Shown here: positions 1 to 64,000 of the stretch, piece after piece
How the letters are laid out: each line of letters opens with the position of its first letter
Numbering within the stretch: position 1 is the stretch's first letter
From: Stictocephala bisonia
Taxonomy: Eukaryota; Arthropoda; Insecta; Hemiptera; Membracidae
DNA length: 64,000 bases
Direction of reading: 5' to 3'
Assembly (NCBI GenBank): GCA_035578905.1
Contig: JAQJVL010000423.1
Coordinates: 496,001 to 560,000, forward strand
Position numbers and translations under genes: made by a program
Notes under the pieces: model-generated
Database searches by the model: none
The model's input: only the letters and a program-made list of their open reading frames with translations
What the model was told of the DNA's origin: nothing

Positions 1-413
1 TTCTCTGGATCCCGGGTCCCCCGGCGAGCACAGAGACTTATCTGAAAGACTCTCCCATCTGAACCCAGGCCTCCCGACTGAGTTGTGGAGGTCACTGGAC
101 CGCAAGGAGACACCCACGGGTGTCAGACTTGTGGTCACAGTGGACTCTGCCTCACTGGTGGTCATGGAAGCACAGCAGAGGAAGCTATACTGCAGAGTCG
201 GCATGGCTACAGTCATGCTGCCCGCAGGAAACTCCTCTCAATAAAGATGCCAAGAGCTCAGATAGATGTAGGGCTAGGGCTTGACTTTTTAGGCACTAAC
301 TCTCTCTGTTTGAGTTTCAGGGAAGGCTACCGTTTCGATGGTAGAGACAAGAAGAGGCTTGGGCTACCTAGAGGAAGAGGGGGACCGAGGATTGAAGTGC
401 TGGACTGGAGGAT

Positions 414-3400
414 ATGGTGAGTTTTTTACAAACCAACCTCAATCACAGTATTGAGGCCTCTACTATACTAGCTAGAACTATAAGAGAAAGAGGGGTTAAT
501 GTTGCTCTGATTCAGGAACTGTGGATTTGGGATAACTGGATCAAGGGTCTTAACATTCCTACATATAGCCTCTATGGGGGATCGGGTGGGCTGAAACCGC
601 AGGCGGCCATTTTGGTTGCAGGCATAGATAGTTGGTTCATACCGGAATTCTGTGGAGGAGATGTGGTTGCAGGGGTAATTAAACTGCAGGGGTAATTAAA
701 CTGCAGGGGTAATTAAACTGCAGGGGTAATTAAACTGCAGAAGGGTAATAGCGTGGGGAGGAAACTGGTGGTCGCATTGGTATACCTCCGATATGATAGG
801 ACGATCATCCCACCATCAAGAGAGATGGTGGCGTTGGTTGAATACTGCCGGAGCGGGAACTTAGACCTAGTGGTCGGCTGTGACCCCAACTCTCACAATG
901 AGGTTTGGAGAAGTAGTGACACGAACGAGAGGGGCCTTGCTCTTACAGAATACCTGGGAGGGAGGGACCTTTTGGTACTCAACAAGGGTATCTCCCAACC
1001 TTTTAGAATATTATTAGGAGGGAGGTTATAGATATAACTATGGCTTCAGCCTCAATGTTTCAAGACATTAGGGACTGGGAAGTTTCGCAGGAACCCTCAT
1101 TGTCGGACCACAGACACATTCGTTTTGTGCTTGAGGGTCAGACAACACAAGGGTTGTACAGGAATCCCAGACTGACAGACTGGGCCTCATACTCGGGGGA
1201 ACTGTCTGACAGGCTGGATCTAATTCTTAAAGGCCAGATTCAATCTGGATTGAATCTTAAGGAGAGAGTGGCATTCCTTACGGAGGCCATAATCACCTCT
1301 TATGAGAACAACTGCCCTTTGATGGCACAAAGGGATGCTCGAAGCCGGAAATGGTCTCACGAATTGGAGGACCATCGAAGGAGGACCAGAAGGCTCCTTG
1401 GCAAGGCCAATAGATCTGCCAGTGATGCTGAGTGATTTGCCTACTGGGAGTCGCAAAGAGATACAGACGAGAGGTTCGTAGATTCTCCAGGAAATCCTGG
1501 AGAGACTTTTGTACCTCTATAGAGACAATCTCAGTTATGTCTAGGCTTCACAAAGTGCTGGCTAAGGACCCTGGGGGAAGACTGGGATCCCTCATTAAAG
1601 ATGATGGGGAGTGAACCAGATCTGAAGAAGAGACTTCGCAACTTCTATTTGATACTCACTTTCCGGGATCCGCCGAGGAACCGGTGGCGAGCCCCCCATT
1701 TCGGTGAGGCGGGCTTACACTGGAGCCTCGCACGCGGACAGTAATGATGCAAAGAAGGTGACAACACAGAACAAAAGATCAAGTGGGTAGTTGAGTGCTT
1801 CGCCCCCTTCAAGAGTGCGGGGGCCGGATGGCATCCCTGACCCTAATATGTAGGGCTTCCCTGGCCTTGGGTTTTAATCTAAGGCTGTGGAGGACCGCAA
1901 AAGTGGTCTATATCCCCAAACCTTGAAGGGGTACACATACCAGATCTAAAGATTTCAGACTGATCAGCCTCATGTCTTTTCTACTAAAGACATTGGAGAA
2001 GTTGGTCAATAGGCATATGAGGGACGGGGTATTGAGAGATAATCCGCTCCATACAAATCAACACGTATACATGGCTGGGAGATCTGCTGAGTCGGCTCTC
2101 CACCGACTCGTCACGAGAGTCGAGGAAACGATTCGGCAGAAGGAGCTAGCCATGGGTGTCTTCACGGACATAGAATGTCAAATGACAATGACAACAATGT
2201 CTCCCTGCAGTCTATGATCGCTGCTGTCGCTAGGACGGGCACCAGTGGTACCATTACCAGATGGATCCAGCCCTACCTACGCAGCAGAATGGTTAAGGTA
2301 ATACTGAATGACGTGACGGTTCAGGTTGTAGTCGGAAGTGGTTGTCCACAAGGGGGTGTCCTTTCCCCTCCTCCTGTGGTCCCTAGTGGTTGATGAACTT
2401 CTAAGGGTGCTTAACGCGATGGGGATATATGCTCAGGCATACGCAGACAATGTGTGTATACTGAGCATTGGTAAGTTTTCCTGCACAGTGTCAGACATTG
2501 AGTCTTGAGATTGTTATAAAGCTGGTGTAGAGACAAGGGCTCTCTGTTAATCCTAACAATACAGAACTTGTACTCTTTACTAGGAGGAAGAGGCTGGATG
2601 GCCTATACATGCCCACTATGGGAAATATGGTGCTAAAAGCTAAAGGGTTGGTTAAGTATCTGGGGGTTATTCTGGACGCTAAACTGAACTGGCTCAAGCA
2701 CCTACAGGAAAACGCCAGGAAGTAAAGAATGGCTTTTTTGGGCTTGTCGGAGGACCATTGGGACAACATGGGTCCTTAAACCAAAGATGGTTTATTGGCT
2801 ATACACGAGTGTACTTCGGCCCTCCTTACGTTATGCTGCAGTTGTCTGGTGGTTAGCCATGGCACAAAACAGTACAAGGCTAACATTAGATAGATGACAG
2901 AGAATGGCGTGCCTGGGAATTACAGGCGCAATTAGAACAACCCCATTGGTGGCAATGGAGGTCCTCAATGGGCTCCGCCCTATGGATCTGTTTGTAAAGG
3001 GGGAGGTATGTAAAGTGGCCTTTAGAATAAGGACGACTGGTGGCTGGTTGCCTGGCCAACCAGGACTCCATGGCGAAATACTATCTAGGGTCATTGGTCT
3101 GGACTCATTCCTTGCGATGGGATTAGACTCAATGTCATCTAGGTACAGATTTGACAGGCAGGTCAGGGCTCTCCTTCCAAGCAGAGATAAGTGGATGGAG
3201 AGTACCGAGCCTGCACAAGTCAAAGGAAGCGTCTAGTTTATGGACGGCTCACTTACAGAAGAAGGTGCGGGTGCTGGGGTGTACGGGAGGGGTGCACGGA
3301 AAGTTCTGTCTGTACCTCTCGGAGCAAATGCTACCGTCTTCCAAGCGGAGGCGATGGCAATCATGACAGCCGCACAGGAAGAAATGTGTCTAGGTGGCTT

Positions 3401-4060
3401 CGGAGGAGTTGTTTCCATCTGTTCAGACAGTCAGGTGGCGATAAAGGCGATCATGGTGCCACGTACCAGCTCTAAGTTGGTATGAGAGTGCCAGGGGATC
3501 CTAGATACCCTTTGTCAGCGTAAACAGGTGAGGCTCATATGGGTCCCTGGGCATGCTGGCACTGATGGAAATGAGAGGGCTGATGCACTGGCTAGGAGAG
3601 GGGCAAAGTGCCCTCTTCTGGGACTGGAGTCAGCCCTTGGCATTCCTTTCCAAAAGGTCAAGAGAAGAATTTATTGGTGGACCTCTGAGGAAGACGCTAG
3701 TAGATAGAGGAACGAGTCCGGGCTTAGGCAGTCTCGTGCACTCATCCAAGGACCGGATTGCAGTTACAGCCGAGCTTTGCTGAGCTGCAACTGGGCCAAG
3801 GTGAGGGCAGTCACGGGACTTCTGACCGGATATAATCTCCTTCATAGACACATGAAGATTGTGGGCCTAACAGATGTAGGCTCTATGAAGAAGAAGAGGA
3901 GAGCGCCATACACATCTTGTGTCATTGTGGAGCACTCTCATCTCTTAGGTAAAGGACTCTGGGTGCCGCTTTTCTGGAACCAGAGGACATCAGACGGGCT
4001 AAACTCGGGGAGACCCTGTCCTTAATAAGGGGGACTGGTCTCTTGTGACACTGTTGCCAG
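414..4060 (+). pseudogene. Degenerate LINE ORF2: endonuclease, reverse transcriptase, RNase H
   Basis: Remnant of a non-LTR retrotransposon polyprotein broken into at least seven frame segments. An AP-type endonuclease begins at 414 (FLQTNLNHS, then ALIQELW) and runs on in other frames at 753-1031 and 1040-1435 (SDHRHIRF). Reverse transcriptase pieces follow at 1972-2217, 2175-2393 (GCPQGGVLSP) and 2431-2460, where the catalytic box reads YADN instead of YADD. A C-terminal stretch at 2904-3236 is followed by RNase H at 3240-3660, with DGS, AEAMAI, SDSQ and NERADALAR carrying the acidic residues and one internal TGA at 3483. A Cys/His-poor remnant of the C-terminal zinc region runs to about 4025. 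An RNase H after the RT places it in the I/R1/LOA part of the LINE tree (family knowledge); the exact clade is inference. It is clearly dead. Confidence 0.85.
670..737 (+). repeat. 17-bp tandem repeat, 4 copies
   Basis: Four perfect copies of the 17-mer CAGGGGTAATTAAACTG at 670-686, 687-703, 704-720 and 721-737, followed by a diverging CAGAAGGGTAATA. They lie inside the endonuclease part of the dead LINE. Seventeen is not a multiple of three, so the expansion itself shifts the frame and ends the upstream segment at 695. Confidence 0.95.
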
Positions 4061-4139
4061 GCTCGGGGTGAAAAGGGCCATTGAGTCTAGGCACGGTGGG
4101 CTTGGTGACAGGACCACAACCCAGTGTACCTATCTATCT

Positions 4140-6713
4140 ATTTAAGGCTTCGGATTGCGTAAAGCAAGGCCCAAGGTTCGAATCGTTGAATAAAGTTCAC
4201 GCACGCACAGGCTTGCAAGGCCATGTGAACTGGCGAGTGAAGTTTTTATATAAAGACAAAAAAAGTATATTACAAACACGCAAGAGTTTGATGAACCGAA
4301 TTCATATAATTATCATAAATAAACACTTAAAACCACTCAGTATATTTTTCATTAGATTCTTATACATGCACAATTTTTTCTTAGCAAGAATACACCGTTT
4401 CAAACTGGCACTATGATATAGTGTTGTGTATGGCTACTTAGGACTGACTGGTGTTGGGAGCGTAGGCAATATGATGTGTTTTCAGTCCCTTTAGAATAAC
4501 ATGATGTCCACTCTATGGTTGTTATCGACATGGCCACTCTGAAGCAGAAAAGGGTGTTGGTATTTGATGGTAGGTTAAATATTGAGACGGGAGAATTGAG
4601 TCTCTTCAGTTGACTGAGAATCAGACCAATACTATTATCTTCAATTCTACAATAAGCTGTAGGTCTCTTAGCTGTTACTGTGCTATTAAGAAATGGCGCT
4701 ATATAAGGATCATTTTACCTCAACTAGTGTCAAAAGATAACAACGATTCATCTACACTCACCACATTTATTTGTAACCTATGTGTGGTGGATCGACCGTC
4801 ACAATATGGAGCGATAAGAAAGTAGACAGCTGACTGGTGAGGCTCAAGGGGAGGGGACGATTCTGGTTTGCGCAGTACACTGCTGAGCATTGAAAGAAGA
4901 GGAGCTGCTGTCCACCAGAATGGCAAAGTTCACCTTTCAATTAATATATAAATCTAATAAATTTTAAGGCAATTTTTTAAAATGATGTTGGGCTAAATTA
5001 CAATTGCAGAGGGGGGTCTAATTGAATGCAGTATGGGGACTTAGCTAGTATAAAATATAATTAAGTACTATTCACGACATTTCTATTAAATTTAGTTGAT
5101 CATTGGCACTCCTAGGTACAGTCTCGCAGTCAGCTAATTAGTAGAGTAAATTTAATGAATGTATTTATTACATTTCTTCTTGTATTTGTTATATGGAATA
5201 TTATAATTCTATTTAAATTGATTAATAAAGTTGGTTGTGATGGCTAAAGGTCTCTTGAACAATGGCACTCTCGCTAGCCACTTGAATTTTTTAATCAAAT
5301 GGTCCAGCCGTCTTCTTAACACTGTGTAGGTTAGCCTAGCTAATTACAATATTTTTAGATCCACAGCCATCGGCCAAAATCTTGGCCAGTCTCAACTTAT
5401 CAAATTAATTCACAAACGGCCTACACTCCACATATTTTAAACCATTTTTTTTAACATTTGGCATTTTAAGATAAGGAGATCATCATCATCTTACAAGATT
5501 GAAATTGATTTTGTCAATAAATGCTTAAGATTGCTAAGTTTGTTTTTTCACTAATAATATTCAATAAAATATACAGTATATAAAATCCAAATACCAATGA
5601 CTACTCATCACAATATATAAAAAAATACTTAAGCTCTGAGGCTGAAATTTTGTGGGCGGATTGGTCTTATATTGTAGATGTGCAATAATTTAGAAAATTC
5701 TGTTGCAGTTCCCAAACGGTAGCCAATTTGATACAGAGATTTTGAAATGTCAAAAACAGTGTTTTCCATTTTGCCTGTAGTGGCTAAACAAATGTTTTTA
5801 TTGAAAAATTGCTGTCATTTTCAATGTCAGGTTTGAAGAAAATCTACAACTTTGTTCCTATGAATTTTTGCTCTATCTCATCTCTTTAACCCTTAGATAG
5901 AGCTAAATTTTCAATATGTATTTGACTCAAAAGGCTACTTTACACACTCTCAGAGTAGACTTATATGGTTTTATCGACAAAAAAACTCTAAACTAGTAGA
6001 ACAAACGTAATTTTGCAGGAAAAAAGAAAAATATATAGATTCAGCAATATTAATACTGTAAGGAGTTTATAAATATGGTGAGAAACCACTTATTCAAGCA
6101 CAATTGCACTACTTTGCACCTTCTAAAAGTAGACTTGCAGATTTTTATTGACTATAAAACTTTGTTTAGGAGAAGGCACTGATGTCCACCAGAAATGTTG
6201 GTCATAGGACAAGATGAGATCTACTCTATCAAATGACTTTATTTTTATATTGACAGTCTTTGAAGTTGCAATTTGACATGGAGGATTTCCTTATGGTATA
6301 GATGTGCAATAAGGTCTTGATTATAAAAATTTACCTTTTAAGTGGTTTTGATAGTGAAATAATTAAGGTCATTTCCACTAACTCTGACTTAATTAACATT
6401 AACTCTGGCTAACATTAACACTGACATCTGCAAGACACTTTTGCCCAATGCAGCACTACATCACAGTGAAATTTTTGGAGCACAAGGCTATAAGTAAAAA
6501 CAGGAATTTTAGCTTATGAAGAACAAAATAACATAATTAACTATTATTAATTAATTATTTTATGTTATTGAAATTGGTATTATTTCCCAAGTCAACCAAA
6601 ATGCCTGTACTGCAGCTATAAAAAATGAGTAAGGTTATTAATATTTTATTCTTTCAACATCACTCATTAAAAATTATGAAATCTTGAAGTCTGAGAGTTT
6701 AAAAACGTTATAC
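4140..6713. other. Intron-like AT-rich DNA, nothing recognised
   Basis: This stretch lies beyond the last visible DENND5 exon, on its 3' side. Short open frames at 4081-4416, 4610-4825 and 4720-4926 have no recognisable domains and no supporting splice signals that I could confirm. It is probably part of the next DENND5 intron, because the expected following exon (continuing the RUN domain) was not found here. The LINE upstream ends near a CTAT-rich tail at about 4127-4143. Confidence 0.5.
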
Positions 6714-6878
6714 CTGTTTATTGTGCAGTCCATGAGCCCAGATCCTCTCAAGCAAATCACAAAGGCTGGCTATGAGTGTATTCTCTTCCACAAGAGAAGT
6801 CTGTGTTGTGTGGCCTAGTTGAATCGCTTCGCTGCCCATCTTCTCCACCAGCATGCGCTTTGTCTTAGCTTTACAATC
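6714..6878 (-). CDS. DENND5: DENND5-like gene, exon f: RUN domain segment
   Basis: Exon of 165 nt (55 codons, phase 0 to phase 0). The acceptor is ...TTTCAG at 6880-6879 and the donor is CAG|GTATAA at 6714/6713. It encodes [18 protein letters not shown] and [17 protein letters not shown], which match the first RUN domain of vertebrate DENND5A/B (Rab6IP1) residue for residue over long stretches. RUN1 binds Rab6-type GTPases, and DENND5 proteins act as Rab GEFs/effectors in Golgi and endosomal traffic (family knowledge). It continues directly from the exon at 7513-7753 ([13 protein letters not shown]). The next exon is not in the window. Confidence 0.93.
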
Positions 6879-7512
6879 CTGAAAGTTCTTTTTATTAGGG
6901 GATTGTGTTGTTCTTAATTCTGATGTCACTTTTAAATCTGTGTGCAAATGAATAGTAAACAATTATCATTATGAAAATAAAAGGGTAGACTTAAAAGAAA
7001 TAATTTTAAATAAACGGTTTTCATGGCAAGAAAATAATTTAGGTCTAAATTGTTAACTTCTTAGAAATTAACAAATATAAATATGTTTCATATGATAAAC
7101 AATCTTGGCATCATAATATGTATATTTCTTTTCTTTTTTTAACTCTCTAAATTGATATGCTTTCTAACATATAGTTTATCAAATAAAACACACTAGTTAA
7201 GTAAAAAGTAAAGTTATTGATCAATAGTCAATTTATCAAGTTCTTATAATACATTAGAATTAATTTAAATATAAGAAAATTTGCTAATTTTGCAGATTAA
7301 TTAAATAATTGTCAATGTCATATTTAGGCAAAATTACCATTGTAGACACTGTAATTATCAATACAAAATAACAAAATTAATGTAACAAATTTACAGTTGA
7401 CAAAAGGAGCTGACCAGAACGGCTTTGGTGCAAAGGATTTACTTTAAGTAGGCATATAATGGTTTATAGACAATCAATAAATAATTTAGAAAGTTTATAA
7501 TATCAGAGTTAC

Positions 7513-7753
7513 CTTGAGTAGTTTTTCTACAAAGTTCCAGTTGGTCTGGGCAATAAGTGCAGGGCTCATATCTAAAGGTTTAACAGGTGTGGGCTTGAGT
7601 GCACTACCGCCCAGAGGGTGTGCCTCACTGGGAGTGCGCAGTTGCTGGGCTGGAGTGTTGGTATCTAACTCATCTAGAGAGATACTGGAAAGGGAGTGTG
7701 AGAGCTGGTGACGTGGAGGCCTCCATTGTACACTAGCACTGCGTTTGCGGTTC
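7513..7753 (-). CDS. DENND5: DENND5-like gene, exon e: linker and start of RUN domain
   Basis: Exon of 241 nt. The acceptor is TTATTCAG at 7755-7754 and the donor is AAG|GTAACT at 7513/7512. It opens by completing the AG|G arginine codon left by the previous exon, then encodes a basic/serine-rich linker (NRKRSASVQWRPPRHQ) and a proline-rich stretch. It ends with SPALIAQTNWNFVEKLLK, the signature entry into the DENND5 RUN1 domain. The linker is longer in low-complexity sequence and less conserved than the flanking domains, as expected. The frame is open throughout. Confidence 0.92.
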
Positions 7754-8317
7754 CTGAATAACATATGTTTGGAATTAATATAGCATATTAAATGAAATAA
7801 AAAAAAAAAATATTATTTAGCTTATTAAACAAAGATCACTCTGAATTTTAAGAATAATATTCTTAGTTCATAATAATATATTTTTAATGCAAGTGGTAAG
7901 GTAAGAATCTGATCATAATCAAAGAGGGTAGTGTTATTCTTTATCAAGCCCTCATCATTAAGGGTGTAGTTGCAGCAAATTTTTTGTATTCAAAGCACAC
8001 ATACAGAATCCAAGTTTTTTTACTTAAGATTTCAAGTGGTAGAGTAACAACAATACCTTATGTTGCAGTAACATACAAGTACAAAGAGAGAGAATTAAAA
8101 ATATATATTTATTATTCATACAAATTTTAACTAACTAATATTATACACATGAAACAGGAAAATAAAAGTAAAGTAGAATATAATGGACTAATAGGGGCTA
8201 AAGTTTGTCTGTTGAAGTGATTTTTATTTAGCAAAGTTCAAAGCAAATACTTTTGAGATGAAATTCAACAGGGTGAACACAAATGAAAGGACAATCCTTC
8301 AGTTAGATATATGTGTA
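7754..8317. other. DENND5 intron, no feature
   Basis: AT-rich intronic sequence between the exons at 7513-7753 and 11255-11467. Nothing coding is recognisable before the MITE at 8318. Confidence 0.6.
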
Positions 8318-8750
8318 TACAGGGTGGCTGGGTCATCAGTGTTACAAAAATTGTTGGGCAAAAGTACAACAATTCGTATTCAGGGTGTAAAAAGTGCAAT
8401 AGGTCACAGTTTTTTTTCTTTTTAGAAAATGTAAAAATTTTTTACTTTGTCACAATTTACAATGTGGTTTTAATCTCTAAACTTAAAAAACTATTGAGTT
8501 ATTATTATTTGAAATTTAACGTAGCACAAGTATAGTTTGTAGTAAGGTATACTTTGTTGAGATATGTCTAGTGGTGGCTGAGAAATCAAAGTCTTAGGTC
8601 TCATAGCAAGAGTCTTTTACGAAAAGTAAAAAAAAAATCTTTTTGAAGCCAATTTCAAGAGATGGAATGTCTTATATACATAATTCAACAACATTTACAC
8701 TGTACTTTTAACAAAAAACTCTTGTAACACTGATGACCAGCCGCCCTATA
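8318..8750. mobile_element. MITE with about 28-bp imperfect TIRs
   Basis: The left end ACAGGGTGGCTGGGTCATCA (from about 8319) continues GTGTTACAA. The right end at 8722-8750 is its imperfect inverse (TTGTAACACTGATGACCAGC then CGCCCTATA). The element is about 433 bp, carries no transposase, and is flanked by TATA-like dinucleotides on both sides. The 74-residue open frame inside it looks like chance. It lies in the DENND5 intron 7754-11254. Superfamily is unassigned. Confidence 0.75.
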
Positions 8751-9565
8751 TTAAAATATAAAAGGTAATGTGGTAGATAAATATTCAACTGGCCATAAAA
8801 CATCAACATGGTGTCAACTACTCTCTCTCCTCGTCCTCTTGGATCATGTTGGAGGGTACTCATAAACATTTAGGGTCATCATTTTTAATGAGAGATGTTG
8901 AAAGAACAAAATATCAATGATCTTACTCATTTTTCATAGCTTCCATGTTGGCTTTGGTTAGGCAAGCAACACTCACGCATGCAGCTAGCAGGTTCATTAC
9001 AATAGGCTATGTCACCTGCCTTAAGTCCTTATTTATATACTTCTTCAAAATTATTAGTATACATAATGTATACTAATAATTTTGATTAACATTTTGAATT
9101 CTAATTGCGAATGTATTTAAAACAAGCCCAAACACAATTTTATGTTAACTTTACATAAAATAATATAGTTAGAGTAAAATAAAAAATGTCACAATTACTT
9201 TGTATTTGGATTTATTTTGAATAAAATATTAAGTCAAGCATATCTCCATGCAATAAACGAAAGTATACAAAAAATTCCTTAATTACGTTTTTTGTACAAG
9301 ACCTTTCAATATCTGACTTTCGAAGGTTATTAACTTTTATTTGGGTATAAACTCAGAGTTACAAATTTAATATAATTTGGATTGTGGAACTTAACACGTT
9401 CGGTTTTGCGCCATATTGTTAATTTTGTGTTTTTGCCCAAGTGTTCCCAGCATTTATTTGAGCTATGTGATTTGTTGTGAGAACTCCATAAACGTTCTGT
9501 TGAACCAAATATTGCCTCTCGTTATATTTGAATATTAAATATTCAAATAAAGTCAAATATTCGTC
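8751..9565. other. DENND5 intron, no feature
   Basis: AT-rich sequence with no recognised gene or repeat. A short inverted motif (TTAGTATACATAATGTATACTAA) near 9055-9077 is palindromic but isolated. Confidence 0.5.
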
Positions 9566-10476
9566 TGTCCAAAAAGTATCCGATCTTGATGTCTGGCATG
9601 AAAATTGCTATTCCGCGGCAACAGCGATCTGGTCTCCTTCAAAGTACTCCCATTCCACAAGCTACTACCTTATGCCAACGCTCCTCCCTCTTCCATAAAC
9701 ACTTCTTAAATTCATTTTTTGGAATGGTTAACAGGTGCTGTTTCGCATTTTGTTTTATCTCTTCAAGATTGTCAAACCTTTCCCTTTCAAAGGAACTTTT
9801 AACTTTGGAAATAGCCAAAAGTCACAAGGAGCTATGTCAGGGCTGTAGGGAGGCTGTCATAGTTGTTTAATGTTGCATTTCACCAAAAAATGCTGAATCA
9901 GATTCGAGGAATGAGCTGGAGCGTGAACCGAACATGAACTGAAACACGGTTCATTTTCAAATCTTCGTGTAAAATGTTACAAACTGACAATTTTGGTATT
10001 CCTAAATCTTTTTCCAGCTCCCAGACAGTCAATTGACAGTTTTCATTAATTGCTGCACAAACACTTTCAACATTTTCAGCATTTCTAGCCGTTAAAGGCC
10101 TGCCAGGTCGCTCATTATTCTCCACTGATATGCAACCATTTTTATACCGCCTAGACCACTCTTTAATTTGTGTATCGCCCATAGATTCTTCACCATACAC
10201 TTTTTGTATCACGGCAATCGTCTATGATGCTGAATGGCCAAGTTTTTGGCAAAATTTAATGCAGATGCTTTGCTCAACACATCAGTCATAGTGAAATGTG
10301 ACACACACGCACAGCAGTACTGTATGGAACAGAGCGCTGTGACTCACTGAGCAACTGAAGCGAATTCAATGGAGTGGGGAAAGTAGTAGGGTCCCCTCTC
10401 CTCTCCAATAACTGGTTTTAGTCGGATGGTCGGGCTGCGGCCGACTACTGATCGGCGGTCAGATACTTTTTGGACA
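9566..10476 (-). mobile_element. Internally deleted mariner element
   Basis: The ends share TGTCCAAAAAGTATC as inverted repeats (left from 9566, right ending at 10476). The minus strand carries the N-terminal helix-turn-helix part of a mariner transposase at 10212-9898 (EWSRRYKNGCISVENNERPG, then NILHEDLKMNRVS). It then jumps, in another frame, to APAHSSNLIQHFL and PPYSPDIAPCDFWLF, which belong to the catalytic C-terminal half. The segment carrying the first catalytic Asp is missing and a stop interrupts IKQL*QPPYS. At about 0.9 kb against a usual 1.3 kb, it is a non-autonomous deletion derivative. Confidence 0.85.
9898..10212 (-). pseudogene. Mariner transposase N-terminal HTH fragment
   Basis: A 104-residue frame with the paired HTH region typical of mariner transposases (GDTQIKEWSRRYKNG; ERPGRPLTARNAENVESVCA; LTVWELEKDLGIPKLSVCNI). 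The start used here (MIQKVYGEES) corresponds to the early HTH, so a few N-terminal residues may lie upstream in another frame. It ends in out-of-frame sequence at the internal deletion. Confidence 0.8.
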
Positions 10477-11254
10477 TCGTTGTATTTCAGTGCTCCTGGT
10501 GAAGGTACCCTTCCTGTAGGTTAGCAGCAAACGTGTTAAGGAAGACATTAGAGAGCTGCAAATTACATTTGAAGAATAAGACAAAAAATATCAAGGTTAT
10601 AAATGACATGTAAACCAGACTAATAACCAAGATAAATAGTTAAAGGATAGGAAGAGTGATTCTAGATAAAGAAAGAAAGTTAGGCTCTGAAGACATGAAG
10701 AGATACTTGGGCTGAGAGAAGACAAATGAACACAAGAATAATATGACTAAATTGGTTTAATGAGGGCCATAAAATTTTAAAAATTTGGTAAGTCGACATA
10801 AAAAATGTATCCAATAAAATTCAATTTATTAAATCAATAAGAATGTTTGTATTAATTATAAAAAACATTTTTCAATAAAAACCTTGAAAATGGATGTTAA
10901 TAGTGGGTTAGGTTTATCTATAGCACAGATGTTTTTTAGTTTAATGTTTGTATTTAAATGTTATTTAACATATGTTTTATATTTCTATAATTTTGGTTGC
11001 TAGGTAAACTGGCTTGATTAGAGAAGTTAGAAAGATAGTATGGTATTGTATTGTTTTTATGTTCATAGTTCAATTTCATTATTTTATACAGTCCTCTATT
11101 TTCGAATTAATAAACAGTACTTGTGATTAAAGTACAAGTATTTTTCATCTCGTTTTCATCTCAATAGTTCATTCCAATTTCCAATACACCACGCATCAGC
11201 GCCAACATAGTGTTTTTCAAATACTTTCTACCTAGCTAAATTACTGAGACTTAC
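10477..11254. other. DENND5 intron, no feature
   Basis: AT-rich intron sequence up to the donor of the exon at 11255. No coding or repeat signal recognised. Confidence 0.55.
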
Positions 11255-11467
11255 CTAAGGGTTGGTTCCTGATTCAACAGCACTGGGTCCAGCAAAGGAA
11301 AGCCCGCTCTCGTGTTGCGAGAGGCATGGTTGGTCAGCAACTCTTTGGGCGGGGCCACAATAGTGTCAATAGTTGCTAGTCGCTTATCAAGCAGACGCTG
11401 AGAATCATTGATGGAAGCACAACGCTCGTAACACGGTAAGCGGACCATATTCTCTCCATATCTTTTC
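11255..11467 (-). CDS. DENND5: DENND5-like gene, exon d: post-DENN region
   Basis: Exon of 213 nt. The acceptor is AATTACCAG at 11469-11468 and the strong donor is TTAG|GTAAGT at 11255/11254. It starts with the G that completes the AA|G lysine codon from the exon 27 kb upstream and ends CTT AG (phase 2). It encodes KRYGENMVRLPCYERCASIN and then SQRLLDKRLATIDTIVAPPK. This matches the DENND5 segment between the d-DENN region and the RUN linker (Y-x-K/R-C-x-S/T-x-x...RLAxID). No stop codons. Confidence 0.9.
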
Positions 11468-12412
11468 CTGGTAATTTGTAGTTTTTGTTAGTTTGTTAAC
11501 ACTTAAATTATTACTTTGTTGATAACTTTTTTAGTTTTTAACTAAGAAAATGTTTCAATTACTACATAATCTCAACGTATGAGAGTATTTAGAAAGTAAT
11601 CTACATTTGTGCACTCAATTTTATAGATCACCTACTATAATGACAGCGTATTTTGCCATTATCCTTCCCTTGATGATCAGTACGATTCCATTTTCTATGT
11701 TGTGTAATCATAGAAATTGTTTTTTCATTAATTTTATTTAAATGATAGTACAATAAAAGACAATTTTGCCTGTAACTGTGCAATCTACAGTGTTATTTTG
11801 TTTTTGACATAATGATCTAGTGGTAAAAATGACCAAAATAAAACAAGCCAATATTCTTACTAAACACATTGAATTCCTTAGTATACAAGCGATGGGGAAA
11901 TCTCATATACCAACACATCATTACCTTGTCAAGTAAACTAAGAACCAGATTTATGGCTTGAAAAGAAAAAAGGGCACAAATTATGAAGTCACCTGAAAAC
12001 TTGCTTAATACATGGTGGGCAATATTTATGCATACGTATTATGGCCTTTAATTATGGGGTTTATAACTATAGCAGACAACTGGAAACATGTCCTGTTCCT
12101 TCAGAAGAGGATTATCCTACTGAAAGTCCTAGACGTGGGAGCAATCTGCATTATTAAAAACCAAAAATACTGATGGCCAATGTATTATAGACTAGAGTGT
12201 TAATTCTCTATGTGGATGGGAAACCATTTCAGAACAGAACAAACATCTGCTGTCATTTAAACCAAGCATGTTAGCTAATGCATGGCCACAAACCCGGACA
12301 ACTGATTGGCAAAGATGTCATACTAATTACTGTAAGAGTTTTTACAATGGAGAGAAACTCTCATACTAAATTTAAAAAGACTCATCTTAAATTATATTTA
12401 AATCTGACAATA
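11468..12412. other. Right end of the 27-kb DENND5 intron, no feature
   Basis: Intron sequence from the acceptor of the exon at 11255-11467 to the Tigger-like left terminus at 12413. No gene or repeat recognised. Confidence 0.5.
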
Positions 12413-12600
12413 CAATGAAACCTTGATATAACGGATGAAGGGGTTTACAAAAAAATTCGTTATATGGAGAAATTTCTTATGTTGATGTTTGTTATATTGA
12501 GATTAAGATTGTTATTTAGAGGTAATTTCAGTAATTGAAGAGATAACTGAAATGTAGACTATTTAATGACAAAGTAACACGGACGCGGGTTTTATATGTT
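12413..12600 (+). mobile_element. Left terminus of a Tigger/pogo-like element
   Basis: It begins CAATGAAACCTTGATATAAC after a TA dinucleotide (12411-12412) and carries subterminal ATTCGTTATATGGAG and TTGTTATATTGAG motifs. This is the characteristic 'expect-ATAACGAG' end of Tigger/pogo elements (family knowledge). The matching inverted end lies at 22863-23120. No transposase remnant of that family was recognised between them. Confidence 0.65.
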
Positions 12601-14194
12601 TCATTTAATTAAGTAAACATTACACAGTTAAAAAAACAGTCACACTTGTACGTATTGGTATAGCGGCAAGGCGGTAGGGAGCGGGGTAGTGGGGCCTGTA
12701 CATACACAGTACCAAAACTGATCAAATCGCTAATCGAATCTGCCGTGTTGCCTGCAGACTATACGATTTAAAAGCAGACGTCACATGAAAATATTGACAT
12801 GTTCATTCGACGTATGATCATCGAACAGACGTGTCTGTACTAGCTCTAAAATGCCCTCCACACTATGGATCGTTGTACCAAAGATTATAGAACTATATAG
12901 ATAGACCACCTAATGCTGTTCCGCTTGCTCAGTTTATTTGAGCCAACCTCACTTAGTTTGGTTAGCTGACCACAGATGTCGCTGCCGTCGTAACTGTGCT
13001 GCGGGTTTAGTGACAGAATGCATTGAAGGCGCTTGAACCTCTGCTGTTTAAATTAAACTAAACTATACATATAACGACACAAACAAATGCTTTTTAACAT
13101 ATATATGTAGTAATAAAATGTACAAAAAAAAATATTCTTTTTAACTATTAGTAAAATTTAAACAAGGTTTTTATTTGAAAAATCAAGAACACTGTTTTAA
13201 ATCCTGTAGATTGTGAGTGAATAGCCTTACATGATTAAAATTTGCAGAGTAAATGATAAATTATTCATTTATACACTAAACTATACAAAACAAGTTCTTC
13301 AATAATGTTTGTAGAGCTTTTCAACTAAGAATAAGAATAAGAAGAATAAGAGTGTATTTATTCCACCAATGTTAACAGAAACAAAATATGTGTATTTCTC
13401 TAGGAATTACTGTCATCCGTTTCCTGATAAGTGATGACAGCTCAGATTATATCAACTTTATAATAACATTGAGCAGTCAGTAAAAAAAACAACAGATATA
13501 ATAACTAAGCGGCTCGGCTCGCTGCAGCGGGCTGATCGAAACATTCCTTTTCCATAGTAACAATTACTGATTAGTTATCGTTATCTAACTTGAAAAAAGA
13601 AAAAAATTCACTGTATTACTAATGAAATTATAATCTTTGAATGTTTGGAAAGTGTTTTTCTCTTCTAGACTTTGCTAAAATAATAATAGAAAATGAAATT
13701 TCCTTAAAACCAAAATTACAACAAAATTTATTAAGAGACAATATACATACATACATACACACATACATTTACAAACAAGTATTGTACAATAAAAGAATAA
13801 AACAGTGCCTTTCAAATAAAATAATCTACATAAGAATTTATTTAAACTAACATATTTATACATCTAACACAATGTGATATTGAAATTAAAATAACCACTA
13901 TTGTAAAACGCTTAAGATTTGGTCAAGGTTATTTTGTTGTAGAAGCCAAACCTTCAGTTTACATTGAAATATGTTGAAACTTTTTCTATTTTTTATTTTT
14001 ACAGGTAACAAGTTACACTTTAGGTCCTAAAAATAAAAACACTTTCATCATCAGCTTTCTCATCCTCTTCTTTGTCGTTACTTAATGATATTCACATTCA
14101 TAGATAATGTCTGAGGTTGGCAAAAGATTTTCATTACTATCTATTTTACAATTACTTGTAGAAGGTGGTCTAAGGTATAGAAAATATATATTAG
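12601..14194. other. Non-coding DNA inside the split Tigger-like element
   Basis: Sequence of mixed composition (a GC-richer patch at 12655-12880) without recognisable genes. A CATA/CACA microsatellite-like run sits at 13745-13768 (ACATACATACATACACACAT). Confidence 0.45.
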
Positions 14195-15800
14195 ATGACG
14201 AAGACACTAAAGAAACTTCATTGCCAATGGATTTCTGTTGTATCCGCCTTTTTGTCGGCAATTAGCAAATTCATTCACATTGAATCTTGTGTCAGACGGT
14301 TTGTAAGAAGAAAATCCGTCTTCTGAGCTGATCACATCTTACAGTTGTAGCACTGAGTTTACAGTTAACTCAAATCCGTGAAAACTTTGTGGTTTCTTTT
14401 CCCTAAGTTTTCCTTTTATATCAGTTTCAACTGTATAAAAAGTTTTAATCCAATGTAACAAGTTTTTTAAATAATCAATTATTTGTTTTCCTTGCTCTGT
14501 ACTACGCAATATACTAAATTTTAAGGGATTGCTGTTGTATAAAGATTTGCTATTGAGACAGTCGAAGATGTCAATTCATTTCAACAAAAAAGTGAGCTGT
14601 CTCAGCAGCTTCCTTAAGCCTAGTCCCCACTTGGAAAAAATGTTTGCAAACAGTTGAAAAACAGTTTGCAAACAGTTTCTTGTTTCTCCTTCATGTTTGT
14701 AAACAACAGAGAAACCTATATATTTGTCATTAATTTGTGTCCACACTAGACAGTGTTTCCTGAGAGTTGGACTGAAGAAGACTTTGGGTATTGTAAAGAA
14801 ATATTGGGTATTGTAAAGAAGAAGACTTCTTTGGGTCAACTACCACTTTTTTCTCACACATTGCCTTGTGTTCACGTCTAAATTGTATTTTTAAAACTTT
14901 AATTTTTTTTGTCTATTCTGTCAACAATTGCGTCAAAAACGAGCGTGTTTTTCTTTTGGGCGTTATGTTTTTTAACCCTGTTCTTATAACCTGAATAAGG
15001 TATGTCCCACAAAACTCTACAGGAATGAAAAAATTCTATTAAATTTGAAATTTGTTCCTATTTCCAAGCAATAGTAGACTTCTTAAAAATTTGAACAGTT
15101 CATGACAAAGCAATGACCGGTACTGCACACTTGCTTGCTAGACGACTGGAAGCACCGCTGATGCCCGATGACTCGTTCAAGAGTATAGTTGTACAAGGTG
15201 TTTCCACAATACCTGGCCACCGTCAAACGCTGTCATGTTTCATAAGGTTGTTTCTGACACATTTCATTAAGTGGGGTGTGTCATAAATAACAAATACTTT
15301 TTGATTTGAATTCATAAAATAGGGTTTGAAGAGACTAACATTAATATGGATACTGCTCTGGCATTGTTTTTGCCACCATTGCAAACAGGTGCTCTAACCT
15401 TTTTGCCAATTGCAGTCATGTACTTCTTTGAGAAGCTTGACAATGTTGTGCTCCCTTATAACAGATCCACTCAGAAAATAGGCAAATGACATTTTCCAAC
15501 GATGATAGAGGCCTCTAATTGAAAACATGAATAGCTAATTGCAATTTTCCTGCCCAATGAACCTAGGTCTTCGTACCCCTCGATAATATCATGTTTGTGG
15601 TTGTATGATAGCATTTTTTCATCAACATTTCATCGAATACCAAAACAACCTCCTTTTCCATGTCACTCATTGAACCAACCTTAGTTTGCAGATGATCTAC
15701 TAACTCAGTTGATAGATCTGGCATCAAGTTAGCTTACACTCAACCATCTTGATATTTGGTCTTGGAAACAAGCAGCTAAATAAGCAAGTTCTTTATTCAA
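14195..15800 (-). pseudogene. P-element (THAP-type) transposase relic
   Basis: No long frame survives, but the minus strand read in pieces follows the order of P-element/THAP9-type transposases. The pieces are DEKMLSYNHKHDIIEGYEDLG at about 15640-15570, IVGKCHLPIF at about 15500, an AIGKKVRAPVCNGGKNNARA-like block at about 15410-15350, a degenerate HPT stretch at about 15270, and NSKSLYNSNPLKFSILRS at about 14560-14510. Last comes FLLTNRLTQDS at about 14320, equivalent to the conserved LLT-x-x-LxQDxLE box. The many stops and the about 240-bp unrelated insert at 14600-14850 show it is long dead. The assignment is by my own alignment from memory. Confidence 0.6.
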
Positions 15801-16393
15801 AGATGAATTGTGTTTTTTTTGTAGTAATTGTTACTAACAATGTATAAAGATTAGTCGAAATATATCTCTAATTGCCACTTTGGCATTTGCTGCAGCCATT
15901 AGAGAGCAACCTCTATTTTTTTCTCATCTGTGGTGGTTCTGAAAGGAACGTTTTTTTCAGTTTCTTCATAATGTTCTTACTTAGATAAAGAGTAAAAAAT
16001 TCTTAGATAAATTTAGTGATGAGTAGACAGTATTTCTAGGTACATACAGTATATTTTTTAAGCTTAATTAAATTTACAGAAGACTATGGTTGTTTTGTTG
16101 GTTTTCTGCGTGAGAGACAGAAGAACCCTGGATGACAAAAACATCGAGGTTTTTGTTTATTAAAGATAAAGGACTGGATTGAAACTGTTTCTTTGTTTTC
16201 ATATCTTATCGCACCATAGGATATACTTGTAATTACGTGGCAGTTTAGTTAAATAATTTCAACAGTTATGTTAAACTGTCCAGTCCCAAATATATTTATT
16301 TATTCTATAAGTTATAAATTATAATTGTTCAGCAAAAAGTTGTAATTTTAAATTAAACTACACAATTAAACTAAACTAATAAGAACAATTTTT

Positions 16394-17080
16394 TAATCAA
16401 ATCAATTTCTTTATTGTCACAAATACATTTTCAAGTCTAGCACAGCTAGAAAAACAGGTGACATTGTCAGATCTAGAAACTAGGCCTACTCTAAAATTAA
16501 AGCAAAGTAATTTATTAGAAATTACTTAGTCAAACACAAAATGCACAAAATGCTGCTTTAAATGAAATTGTCATTTAAGTATTCGTCAACAGAATAATAT
16601 GCTTTGATAAGTAAAAATGATTTTATTTGTTTTTTAAACTTAGAAATTTCATCATTGTTCTTGTAAATATTTGGTAATTTATTGAACAATTTCATACCCA
16701 TATAATGGGGTGTTTTCTCAAAAAGACTAAGCCGATGTTTGGGATATTGGAAGTCACTCTTAAATCTGGTATGGTAACTGTGGTGATGTTGATTCTTAGT
16801 TAAACATTTTAAGTTAGTCTTCACATACACCAAAACTCTGTAAATATACAAACAAGGCAGAGTGAGTATTCCTATATCTTTAAAAAGAGGTCTGCATGAT
16901 GTTCGTGGAGGTGAAAAAGTCATTATTCTGAGATATTTTTTTTGAATTTTAAAAATTGCAAAGGCTTCAGACGCCACTCCCCAAAACTCAATATCATACT
17001 GAATAACTGAATGAAATAATGCGTAATAAACCATAATTTTAGTTTTGAAATCAACTACTTCTCGAATGACAAGCATTTGA
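16394..17080 (-). mobile_element. 3' part of LINE 'C-A', split by a nested LINE
   Basis: Minus-strand C-terminal reverse-transcriptase region (open frame 17076-16558) with MVYYALFHSVIQYDIEFWG, SCRPLFKDIGILTLP, KHRLSLFEKTPHYMGMKLFN and a final SVDEYLND. It ends in a short 3' UTR and a TGTGACAATAAA tail with ATTTG-like repeats at about 16394-16415. It is the direct continuation of the fragment at 21543-22362: the frames agree across a shared CATTTGA, and the intervening 4.46 kb is a later insertion. The family is a CR1/L2/jockey-like LINE. Confidence 0.88.
17074..17080. repeat. Target-site duplication of the nested LINE, left copy
   Basis: CATTTGA occurs here and at 21543-21549, exactly flanking the inserted LINE. 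Removing one copy with the insert restores an uninterrupted reading frame (VYQM|LVIRE) on the minus strand. Confidence 0.85.
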
Positions 17081-17102
17081 CGAAAATATCCCCAACTGGT
17101 AT

Positions 17103-18338
17103 ATGTTGCCAGATGAAGATGTTGATATTTGGCTGAAAAATAAAATAAAAGTTCCAGATATTGCTATTATTATAAGACCATCAATAAGCCACTTTATCAA
17201 AATGTGTGGAGACAATGAATTGATAAATGAAATGTGTAGCAGTCTAAATCTTAGTGATTATAAATACATAATTATGCCTGTTAATGGCCGAACTAATGAA
17301 GACAAAGCAGCAGATACTCATTGGTCTTTACTAATCTATAGTAGTAAGGAGGAGCGGTTTTACCACTGGGACTCCATGGGCGATCTCAATCTTCAACATG
17401 CAGGACGGATGGCAGCCAGTGTCACAGGGTTCCTTAAATCTCATCGAAGAAGAAGCTCGGATGACAGCGGTGTTTGTGGCAGTGGAGATGAAGGTGAAAA
17501 CATCAACCTGACTAGTGTCAAGTGTCGGCATCAGGTGTCTGGTGTGGAGTGTGGTGTACACATGCTACACAACATGGAGCTTGCATGTTCCTTGATACAC
17601 AACAACACACACATACATGACAATAGCTTCTATACAAAGCATTTCTCAGTAAGCGGAATCTTCGAACAAATATCAGCGTTTAAAAAAGCTCAAACACATA
17701 ACCTAACACCACTTCAATCCCAGCACACATTACGGAAAACTATTCAGCGACCTTCACTGCAAGCACGTGAAAAAACCACTGACTCGAAATTCAAATGGCT
17801 CAACCCACACTTCAAAACATCAGCTCTGAAAACGGCAGTCCATACTCTGGTAATAGGCGATTCCATGGTGAGACACGTCCGACCGACCGGCTGTAGAGTA
17901 CTGGCTTTCCCAGGCATTCACATCAACCAGCTTAGATCCAGAATTAAGGGAATGGGTGATAAGGAAAAGAGTGACATTGAAACAGTTATCTTGCATGTTG
18001 GGACTAATGACCTACATCGAACATCTTCACCCGATGACATAATGGGAGAAATTTGTAACTTGATAAGGGACACAAGGGACAGCTTTCCTAGAGTTAATAT
18101 AGTTGTAAATAGCATTGTACATAGGAGAGATAAGAGTAGGAGCTATGTAACTAGAACTAACCGTAATATAAGGTGGGTTTGTTCTAGGTATGGGGCTGTT
18201 TATAGTGAATTGAATAAGTATTTAGACGATAGCTGTCTGGCCAGAGATGGTCTTCATTTGAACAGAAAAGGGGTGAACGTTTTTCAAAAAAACCTATTAG
18301 TAGTATCACAAATTTGCCATAAAGAGGGAAACTATTAG
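17103..18338 (+). CDS. LINE ORF1 protein: Ulp1/SENP8-like protease fused to SGNH hydrolase
   Basis: 411 residues, open throughout. Residues about 1-165 resemble the C48 (Ulp1/SENP8-DEN1) cysteine peptidases: FIKMCGDNEL, then the catalytic His in DTHWSLLIY (H73), the catalytic Asp in FYHWDSMG (D90), a candidate oxyanion Gln at 144 and the nucleophile in GVECGVHML (C150). A low-complexity insert (114-135) separates D90 from C150. After a linker, residues about 245-400 form an SGNH/GDSL hydrolase: VIGDSMVRH (S254), G270, HVGTND (N302) and RDGLHLNRKG (D382, H385). The start is uncertain: the frame is open back to 17070 across the insertion boundary, and the usual N-terminal WLND-type box is only partly present, so the true N-terminus is probably lost. 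SGNH in CR1-like ORF1 is known; the protease fusion is the unusual part. Roles in the retrotransposon cycle are inference. Confidence 0.87.
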   Translation: MLPDEDVDIWLKNKIKVPDIAIIIRPSISHFIKMCGDNELINEMCSSLNLSDYKYIIMPVNGRTNEDKAADTHWSLLIYSSKEERFYHWDSMGDLNLQHAGRMAASVTGFLKSHRRRSSDDSGVCGSGDEGENINLTSVKCRHQVSGVECGVHMLHNMELACSLIHNNTHIHDNSFYTKHFSVSGIFEQISAFKKAQTHNLTPLQSQHTLRKTIQRPSLQAREKTTDSKFKWLNPHFKTSALKTAVHTLVIGDSMVRHVRPTGCRVLAFPGIHINQLRSRIKGMGDKEKSDIETVILHVGTNDLHRTSSPDDIMGEICNLIRDTRDSFPRVNIVVNSIVHRRDKSRSYVTRTNRNIRWVCSRYGAVYSELNKYLDDSCLARDGLHLNRKGVNVFQKNLLVVSQICHKEGNY

Positions 18339-18430
18339 CATTTCAGGATGATGTTCACAGTAAACCTTTAACAAATACTATAAACCCTCTTCCTTCTCCG
18401 TTTCCGGAAGGAGCCCCCCACGATTGGATC

Positions 18431-21342
18431 ATGCACTTTAACATTCAAGGAGTAAAACATAAAATTGATGAGTTACAAGTATATCTCACAGAATCAGTAG
18501 TTGGTAATAATGTCAAAGTAATATGCCTTAATGAGCATTGGTTAAACCATAATAACATTGATATTTTAAATAAAATTCCATATTTCAGAATGGTGGACTC
18601 ATATTGTAGAGCAAGAGAGGGGGCTAGAGGTGGTAGTTGTATTTTGTTGAAATGTGACATTGAAAATATTAAAGTAAGACATGATATAAAGCAGTTGGGC
18701 GAGGATCATATTTTTGAAATATCAGCTGTCGAAATACCTAATTTAAACACAATAGTAATTTCACTATACAGAGTCCCTTACACCAACACGTTAAAAGATT
18801 TTATATTAAAGTTCGAAAACCTTATAAATATTCTAAAAAAATGAAAATAAACGAAAAAATATCTTTTTGGCATCTGATTTTAATATAGATTTATTACATT
18901 ACAAAAATATAAATAGTATAGATTATGTTCACGAGGAAGGCAATCATGCAGGCGTACCTAGTTTTAAACATAATTTACATAGAGATTTTGTTAATATAGT
19001 TGAATATAATGGATATAATTTTAATTTTAACGAGCCAACTAGGGTATCTTCAACGACTTCGTCCTGCATAGATAATATAATTACAAACGCTTTTTTTGAT
19101 CAGTCATTTTATTTTACTCAAGAGCTCGGACTATCTGACCATAAGGCCCTTTTCATTTCGTTACCTTCAAAAAAAGACGAGCGAGTGGAGAATCACCAAG
19201 GAGTTAAAAAAAGAATTATCAATGATCACTCTTTTCAGACTTTTGATGTTTTACTGAAGAGTATAAAGTGGAATTTTAATGAGTTTACTTCGGTGGATGA
19301 GAACTACAACGCCTTTCTTTCATGTGGAGCTTTTTGGGAGGCATTCCCTTTGAAAGCAAGTAAGAATAAAACAAAATATATTAAATGGATAACTAAAGGG
19401 ATAATAGTGTCGAGTAATAAGAAACTATTACTCTACAATGAAGTTAAGAGATCTAAAGATAAACAAAAAGAGAACCATTACAAAAAGTACAGAAATATTT
19501 TCAAAAAATTTGTGAATCAAGCAAAAAGGTGGGCAAATGACAGCTACATAGAGAGGGCTGAAAACAAATCAAAAGCAAGTTGGGAGGTCATAAAACATGA
19601 ATTAGGATTGGCAAAAAAAATCGAATAAATCAGAGCATGTGTTGAGTAAAATATTTGAGAACTTAGGTGCAAATGTAAGTGAAGTGTTTAATTCTCACTT
19701 TATTAACGTTACTGAGAAACTTGCAGTCAGCCCCTCCATAAGTATTGCCATTGATAAAGTTATAAATTCACTTGAAACAGTAAATATGGCGACTGAGTTT
19801 GATTTTCAAAGAGTGACTCCTGCACAAGTTAGCAAAATTATTGACAAAGCAAAGCCCAAAAAGTCCTGTGGCTGGGATGAGATATCAATGTGGTTAGTAA
19901 AACGCTGTAAAAGTACTATATTAGACCCATTAACGAGAATAATTAATCAATCTCTGATAACGGGAAAATTCCCAGAAAAACTAAATTATGGTAATACTCT
20001 CTATTTAAGGGAGGTGAAGAGGTAGGTGATCTCTAACTTCAGACCAATATGCTTGCTGCCAACTTTGTCAAAAATCTTCGAATATGTGGTAAAAGAACAG
20101 TTAATAAAATACATTGAGATAAATGACATGTTTTCAGTAAGTCAGCATGGATTCAGAAGCAAAAGATCGACAAATAGTGCTTTGATCGACTTGACAAATG
20201 ATATCCTTAAATCATTGGACGATTCAAATGTTAGCCTTGGGATGATGTGTGACTTGTCTAAAGCCTTTGATTGTGTGAGGCATGATATTTTGCTAACAAA
20301 ACTCGAATGTTACGGAATCAAAGGACACTGTTTGAGATGGTTTGGTTCTTACCTCCAGAACAGAAAACAACGGACAACAGTAACACTGAATAATGTAAAA
20401 ATAAACTCAGAATGGAAAGCAGTCCCTCATGGTGTTCCACAGGGCTCTGTTCTCGGTCCTTTGCTCTTCTTGATATACATTAATGACCTCCCTTTCCTGT
20501 GCAAAGAAAAGATAGTGATGTACGCTGATGACACTACAGCACATGTAACCAGACAGACAATAAGTGAAGTGGAGCAAGCGATGAGTGATCTGATAGAGAT
20601 GTTAGATGAGTGGTTTGCAGTTAATGGGCTAAATTTAAATAAGGAAAAAACAAGCATAATACAGTTTAAAACTCAAACAGTAGTAAATGATGCAAACAAG
20701 TACGATGGGGCGATAGCAGAGACAGTGAAATTGCTTGGTCTAGTTTTTGACTCAACACTCAAATGGAAAGCGCACATAGAATAAATTACTTCGAGGCTGA
20801 ACAAGGCAATATTTAACATGTCATGTCTGACTCATATAGCGAGCAGGAGAATCAAGTTAGTGCTGTATTTTGCGTACTTTGAATCCATATTACGCTATGG
20901 AATAATTATGTGGGGACGTTCAAATCACTGGGAAAAAATATTTAGAGCCCAAAAGAAAATGATAAGAGTCATGATGGGTATGAACCCAAGAGAATCTTGC
21001 AGAAGAATATTTAAAGAACTTGGTATTCTTACATTCCCATGATTGTATTTGTTGGAAGTAGTAAAAAATGTACACGAAAATATATATTCTTACCAACAAA
21101 ATAATGTGAACCACGACCATAATACAAGAAGTAAAAATAAACTACGTGCCCCCAAACATAGATTAAGAAAATATGAAAATAGTCCATTATGTAGCGGAAT
21201 ACAAATTTATAATAAAATACCACAGAAATACAAAAGCTTGGGGAATGCCAATCAGCTCTATAGAAAGTTCAGGCAGTTTCTAGTTGACCGAAGCTATTAC
21301 TCCGTCTCCGAATTTCTGCAGGACGAGGTCGTTATATTTTAG
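18431..21342 (+). pseudogene. LINE B ORF2: endonuclease and reverse transcriptase, broken
   Basis: The endonuclease starts at 18431 (MHFNIQGVKHKI), has LNEHWL, and continues after a frameshift near the A-run at 18835 with SDFNIDLL (18870) and GLSDHKALF. A second frameshift at the A8 run near 19615 leads into a frame that stays constant from 19639 to 21342 but has three stops (20023 TAG, 20782 TAA, 21040 TGA). The RT motifs are intact: SNFRPICLLPTLSKIFE, SQHGFRSKRST, DLSKAFDCV, GVPQGSVLGPLLF and MYADDTTAH. The C-terminal LINE domain (NHDHNTRSKN, KYENSPLCSG) ends at 21342. Five lesions make this copy inactive as assembled, although both frameshifts are in homopolymers. Confidence 0.9.
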
Positions 21343-21542
21343 ATACACTGAAAAATAATTATTAAGTATGTTATTGTGCATAAATTATTGATTAGTTGGT
21401 GATTTAACCTCTTTATTTTGTTATTTCTTCTTTTTTAATTCTTTAGGTTAGTAGTTTTGTAACAATTGACTAGTCACCAGTTAGTAGCAGATTATCTGTT
21501 TAACACTAATGTAATTTTCTGTGACAATAAACCATTTCATTT

Positions 21543-22362
21543 CATTTGATACACTGAAGTATTAAGTCTTTTCCCAATCATGTTGATATGTGATCTCCAT
21601 GTTAAATTTTGATCTATTTTAATTCCTAAAAATTTTGTACTTTCAATAAAAAATATTTGTTCCCCGTCTAGTGAAATCTCGGGGTTAAAAACTTCTTTAT
21701 TTTGAAGGGTTGAAAACTTAATTAAATTGGTTTTTGAAATGTTTAATCCGAGGCCATTTGCTTGAAACCAGTTAGAAAGCTGAGAGAGAGATGAATTAAA
21801 AAGAGGTATTAGTTCCTCACTATGCTTAGCTTTGAGAATTGCAGTGGTGTCATCAGCATACAAAACTACATTAATTGAAACATTAGACGGAACATCGTTT
21901 ACATATATTAAGAATAACAGCGGCCCTAAAATAGATCCCTGGGGAACCCCACATTTAATTCCTTCCCATTTCGAGGTGAACTGTTGATTATTCTTTGATA
22001 TAATAGTTCTCTGATATCTGTTTGATAAATAGGACTGAATCCATAACAGTGCAGACCTAGAAAAATTATAAAATTTCAGTTTTTCTAATAGAATGTCATG
22101 TACGACACAGTCAAAAGCCTTGGATAAATCACAGAACACGGCAGCTGTGCTCTGCGATCCATCCAAGGCAGTCGAAACCTGATGAAAAAGCTCTGACATG
22201 GCTAAAACTGTACTTTTGCCTGGTCTGAAACCAAATTGCTCATTTACAAGTAAATTATTTTTCTCAAAAAAATTTAATATCTGATTAAAAGCAATTTTTT
22301 CAAATATCTTTGAGAAAGAAGGTAACACATACGGGGCGATAATTGTCAGGACCTTTTCCCCC
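21543..22362 (-). mobile_element. LINE 'C-A', reverse transcriptase part, up to assembly gap
   Basis: The minus-strand frame is open from the gap to the insertion point. It shows PSFSKIFEKIAFNQIL, NEQFGFRPGKSTV, CDLSKAFDCVVHDILL, GVPQGSILGPLLF, VLYADDTTAIL and KFLGIKIDQNLTW. It stops abruptly at SVYQM, where LINE B is inserted, and resumes at 17076. The upstream part of the element falls in the run of N. No stop or frameshift is seen in the visible part. Confidence 0.9.
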
Positions 22363-22862
22363 NNNNNNNNNNNNNNNNNNNNNNNNNNNNNNNNNNNNNN
22401 NNNNNNNNNNNNNNNNNNNNNNNNNNNNNNNNNNNNNNNNNNNNNNNNNNNNNNNNNNNNNNNNNNNNNNNNNNNNNNNNNNNNNNNNNNNNNNNNNNNN
22501 NNNNNNNNNNNNNNNNNNNNNNNNNNNNNNNNNNNNNNNNNNNNNNNNNNNNNNNNNNNNNNNNNNNNNNNNNNNNNNNNNNNNNNNNNNNNNNNNNNNN
22601 NNNNNNNNNNNNNNNNNNNNNNNNNNNNNNNNNNNNNNNNNNNNNNNNNNNNNNNNNNNNNNNNNNNNNNNNNNNNNNNNNNNNNNNNNNNNNNNNNNNN
22701 NNNNNNNNNNNNNNNNNNNNNNNNNNNNNNNNNNNNNNNNNNNNNNNNNNNNNNNNNNNNNNNNNNNNNNNNNNNNNNNNNNNNNNNNNNNNNNNNNNNN
22801 NNNNNNNNNNNNNNNNNNNNNNNNNNNNNNNNNNNNNNNNNNNNNNNNNNNNNNNNNNNNNN
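22363..22862. other. Assembly gap, 500 N
   Basis: Exactly 500 undetermined bases, most likely a nominal scaffold gap whose true size is unknown. It lies within or just upstream of the reverse transcriptase of LINE C-A and within the split Tigger-like element. The missing DNA probably holds the 5' part of that LINE. Confidence 0.95.
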
Positions 22863-23120
22863 CGTCATACCGAGTCTGTTAGAGGTACATTAAATTCACT
22901 ATGTAGAGGCTGATGGTTAAAAAATTCGCTATACAGAAGGTAAACTAACTTTCCTTTAGGAAGATACAAAATTCGTTATATTGAGTTACTGGGTATGATT
23001 TATTTGTATTATAAAGGTATATTTACTGTTGAGTATTATAGCTAGTTTAGGAGGATTTTCAAATATTCGTTACATCAAGGAATTTGTTAAATTGAGGTTC
23101 ATTACAACGAGGTTCTACTG
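22863..23120 (-). mobile_element. Right terminus of a Tigger/pogo-like element
   Basis: It ends ...ACAACGAGGTTCTACTG before TA (23121-23122), the inverse of CAGTAGAACCTCGTTGTAAT, which pairs with the left end at 12413. Subterminal ATTCGTTATATTGAG and ATTCGTTACATCAAG motifs repeat inward. It is the partner of the left terminus 10.5 kb away. Confidence 0.65.
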
Positions 23121-23823
23121 TATTTCAAAACTTCATTGTTTGTAAATGAAGAAATTTTGATTACATATTTCTAAAATATTTTATTTAGAAATAAATAGGC
23201 AAAATTAAACGACAAAAATCTAGCACCAAAACAAGATAATCAAATTTATAGAGCAGATAATTTTTTTTGGTCTAGTAAGAAGGCATTTGGTACAGTAAAA
23301 AAAAAAAAAAATACTGCATTTGTCTGTTGAGTTTTTTCCTTTTTTGCATGACTTGTTTTATGACAGGAAACTTTTATTAGAAAGGACATTTAGGTGGAAA
23401 CTTCAAAAATTTAATGCAAGACATGTATTTAGTATTTTAGGAGCTATAAGTTTTAGGACTATACATACGTTCATCACAGTCTTTGCTCAGCATCTTTTTT
23501 ATAAAGACAAGAATACTTGACTGCCTAAACCACCGAGTAGAAATTAAGTTCAATCCTGTTTGATTTTTACCAATTTACCTTTAATAATTAATGTTGTGTA
23601 GTTGATAAATAACACCTTCCCTGCTCTGGATGACGGTGATGCAGCACATGCGCATTATGATGTTTTGACTAAAGAGGTCATTGACACTTCTCTGAACCTA
23701 TTTGCGTTGTACCCACAGAGCACAAAATAAGAATAGAGAGAGCATCAATACCCACTATTTGAAGCCAGCCGTCAGAGCACCGACAATGGCAATATGGCAG
23801 TCAGCTCGATGACTCACCCTACA
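23121..23823. other. DENND5 intron, no feature
   Basis: Sequence between the Tigger-like right end and the long-TIR element at 23824. No recognisable gene; the 66-residue frame at 23320-23520 has no features. Confidence 0.5.
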
Positions 23824-24478
23824 ATCAGATATTTTATTATAGACCCCTGACTTTGCAGCGCTACTGTATTTAAAAAACAAACGCTAAAAAATATTTAATC
23901 ACATATTCGTGTTGAGAATTTAATATACCTTTCAACAGTACCAAAAGTTTTTAGTTTTTATCTTATGTGTAAAATTTTATGCAAGTTACAAATAAAAAAA
24001 CGCGGTTTTTAACACAACTTTTTGAAACTACCAACTTTGAATTGTCATTTTAAAAGGAGGATTGGAGATCATCTTTTTCTTGTTCACCAATTGTAACTAG
24101 TGCTATTAGGTGTAGTATACTGATATTATGATGAAATAATTAATCGTTACTGCGTTATCAATTTTTTCCCAGACCCCTTGTATTTCCTTAATATGTTCAA
24201 TTACAAAAATAATGTTTTCACTGAAATAAAGAGAACTGCTGACTAAACTTAATACACTATAAGAATGGTCATAATAAACCTTTGAAGTATTTTTATTTAC
24301 AGTGTTAATTTAAAAATTTACGGCTGGCATGATTAGCGAGGGCGTACAGTCTGTTTGTAGTGGATCCATTTTTGTCGAGCGTCAAACCTGTTCTATATTG
24401 TTGTATGGACGTAAGTGCAACATTGCTTCTTATCTTATCGATTTCAGATATCCACTTTTGTAACTTTTGTCCATTTAA

Positions 24479-25521
24479 CCCTTTTAGTGCTACAGCATCG
24501 CTGTCAGCGATTCCACAGTTTAGTCTTAAAGTGCGAGAATCGCTGCCAGCGACTATCCGTATTTCGTATATTATGCCGTATGAAATTAATGTTACTGGCT
24601 GCTACGATCGTAGTTGTGTTTCAAAAGCTTCAAGGTATTGCTTTTTCACTGTTTCGTTGTCTTTGGGATGGTTATAACTATCGCTTTGGAGAAGAATAAT
24701 ACTTGACCAGATGGTTTGTTTACGTTTTCAAGCTAGTCTGCTGCGAGTATGCTAGTGCTGTGTTAGAAGTATTGTTTTGCCGTGTAATATAATTTGTATT
24801 ACTGTTTTATAATTAGTATTGTGTTTTATCAGTTTTATATTATATCTTAGTGTTTATAGTTAAGTTTTTGTCTTGTAAATAAACATGAATCGCTATGGTT
24901 ACCATGATTTTCGATAGCTACAAAAAGAAGGTAAACCACTTTATTATATATTTAGTGTTATTTTATTCATAAGCATGTTATATAGCATTTTATTATTTAC
25001 ATGTAATACTGTGACATATTTACATTGTTATTAGGTCCAACAAAAACTGGGATAGATGAATCTTTTCTAAAATGTGTATTGTATATGATTTACTAAGAAT
25101 ATACATTTTTCACGTCGTGGTAGTGATTGGCTATTTTAAATTTTTCTGGCTTGTTTTTTGATGTGTAATAAACTTTTTTTACTTTTTTTGTAGCTGTTTT
25201 GTTGTTGTTTGCTATGACTGTAAGGAAAAAGTTCAAAAAGTTTTTGAACATTATTATGTTATATCAAACTCAAAAAAAAAGTTAACATAAAATTTTTTTG
25301 TTTTTCTTTTTCGTTTTTCAGTTATAAAAATGTTTATTTCCGCCAAACATTGGGTACATATTTACTCTCCAACTTATCCTGAACAATATAAAAAAAAATG
25401 TATAAAGATATCTGTTGAAATAAGTATGGTATGATTTTTTTCTGAACTTCTGCATTTTCGGCTAAATTTGGCTAGCATTTTTGGGTATGTGAGTGAGTAA
25501 TAAGCCATAGCACCAAAAGGG
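24479..25521. mobile_element. Non-autonomous piggyBac-like element (TTAA target)
   Basis: Flanked by TTAA at 24475-24478 and 25522-25525. The termini CCCTTTTAGTGCTA (left) and CCCTTTTGGTGCTA (inverse of right) match at 13 of 14 positions, and the CCC start with TTAA duplication is the piggyBac hallmark (established). It spans 1043 bp with no transposase frame; the open frames at 24360-24699 are GC-richer but show no domain. It is nested in the left half of the long-TIR Tc1-like element, so it is the younger insertion. Confidence 0.82.
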
Positions 25522-25705
25522 TTAATAACTGAACCTGTATTACCTTTGTCTTTGTCCTTACAGTTCAAGTTTTGAAGTTGAGCAGTACTTATTTGAAGTT
25601 ATGCGTATCGTTCCAACTTATAATTATTTTGTTGTTAGTAATTTTCCTTAAAAAGTGCATTTTAAAGTGCTGTCGCTGCTTTAGTGTTATCATTAATGGT
25701 TTAAA

Positions 25706-27118
25706 ATGCCAAATGCTTCTTATATACGGAAAGCACAGAAAGAGTTTATTTTAAGTACAAGGACATTCTTAGAAAATGAAAAGGAAGCACGTTGTTCACA
25801 GGATCTAGTGACACCTGTCAAGAGAACCGCAGCTTGCTTAAATATCTCTGAAAGCACAGTAAAACATGTCACAAGTAAAGCTCGCCAGAGTGGGGAGGTT
25901 TTTGAGTCATCTAAAAGAGGAAATAAAGGAAGGCCAAAAATCGTGTTAGAAGAATACTTAAAGGGTATAATTAGGCATAGGTTGCATCAGTTTTATGAAG
26001 AAAAAGATTGCCCAACTATAGAAAAATTTAATCAATATATGGAAGAACATCTGACCGATTTCCCAAAAATAAGCCGAACATCGTTTTTAAAACAGTTAAA
26101 ATTGATGGGATTTTGGTTTAAGAAATTTTGAACCAAATCTGTCCTTGTGGAATTAATGGCTGTTAGGGGAGCTAGAGCTGAATCCTAATAAAAGTCAGAA
26201 GACTCCGCGATTCAGGATATACCATTTATTATACTGACGAAACTTGGTGTGGTGCAAATCATTCTATGAAGTACGGATGGCAAGAACAAATCCTGCCAAA
26301 TGATGATTATCAAAACTTTGACTACCTTAGAAACATTCAACAAGTAAATGGGTAGGGAGGAGGTATTTTCAAACCATCGGGTGTGGGAAAAAGGGCAATA
26401 CTATTGCATATAGGAATTGAACATGGGTTTTTTGCACCTGGAAAAAAGTGTTGTGAAAAAATAAAATCATCGGACTATCACAACAAAATGAACTCAAAAC
26501 ATTACGAAGAATAGTACAGGAAAGTTTTAAACGTCCCTCTGGAGAAGTCTGTGATTGTATTGGATCAAGCTCCATCCCACACAATGTTGAACCCTGAAAC
26601 AGCAAACCCCTCAAGATGGTTAAAAGATGACATCATAGTGTGGCTGCTGAGAAAGAATGTTCCGTTGCCTGAGGGAGTGGCACAGTGAGCTGATCTCACC
26701 AAACCAATGCTCAGCCTGACAACAAAGCCACACTTGAATGTTAAAGAAAAATTGCTCGACAAAATAGTAAATGATTCTGGGAAAGATATCTAATTAATTT
26801 GGTTACTTTTGCTCATTGCGAACTGAATGCGATCAAGCTGTTGGGAACTTATATTAAAAATGAGGTTGCAAAATCTAATAGGACCTTCAATAAAGTGTGT
26901 CAACTGGCATCAGATATAATTGACAACATACACAAAAATCTTTGGAAAAATTGCGTGAATCATGTCATGAAAATAGAAGACTACTACCACAAAAAATGAA
27001 AATATATTGGACATAGCAATCGAGCCATTAATAATTAATCTAAATGACTGCATCAGTTTCAAGTCATGGTGATGCTGGCACCGACAGTGGTATTTGTGAC
27101 AGTTCTGATCAAGAACTG
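25706..27118 (+). pseudogene. Tc1-like (DDE_3-type) transposase, degenerate
   Basis: The N-terminal 141 residues are open (25706-26131): a helix-turn-helix region (TPVKRTAACLNISESTVKHV) and a second DNA-binding part (GRPKIVLEEYLKGIIRHRL). After a stop the catalytic core continues in shifting frames. The first Asp is in YTDETWCGANHS (about 26232), followed by ILLHIGIEHGFF, the second Asp in IVLDQAPSHTMLN (about 26558), and the Glu in AHCELNAIKLLG (about 26815). A C-terminal KIEDYYHKK and an acidic serine-rich tail follow. The layout matches the transposases common in aphids and other insects in which the DDE core ends with a CELNPIE box (from memory). All three acidic residues survive, but at least four stops or frameshifts are present. 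Confidence 0.85.
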
Positions 27119-27793
27119 TAATTCAATAACCGACCCGTAGTCTGACAATTTGCGCTTTGCTGCAAGCAACTTCAAACAAAGGTAAGCCTAAATGCAATTT
27201 TATTCATATATATTATATACACAATACAGTATATAGGTATAATAGGTTATGTATCTGATTTTAACTAGTAAGTTCAGGAGCAGAATCATTTAGTAATTAT
27301 TTGCCATTGTAGCGACAACGCAGAGCAGTGCTCTATTGTTGTTGGACACAGACTGTCCATTGGACACTGATATAACATGCAGCCTGCATCACATCCAAAA
27401 AATTTTAAATTATTTTCATCATTTATTTCTTTTTTATTACTATTAATACTGACAACATGAGCTGAATTTTGCTAAGAGAAATAGAGTCGATACAAACAAA
27501 CCAGATTTTGAAATAATTTTTCATTGAAAAAATAGCAACACTACGACAAAAATTAATTACATAGTATCAATTAATTATTTCATCATGAAATTTCAATATA
27601 CTACACCTAATAGCAATAGTTACAATTGGTTAACAAGAACAAAACTAATCTCCAATACTTTTTTTTAAATGACAATTCAAAATCGGTAGTTTCAAAAAGT
27701 TGTGTAAAAAACTGTGTTTTTTTTAATTGTAACTTGCATAAAATTTTACATGTAAAATAAAAATTAAAAACTTTTGGTATATTAAAAAGCAGA

Positions 27794-28036
27794 TTAAATA
27801 CTGAACACGAATTTTAGTGTTCGTTTTGTAAATATAGAAGTGCTGCAAAGTCAGGGATCTATAATAAAAAATCTGATAATAGTCCTGCGCACTACAACCA
27901 TTGATGAACGATAGGAGAATTCGTTAAATACTGAACACGAATTTTAGCGTTCGTTTTGTAAATATACTAGTACTGCAAAGTCAGGGGTCTATAATAAAAA
28001 ATCTGATAGTAGTCCCGCGCACTACAACCACTGATG
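27794..28036. repeat. Duplicated right end of the Tc1-like element
   Basis: Two direct copies of a 113-bp block (27794-27906 and 27924-28036, period 130 bp), each containing the terminal TATAATAAAAAATCTGAT. The outer copy matches the left arm slightly better (GGGGTCTA versus GGGATCTA). This could reflect an aborted or repeated end transposition, or a local tandem duplication. Confidence 0.88.
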
Positions 28037-28299
28037 CTTTCTACTGCTTTTGTTGCCGTGGCTTTAATTTGCATTATAATGTATGCTCTTGTGTAGCTTT
28101 TGGGTGCTTCCACTGAGGAAGAGTAGAATGCATTACCTATTACGGATGGTATATTATATTTAAATTTGTAAAAATGTATTAAAACCTTCCACAACGTATA
28201 TGTTAATAGAACATTGGCTTAGGCCTGGATAGTATAATTACACAACCTACATGTATTCTGTAGCTGCTCAGATAACTAATACATGTCATAAGTACTGAA

Positions 28300-28868
28300 T
28301 CTATATTTATAAAAGAGGATGTTTGTATATTTGAAGTTTATGCGCTGCCAAACCATCCAACCGATCGCCATGAAACTTTAGGATGTTGTCCTGTATATTC
28401 CTGAGATGGTTTCTGTAAAGTTTGATGCAGATCCGTCCACAGGGTCCCGCCCCACAGGCTTCTAAAGATCCCATGTTATTCAAATGGAGAATCTGAATTG
28501 TTTACAAAAAACATATGACTGTGTGGTTTAATGTAGTTTCACATGCCATAAGCAGATTGAAGTTCTCACAACAACAGTACTGTATATGTTTTGATTTATT
28601 GTAGTTCTACATTTCACCTTGAGAGTGTAGCACACACTACTTTTACTTGATCGGGTGATCTGTATTTGGTGTTAACCTTTTTTCCTCGGTAATTAAAACA
28701 TGTGGAGAAAATAAAAATAAATAATTATTTGTTTTGCAGTTTACTTTTTATGACATGCCTCCTAAAAAATCTAATATTGGTAGAAGAAGCAAAAATGCTC
28801 GAATTCTTTCCCTTAGGTTCTAAATCAAACTCAATATTATGACCGGCGAAGCGGGCGGGTACAGCTAG
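28300..28868 (+). mobile_element. Short non-autonomous Helitron
   Basis: It starts TCTATATTTATAAAAGAGGA directly after A (28299), the typical Helitron 5' end, and carries ATCCAACCGATCGCCATGAA. It ends in a GC-rich arm GACCGGCGAAGCGGGCGGGT followed by ACAGCTAG, then T (28869). The termini fit insertion between A and T. At 569 bp it has no coding capacity. It is not a simple deletion of the large Helitron at 30147, since the 5' sequences differ. Confidence 0.78.
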
Positions 28869-30146
28869 TAATGTATTATATTCTAAACATTACATATCTT
28901 TAACCCTAGTTAGTGATCATCAGGTGAACCAATAAGAACTCCCAACTGCTAGGTCCTTTTTTTGGCACTTTGCAAGCGTTTTTTGTAAAAATCATAAATA
29001 ATACTAAATATGCTTTTATCATTTAGTTTTTCTTCTAAAGATCTGTAAATTCATATACTACCATCAAAACCCACTTAACAAATTAGTAAATAATTATTTT
29101 CAAGAAAAAATTGAACAAAATTTGAAAATATTGTATGTAAATTAACACTTATAACCCTCATTAGGAGCACTACAAATTTTTGTAAATAATTCTAAGATTG
29201 CCAAATTGTTTATTATTTAGTGCACTATAATAATATGTTGTTACATTTTAGATAAACTAGGATTTTTTTGGAATTTTTTGTTTACATAAAAAGCGAAAAT
29301 GAAAAAAAATGTGCAAAGTTACAGTATGATCATTGTAGGTAATCAAATAGTACAAGTAAAAATAAAAAGAAAATCACCATTGAATAGACAAGAAAAGGTT
29401 GTTTAGGAAAAACAGTCATATTGTACCCATAAATGAATTTTTATATTTTTAGTTTATTGGGGAAAATAAAAATGTTACTACGGAAACGAAAAATGTCTGT
29501 GAAAAATTACATAACAATCTAAAATTACGAGGTATGTATAATTGTTTTCTATATGTACTTAATTAGTACAATTTATTAACTACAAGAAAATGTAAAAAAT
29601 ATATGAAAATATACCAAAAAGTATAAAACTTATAATACCATAAGTCAACGTGCGCAAATTGTGTAAACGGCACTTGCACATTTTGCATATTATAAACATT
29701 ATAAAATATATAAAATAATTTTTGGGAATTTTTATAACCATAACACTTGATAGAACACATATTTCTGAATAGTAATATATAAGAATTGTTAGATTACAGC
29801 CAAAAATAAAGTTTGAACAACAACTTTTATGAACAGCATAAATTATGCCGCTCCTCACTATTGGGTCGGTCGCATAAAAAGGTAAACAACATTTGTTGTA
29901 AAATACCCAATGCAGCTAAAACATCCTAATTTGTTTTGTTGGATAGAGCATTTCATTATTTACAGACTGACATTTACTATGCCTAATTTCGTCTTCTGGT
30001 CATTCTTCAGCCATGCGATACACATTAGCCCTTTTTTCCGCTCCCAACCTCCCGCCAGGCAATGTATAGCAATGTAACCTGTTATAGATTTAACTGGTTA
30101 CATGAAGTACCTGGTTAATTCCCAGTCATTATGCATGATAAGGTTA
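28869..30146. other. DENND5 intron between two Helitrons
   Basis: AT-rich DNA with no recognised gene. Just before the large Helitron (about 30070-30130) it becomes rich in GTTA/TAAC motifs, like the DNA on the other side of that insertion (37112-37567). Confidence 0.5.
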
Positions 30147-31294
30147 TCTATACATATATAAGCCAAATACCACTCACTCACTCACTGACTGACTAAACAC
30201 GAAATCTCAAAAACCACCAAACGGATTCGTATGAAACTTGGTACGTAGCTTCCTCTAGGGTAGTAGGTGCTCGCTAAGAAACGGTTTCAAAAAATTAAAT
30301 CGGGTTCTCGACCAAACCGCGTAAAACGCGACGTTTAATTTTCGAATTTTCTGAACTTAAACATTAGATTAAAAGAAAATTTGATGCTAAACTTCCTTTT
30401 AGGTCTAAGATGAATTCTGGGACGTTTTTTCTGAACTTACAAAGCAGATCGCAACTAAAATTGGTGCTAAGCTTTCTTTTAGGTCTTAAATGAACTGTAA
30501 TACAAATTTTACAGCAAGTTTGGTTCTGCTCGGCACTATAACTCTTTATACTTTGCATAAGTGCTTATAAAAAAAAAAACATTTCAATCACGTTTCAAAC
30601 CAAACAGCAAAAAACTCGATACTTGACGATTGTTGTATATTTTCTAAACCTAGACAATAGATCACAAATAAACTTGATACTATGATTCTTCGGCTGATTG
30701 TAAATTAGCGATAGCAGTCTTGGCTGTTCACTAGTAGGCCGGTTCTTATCAGTTGACCTCTGCCCTCCCTCCCACTCCCCGCACCTCACCAGCACCGCAC
30801 CGCAGTACGGCTCGGCTCATATCAGTCCAGTACCCGCTTTTGACCTGAACACTGCTTTGCTGTTTGTTCAGTTCTGTCCAATGCTTATTGCTTCTGAATA
30901 CTACCTACTTTTTCTTAAATATTTTCTTTTGCCCCACTATTTGCTACCATAGTATTCGATTGCCTCACATCCTTTCATACCATCATTTTTTTACCTTTTT
31001 TCATGTCATAACTCTGACATTCTTAATAGTTCTCCTGGTTCAAACTTGATACAGTTGACATAACTCTGTAGTTACAACTCCGGCCACTCCACTTTGGGTA
31101 GGGTGTTCCCTCACTACATGAGTTTATATTGGTATTTTATTCTGTTAACTATTTGCTTCTTTTACTTACTGCTTGCTTCAATTCTAGATCATCTGCTTGG
31201 GTTTGAACCTTTTCACTTCATCTTCTTCTTCTAAAATACAAAGCTAAATTTTTCTTTATTCATCTTAATACTTTTTCTGAACAGTTGCACGACA

Positions 31295-31717
31295 ATGGTT
31301 ATTGAAACATTCGATATTGATGGTGTGGCAGTACCTCACCATGTCATAAAGATCACTGGGGACGGGGCTTGCCTTTTCTCCTCTTTATCTTATCTGGTCC
31401 ACTGTACAGCTTCACTAACACTCCGAGTGCGCGCTGACATTGTGCGTCACGTGTCCAACAACTGGCGCAGACTTAAGCCTTACACCTTGACCATAAATAA
31501 AGTCCCTTACAGAACTAAACGTCAGTACATCGCCGACATTTCACAGCCTTACTTCTATGGAACCTTTTGTGAGCTCATGGTTGCAGCAGAGGTCTTTCCT
31601 TATAAGTTCGAGCTCTTTCGTGACAGAAAACTCTTAACCTGTTATGGGGATGAGGTTCAGGAAATAACCTGTTGCAGTCCAACCAGGCTCTTCTCAGCCC
31701 ATCCTATCAAACCTTGA
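31295..31717 (+). CDS. OTU-like cysteine protease domain protein of the Helitron
   Basis: 140 residues. The OTU nucleophile motif is GDGACLFSSLSYLV (D-G-x-C), followed by LRVRADIVRHV, YIADISQPYFYGTFCELMVAAEVF and FELF. This is the core order of OTU domains found in Helitron proteins (established association). The C-terminal His strand of the OTU fold is not visible: the frame ends in SAHPIKP, so it may be truncated or continue in another frame. It lies 13 bp upstream of the Rep/helicase start in a different frame, which would suit a separate or frameshift-linked product. Function in the element is unknown; deubiquitination is inference from the fold. Confidence 0.75.
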   Translation: MVIETFDIDGVAVPHHVIKITGDGACLFSSLSYLVHCTASLTLRVRADIVRHVSNNWRRLKPYTLTINKVPYRTKRQYIADISQPYFYGTFCELMVAAEVFPYKFELFRDRKLLTCYGDEVQEITCCSPTRLFSAHPIKP

Positions 31718-31730
31718 AACTCCCTTAGAC

Positions 31731-34700
31731 ATGAGTTCGGACGAATCAATCGTAACAGTGATCACACCTCAAAAATCTAGAGGTAGAAAACGAAGGAAAA
31801 GATTCACTGATTCCATCTGAAAAAAGCAGGTTAGGGAGTCTGTTGCTAAAAATACGGAGAGCCACCCTGAAATGCATAGAAAGGCTGTTAAAAAATATGC
31901 CGAGAGCCACCCTGAAGTGCACAGGGGGGCTGTTCAAAAATATGCCGAGAGCCACCCAGAAGTAAACAGAAGGGCTGTTCAAAAATATGCCGAGCGCCAC
32001 CCAGAAGTAAACAGAAGGGCTGTTAAAAAATATACCGAGAACAACCCCGAGATTAACAGAAACTCTGTAAAGAAGTACTCAAAAAACCATCCTGAAGTTA
32101 ATCGTGAGGCTACGTCAAAGTACAATGAGAGGCGTGCACAAGTAAAGTTACTGCCATGGACAATCAAGAAACTCTCAGGTTTCAAGTATGACCCAAACAT
32201 TGAATATTCTACAGATAAAATAGTTCAACTTGGACCTCGAGAAAAGTGCAATTTCTGCCATGCTTTAAAATGGAAAGACGAAAGCCCCGGAATGTGTTGC
32301 AGTAATGGAAAAGTTCAACTGCTTCCCTTTCAAAAATATCCCGACCCCTTACATAGCCTTCTTTCTCACGACCATCCTGAGGCTGAGCATTTTCTTAATA
32401 ATATTCGCAAATACAACAGTTGTTTCCAAATGACGTCGTTTGGAGCAAAAGAGATAAAAGGAGACCATTTCATGCCAACATATAAGGTGCAAGGCCAGGT
32501 TTATCATAGAATAGGGAGTCTAATGTCTCGAACACAACAGCAGCAGTCTTTCCTTCAGATATATTTTGTTGGTGATGATAACCGTGAAAGAGACATTCGC
32601 TGTGGGTACTTTCAAGATGTCAAGCCAGCATTGGTAGGCCAGCTCCAAAAAATTCTTCATGAACATAACAAATATATCAAAGAGTTCAAAGCTGCTATTG
32701 ATTCTGTTCCCAAAGATCAGCAAGATTTCCAGGTAGTTATCACTGCTGACCAGAAGCCTTCGAGTGCTCACAAGGGACGTTACAATACTCCTACCACTAA
32801 CAAAGTTGCTGTCTTCATTGTAGGCCAGGTGTTTGAAAAGCGAGACATTGTGCTATACAGTAGGGAAGACAAACTGATAAGAATCAGTGAGCTACATCGA
32901 GCGTATGATTCTCTTCAGTATCCTCTCATGTTCTGCCGTGGTGAAGATGGCTATTGTATCAACATCCCTCAGCGTGACCCAAACACCAAGACAGCACTTA
33001 AGAAAACTGTGTCTGCAGCTGATTTCTACGGATATAATTCAATGGAACGAGAAGGCAAAGAACCATATTTACTTTTGTTTTGCAACCTCCTCAACCAATT
33101 TTTGGTTGATATGTACGCAAAAATTGAAACAGAACGGCTAAACTTCATTCGAAACAACCAAAAAAAGTTGAGGAGTGAAGACTACATTCACTTGAAGGAT
33201 GCCATGAGAAAAGCTGATGCTCAGGTATCGGAGCTGGGTAAGATGGTTGTACTGCCATCAAGCTTCACTGGAGGACCTCGCTACATGCATGAGCGTACTC
33301 AGGATGCCATGACCTATGTCCGCCATTTTGGTCGTCCAGATCTCTTTATAACTTTTACGTGCAACCCAAAATGGCGAGAGATATGTGAACTACTCAAGGA
33401 AGGTCAGAAGGCTCAGCACAGACATGACTTGGTAGCGCGGGTTTTCTACTTAAAAGTGAAGCATTTGATGAAACTAACGAAAGGGTCTATATTTGGAGCA
33501 TGTAGATGTCACATGTTCTCCATAGAATGGCAAAAAAGAGGCCTTCCTCATGTACACATTCTCCTTTGGCTAGAAGAAAAGATTAAACCAGACATGATTG
33601 ACAAAGTTATTTGTGCAGAGATACCTGACCCAGAGCTAGACCCTGCCCTCCATGAGATTGTGAAGTCAACTATGATCCACGACCCATGTGGTGCTCTCAA
33701 CAGAAATTCGCCCTGTATGGTTAATGGAGCTTGCAGCAAAAAGTATCCCCGTCCTCTACTAAGAGAAACACAGACTGGGGAAGACGGTTATCCTAAATAC
33801 CGTAGGCGTTCTCTTTCAGATGGTGGATTTGTTGTTGACATCAACGGGGTAAAGCTTGACAATCAATGGGTGGTACCTTTTAACCCTGTCCTGTCTCGCA
33901 CCTTTTCAGCGCATATCAACGTCGAGTACTGCAACTCTGTCAAGTCTATAAAATATATTTGCAAATACGTCAACAAAGGGTCCGATCAAGCAGCTTTTAC
34001 AGTTGAAAATGAACTTGACGAGGTGACAAGGTACCAGACAGGACGCTACATTAGTACTTCTGAAGCTGTCTGGCGAATTCTCTGCTTCCCAATACACGAT
34101 CACCATCCACCAGTCATGCATATTGCAGTTCATCTTGAAAAAGGCCAAAGAGTTTATTTTAACGAAGAAAATGTGATGGAAAGGCTAAACAACCCGCCAA
34201 AAACTACTCTTTTGGGCTTCTTCGATCTGTGCAAAACCGATGCGTTTGCAAGAACCCTCCTTTACTCTGAAGTTCCGTCATATTTCGTATGGAAAAAGAA
34301 TACCTTTTGTAGAAGAAAGCAAGGGAAATCAGTACCAGGCTATCCCGGGGTGAAAAAAGATCAGGTTTTAGGCAGGGTATATACTGTTCACCCTAATAAC
34401 TCTGAGTGCTATTTTCTACGCCTTCTCCTACACGAAGTTAAAGGGCCTACGTCATTTGAATATCTTAGGAACGTAAATGGAGTGGTCCACCAAACGTTTC
34501 AGTCTGCATGTACAGCTCTTGGTTTGCTCGAAGACGACACTCACTGGGATCGAACACTAGAAGAAGCTTCACTCTCAGACTCCCCGTCCAAGATCCGCGA
34601 ACTACTTGCCACCATGTTGGTGTTTTGCCAAGTAAGTAGTCCTCTCACATTATGGGAAAAACACCGCGACAGTTTGGCGGACGACGTAAAGAGGTCGATG

Positions 34701-36298
34701 GAGACAGAGTTTGGGGATGTGCAACAGCGTATGGACATTGTGTACAACAAATGTTTGGCTTTACTCGAAGATTTGGTGTATTCAATGTCTGGCAACCGTC
34801 TCCAAAACTATGGTCTTCCTACACCACTTCGCGAGCAAGAGTCCATCACTAACAACCTGGAACGCCTCAGAGAAATTTCTTTCGATGTAGTCCAGCTCTG
34901 TGAAATGGTTGCTGTAAATGTTCCAAAGCTGAACGAAGAACAACTGAATATTTACAAAGAAATTACCTGCAGTATTATTTCAGAATCTGGGCAACTCTTT
35001 TTCCTGGACGCTCCTGGTGGTACCGGAAAAACATTTTTGATCAATTTGTTGTTAGCAAAAATAAGGAGTGAGAAAAAGATTGCCATCGCAGTTGCATCCT
35101 CTGGCATTGCTGCGACACTGCTTGATGGTGGGAAGACGGCTCATTCAGGTTTCAAGTTGCCTCTCAACCTGAACCACTCAGAAACACCTATTTGCAACAT
35201 ATCAAGACAAAGCAATATGGGCCAGGTACTCAAAGAAACAGTATTAATTGTTTGGGACGAGTGTACCATGGCCCACAAAGGAGGTATAGAGGCTCTGGAC
35301 AGGACACTTCAAGACATCAGGAACTGCAAACGTCTAATGGGCGGAGTAACAGTTCTGCTGGCTGGAGACTTCAGGCAAACCTTGCCCGTGATACCTCGAG
35401 GAACTCGGGCTGATGAGGTGAAAGCGTGCCTTAAGTCATCCTTCTTATGGCCAAAAATTAAAATCCTGTCTTTGAGAGTTAACATGAAAGTTCATTTGAA
35501 TAGAGATTTGAAAGCAGAAGAATTTTCTACATTAGTTTTACAAATAGGTGATGGTAAACTGCTAGAAGATCATGAAGGTAAATGTGCAATACCTCAAAAT
35601 CTTTGTCATACTGTTAGTGATATGAATACACTGCTTGACAAGATATATCCTAACTTAAATGACAATGTGAACAATAGTCCAACATGGTTGCAAGAGAGGG
35701 CGATTCTTACCCCAACTAACGACTCTGCAAATATAATAAACCTTTCGTTGTTAGAAAAATTGCCTTCTGCTGTTGTGAGGTATGAATCTGTGGACTCAGT
35801 GGTTGAGACAGAAGACGCTGTTCACTATCCAGCGGAGTTTCTCCACACTCTGAACCCCCCTGGAATTCCACCTCATGTTCTTTCTCTAAAAGTCGGTGCT
35901 CCAATAATGCTACTCCGCAACCTAAACCCTCCCAAACTCTGTAACGGTACCAGGCTGCAGGTGAAAACTCTGCATAAACATGTTATTGAAGCGACAATAT
36001 TTACAGGCGTTGGTCAAGGAGAAACTGTTTTTATTCCCGAATTCCTCTTATTCCCTCAGACTACCATTTTGCATTCAAACGTCTGCAGTTCCCTGTAAAA
36101 TTATGCTATGCCATGACTATTAACAAGGCACAAGGGCAAAGTTTGAAGATGGCTGGGGTAGATCTGAGCAATGACTGTTTCTCCCATGGCCAGTTATACG
36201 TAGCATGTTCTAGAGTAAGCTCATCTGACAGTCTGGTCGTCCTTCAGCCAGAAAAAAGGACTAAAAATGTTGTTTACAAAGAGGTGCTAAGCACTTAA
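31731..36298 (+). CDS. Helitron Rep/PIF1-type helicase, two lesions
   Basis: The probable start is ATG 31731 (MSSDESIVTVITPQKSRGRK). A TGA at 31818 splits off this head, and the long frame then runs 31872-36098 (1408 residues). Near 36060-36068 a frameshift moves the tail (FKRLQFPVKL, MTINKAQGQSLK, YVACSRVSS) to another frame ending at 36298. Domains numbered from 31872: six 15-residue N-terminal repeats (1-85), a Cys-rich CNFCHAL segment (about 125), a Helitron-like N domain (about 190-560), the HUH motif in LPHVHILLW (His about 560, 562), Rep Tyr region KYICKYVNKG (about 695-705), and helicase Walker A DAPGGTGKT (1046-1054), Walker B IVWDECTMAH and GDFRQTLPVI. The enzyme would nick and replicate the element by rolling circle. 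Two single lesions are the only visible damage. Confidence 0.92.
31857..32126 (+). repeat. 45-bp coding repeats in the Rep N-terminus, 6 copies
   Basis: Six 45-bp units encoding variants of ESHPEVNRRAVQKYA. The first four are nearly identical and the last two (ENNPEINRNSVKKYS, KNHPEVNREATSKYN) are diverged. The repeats are basic and rich in His/Tyr/Lys, and would form a repetitive helical N-terminal extension ahead of the Rep domain. Confidence 0.88.
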
Positions 36299-36386
36299 GA
36301 AAACAACAACAACATCAATTTTGGCTGTCCGTATATATCTATCAGACTAAAATGTACTAAAATATATTTAAGTACTTGCATATATT

Positions 36387-36839
36387 AAACTACCTGGTGG
36401 GACTGTTCCGGCAGAGGATAGGGTGACTGCCTTACCAAATAAAACTACCCGGTGAGACTGTTCCGGCAGAGGCTAGGGTGACTGCCTTACCAAATAAAAC
36501 TACCCGGTGAGACTGTTCCGGCAGAGGCTAGGGTGACTGCCTGACCAAATAAAACTACCCGGTGGGATTGATTCGGCAGAGGCTAGGGTGACTGCCTTAC
36601 CAAATAAAACTACCTGGTGAGACTGTTCCGGCAGAGGCTAGGGTGACTGCCTTACCAAATAAAACTAGCCGGTGGGATTGATTCGGCAGAGGCTAGGGTG
36701 ACTGCCTTACCAAATAAAACTACCCGGTGTGATTGATTCGGCAGAGGCTAGGGTGACTGCATTAACAAATAAAACTACCCGGTGTGATTGATTCGGCAGA
36801 GGCTAGGGTGACTGCCTTACCAAATAAAACTACCCGGTG
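36387..36839 (+). repeat. 55-bp minisatellite near the Helitron 3' end
   Basis: Eight consecutive 55-bp units starting at 36387, 36442, 36497, 36552, 36607, 36662, 36717 and 36772, plus a 13-bp partial. Core: CCGGTGNGANTGNTTCGGCA, then GAGGCTAGGGTGACTGCCTT and ACCAAATAAAACTA. Units come in two subtypes (GACTGTTCCGG and GATTGATTCGG) that alternate irregularly, suggesting higher-order duplication. No spacers, so it is not CRISPR-like. Confidence 0.95.
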
Positions 36840-37111
36840 TTTTTAATTAAATGTTATATCTATATTTTTTTTTTTTTTTTTGGAAATAAGTTGTAAATAT
36901 GGTCTCTACCTGCCGGCCTCCCCGTTGCGAGACTGGATACGCCAGACTCATTTTCTCAATTTTAATTCTGGTAAACCAACGGGCAGATGTACTCGAGTTA
37001 CTAACAATTAATTATTTCGTTCCTCGGCGAAAATACACAACCCGTACATAGGTCCTAATGTAAGTGTTCCTTAATCATAATCCGTAGCGAAGCACGGGTA
37101 CTTTCTGCTAG

Positions 37112-37567
37112 TAACAAACATATAACTGTAACGCATAGTGGTTATAGAGAGTAAATATAGCACGCTGAGAAGTAAACAGAACTATAACTGAACTACGAAT
37201 GAAACTTAGGACTCTTGTATGTTACAGTTAAATTATCAATAACAGAATGAAATTTGAGCTGTAACTCTGATGTCAAGCAAAGCTGCAACGCCCGTAACTC
37301 ATTAACGTAATGTAACATAAGGCATAACTTCAGCTTCATAACATTTGGTAACTTGGAACGTTAGCTAATAGCTAGACCAGCCGCAAGGAATAACGAGGCT
37401 TCGAGCTGTTAAGTAACGTCAGGCCATAATAGAATAACTGTCTGAAATGTCACAGCTACACGTCGAGAGTAACAGGTTACAAAAATAACAGATTATTATA
37501 ACACGTTACCAGAACATAATAGAACTACATAACAGGTTATTGAAAAAGTAACTGTAATTTCCATCAC
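37112..37567. other. GTTA/TAAC-rich block, possible hAT-like MITE half
   Basis: Dense short GTAAC, ATAAC and GTTAC motifs, ending GTAACTGTAATTTCCATCAC TAGTG. Read inversely, CACTAGTGATGGAAATTACAGT resembles the termini of some hAT-type MITEs (from memory). The large Helitron sits at its left border, and similar motifs occur at 30070-30130. A matching left terminus was not found. Confidence 0.35.
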
Positions 37568-38599
37568 TAGTGTCAATGTCAACAAACACTCAAAACCAAA
37601 TTGATAACAAATCAAATCCACGGCTAGCAGTACATTTTATATTGGGACTCGTCAAGTTGGTGATGTACTGGTAGTAGCTACATTACTTGTTATTTCATTA
37701 TTTTATTAGTCACAGTGCCAGAACAAAACTGTTCCGGGCATTCTATCTCAAATTATTATAGCTTTTCAATATCATAGTTTACGTTCAATGCGTAGTTTCT
37801 GTTATAGATTGAACGCGATTTAATTAAATCTGTCCGAAATTGTTAGTCTTAGAATAGTTTGAGTCGTGAACTTTTAAAGGATGGACCTGAAATAAATGCA
37901 ACTGTTAATTTCAAATGTTGTAAAAGTTATGTGGTGAAGTTTTGAAACAGTTCAATAACTGATTCTTTGTCATCAGTTATCAGGTTTTGCATGAACAACT
38001 AGTATTTGGAACACTGTGCTTATACTGCACATTGCTCTATAAGGCAAATTTCATGTGTCTGCATAAATGGAAATTATAACCGGCGTCCACAGTATTTCAG
38101 TATGGCGCCAATACCACTGTACGTGTTTAGGCAGGTGGGTGGGGCTAGTACCACTCTGCTTGTAGGGGCGGGTGGATGGTGTTTTGTATCTATGTTGTTT
38201 TGTACACATGCTGATTAATTTTTGTCAAGAACAGATTTCCCAATAATCTAATGTAACATAATTTATTCCTTTTCTATGTATTGATGTTCATGAATAAAGC
38301 ATGTTCTAATACTTACATTTTTTTCCTCTAAGTGAAAAAATCTAGTATACCTTAAATATAGAAAATAATAAATGTGTATAGGTAGTTTAAAAAATCCTAG
38401 TTTTTTACTCTTACCCTCATTACTTTTCATTTATAGTAGGTCTGATGATAGTTAATTATATTTCCTGAAATCATATGATCCTTTTTACAATTTATTTTAT
38501 TTTACTATGAGCAATACAGCAAAAATTCTTAGTAATGTCAACAAGCACTTGGGAATTAACAGTTTATATAAAAAAAATATTAACATGATGTGCACTAAC
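37568..38599. other. DENND5 intron with degenerate minisatellite copies
   Basis: AT-rich intron. At 38107-38180 two diverged copies of the 36-bp minisatellite seen at 39594 are present (CCAATACCACTGTACGTGTT and AGTACCACTCTGCTTGTAGG). Otherwise nothing is recognised. Confidence 0.55.
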
Positions 38600-38811
38600 T
38601 TAAATAGCTTTAGACGTCTCTCAAAGACCCGCAGGTTAGGTTCCACTTTGACCCATGCACTGAGTATCTTGTTGTCAACCAGAGTAGCAAACATCTGCGT
38701 CTCAATGAAGCGAGAAAGGAAGGGTAAATGCTGTTGTGGCTGATCCGAGAGAAACGTAGCCTTGTCAAAATTCTGCATTGACTCTCGATTACTTAACCAT
38801 TGTTCCCGATC
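38600..38811 (-). CDS. DENND5: DENND5-like gene, exon c: d-DENN region
   Basis: Exon of 212 nt, phase 0 in and phase 2 out. The acceptor is CTTTTTCAG at 38813-38812. The donor TTTAA|GTTAGT at 38600/38599 is weak, but it is the only one that keeps the frame (AA + G = Lys) with the next exon. It encodes DREQWLSNRESMQNFDKATF, LSDQPQQHLPFLSRFIETQMF and LRVFERRLK. This is the most conserved part of the family: vertebrate DENND5A has the same FDKxxFLSDQP...PFLSRFxETQMF. The downstream intron, 27.1 kb, holds most of the mobile elements of the window. Confidence 0.93.
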
Positions 38812-40210
38812 CTGAAAAAGGAGAAAAAAATACATACTACAATATTCTAATTGTTTATACATTATTTTGCCTCTGGAATTGGTAGTTAAACAGTAGCAGG
38901 TGCACATACGCCCATGCGATGTTAAAGGTATGTGAACCTAATATTATTGTATATTCTATTTGTTACAGCCACTAGCCTTATATTTTTGTATATTGCCCAA
39001 CTGGTTTGAAATATTCTGAAATCTACTCTGGTATTGGCCTGATTTTTATGAGTTTTTCAAAACAACAGTTACATCTTCATCATAATTGTAATATTTTATT
39101 TTCTAACTGGGTTTGCAAGTATTAAGAAATATGTTAAAATGCATTTCAAATAATACAGAATCTTATTTTTTTTATTTTTAATCTTGAGTATTAATTGTAA
39201 ATCTTATTCTGATCTTTTTATTTCTGCATTAATCCTCGTAAGGAATGGACTAAGTTGAATCGTGTTTACACAAGTAAGGGAAGATGCAACTACTGAAAAT
39301 ATAAGTGGGGAATGGCAAATGATCAGTCGTGTGATTTGGGAGTCAAAATTCAAACTATGGATCATATAGTTAATGAGTGCCCATTGCTTTCTTTTCAGGG
39401 GGATTAACTGATCTTCATTCAGTTGAATTGTTTCAAAACCTGGATTTGGTTTTGTAATGGGAACTCTGTATCTAATCACTAAGAGTAGTTTGTACTTAAG
39501 ATTTTATTTTACTTAGACATTGTTTATTGTTATGTTTTTTAATTTTTATAGTTAATTTTCGTACTTTGAAAGCCATACGATATATATAACACTACTGTAC
39601 GTGTATGGGTAGGCGGGCGGGTCAACACCACTGTACGTGTATGGGTGGGCGTGTGGGTCAATACCACTGTACGTGTATGGGTGGGCGGGCGGGTCAATAC
39701 TACTGTAAGTGTATTGGTGGGCGGGTGGGTCAATATGCCACTGTACGTGTATGGGAGGGCGGGTGTATATATATATATCAGGAATAGTCCTTTGTGTGAT
39801 AGAAACATGATCACTCAAATGATTAACCAATGAATACTGTGGTAAATATTTTAAAACACATAATTTATTTACATTGAAATACTGTTAAAATAGTTTGTAA
39901 TATAGGCTAAGTTTGAATATATTAAACCGAAGTAGTAATCAGAAAGCTTGCTAGGAGAAGTTATTGTTGAAATGAGGTAGAAGTGACCTTATTACTAGTT
40001 GAATTTCTGCTTGTGTAAGACATAAAAGTAAATTTTATCACTGTTTGACATATTAAAATGTGTGGTAATCATCCTTATTTATTAGTGATTAAAATAAATA
40101 ATATTCTAACTAAGTGCATAATAAAGTTCTAAAAGCAGCAAATAATTATTAGCACTAGTATAATTCAATTAATTCACAAATACATAAAATTTGTTCGTTG
40201 TATTCCTGAC
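38812..40210. other. DENND5 intron (1.4 kb) with a minisatellite
   Basis: Short intron between exons at 38600-38811 and 40211-40425. Apart from the 36-bp repeats at 39594-39770 and an adjoining TATATATATA run, nothing is recognised. The repeat-born open frames on both strands (39539-39833) are by-products of the 36-bp period. Confidence 0.65.
39594..39770 (+). repeat. 36-bp GC-rich minisatellite, 5 copies
   Basis: Units start at ACTGTA(C/A)GTGTAT positions 39594, 39630, 39666, 39702 and 39740 (period 36, last step 38). Unit core: ACTGTACGTGTATGGGTGGG, then CGGGCGGGTCAATACC. The array is followed by (TA)n. It stands out as GC-rich against the AT-rich intron. Diverged relatives lie at 38107-38180. 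Confidence 0.93.
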
Positions 40211-40425
40211 CTGATTTGGCTGGATGACAAAATGTTCATAAGATGCGAAAATGTGGACAAATCTGTTGAGAAAGATCTCTCTTATGGAGTTGTTGAAGCG
40301 TAACTCCCGCTCATAAGTTTCCTCATCAAGCACTGAGCTGTCCTCCAACTCCTCTTCAGAATCCTCCAATGAGTCATTCAGATTAATATCCCAATCTGGA
40401 CCATCAATTCCATCCAGACTCACTC
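40211..40425 (-). CDS. DENND5: DENND5-like gene, exon b: start of d-DENN
   Basis: Exon of 215 nt. The acceptor is TGTATTCAG at 40427-40426 and the donor is AATCAG|GTCAGG at 40211/40210. It begins with GA, which completes the glycine codon (G|GA) from the exon at 53612. It encodes VSLDGIDGPDWD, an acidic loop (DSLEDSEEELEDSS), then ETYERELRFNNSIREIFLNR and FASYEHFVIQPNQ. DENND5A has RTGVSLEKLE, an acidic loop, and IREVFANRF..MFADYEVFVIQPSQ at the same place (from memory). The exon joins in phase 0 to DREQW. Confidence 0.92.
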
Positions 40426-40722
40426 CTGAATACAAAGCATGAATAATTAAAATATTAAAAACTGACTATGACCAATATATTTTATTTCTGAGGCCTTTTA
40501 CAAATAATGAAGGATCTTCAGACAACAACAAATTAAAAACTTATTAGTTGTATATAGTTAAGTTGTAATTAAGTTAGGTTTAGTAGGAATTATAGCAGTT
40601 AATTATTCTATACTTTAATTAATGACTTTTCTAGAGAATATAAAAATTTGTATTTAAAGATAAATTAATGGCCATAAGAAAAATTCATTTCAGAATCATA
40701 ATTGTTTAATTGTTACAGCCAC

Positions 40723-40736
40723 AAATCTACGCTTTA
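40723..40736. repeat. Penelope target-site duplication, left copy
   Basis: AAATCTACGCTTTA here and at 42042-42055, flanking the Penelope insertion exactly. A 14-bp duplication is within the variable range seen for Penelope-like elements. Confidence 0.9.
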
Positions 40737-42041
40737 GAGAGATAGGACATCAGCAAACTTACCTTAAAAGACAAGTTCACTAACATCAGAGTAGTAGTCA
40801 CAAACACAAAATACACAAAAGCTCACAAATTTTCAACACCACTGGCATTTTCTTCAGGTGAGTAGAGGGAGAGAGAGAGAGACACTGAAATGACTTCCAC
40901 TATTGCTGGGTAGGTGGCTGTGGTGGGGGGGTGTACATCCATAGAGCAACACTCAGGTGTAGATGCAGTATTTCAGTTAGTATATATATATAAAAATATA
41001 AATGAAGTTTGCTGATGGGGAAGGGGTTGAAGGGAAGTGGTCTATCTTATGTTCAGATTAGGTGGGTCACGGGATTTTGTTATCCATTGGTGTGCTAATT
41101 CCATCCTTCGGAGTTGGGAACTATTGGCATGGGAAGGAAGGGATCTGATTACCTTAGTGGTGTAACACTGATCAAAATTTTGATTATGGAGAAGAGTATG
41201 GGCAGAGACAGGTTTTTCAGGATTTTGGACTTTGCAATCATGTCTATGGCCATTCATGCGTTATTTACCAACCTCTACCAATCCTTGTAACAAGAAATCT
41301 TGCAAAACCTGCCCTATTCATCTCTCAGCCACATCTTTTACCAGCTCCACTACCTCCTTAACCTACAAGATACCTGGAAACCACTCCTGTGATTCCACCA
41401 ATCTAATTTATCAACTCCAGTGCCAGCACTGTCCTGCCCAATATATTGGCCTTACCAGTGAAACCCTTCGTAAACGCATGAATGGCCATAGACATGATTG
41501 CAAAGTCCAAAATCCTGAAAAACCTGTCTCTGCCCATACTCTTCTCCATAATCAAAATTTTGATCAGTGTTACACCACTAAGGTAATCAGATCCCTTCCT
41601 TCCCATGCCAATAGTTCCCAACTCCGAAGGATGGAATTAGCACACCAATGGATAACAAAATCCCGTGACCCACCTAATCTGAACATAAGATAGACCACTT
41701 CCCTTCAACCCCTTCCCCATCAGCAAACTTCATTTATATTTTTATATATATATACTAACTGAAATACTGCATCTACACCTGAGTGTTGCTCTATGGATGT
41801 ACACCCCCCCACCACAGCCACCTACCCAGCAATAGTGGAAGTCATTTCAGTGTCTCTCTCTCTCTCCCTCTACTCACCTGAAGAAAATGCCAGTGGTGTT
41901 GAAAATTTGTGAGCTTTTGTGTATTTTGTGTTTGTGACTACTACTCTGATGTTAGTGAACTTGTCTTTTAAGGTAAGTTTGCTGATGTCCTATCTCTCTT
42001 AATATACTAATTCCTGGCCTAGTGCCCTTTAACCTAACCTA
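40737..42041 (+). mobile_element. 5'-truncated Penelope-like element with inverted arms
   Basis: A 1305-bp insertion bounded by 14-bp duplications. The left arm (40737-41262) is an exact or near-exact inverse of the right arm (41473-41998), 526 bp each, separated by a 210-bp unique segment that begins the coding part. The right arm contains the end of the GIY-YIG gene and 3' UTR; a 43-bp tail (41999-42041) follows. Inverted terminal pieces joined to a truncated copy are typical of Penelope elements (established). The reverse transcriptase is absent. Confidence 0.92.
41259..41693 (+). pseudogene. Penelope GIY-YIG endonuclease fragment
   Basis: About 144 residues, open to the natural stop. A Cys-rich linker (NPCNKKSCKTCPIH; CQHC) precedes the GIY-YIG nuclease core: STNLIYQLQCQHCPAQYIGL with its downstream ETLRKRMNGHRHD. 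This is the layout of the Penelope C-terminal endonuclease, with the linker Zn-finger in front. The reverse transcriptase that should precede it was lost by 5' truncation at about 41263, where the inverted arm begins. The C-terminal half (MNGHRHD onward) is encoded again, inverted, at 41257-41042. Confidence 0.88.
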
Positions 42042-42055
42042 AAATCTACGCTTTA

Positions 42056-43949
42056 AAAATTGTCATAAAACTAAACTAAACTTAGGCCTAAGCTGTGGTC
42101 AAGTCATAATCAAATACAACAGAAATTATGAAAATTATCTTATGATTTTAGTCTTCAAAAATAAAAATGTATACATGAGACATTTATTGCAAGAGTTTAA
42201 TTTATCTCTGTTAATAGTTATACAAGTACAGTAGTAACGAGAGAATAGGTCTGACTCTAAGTGGTCCATTCTATATTAAATGACAGTAACTGAAATGTAC
42301 AATGAAATAAAATGTAGTCATATAGGGATATCACTTCTATTAATATTTCAGCTAAGGATGGATGAGTCCTGAAACTTTGGGTATTACCTGGGAAATTATA
42401 ATTCTCGCCTTGCAAGAAGAACATTTTTTTGTGATCAAGACTTTGAATGGGGAATTTTTAATGCATTTTCAACTATGTATGAGAATTCTCTACTCCGTTA
42501 TGCCAATGCATAGATATTCATAGCCAAGCTAGGTTTCTTTTTTTTAGTTTAGTACTAAATACAGAGAAATATTACTAGTACTCTGTACATTGACAACAAT
42601 GTAGATTAGTATGAAGATCTATCAAATGGGGATTAATTTCTTTCCCTAAATGACTTGTTCATTAGCGTCGATTCAAAGAAGATACAGTAAATTTATTTCA
42701 AAGATTATTTTCAAAACTTAAATCAAAACTAAAGTAGCTTTGGTATTTATAAAAGATTGATATAATAATTATAAATTCATACAAAATGGTAAGAGATGTA
42801 CGATGAATTGAAATTCGCCAGATAACTTATTCAATTTGATAGATCAATAGTACCACAATGAATTAGAAGCAGTATTGATGCCTCAAAATTATTCTCTAAC
42901 ACTAAAAATTACATATTAATAAGAACAAATGCCTTTTAATTTTTATTCCGTATGCTTTTCTTCCATATGGTCATTCCAGTTGGACAGGGACGAGTGTGAT
43001 AAGACTTACATACCTAATTACATCGCGATAACAAATACAGAGTTCAACAGGGTGATATAAATTGTACTGAACCAATGTGTGTGGACCATTGTCCACCAAG
43101 CAATGTGTGTGGACATCGTCATTTAAGTGTGGCATACCACAAATCAGTGGAATATTCCTATATAAGACAGTCGGCTATTATTTTTGTATCAGTATTAAAT
43201 AGCAAAATAATAAGAATTGTTACGTATTTACTTTTCTTATGAAATAAATTATGTTCTTTTTATTGGGTTCTTGTTTAGAATAACACTGATAGAGTTCCTT
43301 CTTTATCGTGACCTTTCTTATCACCACTTCCTATCTGTTAGAGAGCACCTAATGCGTATATTTAGTCCTTTTTACAAAACATTTCCCATACAAAAGACAA
43401 TTTATACTTAATTTGATTGTTAATTTACATGTGTTACATTTTTTACACTTCATGTAATAATTGCTATTTCCGTGACCGTCAGCACTGTATTCTAAAATAT
43501 ATTAATACATATTTATTTTTAAAAAGCTGAACTAAATTTTAATGTTCCAATTACTGTAACACACTATTATCACCAAGTTTAAAGTTTATAATTAGAAAAT
43601 ACTATAAATTAAAATTTTATTTTTTATTTATTTCACATTTCAACGGCAGTGCCATTACAAGATAGCAAATATTAAGATACAAATTCACCATGTATTTAAC
43701 AAATTACTTTTTAATTGAGAGTGTAAACAAATTTACTGGATACAATGATACAGTTTTGTTAATTTGAATGCACTGGCAAAAAAATGTGTGTTTTGATATT
43801 TAAATCCTAATTTTCTTAAATTTACTATATAACAAATTATGTGCTATAATAGCTGTATTCATCCATCCTTTCTCATTCTGTTTTAATTTTAAGCAAACTT
43901 AATCTTGGTGTACTTGTAAAGTACATATTATTTATTATTTCAGAAAAGA
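42056..43949. other. DENND5 intron, no feature
   Basis: AT-rich intron sequence. A small direct repeat of AATGTGTGTGGAC occurs at about 43074 and 43102. No coding sequence recognised. Confidence 0.5.
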
Positions 43950-45131
43950 TTGTCAAGAAAAGGTATATTTTGGGTCTTCTTTTATTTTTAGTATATTTGA
44001 CAGGTATTCCTTCAATTATTAATATTCCTAAGGTGTGCCTTTATGCAGATGATCTCAATCTAAAAATTGTGGGAAAATCTACATCTGAGATTGAAATTAA
44101 CTCGTATACAAACCTGTCTCAAATCTCACAATATTTGCAAAATATTAACTTGCTTCCCAATCCATCAAAAACTAAATATATTCAATTTTCCGGTTCCAAA
44201 AAAGACAATAGTCAAGATATGAATATTTTGATGGACCTTGACCTGTTAGAAGAAGTAAATTGTACAAAATTTCTAGGTCTAACTATAGATAAGCAATTAA
44301 ATTGGAATGAGCATGTTAATCGAGTTCTTTCAAAAGTTTCCTCTGGGCTCTATGCTTTGAGACAGATGGCAAAATTTGGCAATATAGAAACATTAAAACA
44401 AGTTTACTATGCATTTGTAGAGTCACACATTTCTTTCGGGTTGCTTTTGTATGGTGCAACATTAGCCAGCAATTTTAATCAAATTTTAATTTTGCAAAAG
44501 AAAGCTATTAGAGCAATTTTAAAACTAGGTTATCAAGAATCGGTGAAGGAGTATTTTTACCAATTGGGGTTCTTGACCGTGCATGGCCTTCACATTTATC
44601 AATTAATTCTTCATATCAAAAATAATTTAGATAATTTAACTACATTAGGAACTTCACATAATTATAACACCAGGAATAGACAACTTTTGGCTTTTGATAG
44701 ACACAGTTCACAATTATATGCCAAAAAACCAACCTATGCTGGAATAAAGTTTTTTAACCACCTGCCGACTGATTTAAAAGAGGATGGTAACTTAAGTATT
44801 TTCAAAAGGAAATTAAAGATTTTTATTTTAGAAAAATCAATTTATTCTCTTGATGAGTTTTTCACATAATTGTGTAGTAGTTTTAATACAGTCCCTAATA
44901 TTATTTTATATTTCATTTAAAATAATGGTATATTTGGTTGACATTTTCCAAATACTAAGCTAAATGTTATTTTGAAAGCATCTATTGTTTTTAGTTGTAT
45001 TTACAGTAGGCTACTATAGTAAGCTTAGAAAGTAGGTAAATTGTTAAATATTGTATTTTCAATAATCTAGACACCAATCATGTACACTTGTACAAAAATG
45101 AATAAAGATTATTTGATTGATTGATTGATTG
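43950..45131 (+). mobile_element. 5'-truncated LINE with (TTGA)n tail
   Basis: The last third of a CR1/L2/jockey-like LINE, from within the RT to its 3' end. It is followed by AATAAAGATTATTTGATTGA and TTGA repeats at 45111-45131. Such microsatellite tails in place of poly(A) are typical of CR1/L2-type elements (established). Confidence 0.85.
43958..44869 (+). pseudogene. LINE reverse transcriptase C-terminal part
   Basis: Open frame of about 300 residues beginning in the GxLLGPLLF-type box (YILGLLLFLVYLTGIP). It contains the catalytic CLYADDLNLKI, CTKFLGLTIDKQLNW, the HISFGLLLYG stretch and the C-terminal LINE domain (SHNYNTRNRQLL, YAKKPTYAGIKFFNHLP, SLDEFFT). The frame is intact from the truncation point to the natural stop, so this insertion is relatively young, but the copy lacks the endonuclease and most of the RT and cannot act alone. 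Confidence 0.88.
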
Positions 45132-46602
45132 TTTAGTATCTTTCTCTAGCTTGTGTGCCACTTGCACGTCAGCGATCGTCTCGAGGAGAGCCCCTACTTT
45201 CCTCTTAGTGGTTTTTGTTTGAGTGTCCTTGTCCTTTTTCGTGTTCCTTGTTTCCTAGCTCAGCCATTTTTTTTTTTATACGCCGTTAGCTGAGTTTAAT
45301 GATGGACAATCATTCTTCCTTTGGCAGTTTTGCAACAATGTATAAGTGTGGCTAATTGCCAAAAGGTTTCACGGCTCCAGGGTCAGGGAGGAGAGGCAGA
45401 TTGGCACTTGCATTGCCTTCCCACCTTGACATCATCTGGAGATGCAGCGGAGGACCTTCGGGCTGGGCAATCACTTAGCCTTCTTTGCGGCCCAGAGGGA
45501 GCAGTCACCTACACTCACTTTCCTTGCTATGACTTTTTCTGTTCTCCAGGCAAAATACTTCTACATGCACATGACCCCAATCCATTTACTTTGCTCCTCT
45601 CGAGGTCAGTGTTTGGTTGCAGTGACTTTCATCTGTTGTTGAGGGACTGCAGGACTTTTTTATTCGTGGGCTGCTATTCTTGAGATGATAATATGTATAG
45701 TTTTTATTTGTTATTTTTTTTTTTTATATTTTAATCGTTTCCTTAGGGTTTTTAAAATAACGGGGTTCTTGGAGGGCTTTGTACCATTGTGGAATTATTA
45801 ACTTTTTTTGTACACATTTTGTTAACTTTTCAAAATTGTCGAACTTTCATATTTTAGTTTCAGAGTCCCTGGAGATATTTTAGGCTGCCTCATTTACTGT
45901 AAATTCATTTGTAGTTACCATTAATTTGTTGCTATTTAAATATATGTTTAGATTTATAGTTATCGATAATATTTATTCAAGTATATTTGTTATTTATTTT
46001 CCAAGGTCGTTTATATGACTGTTTTGATTTTTAGAGATCTATTTATATCTTAGTTCTTTTTGCTTTATATCTGATTTTATAGCTATTTATATCTTATAGT
46101 TAATTTCATAGTTTATAACCTTTTTTGTATGTTGCTTATTTTTTATTTATTTTTGTTATTTTTTTTAATTTGCCATGAGGCCATGTTAAATAATTTTATG
46201 TTACGAGATTTTTGAGTAAATAATCACAAACGGGAAACAGCTTATTTTGTCCATACATTTTGAATTTGGATTTTGTTTTAATTCAATAGTTTATAAAGTG
46301 CCAGGCATTTTTTTTTCCTTTTAATAAATTATATTTTGCCATATGACTTTTTTATGCTTTACCTTTCTAGGTCCTATGCATTTTGCACTCACCCTCAGTA
46401 GGGCCTAGTATAAAGTGCGAGCATGGGTTGCACTTGTTTTATTCCTTCTTATTTTCTTAGCTTTACTTAGTATTCATTTTCTGCCAGGCAGTAATTATAA
46501 ATAAGGAATTAATTAAAGTAAATAACTGCATAAAAACGCAATTTTATGGAAAATAAAGAATAGGACTAAACAGTCTTAAGCCTCTGATTTCAAGGCTCAT
46601 AT
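45132..46602. other. Unassigned DNA with one GC-richer open frame
   Basis: The stretch 45300-45690 is GC-richer than its surroundings and holds a 120-residue frame (45321-45683, MAVLQQCISVANCQ...) with several Cys but no domain I recognise. After it, 45690-46350 is strongly T-rich on the plus strand. It may be part of an unknown element; it could equally be chance. Confidence 0.35.
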
Positions 46603-46635
46603 GAGCCGCTGAGAGGAAAAGTGGTGTAAGTCAGT
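46603..46635. repeat. Left TIR of the 3-kb transposon
   Basis: GAGCCGCTGAGAGGAAAAGT followed by GGTGTAAGTCAGT. The adjoining flank reads GGCTCATATGAGCC, a perfect palindrome formed by the flank and the TIR start, which leaves the exact border (TA or ATAT duplication) ambiguous by two bases. Confidence 0.92.
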
Positions 46636-46914
46636 GCTACTTAGTTTTGAGATAATTAGAGGTTTATTAGAAAGGTAACTGCAAATCACAGGTATTAAAA
46701 ATAATAATTTTTTGTCCATATCAAGGTTATTTAAGGTTTAATACAACTACCCCTTAAACTTTTTTTGGTAATATTATTTTTTTTTTTATTTTTATACCAT
46801 TTTGAATTTAATAATGTAGACTTACACCACTTTTCCTTAAACACCTTTGAATGAATATGGAATTAATAGAACAAAATACTTGAGAAACACACTTTATTTT
46901 ACTTCACATTCACT

Positions 46915-48824
46915 TTACTCAGCGTCAGATTCCGATTCTGACTGTCTCTCAATAATAGGTGTCTCATCTACTGCACCTGGTTCGCTTGAGTCATCGATCA
47001 AACCGGTAAAGAACCCATGTTTGACTGGCGGGATGTAGGGTAACAAGTCAATCATGTCCCTTTTCTTCGCTGCAGTCACTGGTCGCTGCCCAGGATACAA
47101 GAGCTCTAACGGGATAAGACCAAGGTGGTCCACTCTCCTTCCTTTCCTTGCAAGAGTAACGTCAATAGCAAAGAACTCAATGTCGTCATTCAGAGTTTCC
47201 TTGTAGAAGATTTTGTATGGTTCTTCTTTCAAGTATCGAAGCCATTGTATCTTGTGCCAAGATACTGGATGACCCAGAGTGTTTTTTCTTCTTCTTGAGA
47301 TTGCTTTTTCCAGCTTTTCCGTACAATAAATGTCCTCTCTCCCCATAACTTTAAGTACATAGGGCTTCTTTCGTTTTGATTTTATGATTGCATCATACCA
47401 ATCTTGGGGCACATTCATTATTCTCCCTTTTGAATACGTCTCGATCACTCCAAAATCCGCATCATTGGGTAAAAAAGAATGTCCACTAGTCATGAACTTT
47501 TGATCAATTACCTTAACACTTCTCCCTTCCTCTTGAAGAAACTTCATGCACATCAATGCCACTTTTATGTTACGGTTTTGTCCTCCGCAACTATCACTGA
47601 ACATAATTACATGGTCGATATTTTCTTGTACTTTGTTACGAAGGTGCTCAACCAAACAAGATGCAATTTCTTGTGATCCACGGGAGGCTACCGTTTCGTC
47701 CCAAGCATACATGTACGCTGAGTCACTGGACAACTCGTGACATCCAACGTTATAAACGTACATGTTTCGCTTATAGTATGCAACAGAGCACGTTAGAGTA
47801 GGGAATGCAAGAGCTTTTTGAAGATCAAAAGTTAAAGCATACACCTTTGAGGCATCTTTTTTGCTGTCTTCTTTAGCTTGATTCAATTTTTCTCTTGCAA
47901 GTTCCGCCTTACGTAAATGCAACTCCTTACTAGTTTCAAGCTCTCGTTTTTTTTGTGGGTCCTCACAACCAGCAATTTTCATTTTGAAAGCGTCACATTT
48001 TGCGCAAGTGTCTTTATGAGGTGCATGAAAGTGTAGATTGTATTCATGATTAAAAATATAACGATACTTTGATTCAGAAACAGGAACTGCGTTGATGTTG
48101 TCACAGTGTTCTTTGTATAGATTAAACAATGACCTAATATTTAAGAACTCTGACAGGTACTTTCTGTCAGGGTTGTGAGCCCTTGTGTAGTGTGACTGGT
48201 ATGCTGGAAAGCTTTCAATATGATTTCTTACTATTTGTAACCGTGCATCATCAATTTTGTTTGCTGCCGGCTGCATTCCTCTCTTATCACTTCCAGGTTC
48301 ACAACCATCTCGTACTTTCTTCAAAGCTCTGAAACATCTTCCGTCAGAAACTTGAAAAGTCTTTAAGAAATATTGTTTGCACACCTTAAGATTTTTATCT
48401 GGTAACTGCAAGTGATAACCTATAGTAGAGCTTTTCACACCTCTACTTCCGTCTCTTACTCGGTGTGATTTTGGTGCACATTGTTTGCATAGCCCACAAA
48501 TGTATGCATTTTGTATTTGAAAACTTCCCATACTATAAAAGTGATCAAATAGTTTCTTTCTTTGTTCCTCAGTAATATTGTCACTGCACTTCATTTTGCA
48601 GCTACACGGTGGATTAGAGAATACTTTCTCAGCAACACGTTTACCCTTACCAGTTACGTAGGCCTTACCACTATTCCGTTTACTTTTACGTTGTTCTTTT
48701 TTGTTTGGATTCCGTTTCCTTTTTCGTGTTCTTACAACCAAAGGCCCTCCATTCCCATCGTCATTCATTTCATCTAAGTTCTCATTAATCAATTCTTCGA
48801 CATTTGCTGCCTCAAATCCATTAT
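46915..48824 (-). CDS. Putative transposase, exon 2 (main)
   Basis: The main exon of a 663-residue protein, joined to exon 1 at 49184-49265 by a 359-bp GT-AG intron (acceptor TTGATTACAG at 48826-48825). After an acidic start it has a basic nuclear-targeting-like stretch (RKRKRNPNKKEQRKSKRN) and cysteine groups (NPPCSCKMKCSDN; CGLCKQC; DTCAKCDAF) that suggest zinc binding. An RNase H-like core follows with candidate catalytic acids in LTFDLQKAL (D about 361), FSDSCGGQNRN (D about 438) and LPNDADFGVIE (D about 482/484). The SDSCGGQN box is, as I recall, the hallmark of the DUF7869 family, widespread in insect genomes and annotated as uncharacterised. A transposase role is inferred from its place between TIRs. 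No stop or frameshift is present. Confidence 0.82.
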
Positions 48825-49183
48825 CTGTAATCAAACACAATTTTTAACCAGGCCTATGGGCCAGTTGAATATTGGAAACATTGTAATACATTTTTATTAG
48901 TTTACAGCTAGGAAATCAAAGAAAATATTGTAATAAAGTAATCCAATCGCACAGCCAGCAGTTGAATGTAAAAATCCTGAAGGGCTCGTTTGATTGGTTT
49001 GAGCCTAGCCTAGGCCTTGATGTGTGTTCATTAAAAATATGAATGTTTTCCCTTCTAATATAAATTGGGAAACTAACCAAACTTTATTGTAACATACACA
49101 ATAAATTGTATATTATATGCTTGCAATTAGCAATAAAGACAAAAAGAACTATAAACACAATTTTAGGTTATGTCTACTCTTAC

Positions 49184-49265
49184 CTGATTCGTCTGTTGGA
49201 ATATATTCAGATCCAGAATCCTGAAGGATTGAGGGTGTAGACAAACTAGAATCACTCATACTCAT
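49184..49265 (-). CDS. Putative transposase, exon 1
   Basis: An 82-nt exon starting at ATG 49265 and encoding MSMSDSSLSTPSILQDSGSE then YIPTDES plus one base. Donor AATCAG|GTAAGA at 49184/49183 is strong. The final G joins AT from exon 2 to give Asp (DES|D|NGFE), keeping the frame. Acidic, Ser/Thr-rich, Met-Ser starts of this sort are common in the N-termini of this protein type. A second ATG two codons later is an alternative start. Confidence 0.82.
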
Positions 49266-49589
49266 CTTAGATGCTGCGAAAGTGGGTTTACTATGGTTAG
49301 GATGTATTATTTAATAAGTATAAAGAGACCATGATCAACTGTCTACTCACATAACCATGCCTAGCTCTCATGTAATAGTGAAGTAAGTCAAGCTGATCCC
49401 AGGGAAGAGTGAAGTAAGTCAGACTTACACCACTTTTGTTTGCAATCATATCACCTGTTTCATTATTGACTTGTTTTCACTGCCTTCTAAATTGATGTTA
49501 ACAGGTGTTTTTGACTTAAACCACTTTTCCAAATGATGAAATAGGGTTTCAGGAATCCAAAACTGCATTTAGCTAGGTTTGTAAAAAAA

Positions 49590-49622
49590 ACTGACTTACA
49601 CCACTTTTCCTCTCAACGGCTC
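49590..49622. repeat. Right TIR of the 3-kb transposon
   Basis: ACTGACTTACACCACTTTTC then CTCTCAACGGCTC, the inverse of the left TIR with one mismatch. Subterminal repeats of the same core lie just inside at 49432-49447 and 49513-49530. Confidence 0.92.
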
Positions 49623-49626
49623 ATAT

Positions 49627-50284
49627 CTGATTTATGTGTTTGACATGCAATTTATAACAAATAACAAAATATTTCTTATTAAGAAATAATAAGGATTTAT
49701 TACAATTAAATTTATTCACTGTGCTTAGTTTGTTTCGAATTTTTGAATCCTCAACTAAATATATTGTAATTTAGGCAAAAGTGGGTCTAATTTATTTTTA
49801 GGTTTGTGAACTATGGGCAAAGCACAGAATTGAGGAAGTATGGGATTTAGTACAATAAGTTTCTTGTACACCTCATTATTTATTAGCATATTACACTGAT
49901 TCATATGTTTTGAAATTGAATTGGTAAACTTTGAGATGGGTTTTTTTAGAAAGTTTGTAACTAACTACCTTTATTTAACATACTTTCTAATTTTATATAG
50001 AGTTCTTTTTTATATAAGATTAGAGTCTGTCACTTTTGACTCATTTTAAATAGGAAACATTTTTTATTTGTAGATTTTTTAAAGCATCACTATTTATCTT
50101 TTCTTTATTTAAGAAATCAATAGTTCATTTATTTTTTTATCAATCACTTATACTTATTAAGAATATCTTATTATTAATTTGAGTTCATCCTCCTTATTAA
50201 AGATTAGCTTCAATCTCATTACTTAGCAAGAAATTATTAATAATATTCAATTAAGATATTGAAGAATACAAAACTCCAAAACAC
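49627..50284. other. DENND5 intron between two transposons
   Basis: AT-rich sequence without recognisable features, between the 3-kb transposon and the piggyBac element. Confidence 0.5.
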
Positions 50285-50288
50285 TTAA

Positions 50289-52789
50289 CCTTCCGGGACG
50301 AGCGCCCGTTTATGGCACACGAGGACGCGCGTGTTGTACTTTGTACAACATAAGTGTTTTTGGGCTTTCATTCTGAAATAATTATAAATAATACTGTAAC
50401 TGACCTTTATATGTATACATTATTATTATTTTAAGTTGATTTGTTACTAATACAATAATTTATAGAGTTATAAATAAATAAAAATGTATTATTACATATC
50501 AATTTATTAGTAACTAAATTAAACAATAATAATAAGAATTATAATTAAAGTAAAACAATATCAATAAAAAATTGTCGTCACATACAAAATGAGGAGTTTT
50601 TTAATATTTTTTTAAGTCTGTAGCTTTTCTTTTCCTTTACTCGTCACTGTTATCATCACTCCTACCTTGATTGCAGTGTTTACAGATGAGTTTCTTCTCG
50701 GAGTGGGTTTTACAAACAAATCGTGCACATGTGTCACATTTAATTGTTGTAGATGAGTTTTTTTTTTCTACCACACATCCAGCATGTTCCCTTCTTTCTG
50801 GCATGCCGTTCGGCAACTTCCTCTTCTATATCAGCGGTTCTGTATCTTGCCAAAAAGGTAGTAATGTCAACAGGGAGTGACCTAATAGTAGCTCTCATCT
50901 CCAAATGTTCCTTCATCAAACTCATTGCCAAACGTTTTTGGAAATCTTTTCTTCTGCATGGTTCTTAGTTTTTATTAAAATTTAAAATTACTCTTGCATT
51001 GATGCTAGCAATATTCATAAAAGCGAAAAAAAGGGCTAGAGGCCATCGTCTCTTCTCCCTGGATGCGGAGTAGGCTGCACACATTTTGTCGCAAGTATCC
51101 ACGCCACCCTTGGTCTGGTTGTAGTCAATAATTATATCAGGTTTACCTGTTTCATTATCAATCACTTTTGTGTGGTGCATTGTAGACAATAATACAACAC
51201 CTTTGTTTTTTTTAGTCACATAAGAAACTAGTGTTTTATCATCTTGAAATCCGTACATTGAAGTGCCCACATCTTTAGCCTTATTGGGCAAAAATGAAGG
51301 AGGTATAGCAGCCTTATTTTTTTTTTTTTTAAAGTTCCAATTAGTGTTAACCTTTTACTCAGTAGGTAATCAGCTAGTGGGACGCTTGTATACCAATTGT
51401 TGGTAGTTACATTTCTATTGGTATTCTCAATGGGTTTTACAAGTCGTTTGACGACATCTCTAGCACTGTTTGAGGTTTCGTAAGGGCCCTGTGGTTGTTT
51501 TCCACAATACACCTCAAAGTTGTGACAATAAAACGTTTTGGCGTCGCAAAGAGCAAACATTTTCAAGCCGTACTTGGCCGGTTTGTTAGGTATATACTGG
51601 ACAAATGAACACCTACCTCTGAAACGATGCAGCATCTCATCTATTGTTACAAATTCAGATGTACTATAATTATCAATGTAGTTTTTTACAAACAAATCAA
51701 CAACAGATCTAATGGGAGCTAGTTTGTCAAATTACTTGCGGTCATCTCTTGTGGTTTTATCGTCAAACCTCATACAATTTAGTAAAAATAAAAAACGTTT
51801 GTAACTCATAGCTGCTCGTATAATTGGTATTCCTGTCCCATCCTTAGCCCATAGTTCTCTAACGTTTGCATGACCACTCTTTCTAGTACCAATCAGATAC
51901 AAAACTCCAAATAATGCCATAATCTCAGGTCTGTTAGACTGTAAGCAATCTCGTTCCCTAGCAAATTTATGTGAGATAGTAAGTATATGTTTATTAGTAC
52001 AATCTAAAATTTCATCTATCATTTCAAGACTTATCATAGATAAAAATGCATCAATCTCATTACTCATATTCCTCGCACGTGGTTTTGGTCCTGGAAGTTT
52101 TTTCACAATGTTTGTTCTTCTTGTTTTGCTAGAAGGAAGAATGTCGGATAAACACCATATTGTCTCACCATCTTTACCCAGAACAAACTCGGCATCATCA
52201 CAGATTTCTAAGTCACTTTCATCATTTACCTCAAGTTCACTGTCATCCGAAATATGATTATGTTCAATTTGTTCAACAGTACATTCTGTCATAAACCCAT
52301 CTATATCATCATCTTCAGAACTATTTTGCAGAATATGATCAATTTCACTCGTTCTCAGTACATCACACATAGTAATGGCAATTCCTAACAGTATATACAG
52401 AATAAAAACAAAATAAACAAAGTTAACACTATTTAAATGCAACAAAATAACTATATATACAACACTAATATACAAAATAGTAATATAACAATAAAATAAA
52501 ACACACAAAACTATTATTTACGCAGTTTGAACAATGTTAACTACACTAATAAGACACTACTCAAGGATGCGCGCGTTGGACAAAGTACAACAACTCTGAC
52601 GCAACTGAACTAAATTCCACCTGACAAAGGCGACCTTGACCAGAACAATATGCGAGGCAGTAACGGAGTAGGGGAGTGAGGTGCCTAGGAATAGATCGCA
52701 GTTACCAGCATTCCAGGTAAAAATTAAACCGGTAAATATAAAAATACGACTACTGTTGTACTTTGTACAAGGGCGCGCGTCCCGGAAGG
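50289..52789 (-). mobile_element. piggyBac element, nearly full length
   Basis: Flanked by TTAA at 50285-50288 and 52790-52793. TIRs are CCTTCCGGGACGAGCGCCC (left) and CCTTCCGGGACGCGCGCCC (inverse of right), 18 of 19 identical. A TTGTACTTTGTACAA motif occurs close to both ends, in the same orientation. Length 2501 bp. It carries one transposase gene on the minus strand, in sense with the host DENND5 gene. Confidence 0.93.
50637..52370 (-). pseudogene. piggyBac transposase, inactivated
   Basis: Start ATG 52370 (MCDVLRTSEIDHILQ); the longer upstream frame is hydrophobic non-homologous sequence. An acidic N-terminus leads to the DDE core: VTIDEMLHRFRGRCSF (first Asp), NVTTNNWYTSVPLADYL, and NQTKGGVDTCDKM (third Asp). 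The C-terminal Cys-rich domain (CWMCGRKK, CDTCARFVCKTH, CKHC) ends at 50637. Family members have DNW where this copy has NNW (51399-51401), so the second catalytic Asp appears changed to Asn. There are also in-frame stops at 51732 and 50965 and frameshifts in the long A/T runs near 51320 and 50760. The copy is dead. Confidence 0.9.
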
Positions 52790-52793
52790 TTAA

Positions 52794-53611
52794 ATTTGGT
52801 ATTGATCACAAAACTAATTATATAGATCGCTTTATAGTCAACGACCAGCATAAAAAAGGGCTGTATTCCATTGTTAATGCTTAGAATGTTAAACATTCTA
52901 TTAGAAGAACAATTGAAAAAGGCAAATTATGCATCAAATATGGCAGCTATCAAAGAATATCGAAGTAATTTAACAGAGTATGTTAAAAAGGCAACAAAGA
53001 AACGAGAAAAATAAAAAATATCACTTTTCCGATTTAATAAAAATAATAATTGGATTAGTACTACATGGACAAAATTTTGAAAACATCAACAAAAATATAA
53101 ATATGTTTTATATTTATATTTATGTATTTATGTACGATTATTTTTGTGTACGATTATATTTATGTACGAGACAAAAAAAAATTAAATAATAAATAACAAA
53201 AATCCAAAAGATAATGAAAATAAGTCTGGTTTATGACATGCAATACCCAAAAATAAAAAAAGATGAAAGAACATTTTTTACACATAAAATGTAATCATGA
53301 AGAAAACCAAGTGATTGATAACTGTATAAACATTGGACATACTTTCTATTTCAAAAGAATATTAAAAAATGTAACAACACCATAACATTTAAATGCATGA
53401 TAATCATGTACATTATTAAAGCACTTAACAATTGTTAAATCAAGATCATGGACCCATTCAAAATTCTATTTTACTTTCAAAACCACTAAAGTATTTCCAT
53501 GTTTTTAATATCCTCAGAACTATTTTTCCTGTTGTTATAAAAATAGTTTTAAATGAAATAAGATAAAACAGAATAAAAATTAACTTGCCTATACGAGTAA
53601 AAAATAATTAC
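52794..53611. other. DENND5 intron, no assigned feature
   Basis: AT-rich. A lysine-rich 42-residue plus-strand frame (52886-53014, ending ATKKREK) is unassigned. A TATTTATGTA-type microsatellite lies at 53105-53170. Confidence 0.45.
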
Positions 53612-53781
53612 CTGTCCTACGAGCCAGCTTGACTAGACGTTTGAGAGTGTCAGGCCCTGTTATAAGAGAATGTCCTGAGCTGTCATCAAGATCATTGGCC
53701 CATGAGTGTTTACGAGGCAGTGTGCAGCTTGTAGTCATTAGATCATTTTCAGTCATAACTAGATTTCCTGTATTTACTATC
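53612..53781 (-). CDS. DENND5: DENND5-like gene, exon a: linker before d-DENN
   Basis: The most upstream exon visible, 170 nt. The acceptor is GATTTTCAG at 53783-53782 and the donor is AGGACAG|GTAATT at 53612/53611. It starts with the last base of a codon and ends with the first G of the glycine codon completed 13.2 kb away (RRT-G|VSLDG). It encodes a variable linker (LPRKHSWANDLDDSSGHS) and TLKRLVKLARRTG, matching the RLQALVKRTGVSLE region of vertebrate DENND5A. The u-DENN and c-DENN exons must lie beyond the right end, or were missed. Confidence 0.85.
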
Positions 53782-54109
53782 CTGAAAATCATTTAAATTT
53801 AGTGGTTTATTGAACCTATAGAGTAACAAATGTCATATACTTAACCAGTTATTAAACTAGCCTAGTAAAACTAAAATAAAAAGAACGGTGCTTTTGCTTA
53901 TAAATTCTAGTCATGCAATTTAGCCTATTTCCTAAACCAAGTAAAATGATAAATTATAATTAGAACCTTACAAAACATGTTAATACCTACCCTGAAGATT
54001 TATGACTTTAAACAATCTAAACTTTATAACCAGGTTTGTATTATGGATATAACCATTTGATAACTCCAGCAGAAGGATAGTATCGGACGACAATGAAGGT
54101 GTGCTTGTA
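53782..54109. other. DENND5 intron, no feature
   Basis: Short AT-rich intronic stretch upstream of the exon at 53612-53781. Confidence 0.5.
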
Positions 54110-54818
54110 CGTGGACTTTTTTTTCAACATTAGATGTGGTGTATAGAAATAAAACTAATGAGAATAATAAAACAATTTTATCATATAAAATTACATACAT
54201 GGTTACTTTTCTACGTAATCGCCATTTAAAATTATGGCAATTGTCATAACAGGGTACAAGCTTTCCAATATCCTCTTAAAAGAAAATTACTGCCAGTGAT
54301 TTGAGATGCGTTTCTGTGGCGTCTCAAAGTATGTCGTTGGTTCAGAAGCTCTGCCCTCCTAAGCACTTCTTCAGATCAGGGAATATGTGAAAATCACTTG
54401 TCACAAAGTCTGGAATGTATCTCCAAAAATGTGCCATTGAAACCCATCAAGGAGACATTTTTTCAGAGTAGCACTGAAAGGACGGGTGTTTTCATGGATA
54501 AGCACAACTCCAGAAGTGAGTAGTGATTTTTTTTACGACTCTTATGTTAAACTCATGACATTCTTCATTGAATTTCCTTCCATTGTCCTTCAGTTTGCAA
54601 GAATTGAATACCACTTCGTACCTCACACTTGGTGTGAGAATTATTTGTAGAAGCCATGTTTATGAGGCGCTAGATCAACAAGTAATAGCGCTGGCCACTC
54701 GGAAATAGGTGAGAATGTAGTGGAAGGGTGTGCTGTAGATTACTGTGCATTGTTGCATCATATTGTTCAACTGGCTGTTTCACATCGTGATCAGAGGTTG
54801 AAGAAAAAACAGCCCTCG
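54110..54818 (-). mobile_element. Degenerate mariner element
   Basis: The left end CGTGGACTTTTTTTTCAAC after TA (54108-54109) pairs with the right inverse CGAGGGCTGTTTTTTCTTCA before TA (54819-54820). Minus-strand remnants of a transposase are readable in pieces: GVVLIHENTRPF at about 54515-54480 (second catalytic-Asp region, with Asp changed to Glu), LLDGFQWHIF, and a terminal NGDYVEK followed by a stop at about 54220. The element is only 0.7 kb, so most of the gene is deleted. Confidence 0.65.
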
Positions 54819-54820
54819 TA

Positions 54821-55309
54821 CCTTTGGTGTGAGCAAGCCTGTTTATAACAGTATACTCAAGTTTGAAAATGTCAGCTATTTCAAAAAGTCAAAATTTAAA
54901 AATATTAATAAATAATTTCTTAATATTGACATGACTTACTGCTAATTTATTTAATTTTCTCAAAAATTTAGTGCAATATTTGTTCAATCAGACATTAATT
55001 CTTGATATGTAACAATATTTAAACTACTTGTCAAGAAAACACAAAACAAAAGTGTGTGCAAGATATTAAAATTTGAATGTCTTGATTGTTTGAACCTCTT
55101 GAAATTTTGATTTAATAATTGATTGTTTAATTACTTTTCTCCTATTCACTATCCATATAACTGATAATATTAATGAAATACAATCAGTTATTCATTTCAC
55201 TGTATTAAGTGAAATTTGAATTCATAGTGATGAAGTTATTTATACAATATTCCTAATTATAATATATATGCATGTTTTAATGATAATCATAGAGCAGGTG
55301 GTGTGATTT
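54821..55309. other. AT-rich DNA, nothing recognised
   Basis: No coding or repeat signal identified between the mariner remnant and the LINE wreck at 55310. Confidence 0.5.
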
Positions 55310-57962
55310 GTTATGCTTAGAATAGTAGTTTAAATGTTACACGAATAGATTTTAATATGACATCAGCCGATGTTTTATTGTTAAATGTTAACTTTCAAAG
55401 ATCTCGCCTTATAATTTTTTGCTTATATAGATTTCAGAATTCCTCAGAAAAAGTTTTTATTGATGAACTAACAACTGTTTTGCCTAATCTAAATCACAAT
55501 ATTGTATATGTAGGTGATATAAACATAAGTCTATTAGATCAAAGTCTAATACACTACATACACTAATAAACTAGTCTAATACACTAATTTATAATAGCCT
55601 ATTAAGTAGCGATGGTTTTGTCTTCATGGTAAATAGTCCTACAAGAATTACACATAAGTCTAGTTCATTAATCAATCATATCTTTATTAGACATAGATAT
55701 TTACATAAATTTAAAACTACTTTATTTAATATCGGTTTAACTAATCATTGTGTGATAGGTTTAAATGTATCTATGTACAGATATAAATTTAAACTCCCAC
55801 AAATGTTTGCCAGAAAAATCAAAGATAAATTACAATTTATTAAGAGATCTCATTAGATTGGAATGTATTTTATTCTTCTGATGGTGTAAATGTAAGTTAT
55901 AACAATTTTTGTGATATTTTAATTTCCAATATAAATAACTCTAAAAGAGCAATTAAGAGAAATAAGTTGAACAAAGCTAGAGCTACCTGTCCATGGAAGG
56001 ATTGAAACATTTTATGAAAAATAGAGAGGAGGCGTATACATAATTTGGAAAAAGCGACCATATGATAGATGTTTCCAGAAATTTTTCAAGCAGTTTTGTA
56101 ATAAATTAAAGTGATATCATTTGTACTAAAAATACTTTTTTTTAAAGAAAATAATTGGTTGTAATGGTGACACTGCTCAACAATGGAAGGTAATCAATAG
56201 TTTAACTGGTAAGAACAATAGTAGAATTGTTGACAAGGTCGAATTAGCTGATGCGAAGGTAGTTATGCAACCGAAACAGGTGGCCACTGAATTCAATCGT
56301 TATCTTATCTCGGTACAAGGTTCAACGCATCCCCAGTCTTTGCAGCCACACCTGAGGTTACACTATAACCCGAACTCCTTCTTTATTACTCTGACCACTG
56401 ACACTGAAGTTATGAACGTTATAAATAGCTTAAAAAATAAAAAACTTGATAGTTTTTTACTGTATCACAGTACAATAATTGAAAGAAATTGCCGACCTCA
56501 TACTGCCTATTCTGGCTCATCTCATCAATTTAAGTTTTACAAGTGGACAATTTCCAAATCAATTGAAAAAAGTATTATAGTTCCAATTTCTAAAAAAGAA
56601 TCGTTGATAATATTAGATAACTTAGACCTATTAGTTTATTGTCTGTCTTTTCTAAATTGTTCGAGAAATTTATGAAATTAATATTGATAAAATATCTTGA
56701 TAGAATAAATTTCCTCAGTGCTTATCAGTTGGGATTCAGGAAGGGGAAATCTACATAGGATGCCCTCATTTTAGTTATCAATAACATTTATAGAAGTTTC
56801 AACCTTAATGATAAAATAACTGGATTATTCATTGATTTTAGAAAAGCCTTTGATTTGGTGGATCATGTTGTTCTGTTAGACAAGTTGAGCCATATAGGAG
56901 TCAGAGGAGTAGTGCTTAGTTGGTTTGAGAATTTTCTTTGTTCTAGAACACAACAGGTTAGGGTTTTGAATCAGCTGAGTCAAGCTCTCCCAGTAGAAGC
57001 AGGGCTACCTCATGGATCGGTCCTGTCTGCGACATTGTTCTTGATTTTCATTACGATTTATTGGAATTACCTTTCCGTGGGATTATTAGTGCTTTCACTG
57101 ATGACATTGCTCTTTTTTTATACAAATAAAAGCTATCTTGACATTTTTGACAAGATACAGTATGATTTAGATATAATTAACCATTGGTGTTTAGGTAACA
57201 AAATGCTGATTAATGTCAATAAAACTATGTATATGAATTTTTAGTTTAAAAGCTTTGATTTTACTTCAAAATTGATTTCACATGATTTACATTTTGCAAG
57301 AGTAAATTGTAATTGTGGAACTATTGAAAGGGCCAATTCTTTTAAATATCTTGGTGTAACTCTAAATGGAAAACTTAACTGGGACACATATATTTCTGCA
57401 TTACGTTCTAAATTAAAGTCAATTTTAAGAATCTTTTACTACTGAAGAAATTTCTGCAATGAAGCCTTATTAAGAAATCTGTATTTTGCATTTATTGAAT
57501 TTAGGCTGCTCTACACTCTCCACTGTTGGGGAAGAGCTTCTAATTTTAATATTGATAAACTGAGAATAATCCAAAATCATTATATCCGTATTATATTAAG
57601 TAAGAGAATGTCGGAAAGTTCCTTTCCTCTCTTCATTTAATTAAAATTACCGCCAATTCAACATTTTTTTGTATACAAAGTATTAAAACTGTTTTACGTT
57701 AGAAGTGAAAATACTGGTACCAGTGAATTTCTATACAGCACAAGGAGTAATTTATCAAAGAGTATTTAGGTTCCCTAAAGTTAATAAAACTACTTTCAAG
57801 CAATCTTTCCAGTACACTGGCCCTAAATTGTTTGATAAATTAACGATTGAAATTAAAATTTGCAATAAAAATAAACTTTTTGGCATACAATTAAAACAAT
57901 GGTTATTTACAAAGCAAGACCTGGGTTTTTTAAAGATACATTTTAATAATTCTACATGTTAA
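55310..57962 (+). pseudogene. Degenerate jockey-like LINE ORF2
   Basis: Endonuclease pieces at 55357-55566 (VYVGDINISLLD) and 55626-55856 (NSPTRITHKSSSLINHIF; GLTNHCVIGLN) are followed by RT pieces. These are 56265-56675, an in-frame AYQLGFRKGKST-like block near 56725, FRKAFDLVDHVVLLDKL (about 56840), LPHGSVLSATLF (57006) and FTDDIALF in a shifted frame (57094-57105). KYLGVTLNGKLNW (about 57345) and a C-terminal domain (57705-57962) end the relic. The catalytic DD is kept, but at least six frame breaks make this a relic. It belongs to the jockey/L2-type LINEs. Confidence 0.82.
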
Positions 57963-58574
57963 AAATGTAATACTCAATTCTTTTTTGTTGTCTACTATTT
58001 ATACTTTATCGTTTTTCTCTTTATAATATCATCTCTTTATTTTGTTCTTTATTTATTCTTATATCTAGGTACAATTAAATCTTGAACAAAAAGCGCAAAA
58101 TAGCTCTGGCTTATTCCAATATCAAAGCAACTCTTTCTCTTTGTATATTATACGAGTTATTATATATTATATGTCTTTTATTTTATATAAGTTCAAGAAA
58201 TGTCTATTTTGTTTTTGAATTTTTCAAGAAGATGCAATTGACATATGATATGATTTTTGGCTGCATTTTAGATTTATATTTTTTCTTTTAGTTTATTTTT
58301 AGCAATAATAATGTTTTAGTCACGTCTATTACACTGGCAGGCGCCACAAAAATGAGAGATAATTATTTTAACTATAGTTGGACTCAAAAGAGTTAATTTG
58401 TTTGTTAATTATTTTATGTCAATTTTGTCACTGGCCACTTTTACTGGAAACTGTGGCCAGTTTTATTCCTGAGTTTATACAGTGTTTATTGTTTATTTAT
58501 CAAGAATTTGAAGAAATAAATCATTATTATTATATTTTCAATTTCCTAGTAAAGATAATTCATTATTAAAGATT
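57963..58574. other. AT-rich spacer between LINE fragments
   Basis: T-rich DNA, probably 3' UTR of the preceding LINE in its first part; nothing further is recognised. Confidence 0.45.
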
Positions 58575-58900
58575 TTAGCCGGTCTTAATACACTTGACTC
58601 CTGCAGAAGTACATTTAAAGAACTTAAAAATACTCACATCAGTATCTCTTTATATATAGGAAGTTATCCTGTACGCTATAGGTAAAAATTTAGCAAGAAC
58701 AGTACAACTACATCAATACAACACCAGGCATGAAAACAATTTCATTTTGCCGAACAACCGTCTTAGCCTATATGAAGAGAAGCCAAGCTACATGGGACTG
58801 AAATTGTTTAACTGCCTTCCTGACTACTTGAAGAAGATCTCCAGACAAAAACATTTCAAGAGGAAACTTCAAGAATGGCGTGTCTCTGGCCATGAATGCT
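58575..58900 (+). pseudogene. LINE C-terminal domain fragment
   Basis: An isolated piece of the conserved LINE C-terminus: LDSCRSTFKELK in one frame, then YNTRHENNFILPNNRLSLYE and KPSYMGLKLFNCLPDYLKKI in another, ending KRKLQEW. It resembles the end of the LINEs at 17 kb and 62 kb. The frame 58747-58995 continues into unrelated sequence after about 58880. Confidence 0.8.
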
Positions 58901-61474
58901 TCCGATCTTTTAAAAATCTTACCTTCCCTTCAATTTTTAATTCTAGAAACCCTGAGCTTTGTAAGGTTTTTGTTAATATAAGCAATAAAGTGTAATATTT
59001 AGTAACACGTGTTCAGTGGCCTCGCAAATATTCAGAAAGTGACAGTACGGAATCCATCCTATCCGGACATCTCTAAGCCGCCGATCGTAGAGATATAGGC
59101 GAATATGAGGAGTGAATGAGTATGAGTGTAGTCATTGTTACTATCTGAGTTTGACTTAGCTCAGAAAGGACTATTTATTGATAGTCCAATAGCCATGGCA
59201 ACTATGGACCTACAGCTTTACGTGGAATCCAAACCACATAGTGTTGGTCTGATTTTCAGCTAACTGACAAGTCTGACACTGTGTTCTCTTCCCTATACAA
59301 CATCTAAACCTTAACTACCAATCAACATGGACACTCCAGACTTCTCTAGTAGTGTCTACGTTGATGACAACCATTGAGCGGACGCTGTGTCGGTATTAAG
59401 AGAACTGAGCATCCAACATACCACGTACAATCTCACAAACACTTTGTCCCCAAGTAGCTGGGCTACAGCACTGCACCACCAGATAATAATCTTTACTTCT
59501 AAAAAGAGTGTATACATCAACAATGTCATAGATTTCTGTTGGAGCAAAGTCAACTATTCATCTATAAAACAGAATTGACTGATAACATTACAATTATATA
59601 ACTTCAGGTAGAATGTTTAGAACAAGTTAAAGCAAGCAGTTTTTATCCTAGAAGGTAAAAATTAGCACAAAAGAAAAACAAAATAAATATCTTGCAAGGT
59701 AACAAATCATTTAAGACATACAATAATTGTTTAGTAGCCATGGATAAAGTTTATTTTAAAATATTTTGTACAGATATAAGATGATTTTTTTCAACATTAC
59801 AGTTTGTTACATAAACAGTATCGATAAAAATGAGCCAATTTATGCAGTACTAATGTAATTTGATATATATTTATAAAACTTGCCTTCATAAAATATTGCT
59901 CCTTCATATATAATATACTATCCATAAATATGCATAAACTATTTTTATTTCTATAGTTTATGAATTTTTACTTCTAAAGTAACAACGACTGTCAGTCTCA
60001 TGCTCACAGCTGTCGTCATTGCCGAGAAATAAAGCTATGGAAAAAAGGCCAGAAAATAAAAATAAAAGGATACAGTGGCTCATAGTATACCAAATTAAAC
60101 ATTGGAATCTAAGCTTTAAAATGACACATAACAAATGTAGTTTCAATGCACTATATATTAACTATAACCGAAAATTGGCATTGGTCACACTGTCACAACT
60201 GGCTGATGGCAGTTGACAAACGGCCTCTATCGATCACAATGTGACTAGTCGGCAGTTAGAGAGTTGATCTAAAAATATAAATATTTTCAGAGAAATTATA
60301 ATGTAACTGTTTAAAGTGTTGTAAGACTTTAAAAATTAATAACAGTATTTAGTTTTGTTGCACGTGTTTTAAGTCTAAATATAATAACCAAAGATTCAAT
60401 AAATTTAGATTTTGAAGTACATTAATAATAAGATGAAATATATTTAAACCTTTTGATCCCAGGGCATTTTCACATTTCCTATTTGAAAAAGCCAGGCCAT
60501 TTTTGGTGGAATTGCAAGGTTTCAAACAAACGTATGCATATTTTTTGTCATATTTATGTAAATCCTTTTTTTAAGTGAAGGAAAATAAGTGTTATTTCTA
60601 ATGAAATATAGTTTACTCTCCTGATTAAAATTTTTTTTATTAAAACAAAATATTTTATACATAATAGTTTTTTTTTTTAATTTGAAGATGCATAACATAT
60701 TTACAATTTTGTTTGGAATGTTTAGCTCATTACCATTTTATAGAAACTTTTAAACTGAACAAAGGCAAATAATTTCATTTACCATATTTAAAAATTGTCA
60801 TTTTATAAAAATAATAGAGGACAACTCTGCACGCTTTGCGTGCCAACCCCCTTTTTGGGGAGGGGGCAGAGCCCTTAAGCGTTCTCTTCTAAAATAAAAT
60901 GAGATTTGGTAGATAAACACGTACAGTTTGATACCCCACTTAGGCATTTTGTTTTAGTATTATCCTTTTTTTTTGAGATTTTTTTTGTTTTTGGGGCATA
61001 CACCCCTTACTAATTGCCCTTAATTGCTAGGATTCTTAAGCAGTATGACCACTAATTTTGGTTTTGGGGGGCAGTGGAGCCCATAAACATATAAAAAACA
61101 TAGCCTTTTCTAAAATATGATAGTATATTAGTAATTAACAGGAGAGTAGCCCACTTAGGTGTATTAGTTAAATGTTACCCAATTTTGGGTTTTAGAGCAT
61201 ATTTTTTATTTGGGGGGCACATCCCTTAAACTCTGTCTGTTCCAAAACATAATGGAACGCACAGGCCACTAAGCCCATGTAGGCTTATTTCCATTGAGAC
61301 AAAATGCAGTGTATTATTTTATTTATTTATGTTTATTTAGCTAACTTCTATCAATAATATTGATTCTTATGTATTATATAGATTATTATTCACTAATACT
61401 GCATTGATATGTATTTTGTATTCATGCAGAAATAAATTGATTTATTAATTCAAAAATTGATATTTTTGAAAGTG
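58901..61474. other. Mostly AT-rich DNA with a diverged repeat block
   Basis: No gene recognised. At 60830-61300 three to four diverged units share CCCACTTAGG, TTTGGGGGGCA and CCCTTAA motifs at irregular spacing (CCACTTAGG at about 60938 and 61152). They could be a decayed tandem array or an unknown element. A 63-nt potential minus-strand microexon at 59972-60034 is discussed elsewhere and not accepted. Confidence 0.4.
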
Positions 61475-62150
61475 ATAATATTGACTTAGCTTTATGTAGG
61501 TTTTTATTAGCATATCGTAATGCAGTTAACAATACCACAGAAGAAACACCAGCTAAACTGATTTTTAATCAACCCTAAAGGACAAGGTTAGACTTACTGA
61601 AACCTAATTTGCAACAATCGGTTGCGAACAAACAAGACAGACAAATATCTCAGACTAAGAGTTTGTCTGTCTGAGACAGTTATTAAACTGACAGTTAAGT
61701 GTGGGACAATCTGTTCTGGCAAAAGATTACAGGGGAAGAGATAGGTGGGTAGAAGCTATTGTTTTGAGTAGACTTGGCTTTGTCACCTACATAGTTGAAC
61801 TTGAATCGGGGTTGACATAGAAAAGACACATTGATCAGCTGATAGGGTTACAAACGGGTAGCACAGACGAGGGTATTCCTAAGCAGCAGGTGACATCAGA
61901 ATCAGCTGTTCCCCCATTCCAATACCGAATACAGAGATTAGGTCATAACTGGCTCAACCAGTTACTCTCTCACTCCGCAGCGGCAGTGCCCCTTCTCCGC
62001 GCCGCGCCCCTCCACAGCAGTCCTTCTCGCCACGTTACACTCCACTTGACATAAATAAACAGCTTTCTTTTCCTCCTTCACAGCTGACGATGACATCGCC
62101 TGTCAAAATAAACAGACGCTATCCGATGAGAGACCGTAAACCCACAGTTA
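61475..62150 (+). pseudogene. Ty3/gypsy-type integrase C-terminal remnant
   Basis: A decayed end of an LTR-retrotransposon Pol. Scattered motifs in changing frames include an AYRN...TTEETPAKL block near 61510, a TRLDLLKPN block near 61585, a short GRDRWVEAIV-like SH3 region near 61735, and RHIDQL near 61825. A YPMRDRKP-like terminal motif follows near 62120. This order is that of Ty3/gypsy integrase C-termini (family knowledge). Multiple stops and frameshifts are present, and neither LTRs nor the rest of Pol were found. It is an old, inactive copy. Confidence 0.65.
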
Positions 62151-62249
62151 GCATATTTTTTGTAATGTTTCAGTTAATATGGTTTATTGTTTGAATTGAT
62201 TTGTATATTTTATTTATTGTATTATACATCACATTACAGTCTGTTTTTA

Positions 62250-64000
62250 ATCATAGACCCAGTGGCGTCCATACATACATTTACACACAACAAAATGTTA
62301 ACAGAAAAATTCATTAAGGAAATAATATGCTTTTTGCAGAAGCCATTGTTTCAGTTCCTTCTTAAAAGTTGAGAGAGTAGTTATGTTTTGGAAGGTATCA
62401 GGCAACCTATTAAAAATCTTAGGCCCCAAATAATAAGGAGAATCTTCATACTTGGACAGTCTATGTTGATTTGTTGGTAAACTATTTTTGTACCTTGTAT
62501 AATGTTCATGAGTATCTTTCTGAGGTAAAAAATAGTTTTTATTTTTGAAAGTAAAACAGGCCAATTCCAAGATGTATAGAGAATATAGGGTAAGGATGTT
62601 CAAGTCTCTAAATAATGCTCTACAGGGGTAATTAATTGGTTTGTCAGCAAGTATGCGGACAACACGTTTCTGTAATAAAAATATCCGGTCAGTGCCAGTT
62701 GAGTTACCCCATACAAGAATGCCATATTTTAATAATGAAAAAAAAATAAACATAATATACCATTGTCTGTACATCCTTAGACGTAACCTTTTTAATCATT
62801 CTAATGGAGAAGCAAGCAGAGTTTAATTTTTTCCCAAGTTCATCTAAATGGTCTTTCCAGTTAAGATGTTGATCTATAGTGATGCCAAGAAATTTTACAC
62901 TATTATGGCTATTTACTACTGCACTATTTATGACTAAATCAAAATTCTCTTTTTGAAAATAATTTGATTGAAACGTTAAAAATTGAGTTTTTGCTATGTT
63001 CAATGATAAACCATTAGAGTTAAACCAGTCAGTAAAAAGTGGCACTTGTGATAGTATAGAACAGCTCAGTATATCATAATCAGGTTCTTCAAACAATACA
63101 GTAGTATCATCAGCGTACTGAATAAGATCCAAGTCCAGCAATTTAAATAGATCATTAACATAAATTATAAATAGGACCGGTCCTAGGATTGACCCTTGAG
63201 GGACGCCAACTGAAACTTCTTCCCAATCTGATGAGTTATAAATATCATTGGCATTGACCACAGTTTTTTGTTTTCTCTGAGCCAAGTAAGATTCAAACCA
63301 GTTTAAGGAAGCATTACCTATACCATAATGTTTTAATTTTTGAATCAAAATTTCATGTATGACACAGTCAAAAGCCTTGGACAGGTCGAAGAACACCCCA
63401 CAGATGCGCCGCGACCTATCCAAGGCCACAAGAACTATGTCAACAAATTTAGCTATTGCTGTTTCTGTTGAGAAACCTTTACGAAAACCATGTTGGGTAA
63501 AGTTGATTATGTTGTTCTGTAAAAGATAATCATTTAACTGTAAACAAACAATCTTTTCAAAAATTTTTGAGAATTATGTTAGAATTGCAATGGGGCGATA
63601 ATTATTAAATCTTTAAATATAGGATTACCTTTTTTATAAATAGGCTTAATAAGTGCATATTTCAGTCTCTCTGGGAAAATACCACTTTCCAGTGACTGGT
63701 TAATAATTTTTACAAGTGGTGGAACAATGATATCAACAACATATTTAATTACTCTAACAGGTATTTTGTCCCATCCCACCGATTTAGTGTTATTCAGAGA
63801 TAATATGGCATTCTTTAATGTTGCATTACTGACTGCTTTAAAAGAAAACGTACTAGTTGGACGTGTGAAACGAGCATGGGCCAAAGCTTTTTTCAAATCA
63901 TGTTTAGTACTTAAATTTTGAAATACGCTTAAAAAATGCTTATTAAAATCATCAGCAAGTTTCTTCGCAGCTATAGACTTAGGTACATTAGGATTTAAAT
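62250..64000 (-). mobile_element. LINE (CR1/L2/jockey-like), running off the right edge
   Basis: Minus-strand LINE, 3' end near 62250, continuing past the window. RT pieces: 63896-63579 (SVGWDKIPVRVIKYV; SGIFPERLK), 63429-62704 (FFDLSKAFDCVIHEILI, GVPQGSILGPVLF, IQYADDTTVLF, KFLGITIDQHLNW) and 62774-62298 (PCRALFRDLNILTL, HEHYTRYKN, YYLGPKIFNRLP). A single frameshift in the A9 run at 62738-62746 separates the last two. Related to, but distinct from, the LINEs at 16-22 kb. Confidence 0.88.
62298..63896 (-). pseudogene. LINE reverse transcriptase, partial
   Basis: The reverse transcriptase core with YADD intact and the C-terminal LINE domain. Breaks are few: one stop/frame change between 63579 and about 63500 and one homopolymer frameshift near 62740. 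The copy may be recent, and the second lesion could be a sequence error. The upstream endonuclease would be beyond position 64000. Confidence 0.85.

Follow-up and report, generated by a model that had tools for sequence, protein, structure and literature searches.

A LINE ORF1 of Stictocephala bisonia that joins a SENP8-like cysteine protease domain to an SGNH esterase domain, and its modular relatives in the same genome

What the ORF1 protein of a LINE does beyond the packaging of RNA is an old question. The ORF1 domains tabulated for 448 elements of the Jockey superfamily are PHD, RRM, CCHC, Tnp22, coiled-coil, zf/lz and esterase, the last of these being confined to two vertebrate groups within that survey (PMC4120745); its ORF1 domain table has no protease, macrodomain, FLYWCH or PWWP, and its main text nowhere uses the words protease, peptidase or SUMO. 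ORF1-type esterases have also been reported from many animal phyla, in CR1, RTEX and Penelope-like elements, and that of the zebrafish element ZfL2-1 is active and binds anionic lipids, its role being unsolved (PMC3905857); GDSL ORFs are found in the LTR elements of bdelloids as well (PMC5408684). The other partner considered here likewise has precedents in mobile DNA, namely an N-terminal Ulp1-like protease in the NeSL and Utopia-1_TSP LINEs (PMC4640811), a Ulp1 domain in the Ginger1 and Mutator DNA transposons and an OTU domain in Helitrons (PMC2836005).

Here, we analyze a window of 64,000 nucleotides from the membracid Stictocephala bisonia, within which a first-pass annotation had drawn attention to a plus-strand ORF of 411 codons (17103–18338) as a LINE ORF1 that fuses a Ulp1/SENP8-like (C48) protease to an SGNH hydrolase. 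It held this not to be a standard ORF1 layout, and indeed the combination is absent from the domain table of the 448-element survey (PMC4120745). The family to which the window copy belongs resembles the Type IV esterase ORF1s of CR1/L2 elements such as ZfL2-1 in its C-terminal SGNH domain and in the EN and RT of its ORF2, but in the published Type IV proteins, as those sources present them, a coiled coil or zf/lz stands before the esterase, whereas the window family adds a FLYWCH-like module and C48 (PMC3905857; PMC4120745). Like NeSL and Utopia, it belongs to the non-LTR retrotransposons and encodes a Ulp1-like cysteine protease; however, Utopia is described as having one protein and a restriction-like endonuclease, whereas our family has two ORFs, an AP endonuclease and a SENP8-like protease (PMC4640811). 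The word esterase is absent from the NeSL/Utopia paper (PMC4640811), and Pfam places an AP endonuclease upstream of the RT in the second ORF of our family and no other nuclease there. Ginger1, Mutator and the Helitrons are further mobile elements with proteases of ubiquitin-like modifiers, once in the company of a PHD, but they are DNA transposons, and the Ginger1 protease is reported at the C-terminus of the transposase, unlike that of a LINE ORF1 (PMC2836005).

Both domains of the 411-residue frame are significant in Pfam and in sequence searches of the PDB. Peptidase_C48 (PF02902) matches residues 49–167 (E = 3.7e-9) and Lipase_GDSL_2 (PF13472) residues 267–390 (E = 3.1e-9), each above its curated cut-off; among solved structures, SENP8 matches residues 21–112 (2.6e-10), and the best match of the SGNH part is 4c1b, the "ORF1-encoded protein" of ZfL2-1 (residues 246–398, 4.1e-9). 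From these matches and the residues we place the C48 domain at 17097–17687 (plus strand; codons H73 at 17319, D90 at 17370, Q144 at 17532 and C150 at 17550) and the SGNH domain at 17838–18335 (plus strand; S254 at 17862, G271 at 17913, N302 at 18006, D382 at 18246 and H385 at 18255), the gap between the two matches (17688–17837, plus strand) being a linker. The residues singled out in the first-pass annotation, H73/D90/C150 and S254/N302/D382/H385, are all present, and to them can be added Q144, the oxyanion Gln six positions before the Cys, as well as G271 and H298; the SGNH domain hence retains S, G, N, D and H together with the transposon-typical His four residues before the Asn. The stop-free run of 411 codons compares with a mean of 144 and a maximum of 228 for the longest such runs in 300 first-order Markov sequences of 64 kb. 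Single-sequence structure predictions gave mean pLDDT values of 34.8 and 36.4.

The 411-residue frame had been taken for ORF1 itself; ORF1 is 717 residues long, and the frame corresponds to its C-terminal 57%. The ATG at 17103 is not the true start and the copy is 5'-truncated inside ORF1, because the frame stays open as far as the left edge of the insertion at 17080 (ENIPNWYMLPDED...). The ORF1 part runs from 17082 to 18338 (plus strand) with the ATG internal to it, the first stop upstream in the same frame is a TGA at 17067, within the target LINE, and full-length copies have 306 residues N-terminal of the Met encoded at 17103. The C48 domain of the window copy lacks its N-terminal strand. 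The insertion, whose limits (17080–21548, plus strand) were set by the restored target frame and by matches to other copies, has lost about 1.54 kb of its 5' part and contains the C-terminal part of ORF1 with C48 and SGNH, an ORF2 with AP endonuclease and RT (18323–21342, plus strand) whose open frame overlaps the end of ORF1, and a CATTT tail; copies about 97–98.6% identical match it over its length. On either side lie the parts of a second LINE on the minus strand, the 3' half of its RT ORF at 16558–17079 and the upstream part of that ORF at 21549–22362, where it reaches a 500-N gap. Joining 16380–17079 to 21549–22362 yields one open minus-strand RT frame (..LNTSVYQ-MLVIREVVD..), and CATTTG is present both to the left (17074–17079, plus strand; 7 bp, CATTTGA, if 17080 is counted) and to the right (21543–21548), where it merges with the (CATTT)n tail and leaves the exact length of the duplication ambiguous; 17080–21548 is therefore one insertion in another LINE. 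Twin priming, considered as the source of the head-to-head minus-strand RT fragment at 16558–17076, was rejected, because this fragment is one of the two halves of the target LINE.

A search of the 1.68-Gb assembly with the 411-residue protein gave at least 126 matches. These counts are lower bounds: at least 11 of the matches, the window included, span all 411 residues at 95–100% identity, 10 of these 11 have no internal stop, and four lie in an open frame of 741 codons. Twelve copies were fetched (L009–L020). L009 and six others share a 5' point to within 3 bp and that of L020 lies some 7 bp beyond it; the matches of L017 and L019 start only at points downstream of it, and the 5'-end stretch compared among the 12 was unmatched in L011 and L014. 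Measured from the common 5' end to the tail, L015 has 6013 bp. The full ORF1 comprises 717 residues from the first plausible Met (MSFILEV) and the intact ORF2 1007; ORF1 is whole, without gap or stop, in four of the 12 copies (L009, L010, L012 and L013), ORF2 in three (L009, L012 and L014, with L011 open over the 957 codons available at its locus), and both are intact in two (L009 and L012). Over 4.3 kb, L009 and the window copy share 98.6% identity. This family, which we call A, displays a target duplication (short, of ambiguous length, and not clear in L015 and L018), variable 5' truncation, a common 3' end and EN and RT in an ORF2 downstream of ORF1, all of them properties of a LINE; the ORF1 esterase and the layout of ORF2 make it a candidate CR1/L2/Jockey-like element of the AP-endonuclease type. 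In the 741-codon frame of L009, read from stop to stop, Pfam detects FLYWCH at 33–86 (E = 0.005, below cut-off), C48 at 379–497 (above cut-off) and GDSL at 597–720 (30.5 bits, the cut-off being 32.9), so that ORF1 looks to be ordered as an N-terminal DNA- or chromatin-binding module (FLYWCH-like), a stretch that appears coiled-coil-like by eye, C48 and SGNH. In the 5' flank of L013 (oriented 2142–2171), directly upstream of the LINE, some 30 bases from its very 5' end occur a second time in tandem.

The first-pass annotation had proposed searching for the fusion elsewhere, and it was found again, both in the other copies of family A, where the two halves again occur together, and in other families of the genome, with an EN/RT ORF2 downstream. 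Eight further loci from the protein search were chosen for long frames or for matches to both halves and not at random; in seven of the eight a single frame contains C48 as well as SGNH-like sequence. The eighth is L027 (2423–4657), whose ORF1 combines a PHD-like domain (E = 0.005, below cut-off) with a type-1 SGNH domain (see below), has no C48 and is followed by EN-RT. When the genome was searched with PF02902, the 150 places scored all passed the cut-off, and 51 of them have frames of at least 650 residues. Eleven of these 51 were fetched, again picked and not random and with L041 and L042 repeating families H and J, and C48 is followed by SGNH-like sequence in one frame in all 11; L039 has a degenerate SGNH domain (E = 1e-9) in which neither the Ser nor the Asn motif was found. 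In total, 14 families were sorted (A, B, C, D, F, H, I, J, K, M, N, O, P and Q), with C48 identities of 19–65%. EN and/or RT is located downstream of ORF1 in 11 of the 12 families for which this was examined (A, B, C, D, F, H, I, J, K, N and O), and in the twelfth, family M, a weak EN-like start (E = 0.076) is present where the locus ends. Two loci of a different nature were met in passing. In L029 (775–2190) and L030 (769–2190) a C48 ORF of 472–474 residues without SGNH directly adjoins a gypsy-type integrase, which probably marks a Ginger-like or LTR-type element with a Ulp1 protease of its own; 25 places scoring like these two, which are the ones examined, top the PF02902 search. L025 (2757–6131) has a frame of 1125 residues that may have been fused by an insertion: its first ~640 residues are unlike the other ORF1s (weak AEP_C962R, E = 0.024) and lead into the macro-C48-SGNH part known from family D.

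The C48 domain passes the Pfam cut-off in families A, B, C, F, H to K and M to Q and falls just below it in D, and in L025 when taken alone. The SGNH domains are of two types. Type 1 (A, F and G) has the complete S-G-N-D-H set, and type 2 (B, C, D, H to O and Q) has the Ser, Asn and His without the aspartate of DxxH; the motifs are kept in 13 of the 14 families. For B to D, H to K and M the SGNH label was assigned by the Ser/Asn/His motifs, by alignment and by the match of a type-2 profile to solved GDSL enzymes, because type-2 domains lie below the Pfam cut-offs or, in C, D, I, M and N, are not listed at all. The best matches of this profile among solved GDSL/PAF-AH enzymes reach 2.8e-5 (4c1b, 0.008), and a local SGNH profile built without N, O, P and Q found these four independently (1e-43, 1e-35, 1e-9 and 4e-33, respectively). 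Family G has no C48, and an esterase ORF1 can therefore do without it.

Around the C48-SGNH core the architecture varies: FLYWCH-C48-SGNH in family A, FLYWCH-macro-C48-SGNH in B, C and D, PWWP-C48-SGNH in F, I, M and N, PWWP-C48-SGNH-macro in H, C48-SGNH-macro with no recognised N-terminal domain in J, Q and P (SGNH being damaged in P, and Q being cut by the edge of its locus), and C48-SGNH in K and O. PWWP is above the cut-off in F, H, M and N and just below it in I (1.1e-4), and FLYWCH is above it only in D (5.4e-9, N-terminal) and below it in A, B and C. The macrodomain is present in 7 of the 14 families, before C48 in B, C and D and after SGNH in H, J, P and Q; the ORF1s that bear it are at L022 (2236–4617), L026 (2262–4613), L028 (2105–4594), L031 (950–3889), L034 (1179–3713), L039 and L040. 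Pfam has no macrodomain match in these ORF1s; in the PDB the family D domain as a single sequence finds human TARG1/OARD1 at 7.1e-10, and a profile of five families finds it at 1.7e-14. The five families aligned (B, C, D, H and J) share invariant Thr-Lys and Gly-Cys-x-Arg-Asp motifs, which contain residues that we take to be the equivalents of TARG1 K84 and D125. SENP8/DEN1, a NEDD8 protease, and TARG1/OARD1 are thus the best solved relatives of the C48 domain and the macrodomain, but they are free-standing cellular enzymes, unlike these fused ORF1 domains.

The N-terminal readers, the macrodomain of the relatives and the Ulp1-like proteases already known in NeSL/Utopia LINEs had all been passed over by the first-pass annotation. 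Among the open-licence PMC entries listed, no title or abstract opening names a C48-SGNH or macrodomain ORF1, and scans of viral contigs and prokaryote genome contigs, which detect close relatives only, and of plasmids and phages gave no relative. Hence, the C48-SGNH ORF1 appears to be what is new here, esterase ORF1s and LINE Ulp1-like proteases being known already, and the macrodomain-bearing relatives are the boldest part.

It seems to us probable that the window holds a native ORF1 fusion in a 5'-truncated LINE, with a C48-SGNH core common to several families, and that its domains act as proposed below. The C48 domain is SENP8-like both in profile and in its His-Asp-Gln-Cys: its profile recovers SENP8 at 4.1e-28, two bacterial effectors at 1.9e-12 and Ulp1 at 2e-5. 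It could be imagined that such an enzyme serves in maturation, cutting the ORF1 (or ORF1-ORF2) product and not acting on host modifiers, since CE-clan proteases with polyprotein-processing roles exist (PMC10318531). These ORF1s are multi-domain proteins with long linkers and variable domain order, and in 11 of the 14 families Gly-Gly sites are more numerous than the mean of shuffled sequences (adenain-like sites in 12 of 14). Nonetheless, we judge this unlikely, because the nearest solved relative is SENP8 and no viral maturation protease; the sole viral-type match, Peptidase_C5 in family I, is weak (E = 0.049). Placed by hand against domain spans and alignments, the 28 Gly-Gly sites in the 14 chains lie inside domains (20), in terminal tails (6) or between domains (2, one each in D and I); they take up no shared linker position, and the domain-internal ones are mostly GG before THW or TN.

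The residues themselves bear on whether C48 is an enzyme at all. Its His, Asp, Gln and Cys (H379, D396, Q450 and C456 in the full ORF1, corresponding to H73, D90, Q144 and C150 of the window frame) are invariant in all 14 families, down to 19% identity, and are common to SENP8 and the ten families aligned with it. Against this invariance, a modifier-binding or scaffold module kept for something other than catalysis appears quite unlikely, although altered enzymes do occur in these ORF1s, as the loss of one triad residue from the type-2 SGNH domains shows, and within-family dN/dS for C48 is 0.62–0.72 in three of five comparisons. Among families B, C and D, dN is 0.25–0.39 for C48, 0.21–0.31 for the macrodomain and 0.25–0.32 for SGNH, and dS is saturated and not computable in 8 of 9 comparisons, the ninth giving 2.16; this low dN against a saturated dS therefore indicates purifying selection over long times. 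The comparison of copies within family A that the first-pass annotation had suggested gave a more mixed answer, with pooled dN/dS of 0.35 for SGNH and 0.62 for C48 (36 pairs each) and 0.38 for the N-terminal part (15 pairs); recent constraint on the C48 of family A is weak by this measure. Four other within-family C48 pairs, with 2–15 codon differences each, gave 0.28, 0.25, 0.70 (H/H2) and 0.72 (J/J2), and such within-family values are weak evidence because young copies mostly carry neutral changes.

The intact ORF1 of the window copy had also seemed remarkable beside an ORF2 with five lesions. The lesions were confirmed (frameshifts near 18840, 19615 and 20015, and stops TAA 20782 and TGA 21040), but at their density 2.2 would be expected in ORF1, where none is seen (P = 0.12), and all five would land in ORF2 with P = 0.17; the contrast was hence rejected as a sign of selection. 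The same intact frame beside a broken ORF2 is what would speak for domestication of ORF1 as a host gene, a very improbable explanation that we rejected for a copy that has no start, no 5'UTR and none of the 306 N-terminal residues, sits within another LINE and has a lesion-free ORF1 at P~0.12. LINE chimeras are known, and from the window by itself one could not have told whether template switching had joined a host SENP8 transcript to an ordinary esterase LINE in this one copy, but full-length copies and other families have the same C48-SGNH join, and we rejected this chance origin as extremely improbable.

A native fusion of recurring modules is also what the phylogenies describe. In trees with several poorly supported inner nodes, two splits have a support of 100: that of C48 sets families A, B, C and D apart from the rest, and that of SGNH sets apart A, F and G. 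These splits are incompatible on a single tree, and modules have therefore been exchanged. The FLYWCH region of family A is 75% identical to that of C, 68% to that of B and 37% to that of D; its SGNH domain is 37–39% identical to those of F and G and 19–21% to those of B, C and D, and its ORF2 is 28–32% identical to those of B, C, D, F and G. The ORF1 of the window family thus arose either through an exchange whose junction lies between C48 and SGNH or through domain-wise acquisition. Such module exchange shows ORF1 evolving in the manner of a viral accessory polyprotein.

The activities of the domains and the purpose of their fusion we infer from their relatives. In the native ORF1 that we favor, the FLYWCH or PWWP module may bring the ORF1-ORF2-RNA particle to DNA or chromatin, and C48 would strip a ubiquitin-like modifier in trans (NEDD8 or SUMO; the sequence does not tell which), its substrates being host factors or proteins of the element itself. 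The esterase, whose role the authors of its structure did not settle (PMC3905857), might supply a lipid or acyl activity by analogy with that shown for ZfL2-1, and the macrodomain, where present, could take ADP-ribose off proteins. Together, the domains look like a kit that would erase host marks limiting the element. It is possible, and we suggest it tentatively, that these proteins represent an undescribed class of ORF1 in which a shuffled reader (FLYWCH or PWWP) accompanies up to three mark erasers, a NEDD8/SUMO protease, an SGNH esterase and an ADP-ribosyl hydrolase, which would strip host restriction marks at the target site or from the element's own particle, much as the macrodomains and deubiquitinases of viruses do. 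The esterase, the conserved isopeptidase and the frequent TARG1-like macrodomain indicate which host marks may matter, NEDD8/SUMO and ADP-ribose, and their role becomes testable through changes of catalytic residues in reporter assays.

The window has several other features of mobile DNA and repeats. On the plus strand, a Helitron ORF of 1408 residues (Helitron_like_N and PIF1; 31872–36098) is preceded by an ORF for an OTU-like cysteine protease (31295–31717, plus strand; E = 8.7e-4, just below cut-off) and followed immediately by a tandem array with a period of ~55 bp (36384–36848). Further along, a 530-bp inverted repeat whose arms are 99.8% identical (40733–41262 and 41473–42002) flanks 210 bp and is adjoined by an ORF with a near-cut-off GIY-YIG match (41232–41693). 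The minus strand carries an ORF of 641 residues with a weak DUF7869 match (46915–48840, E = 7.6e-4) and two pieces of a piggyBac-type transposase (DDE_Tnp_1_7; 51228–52508).
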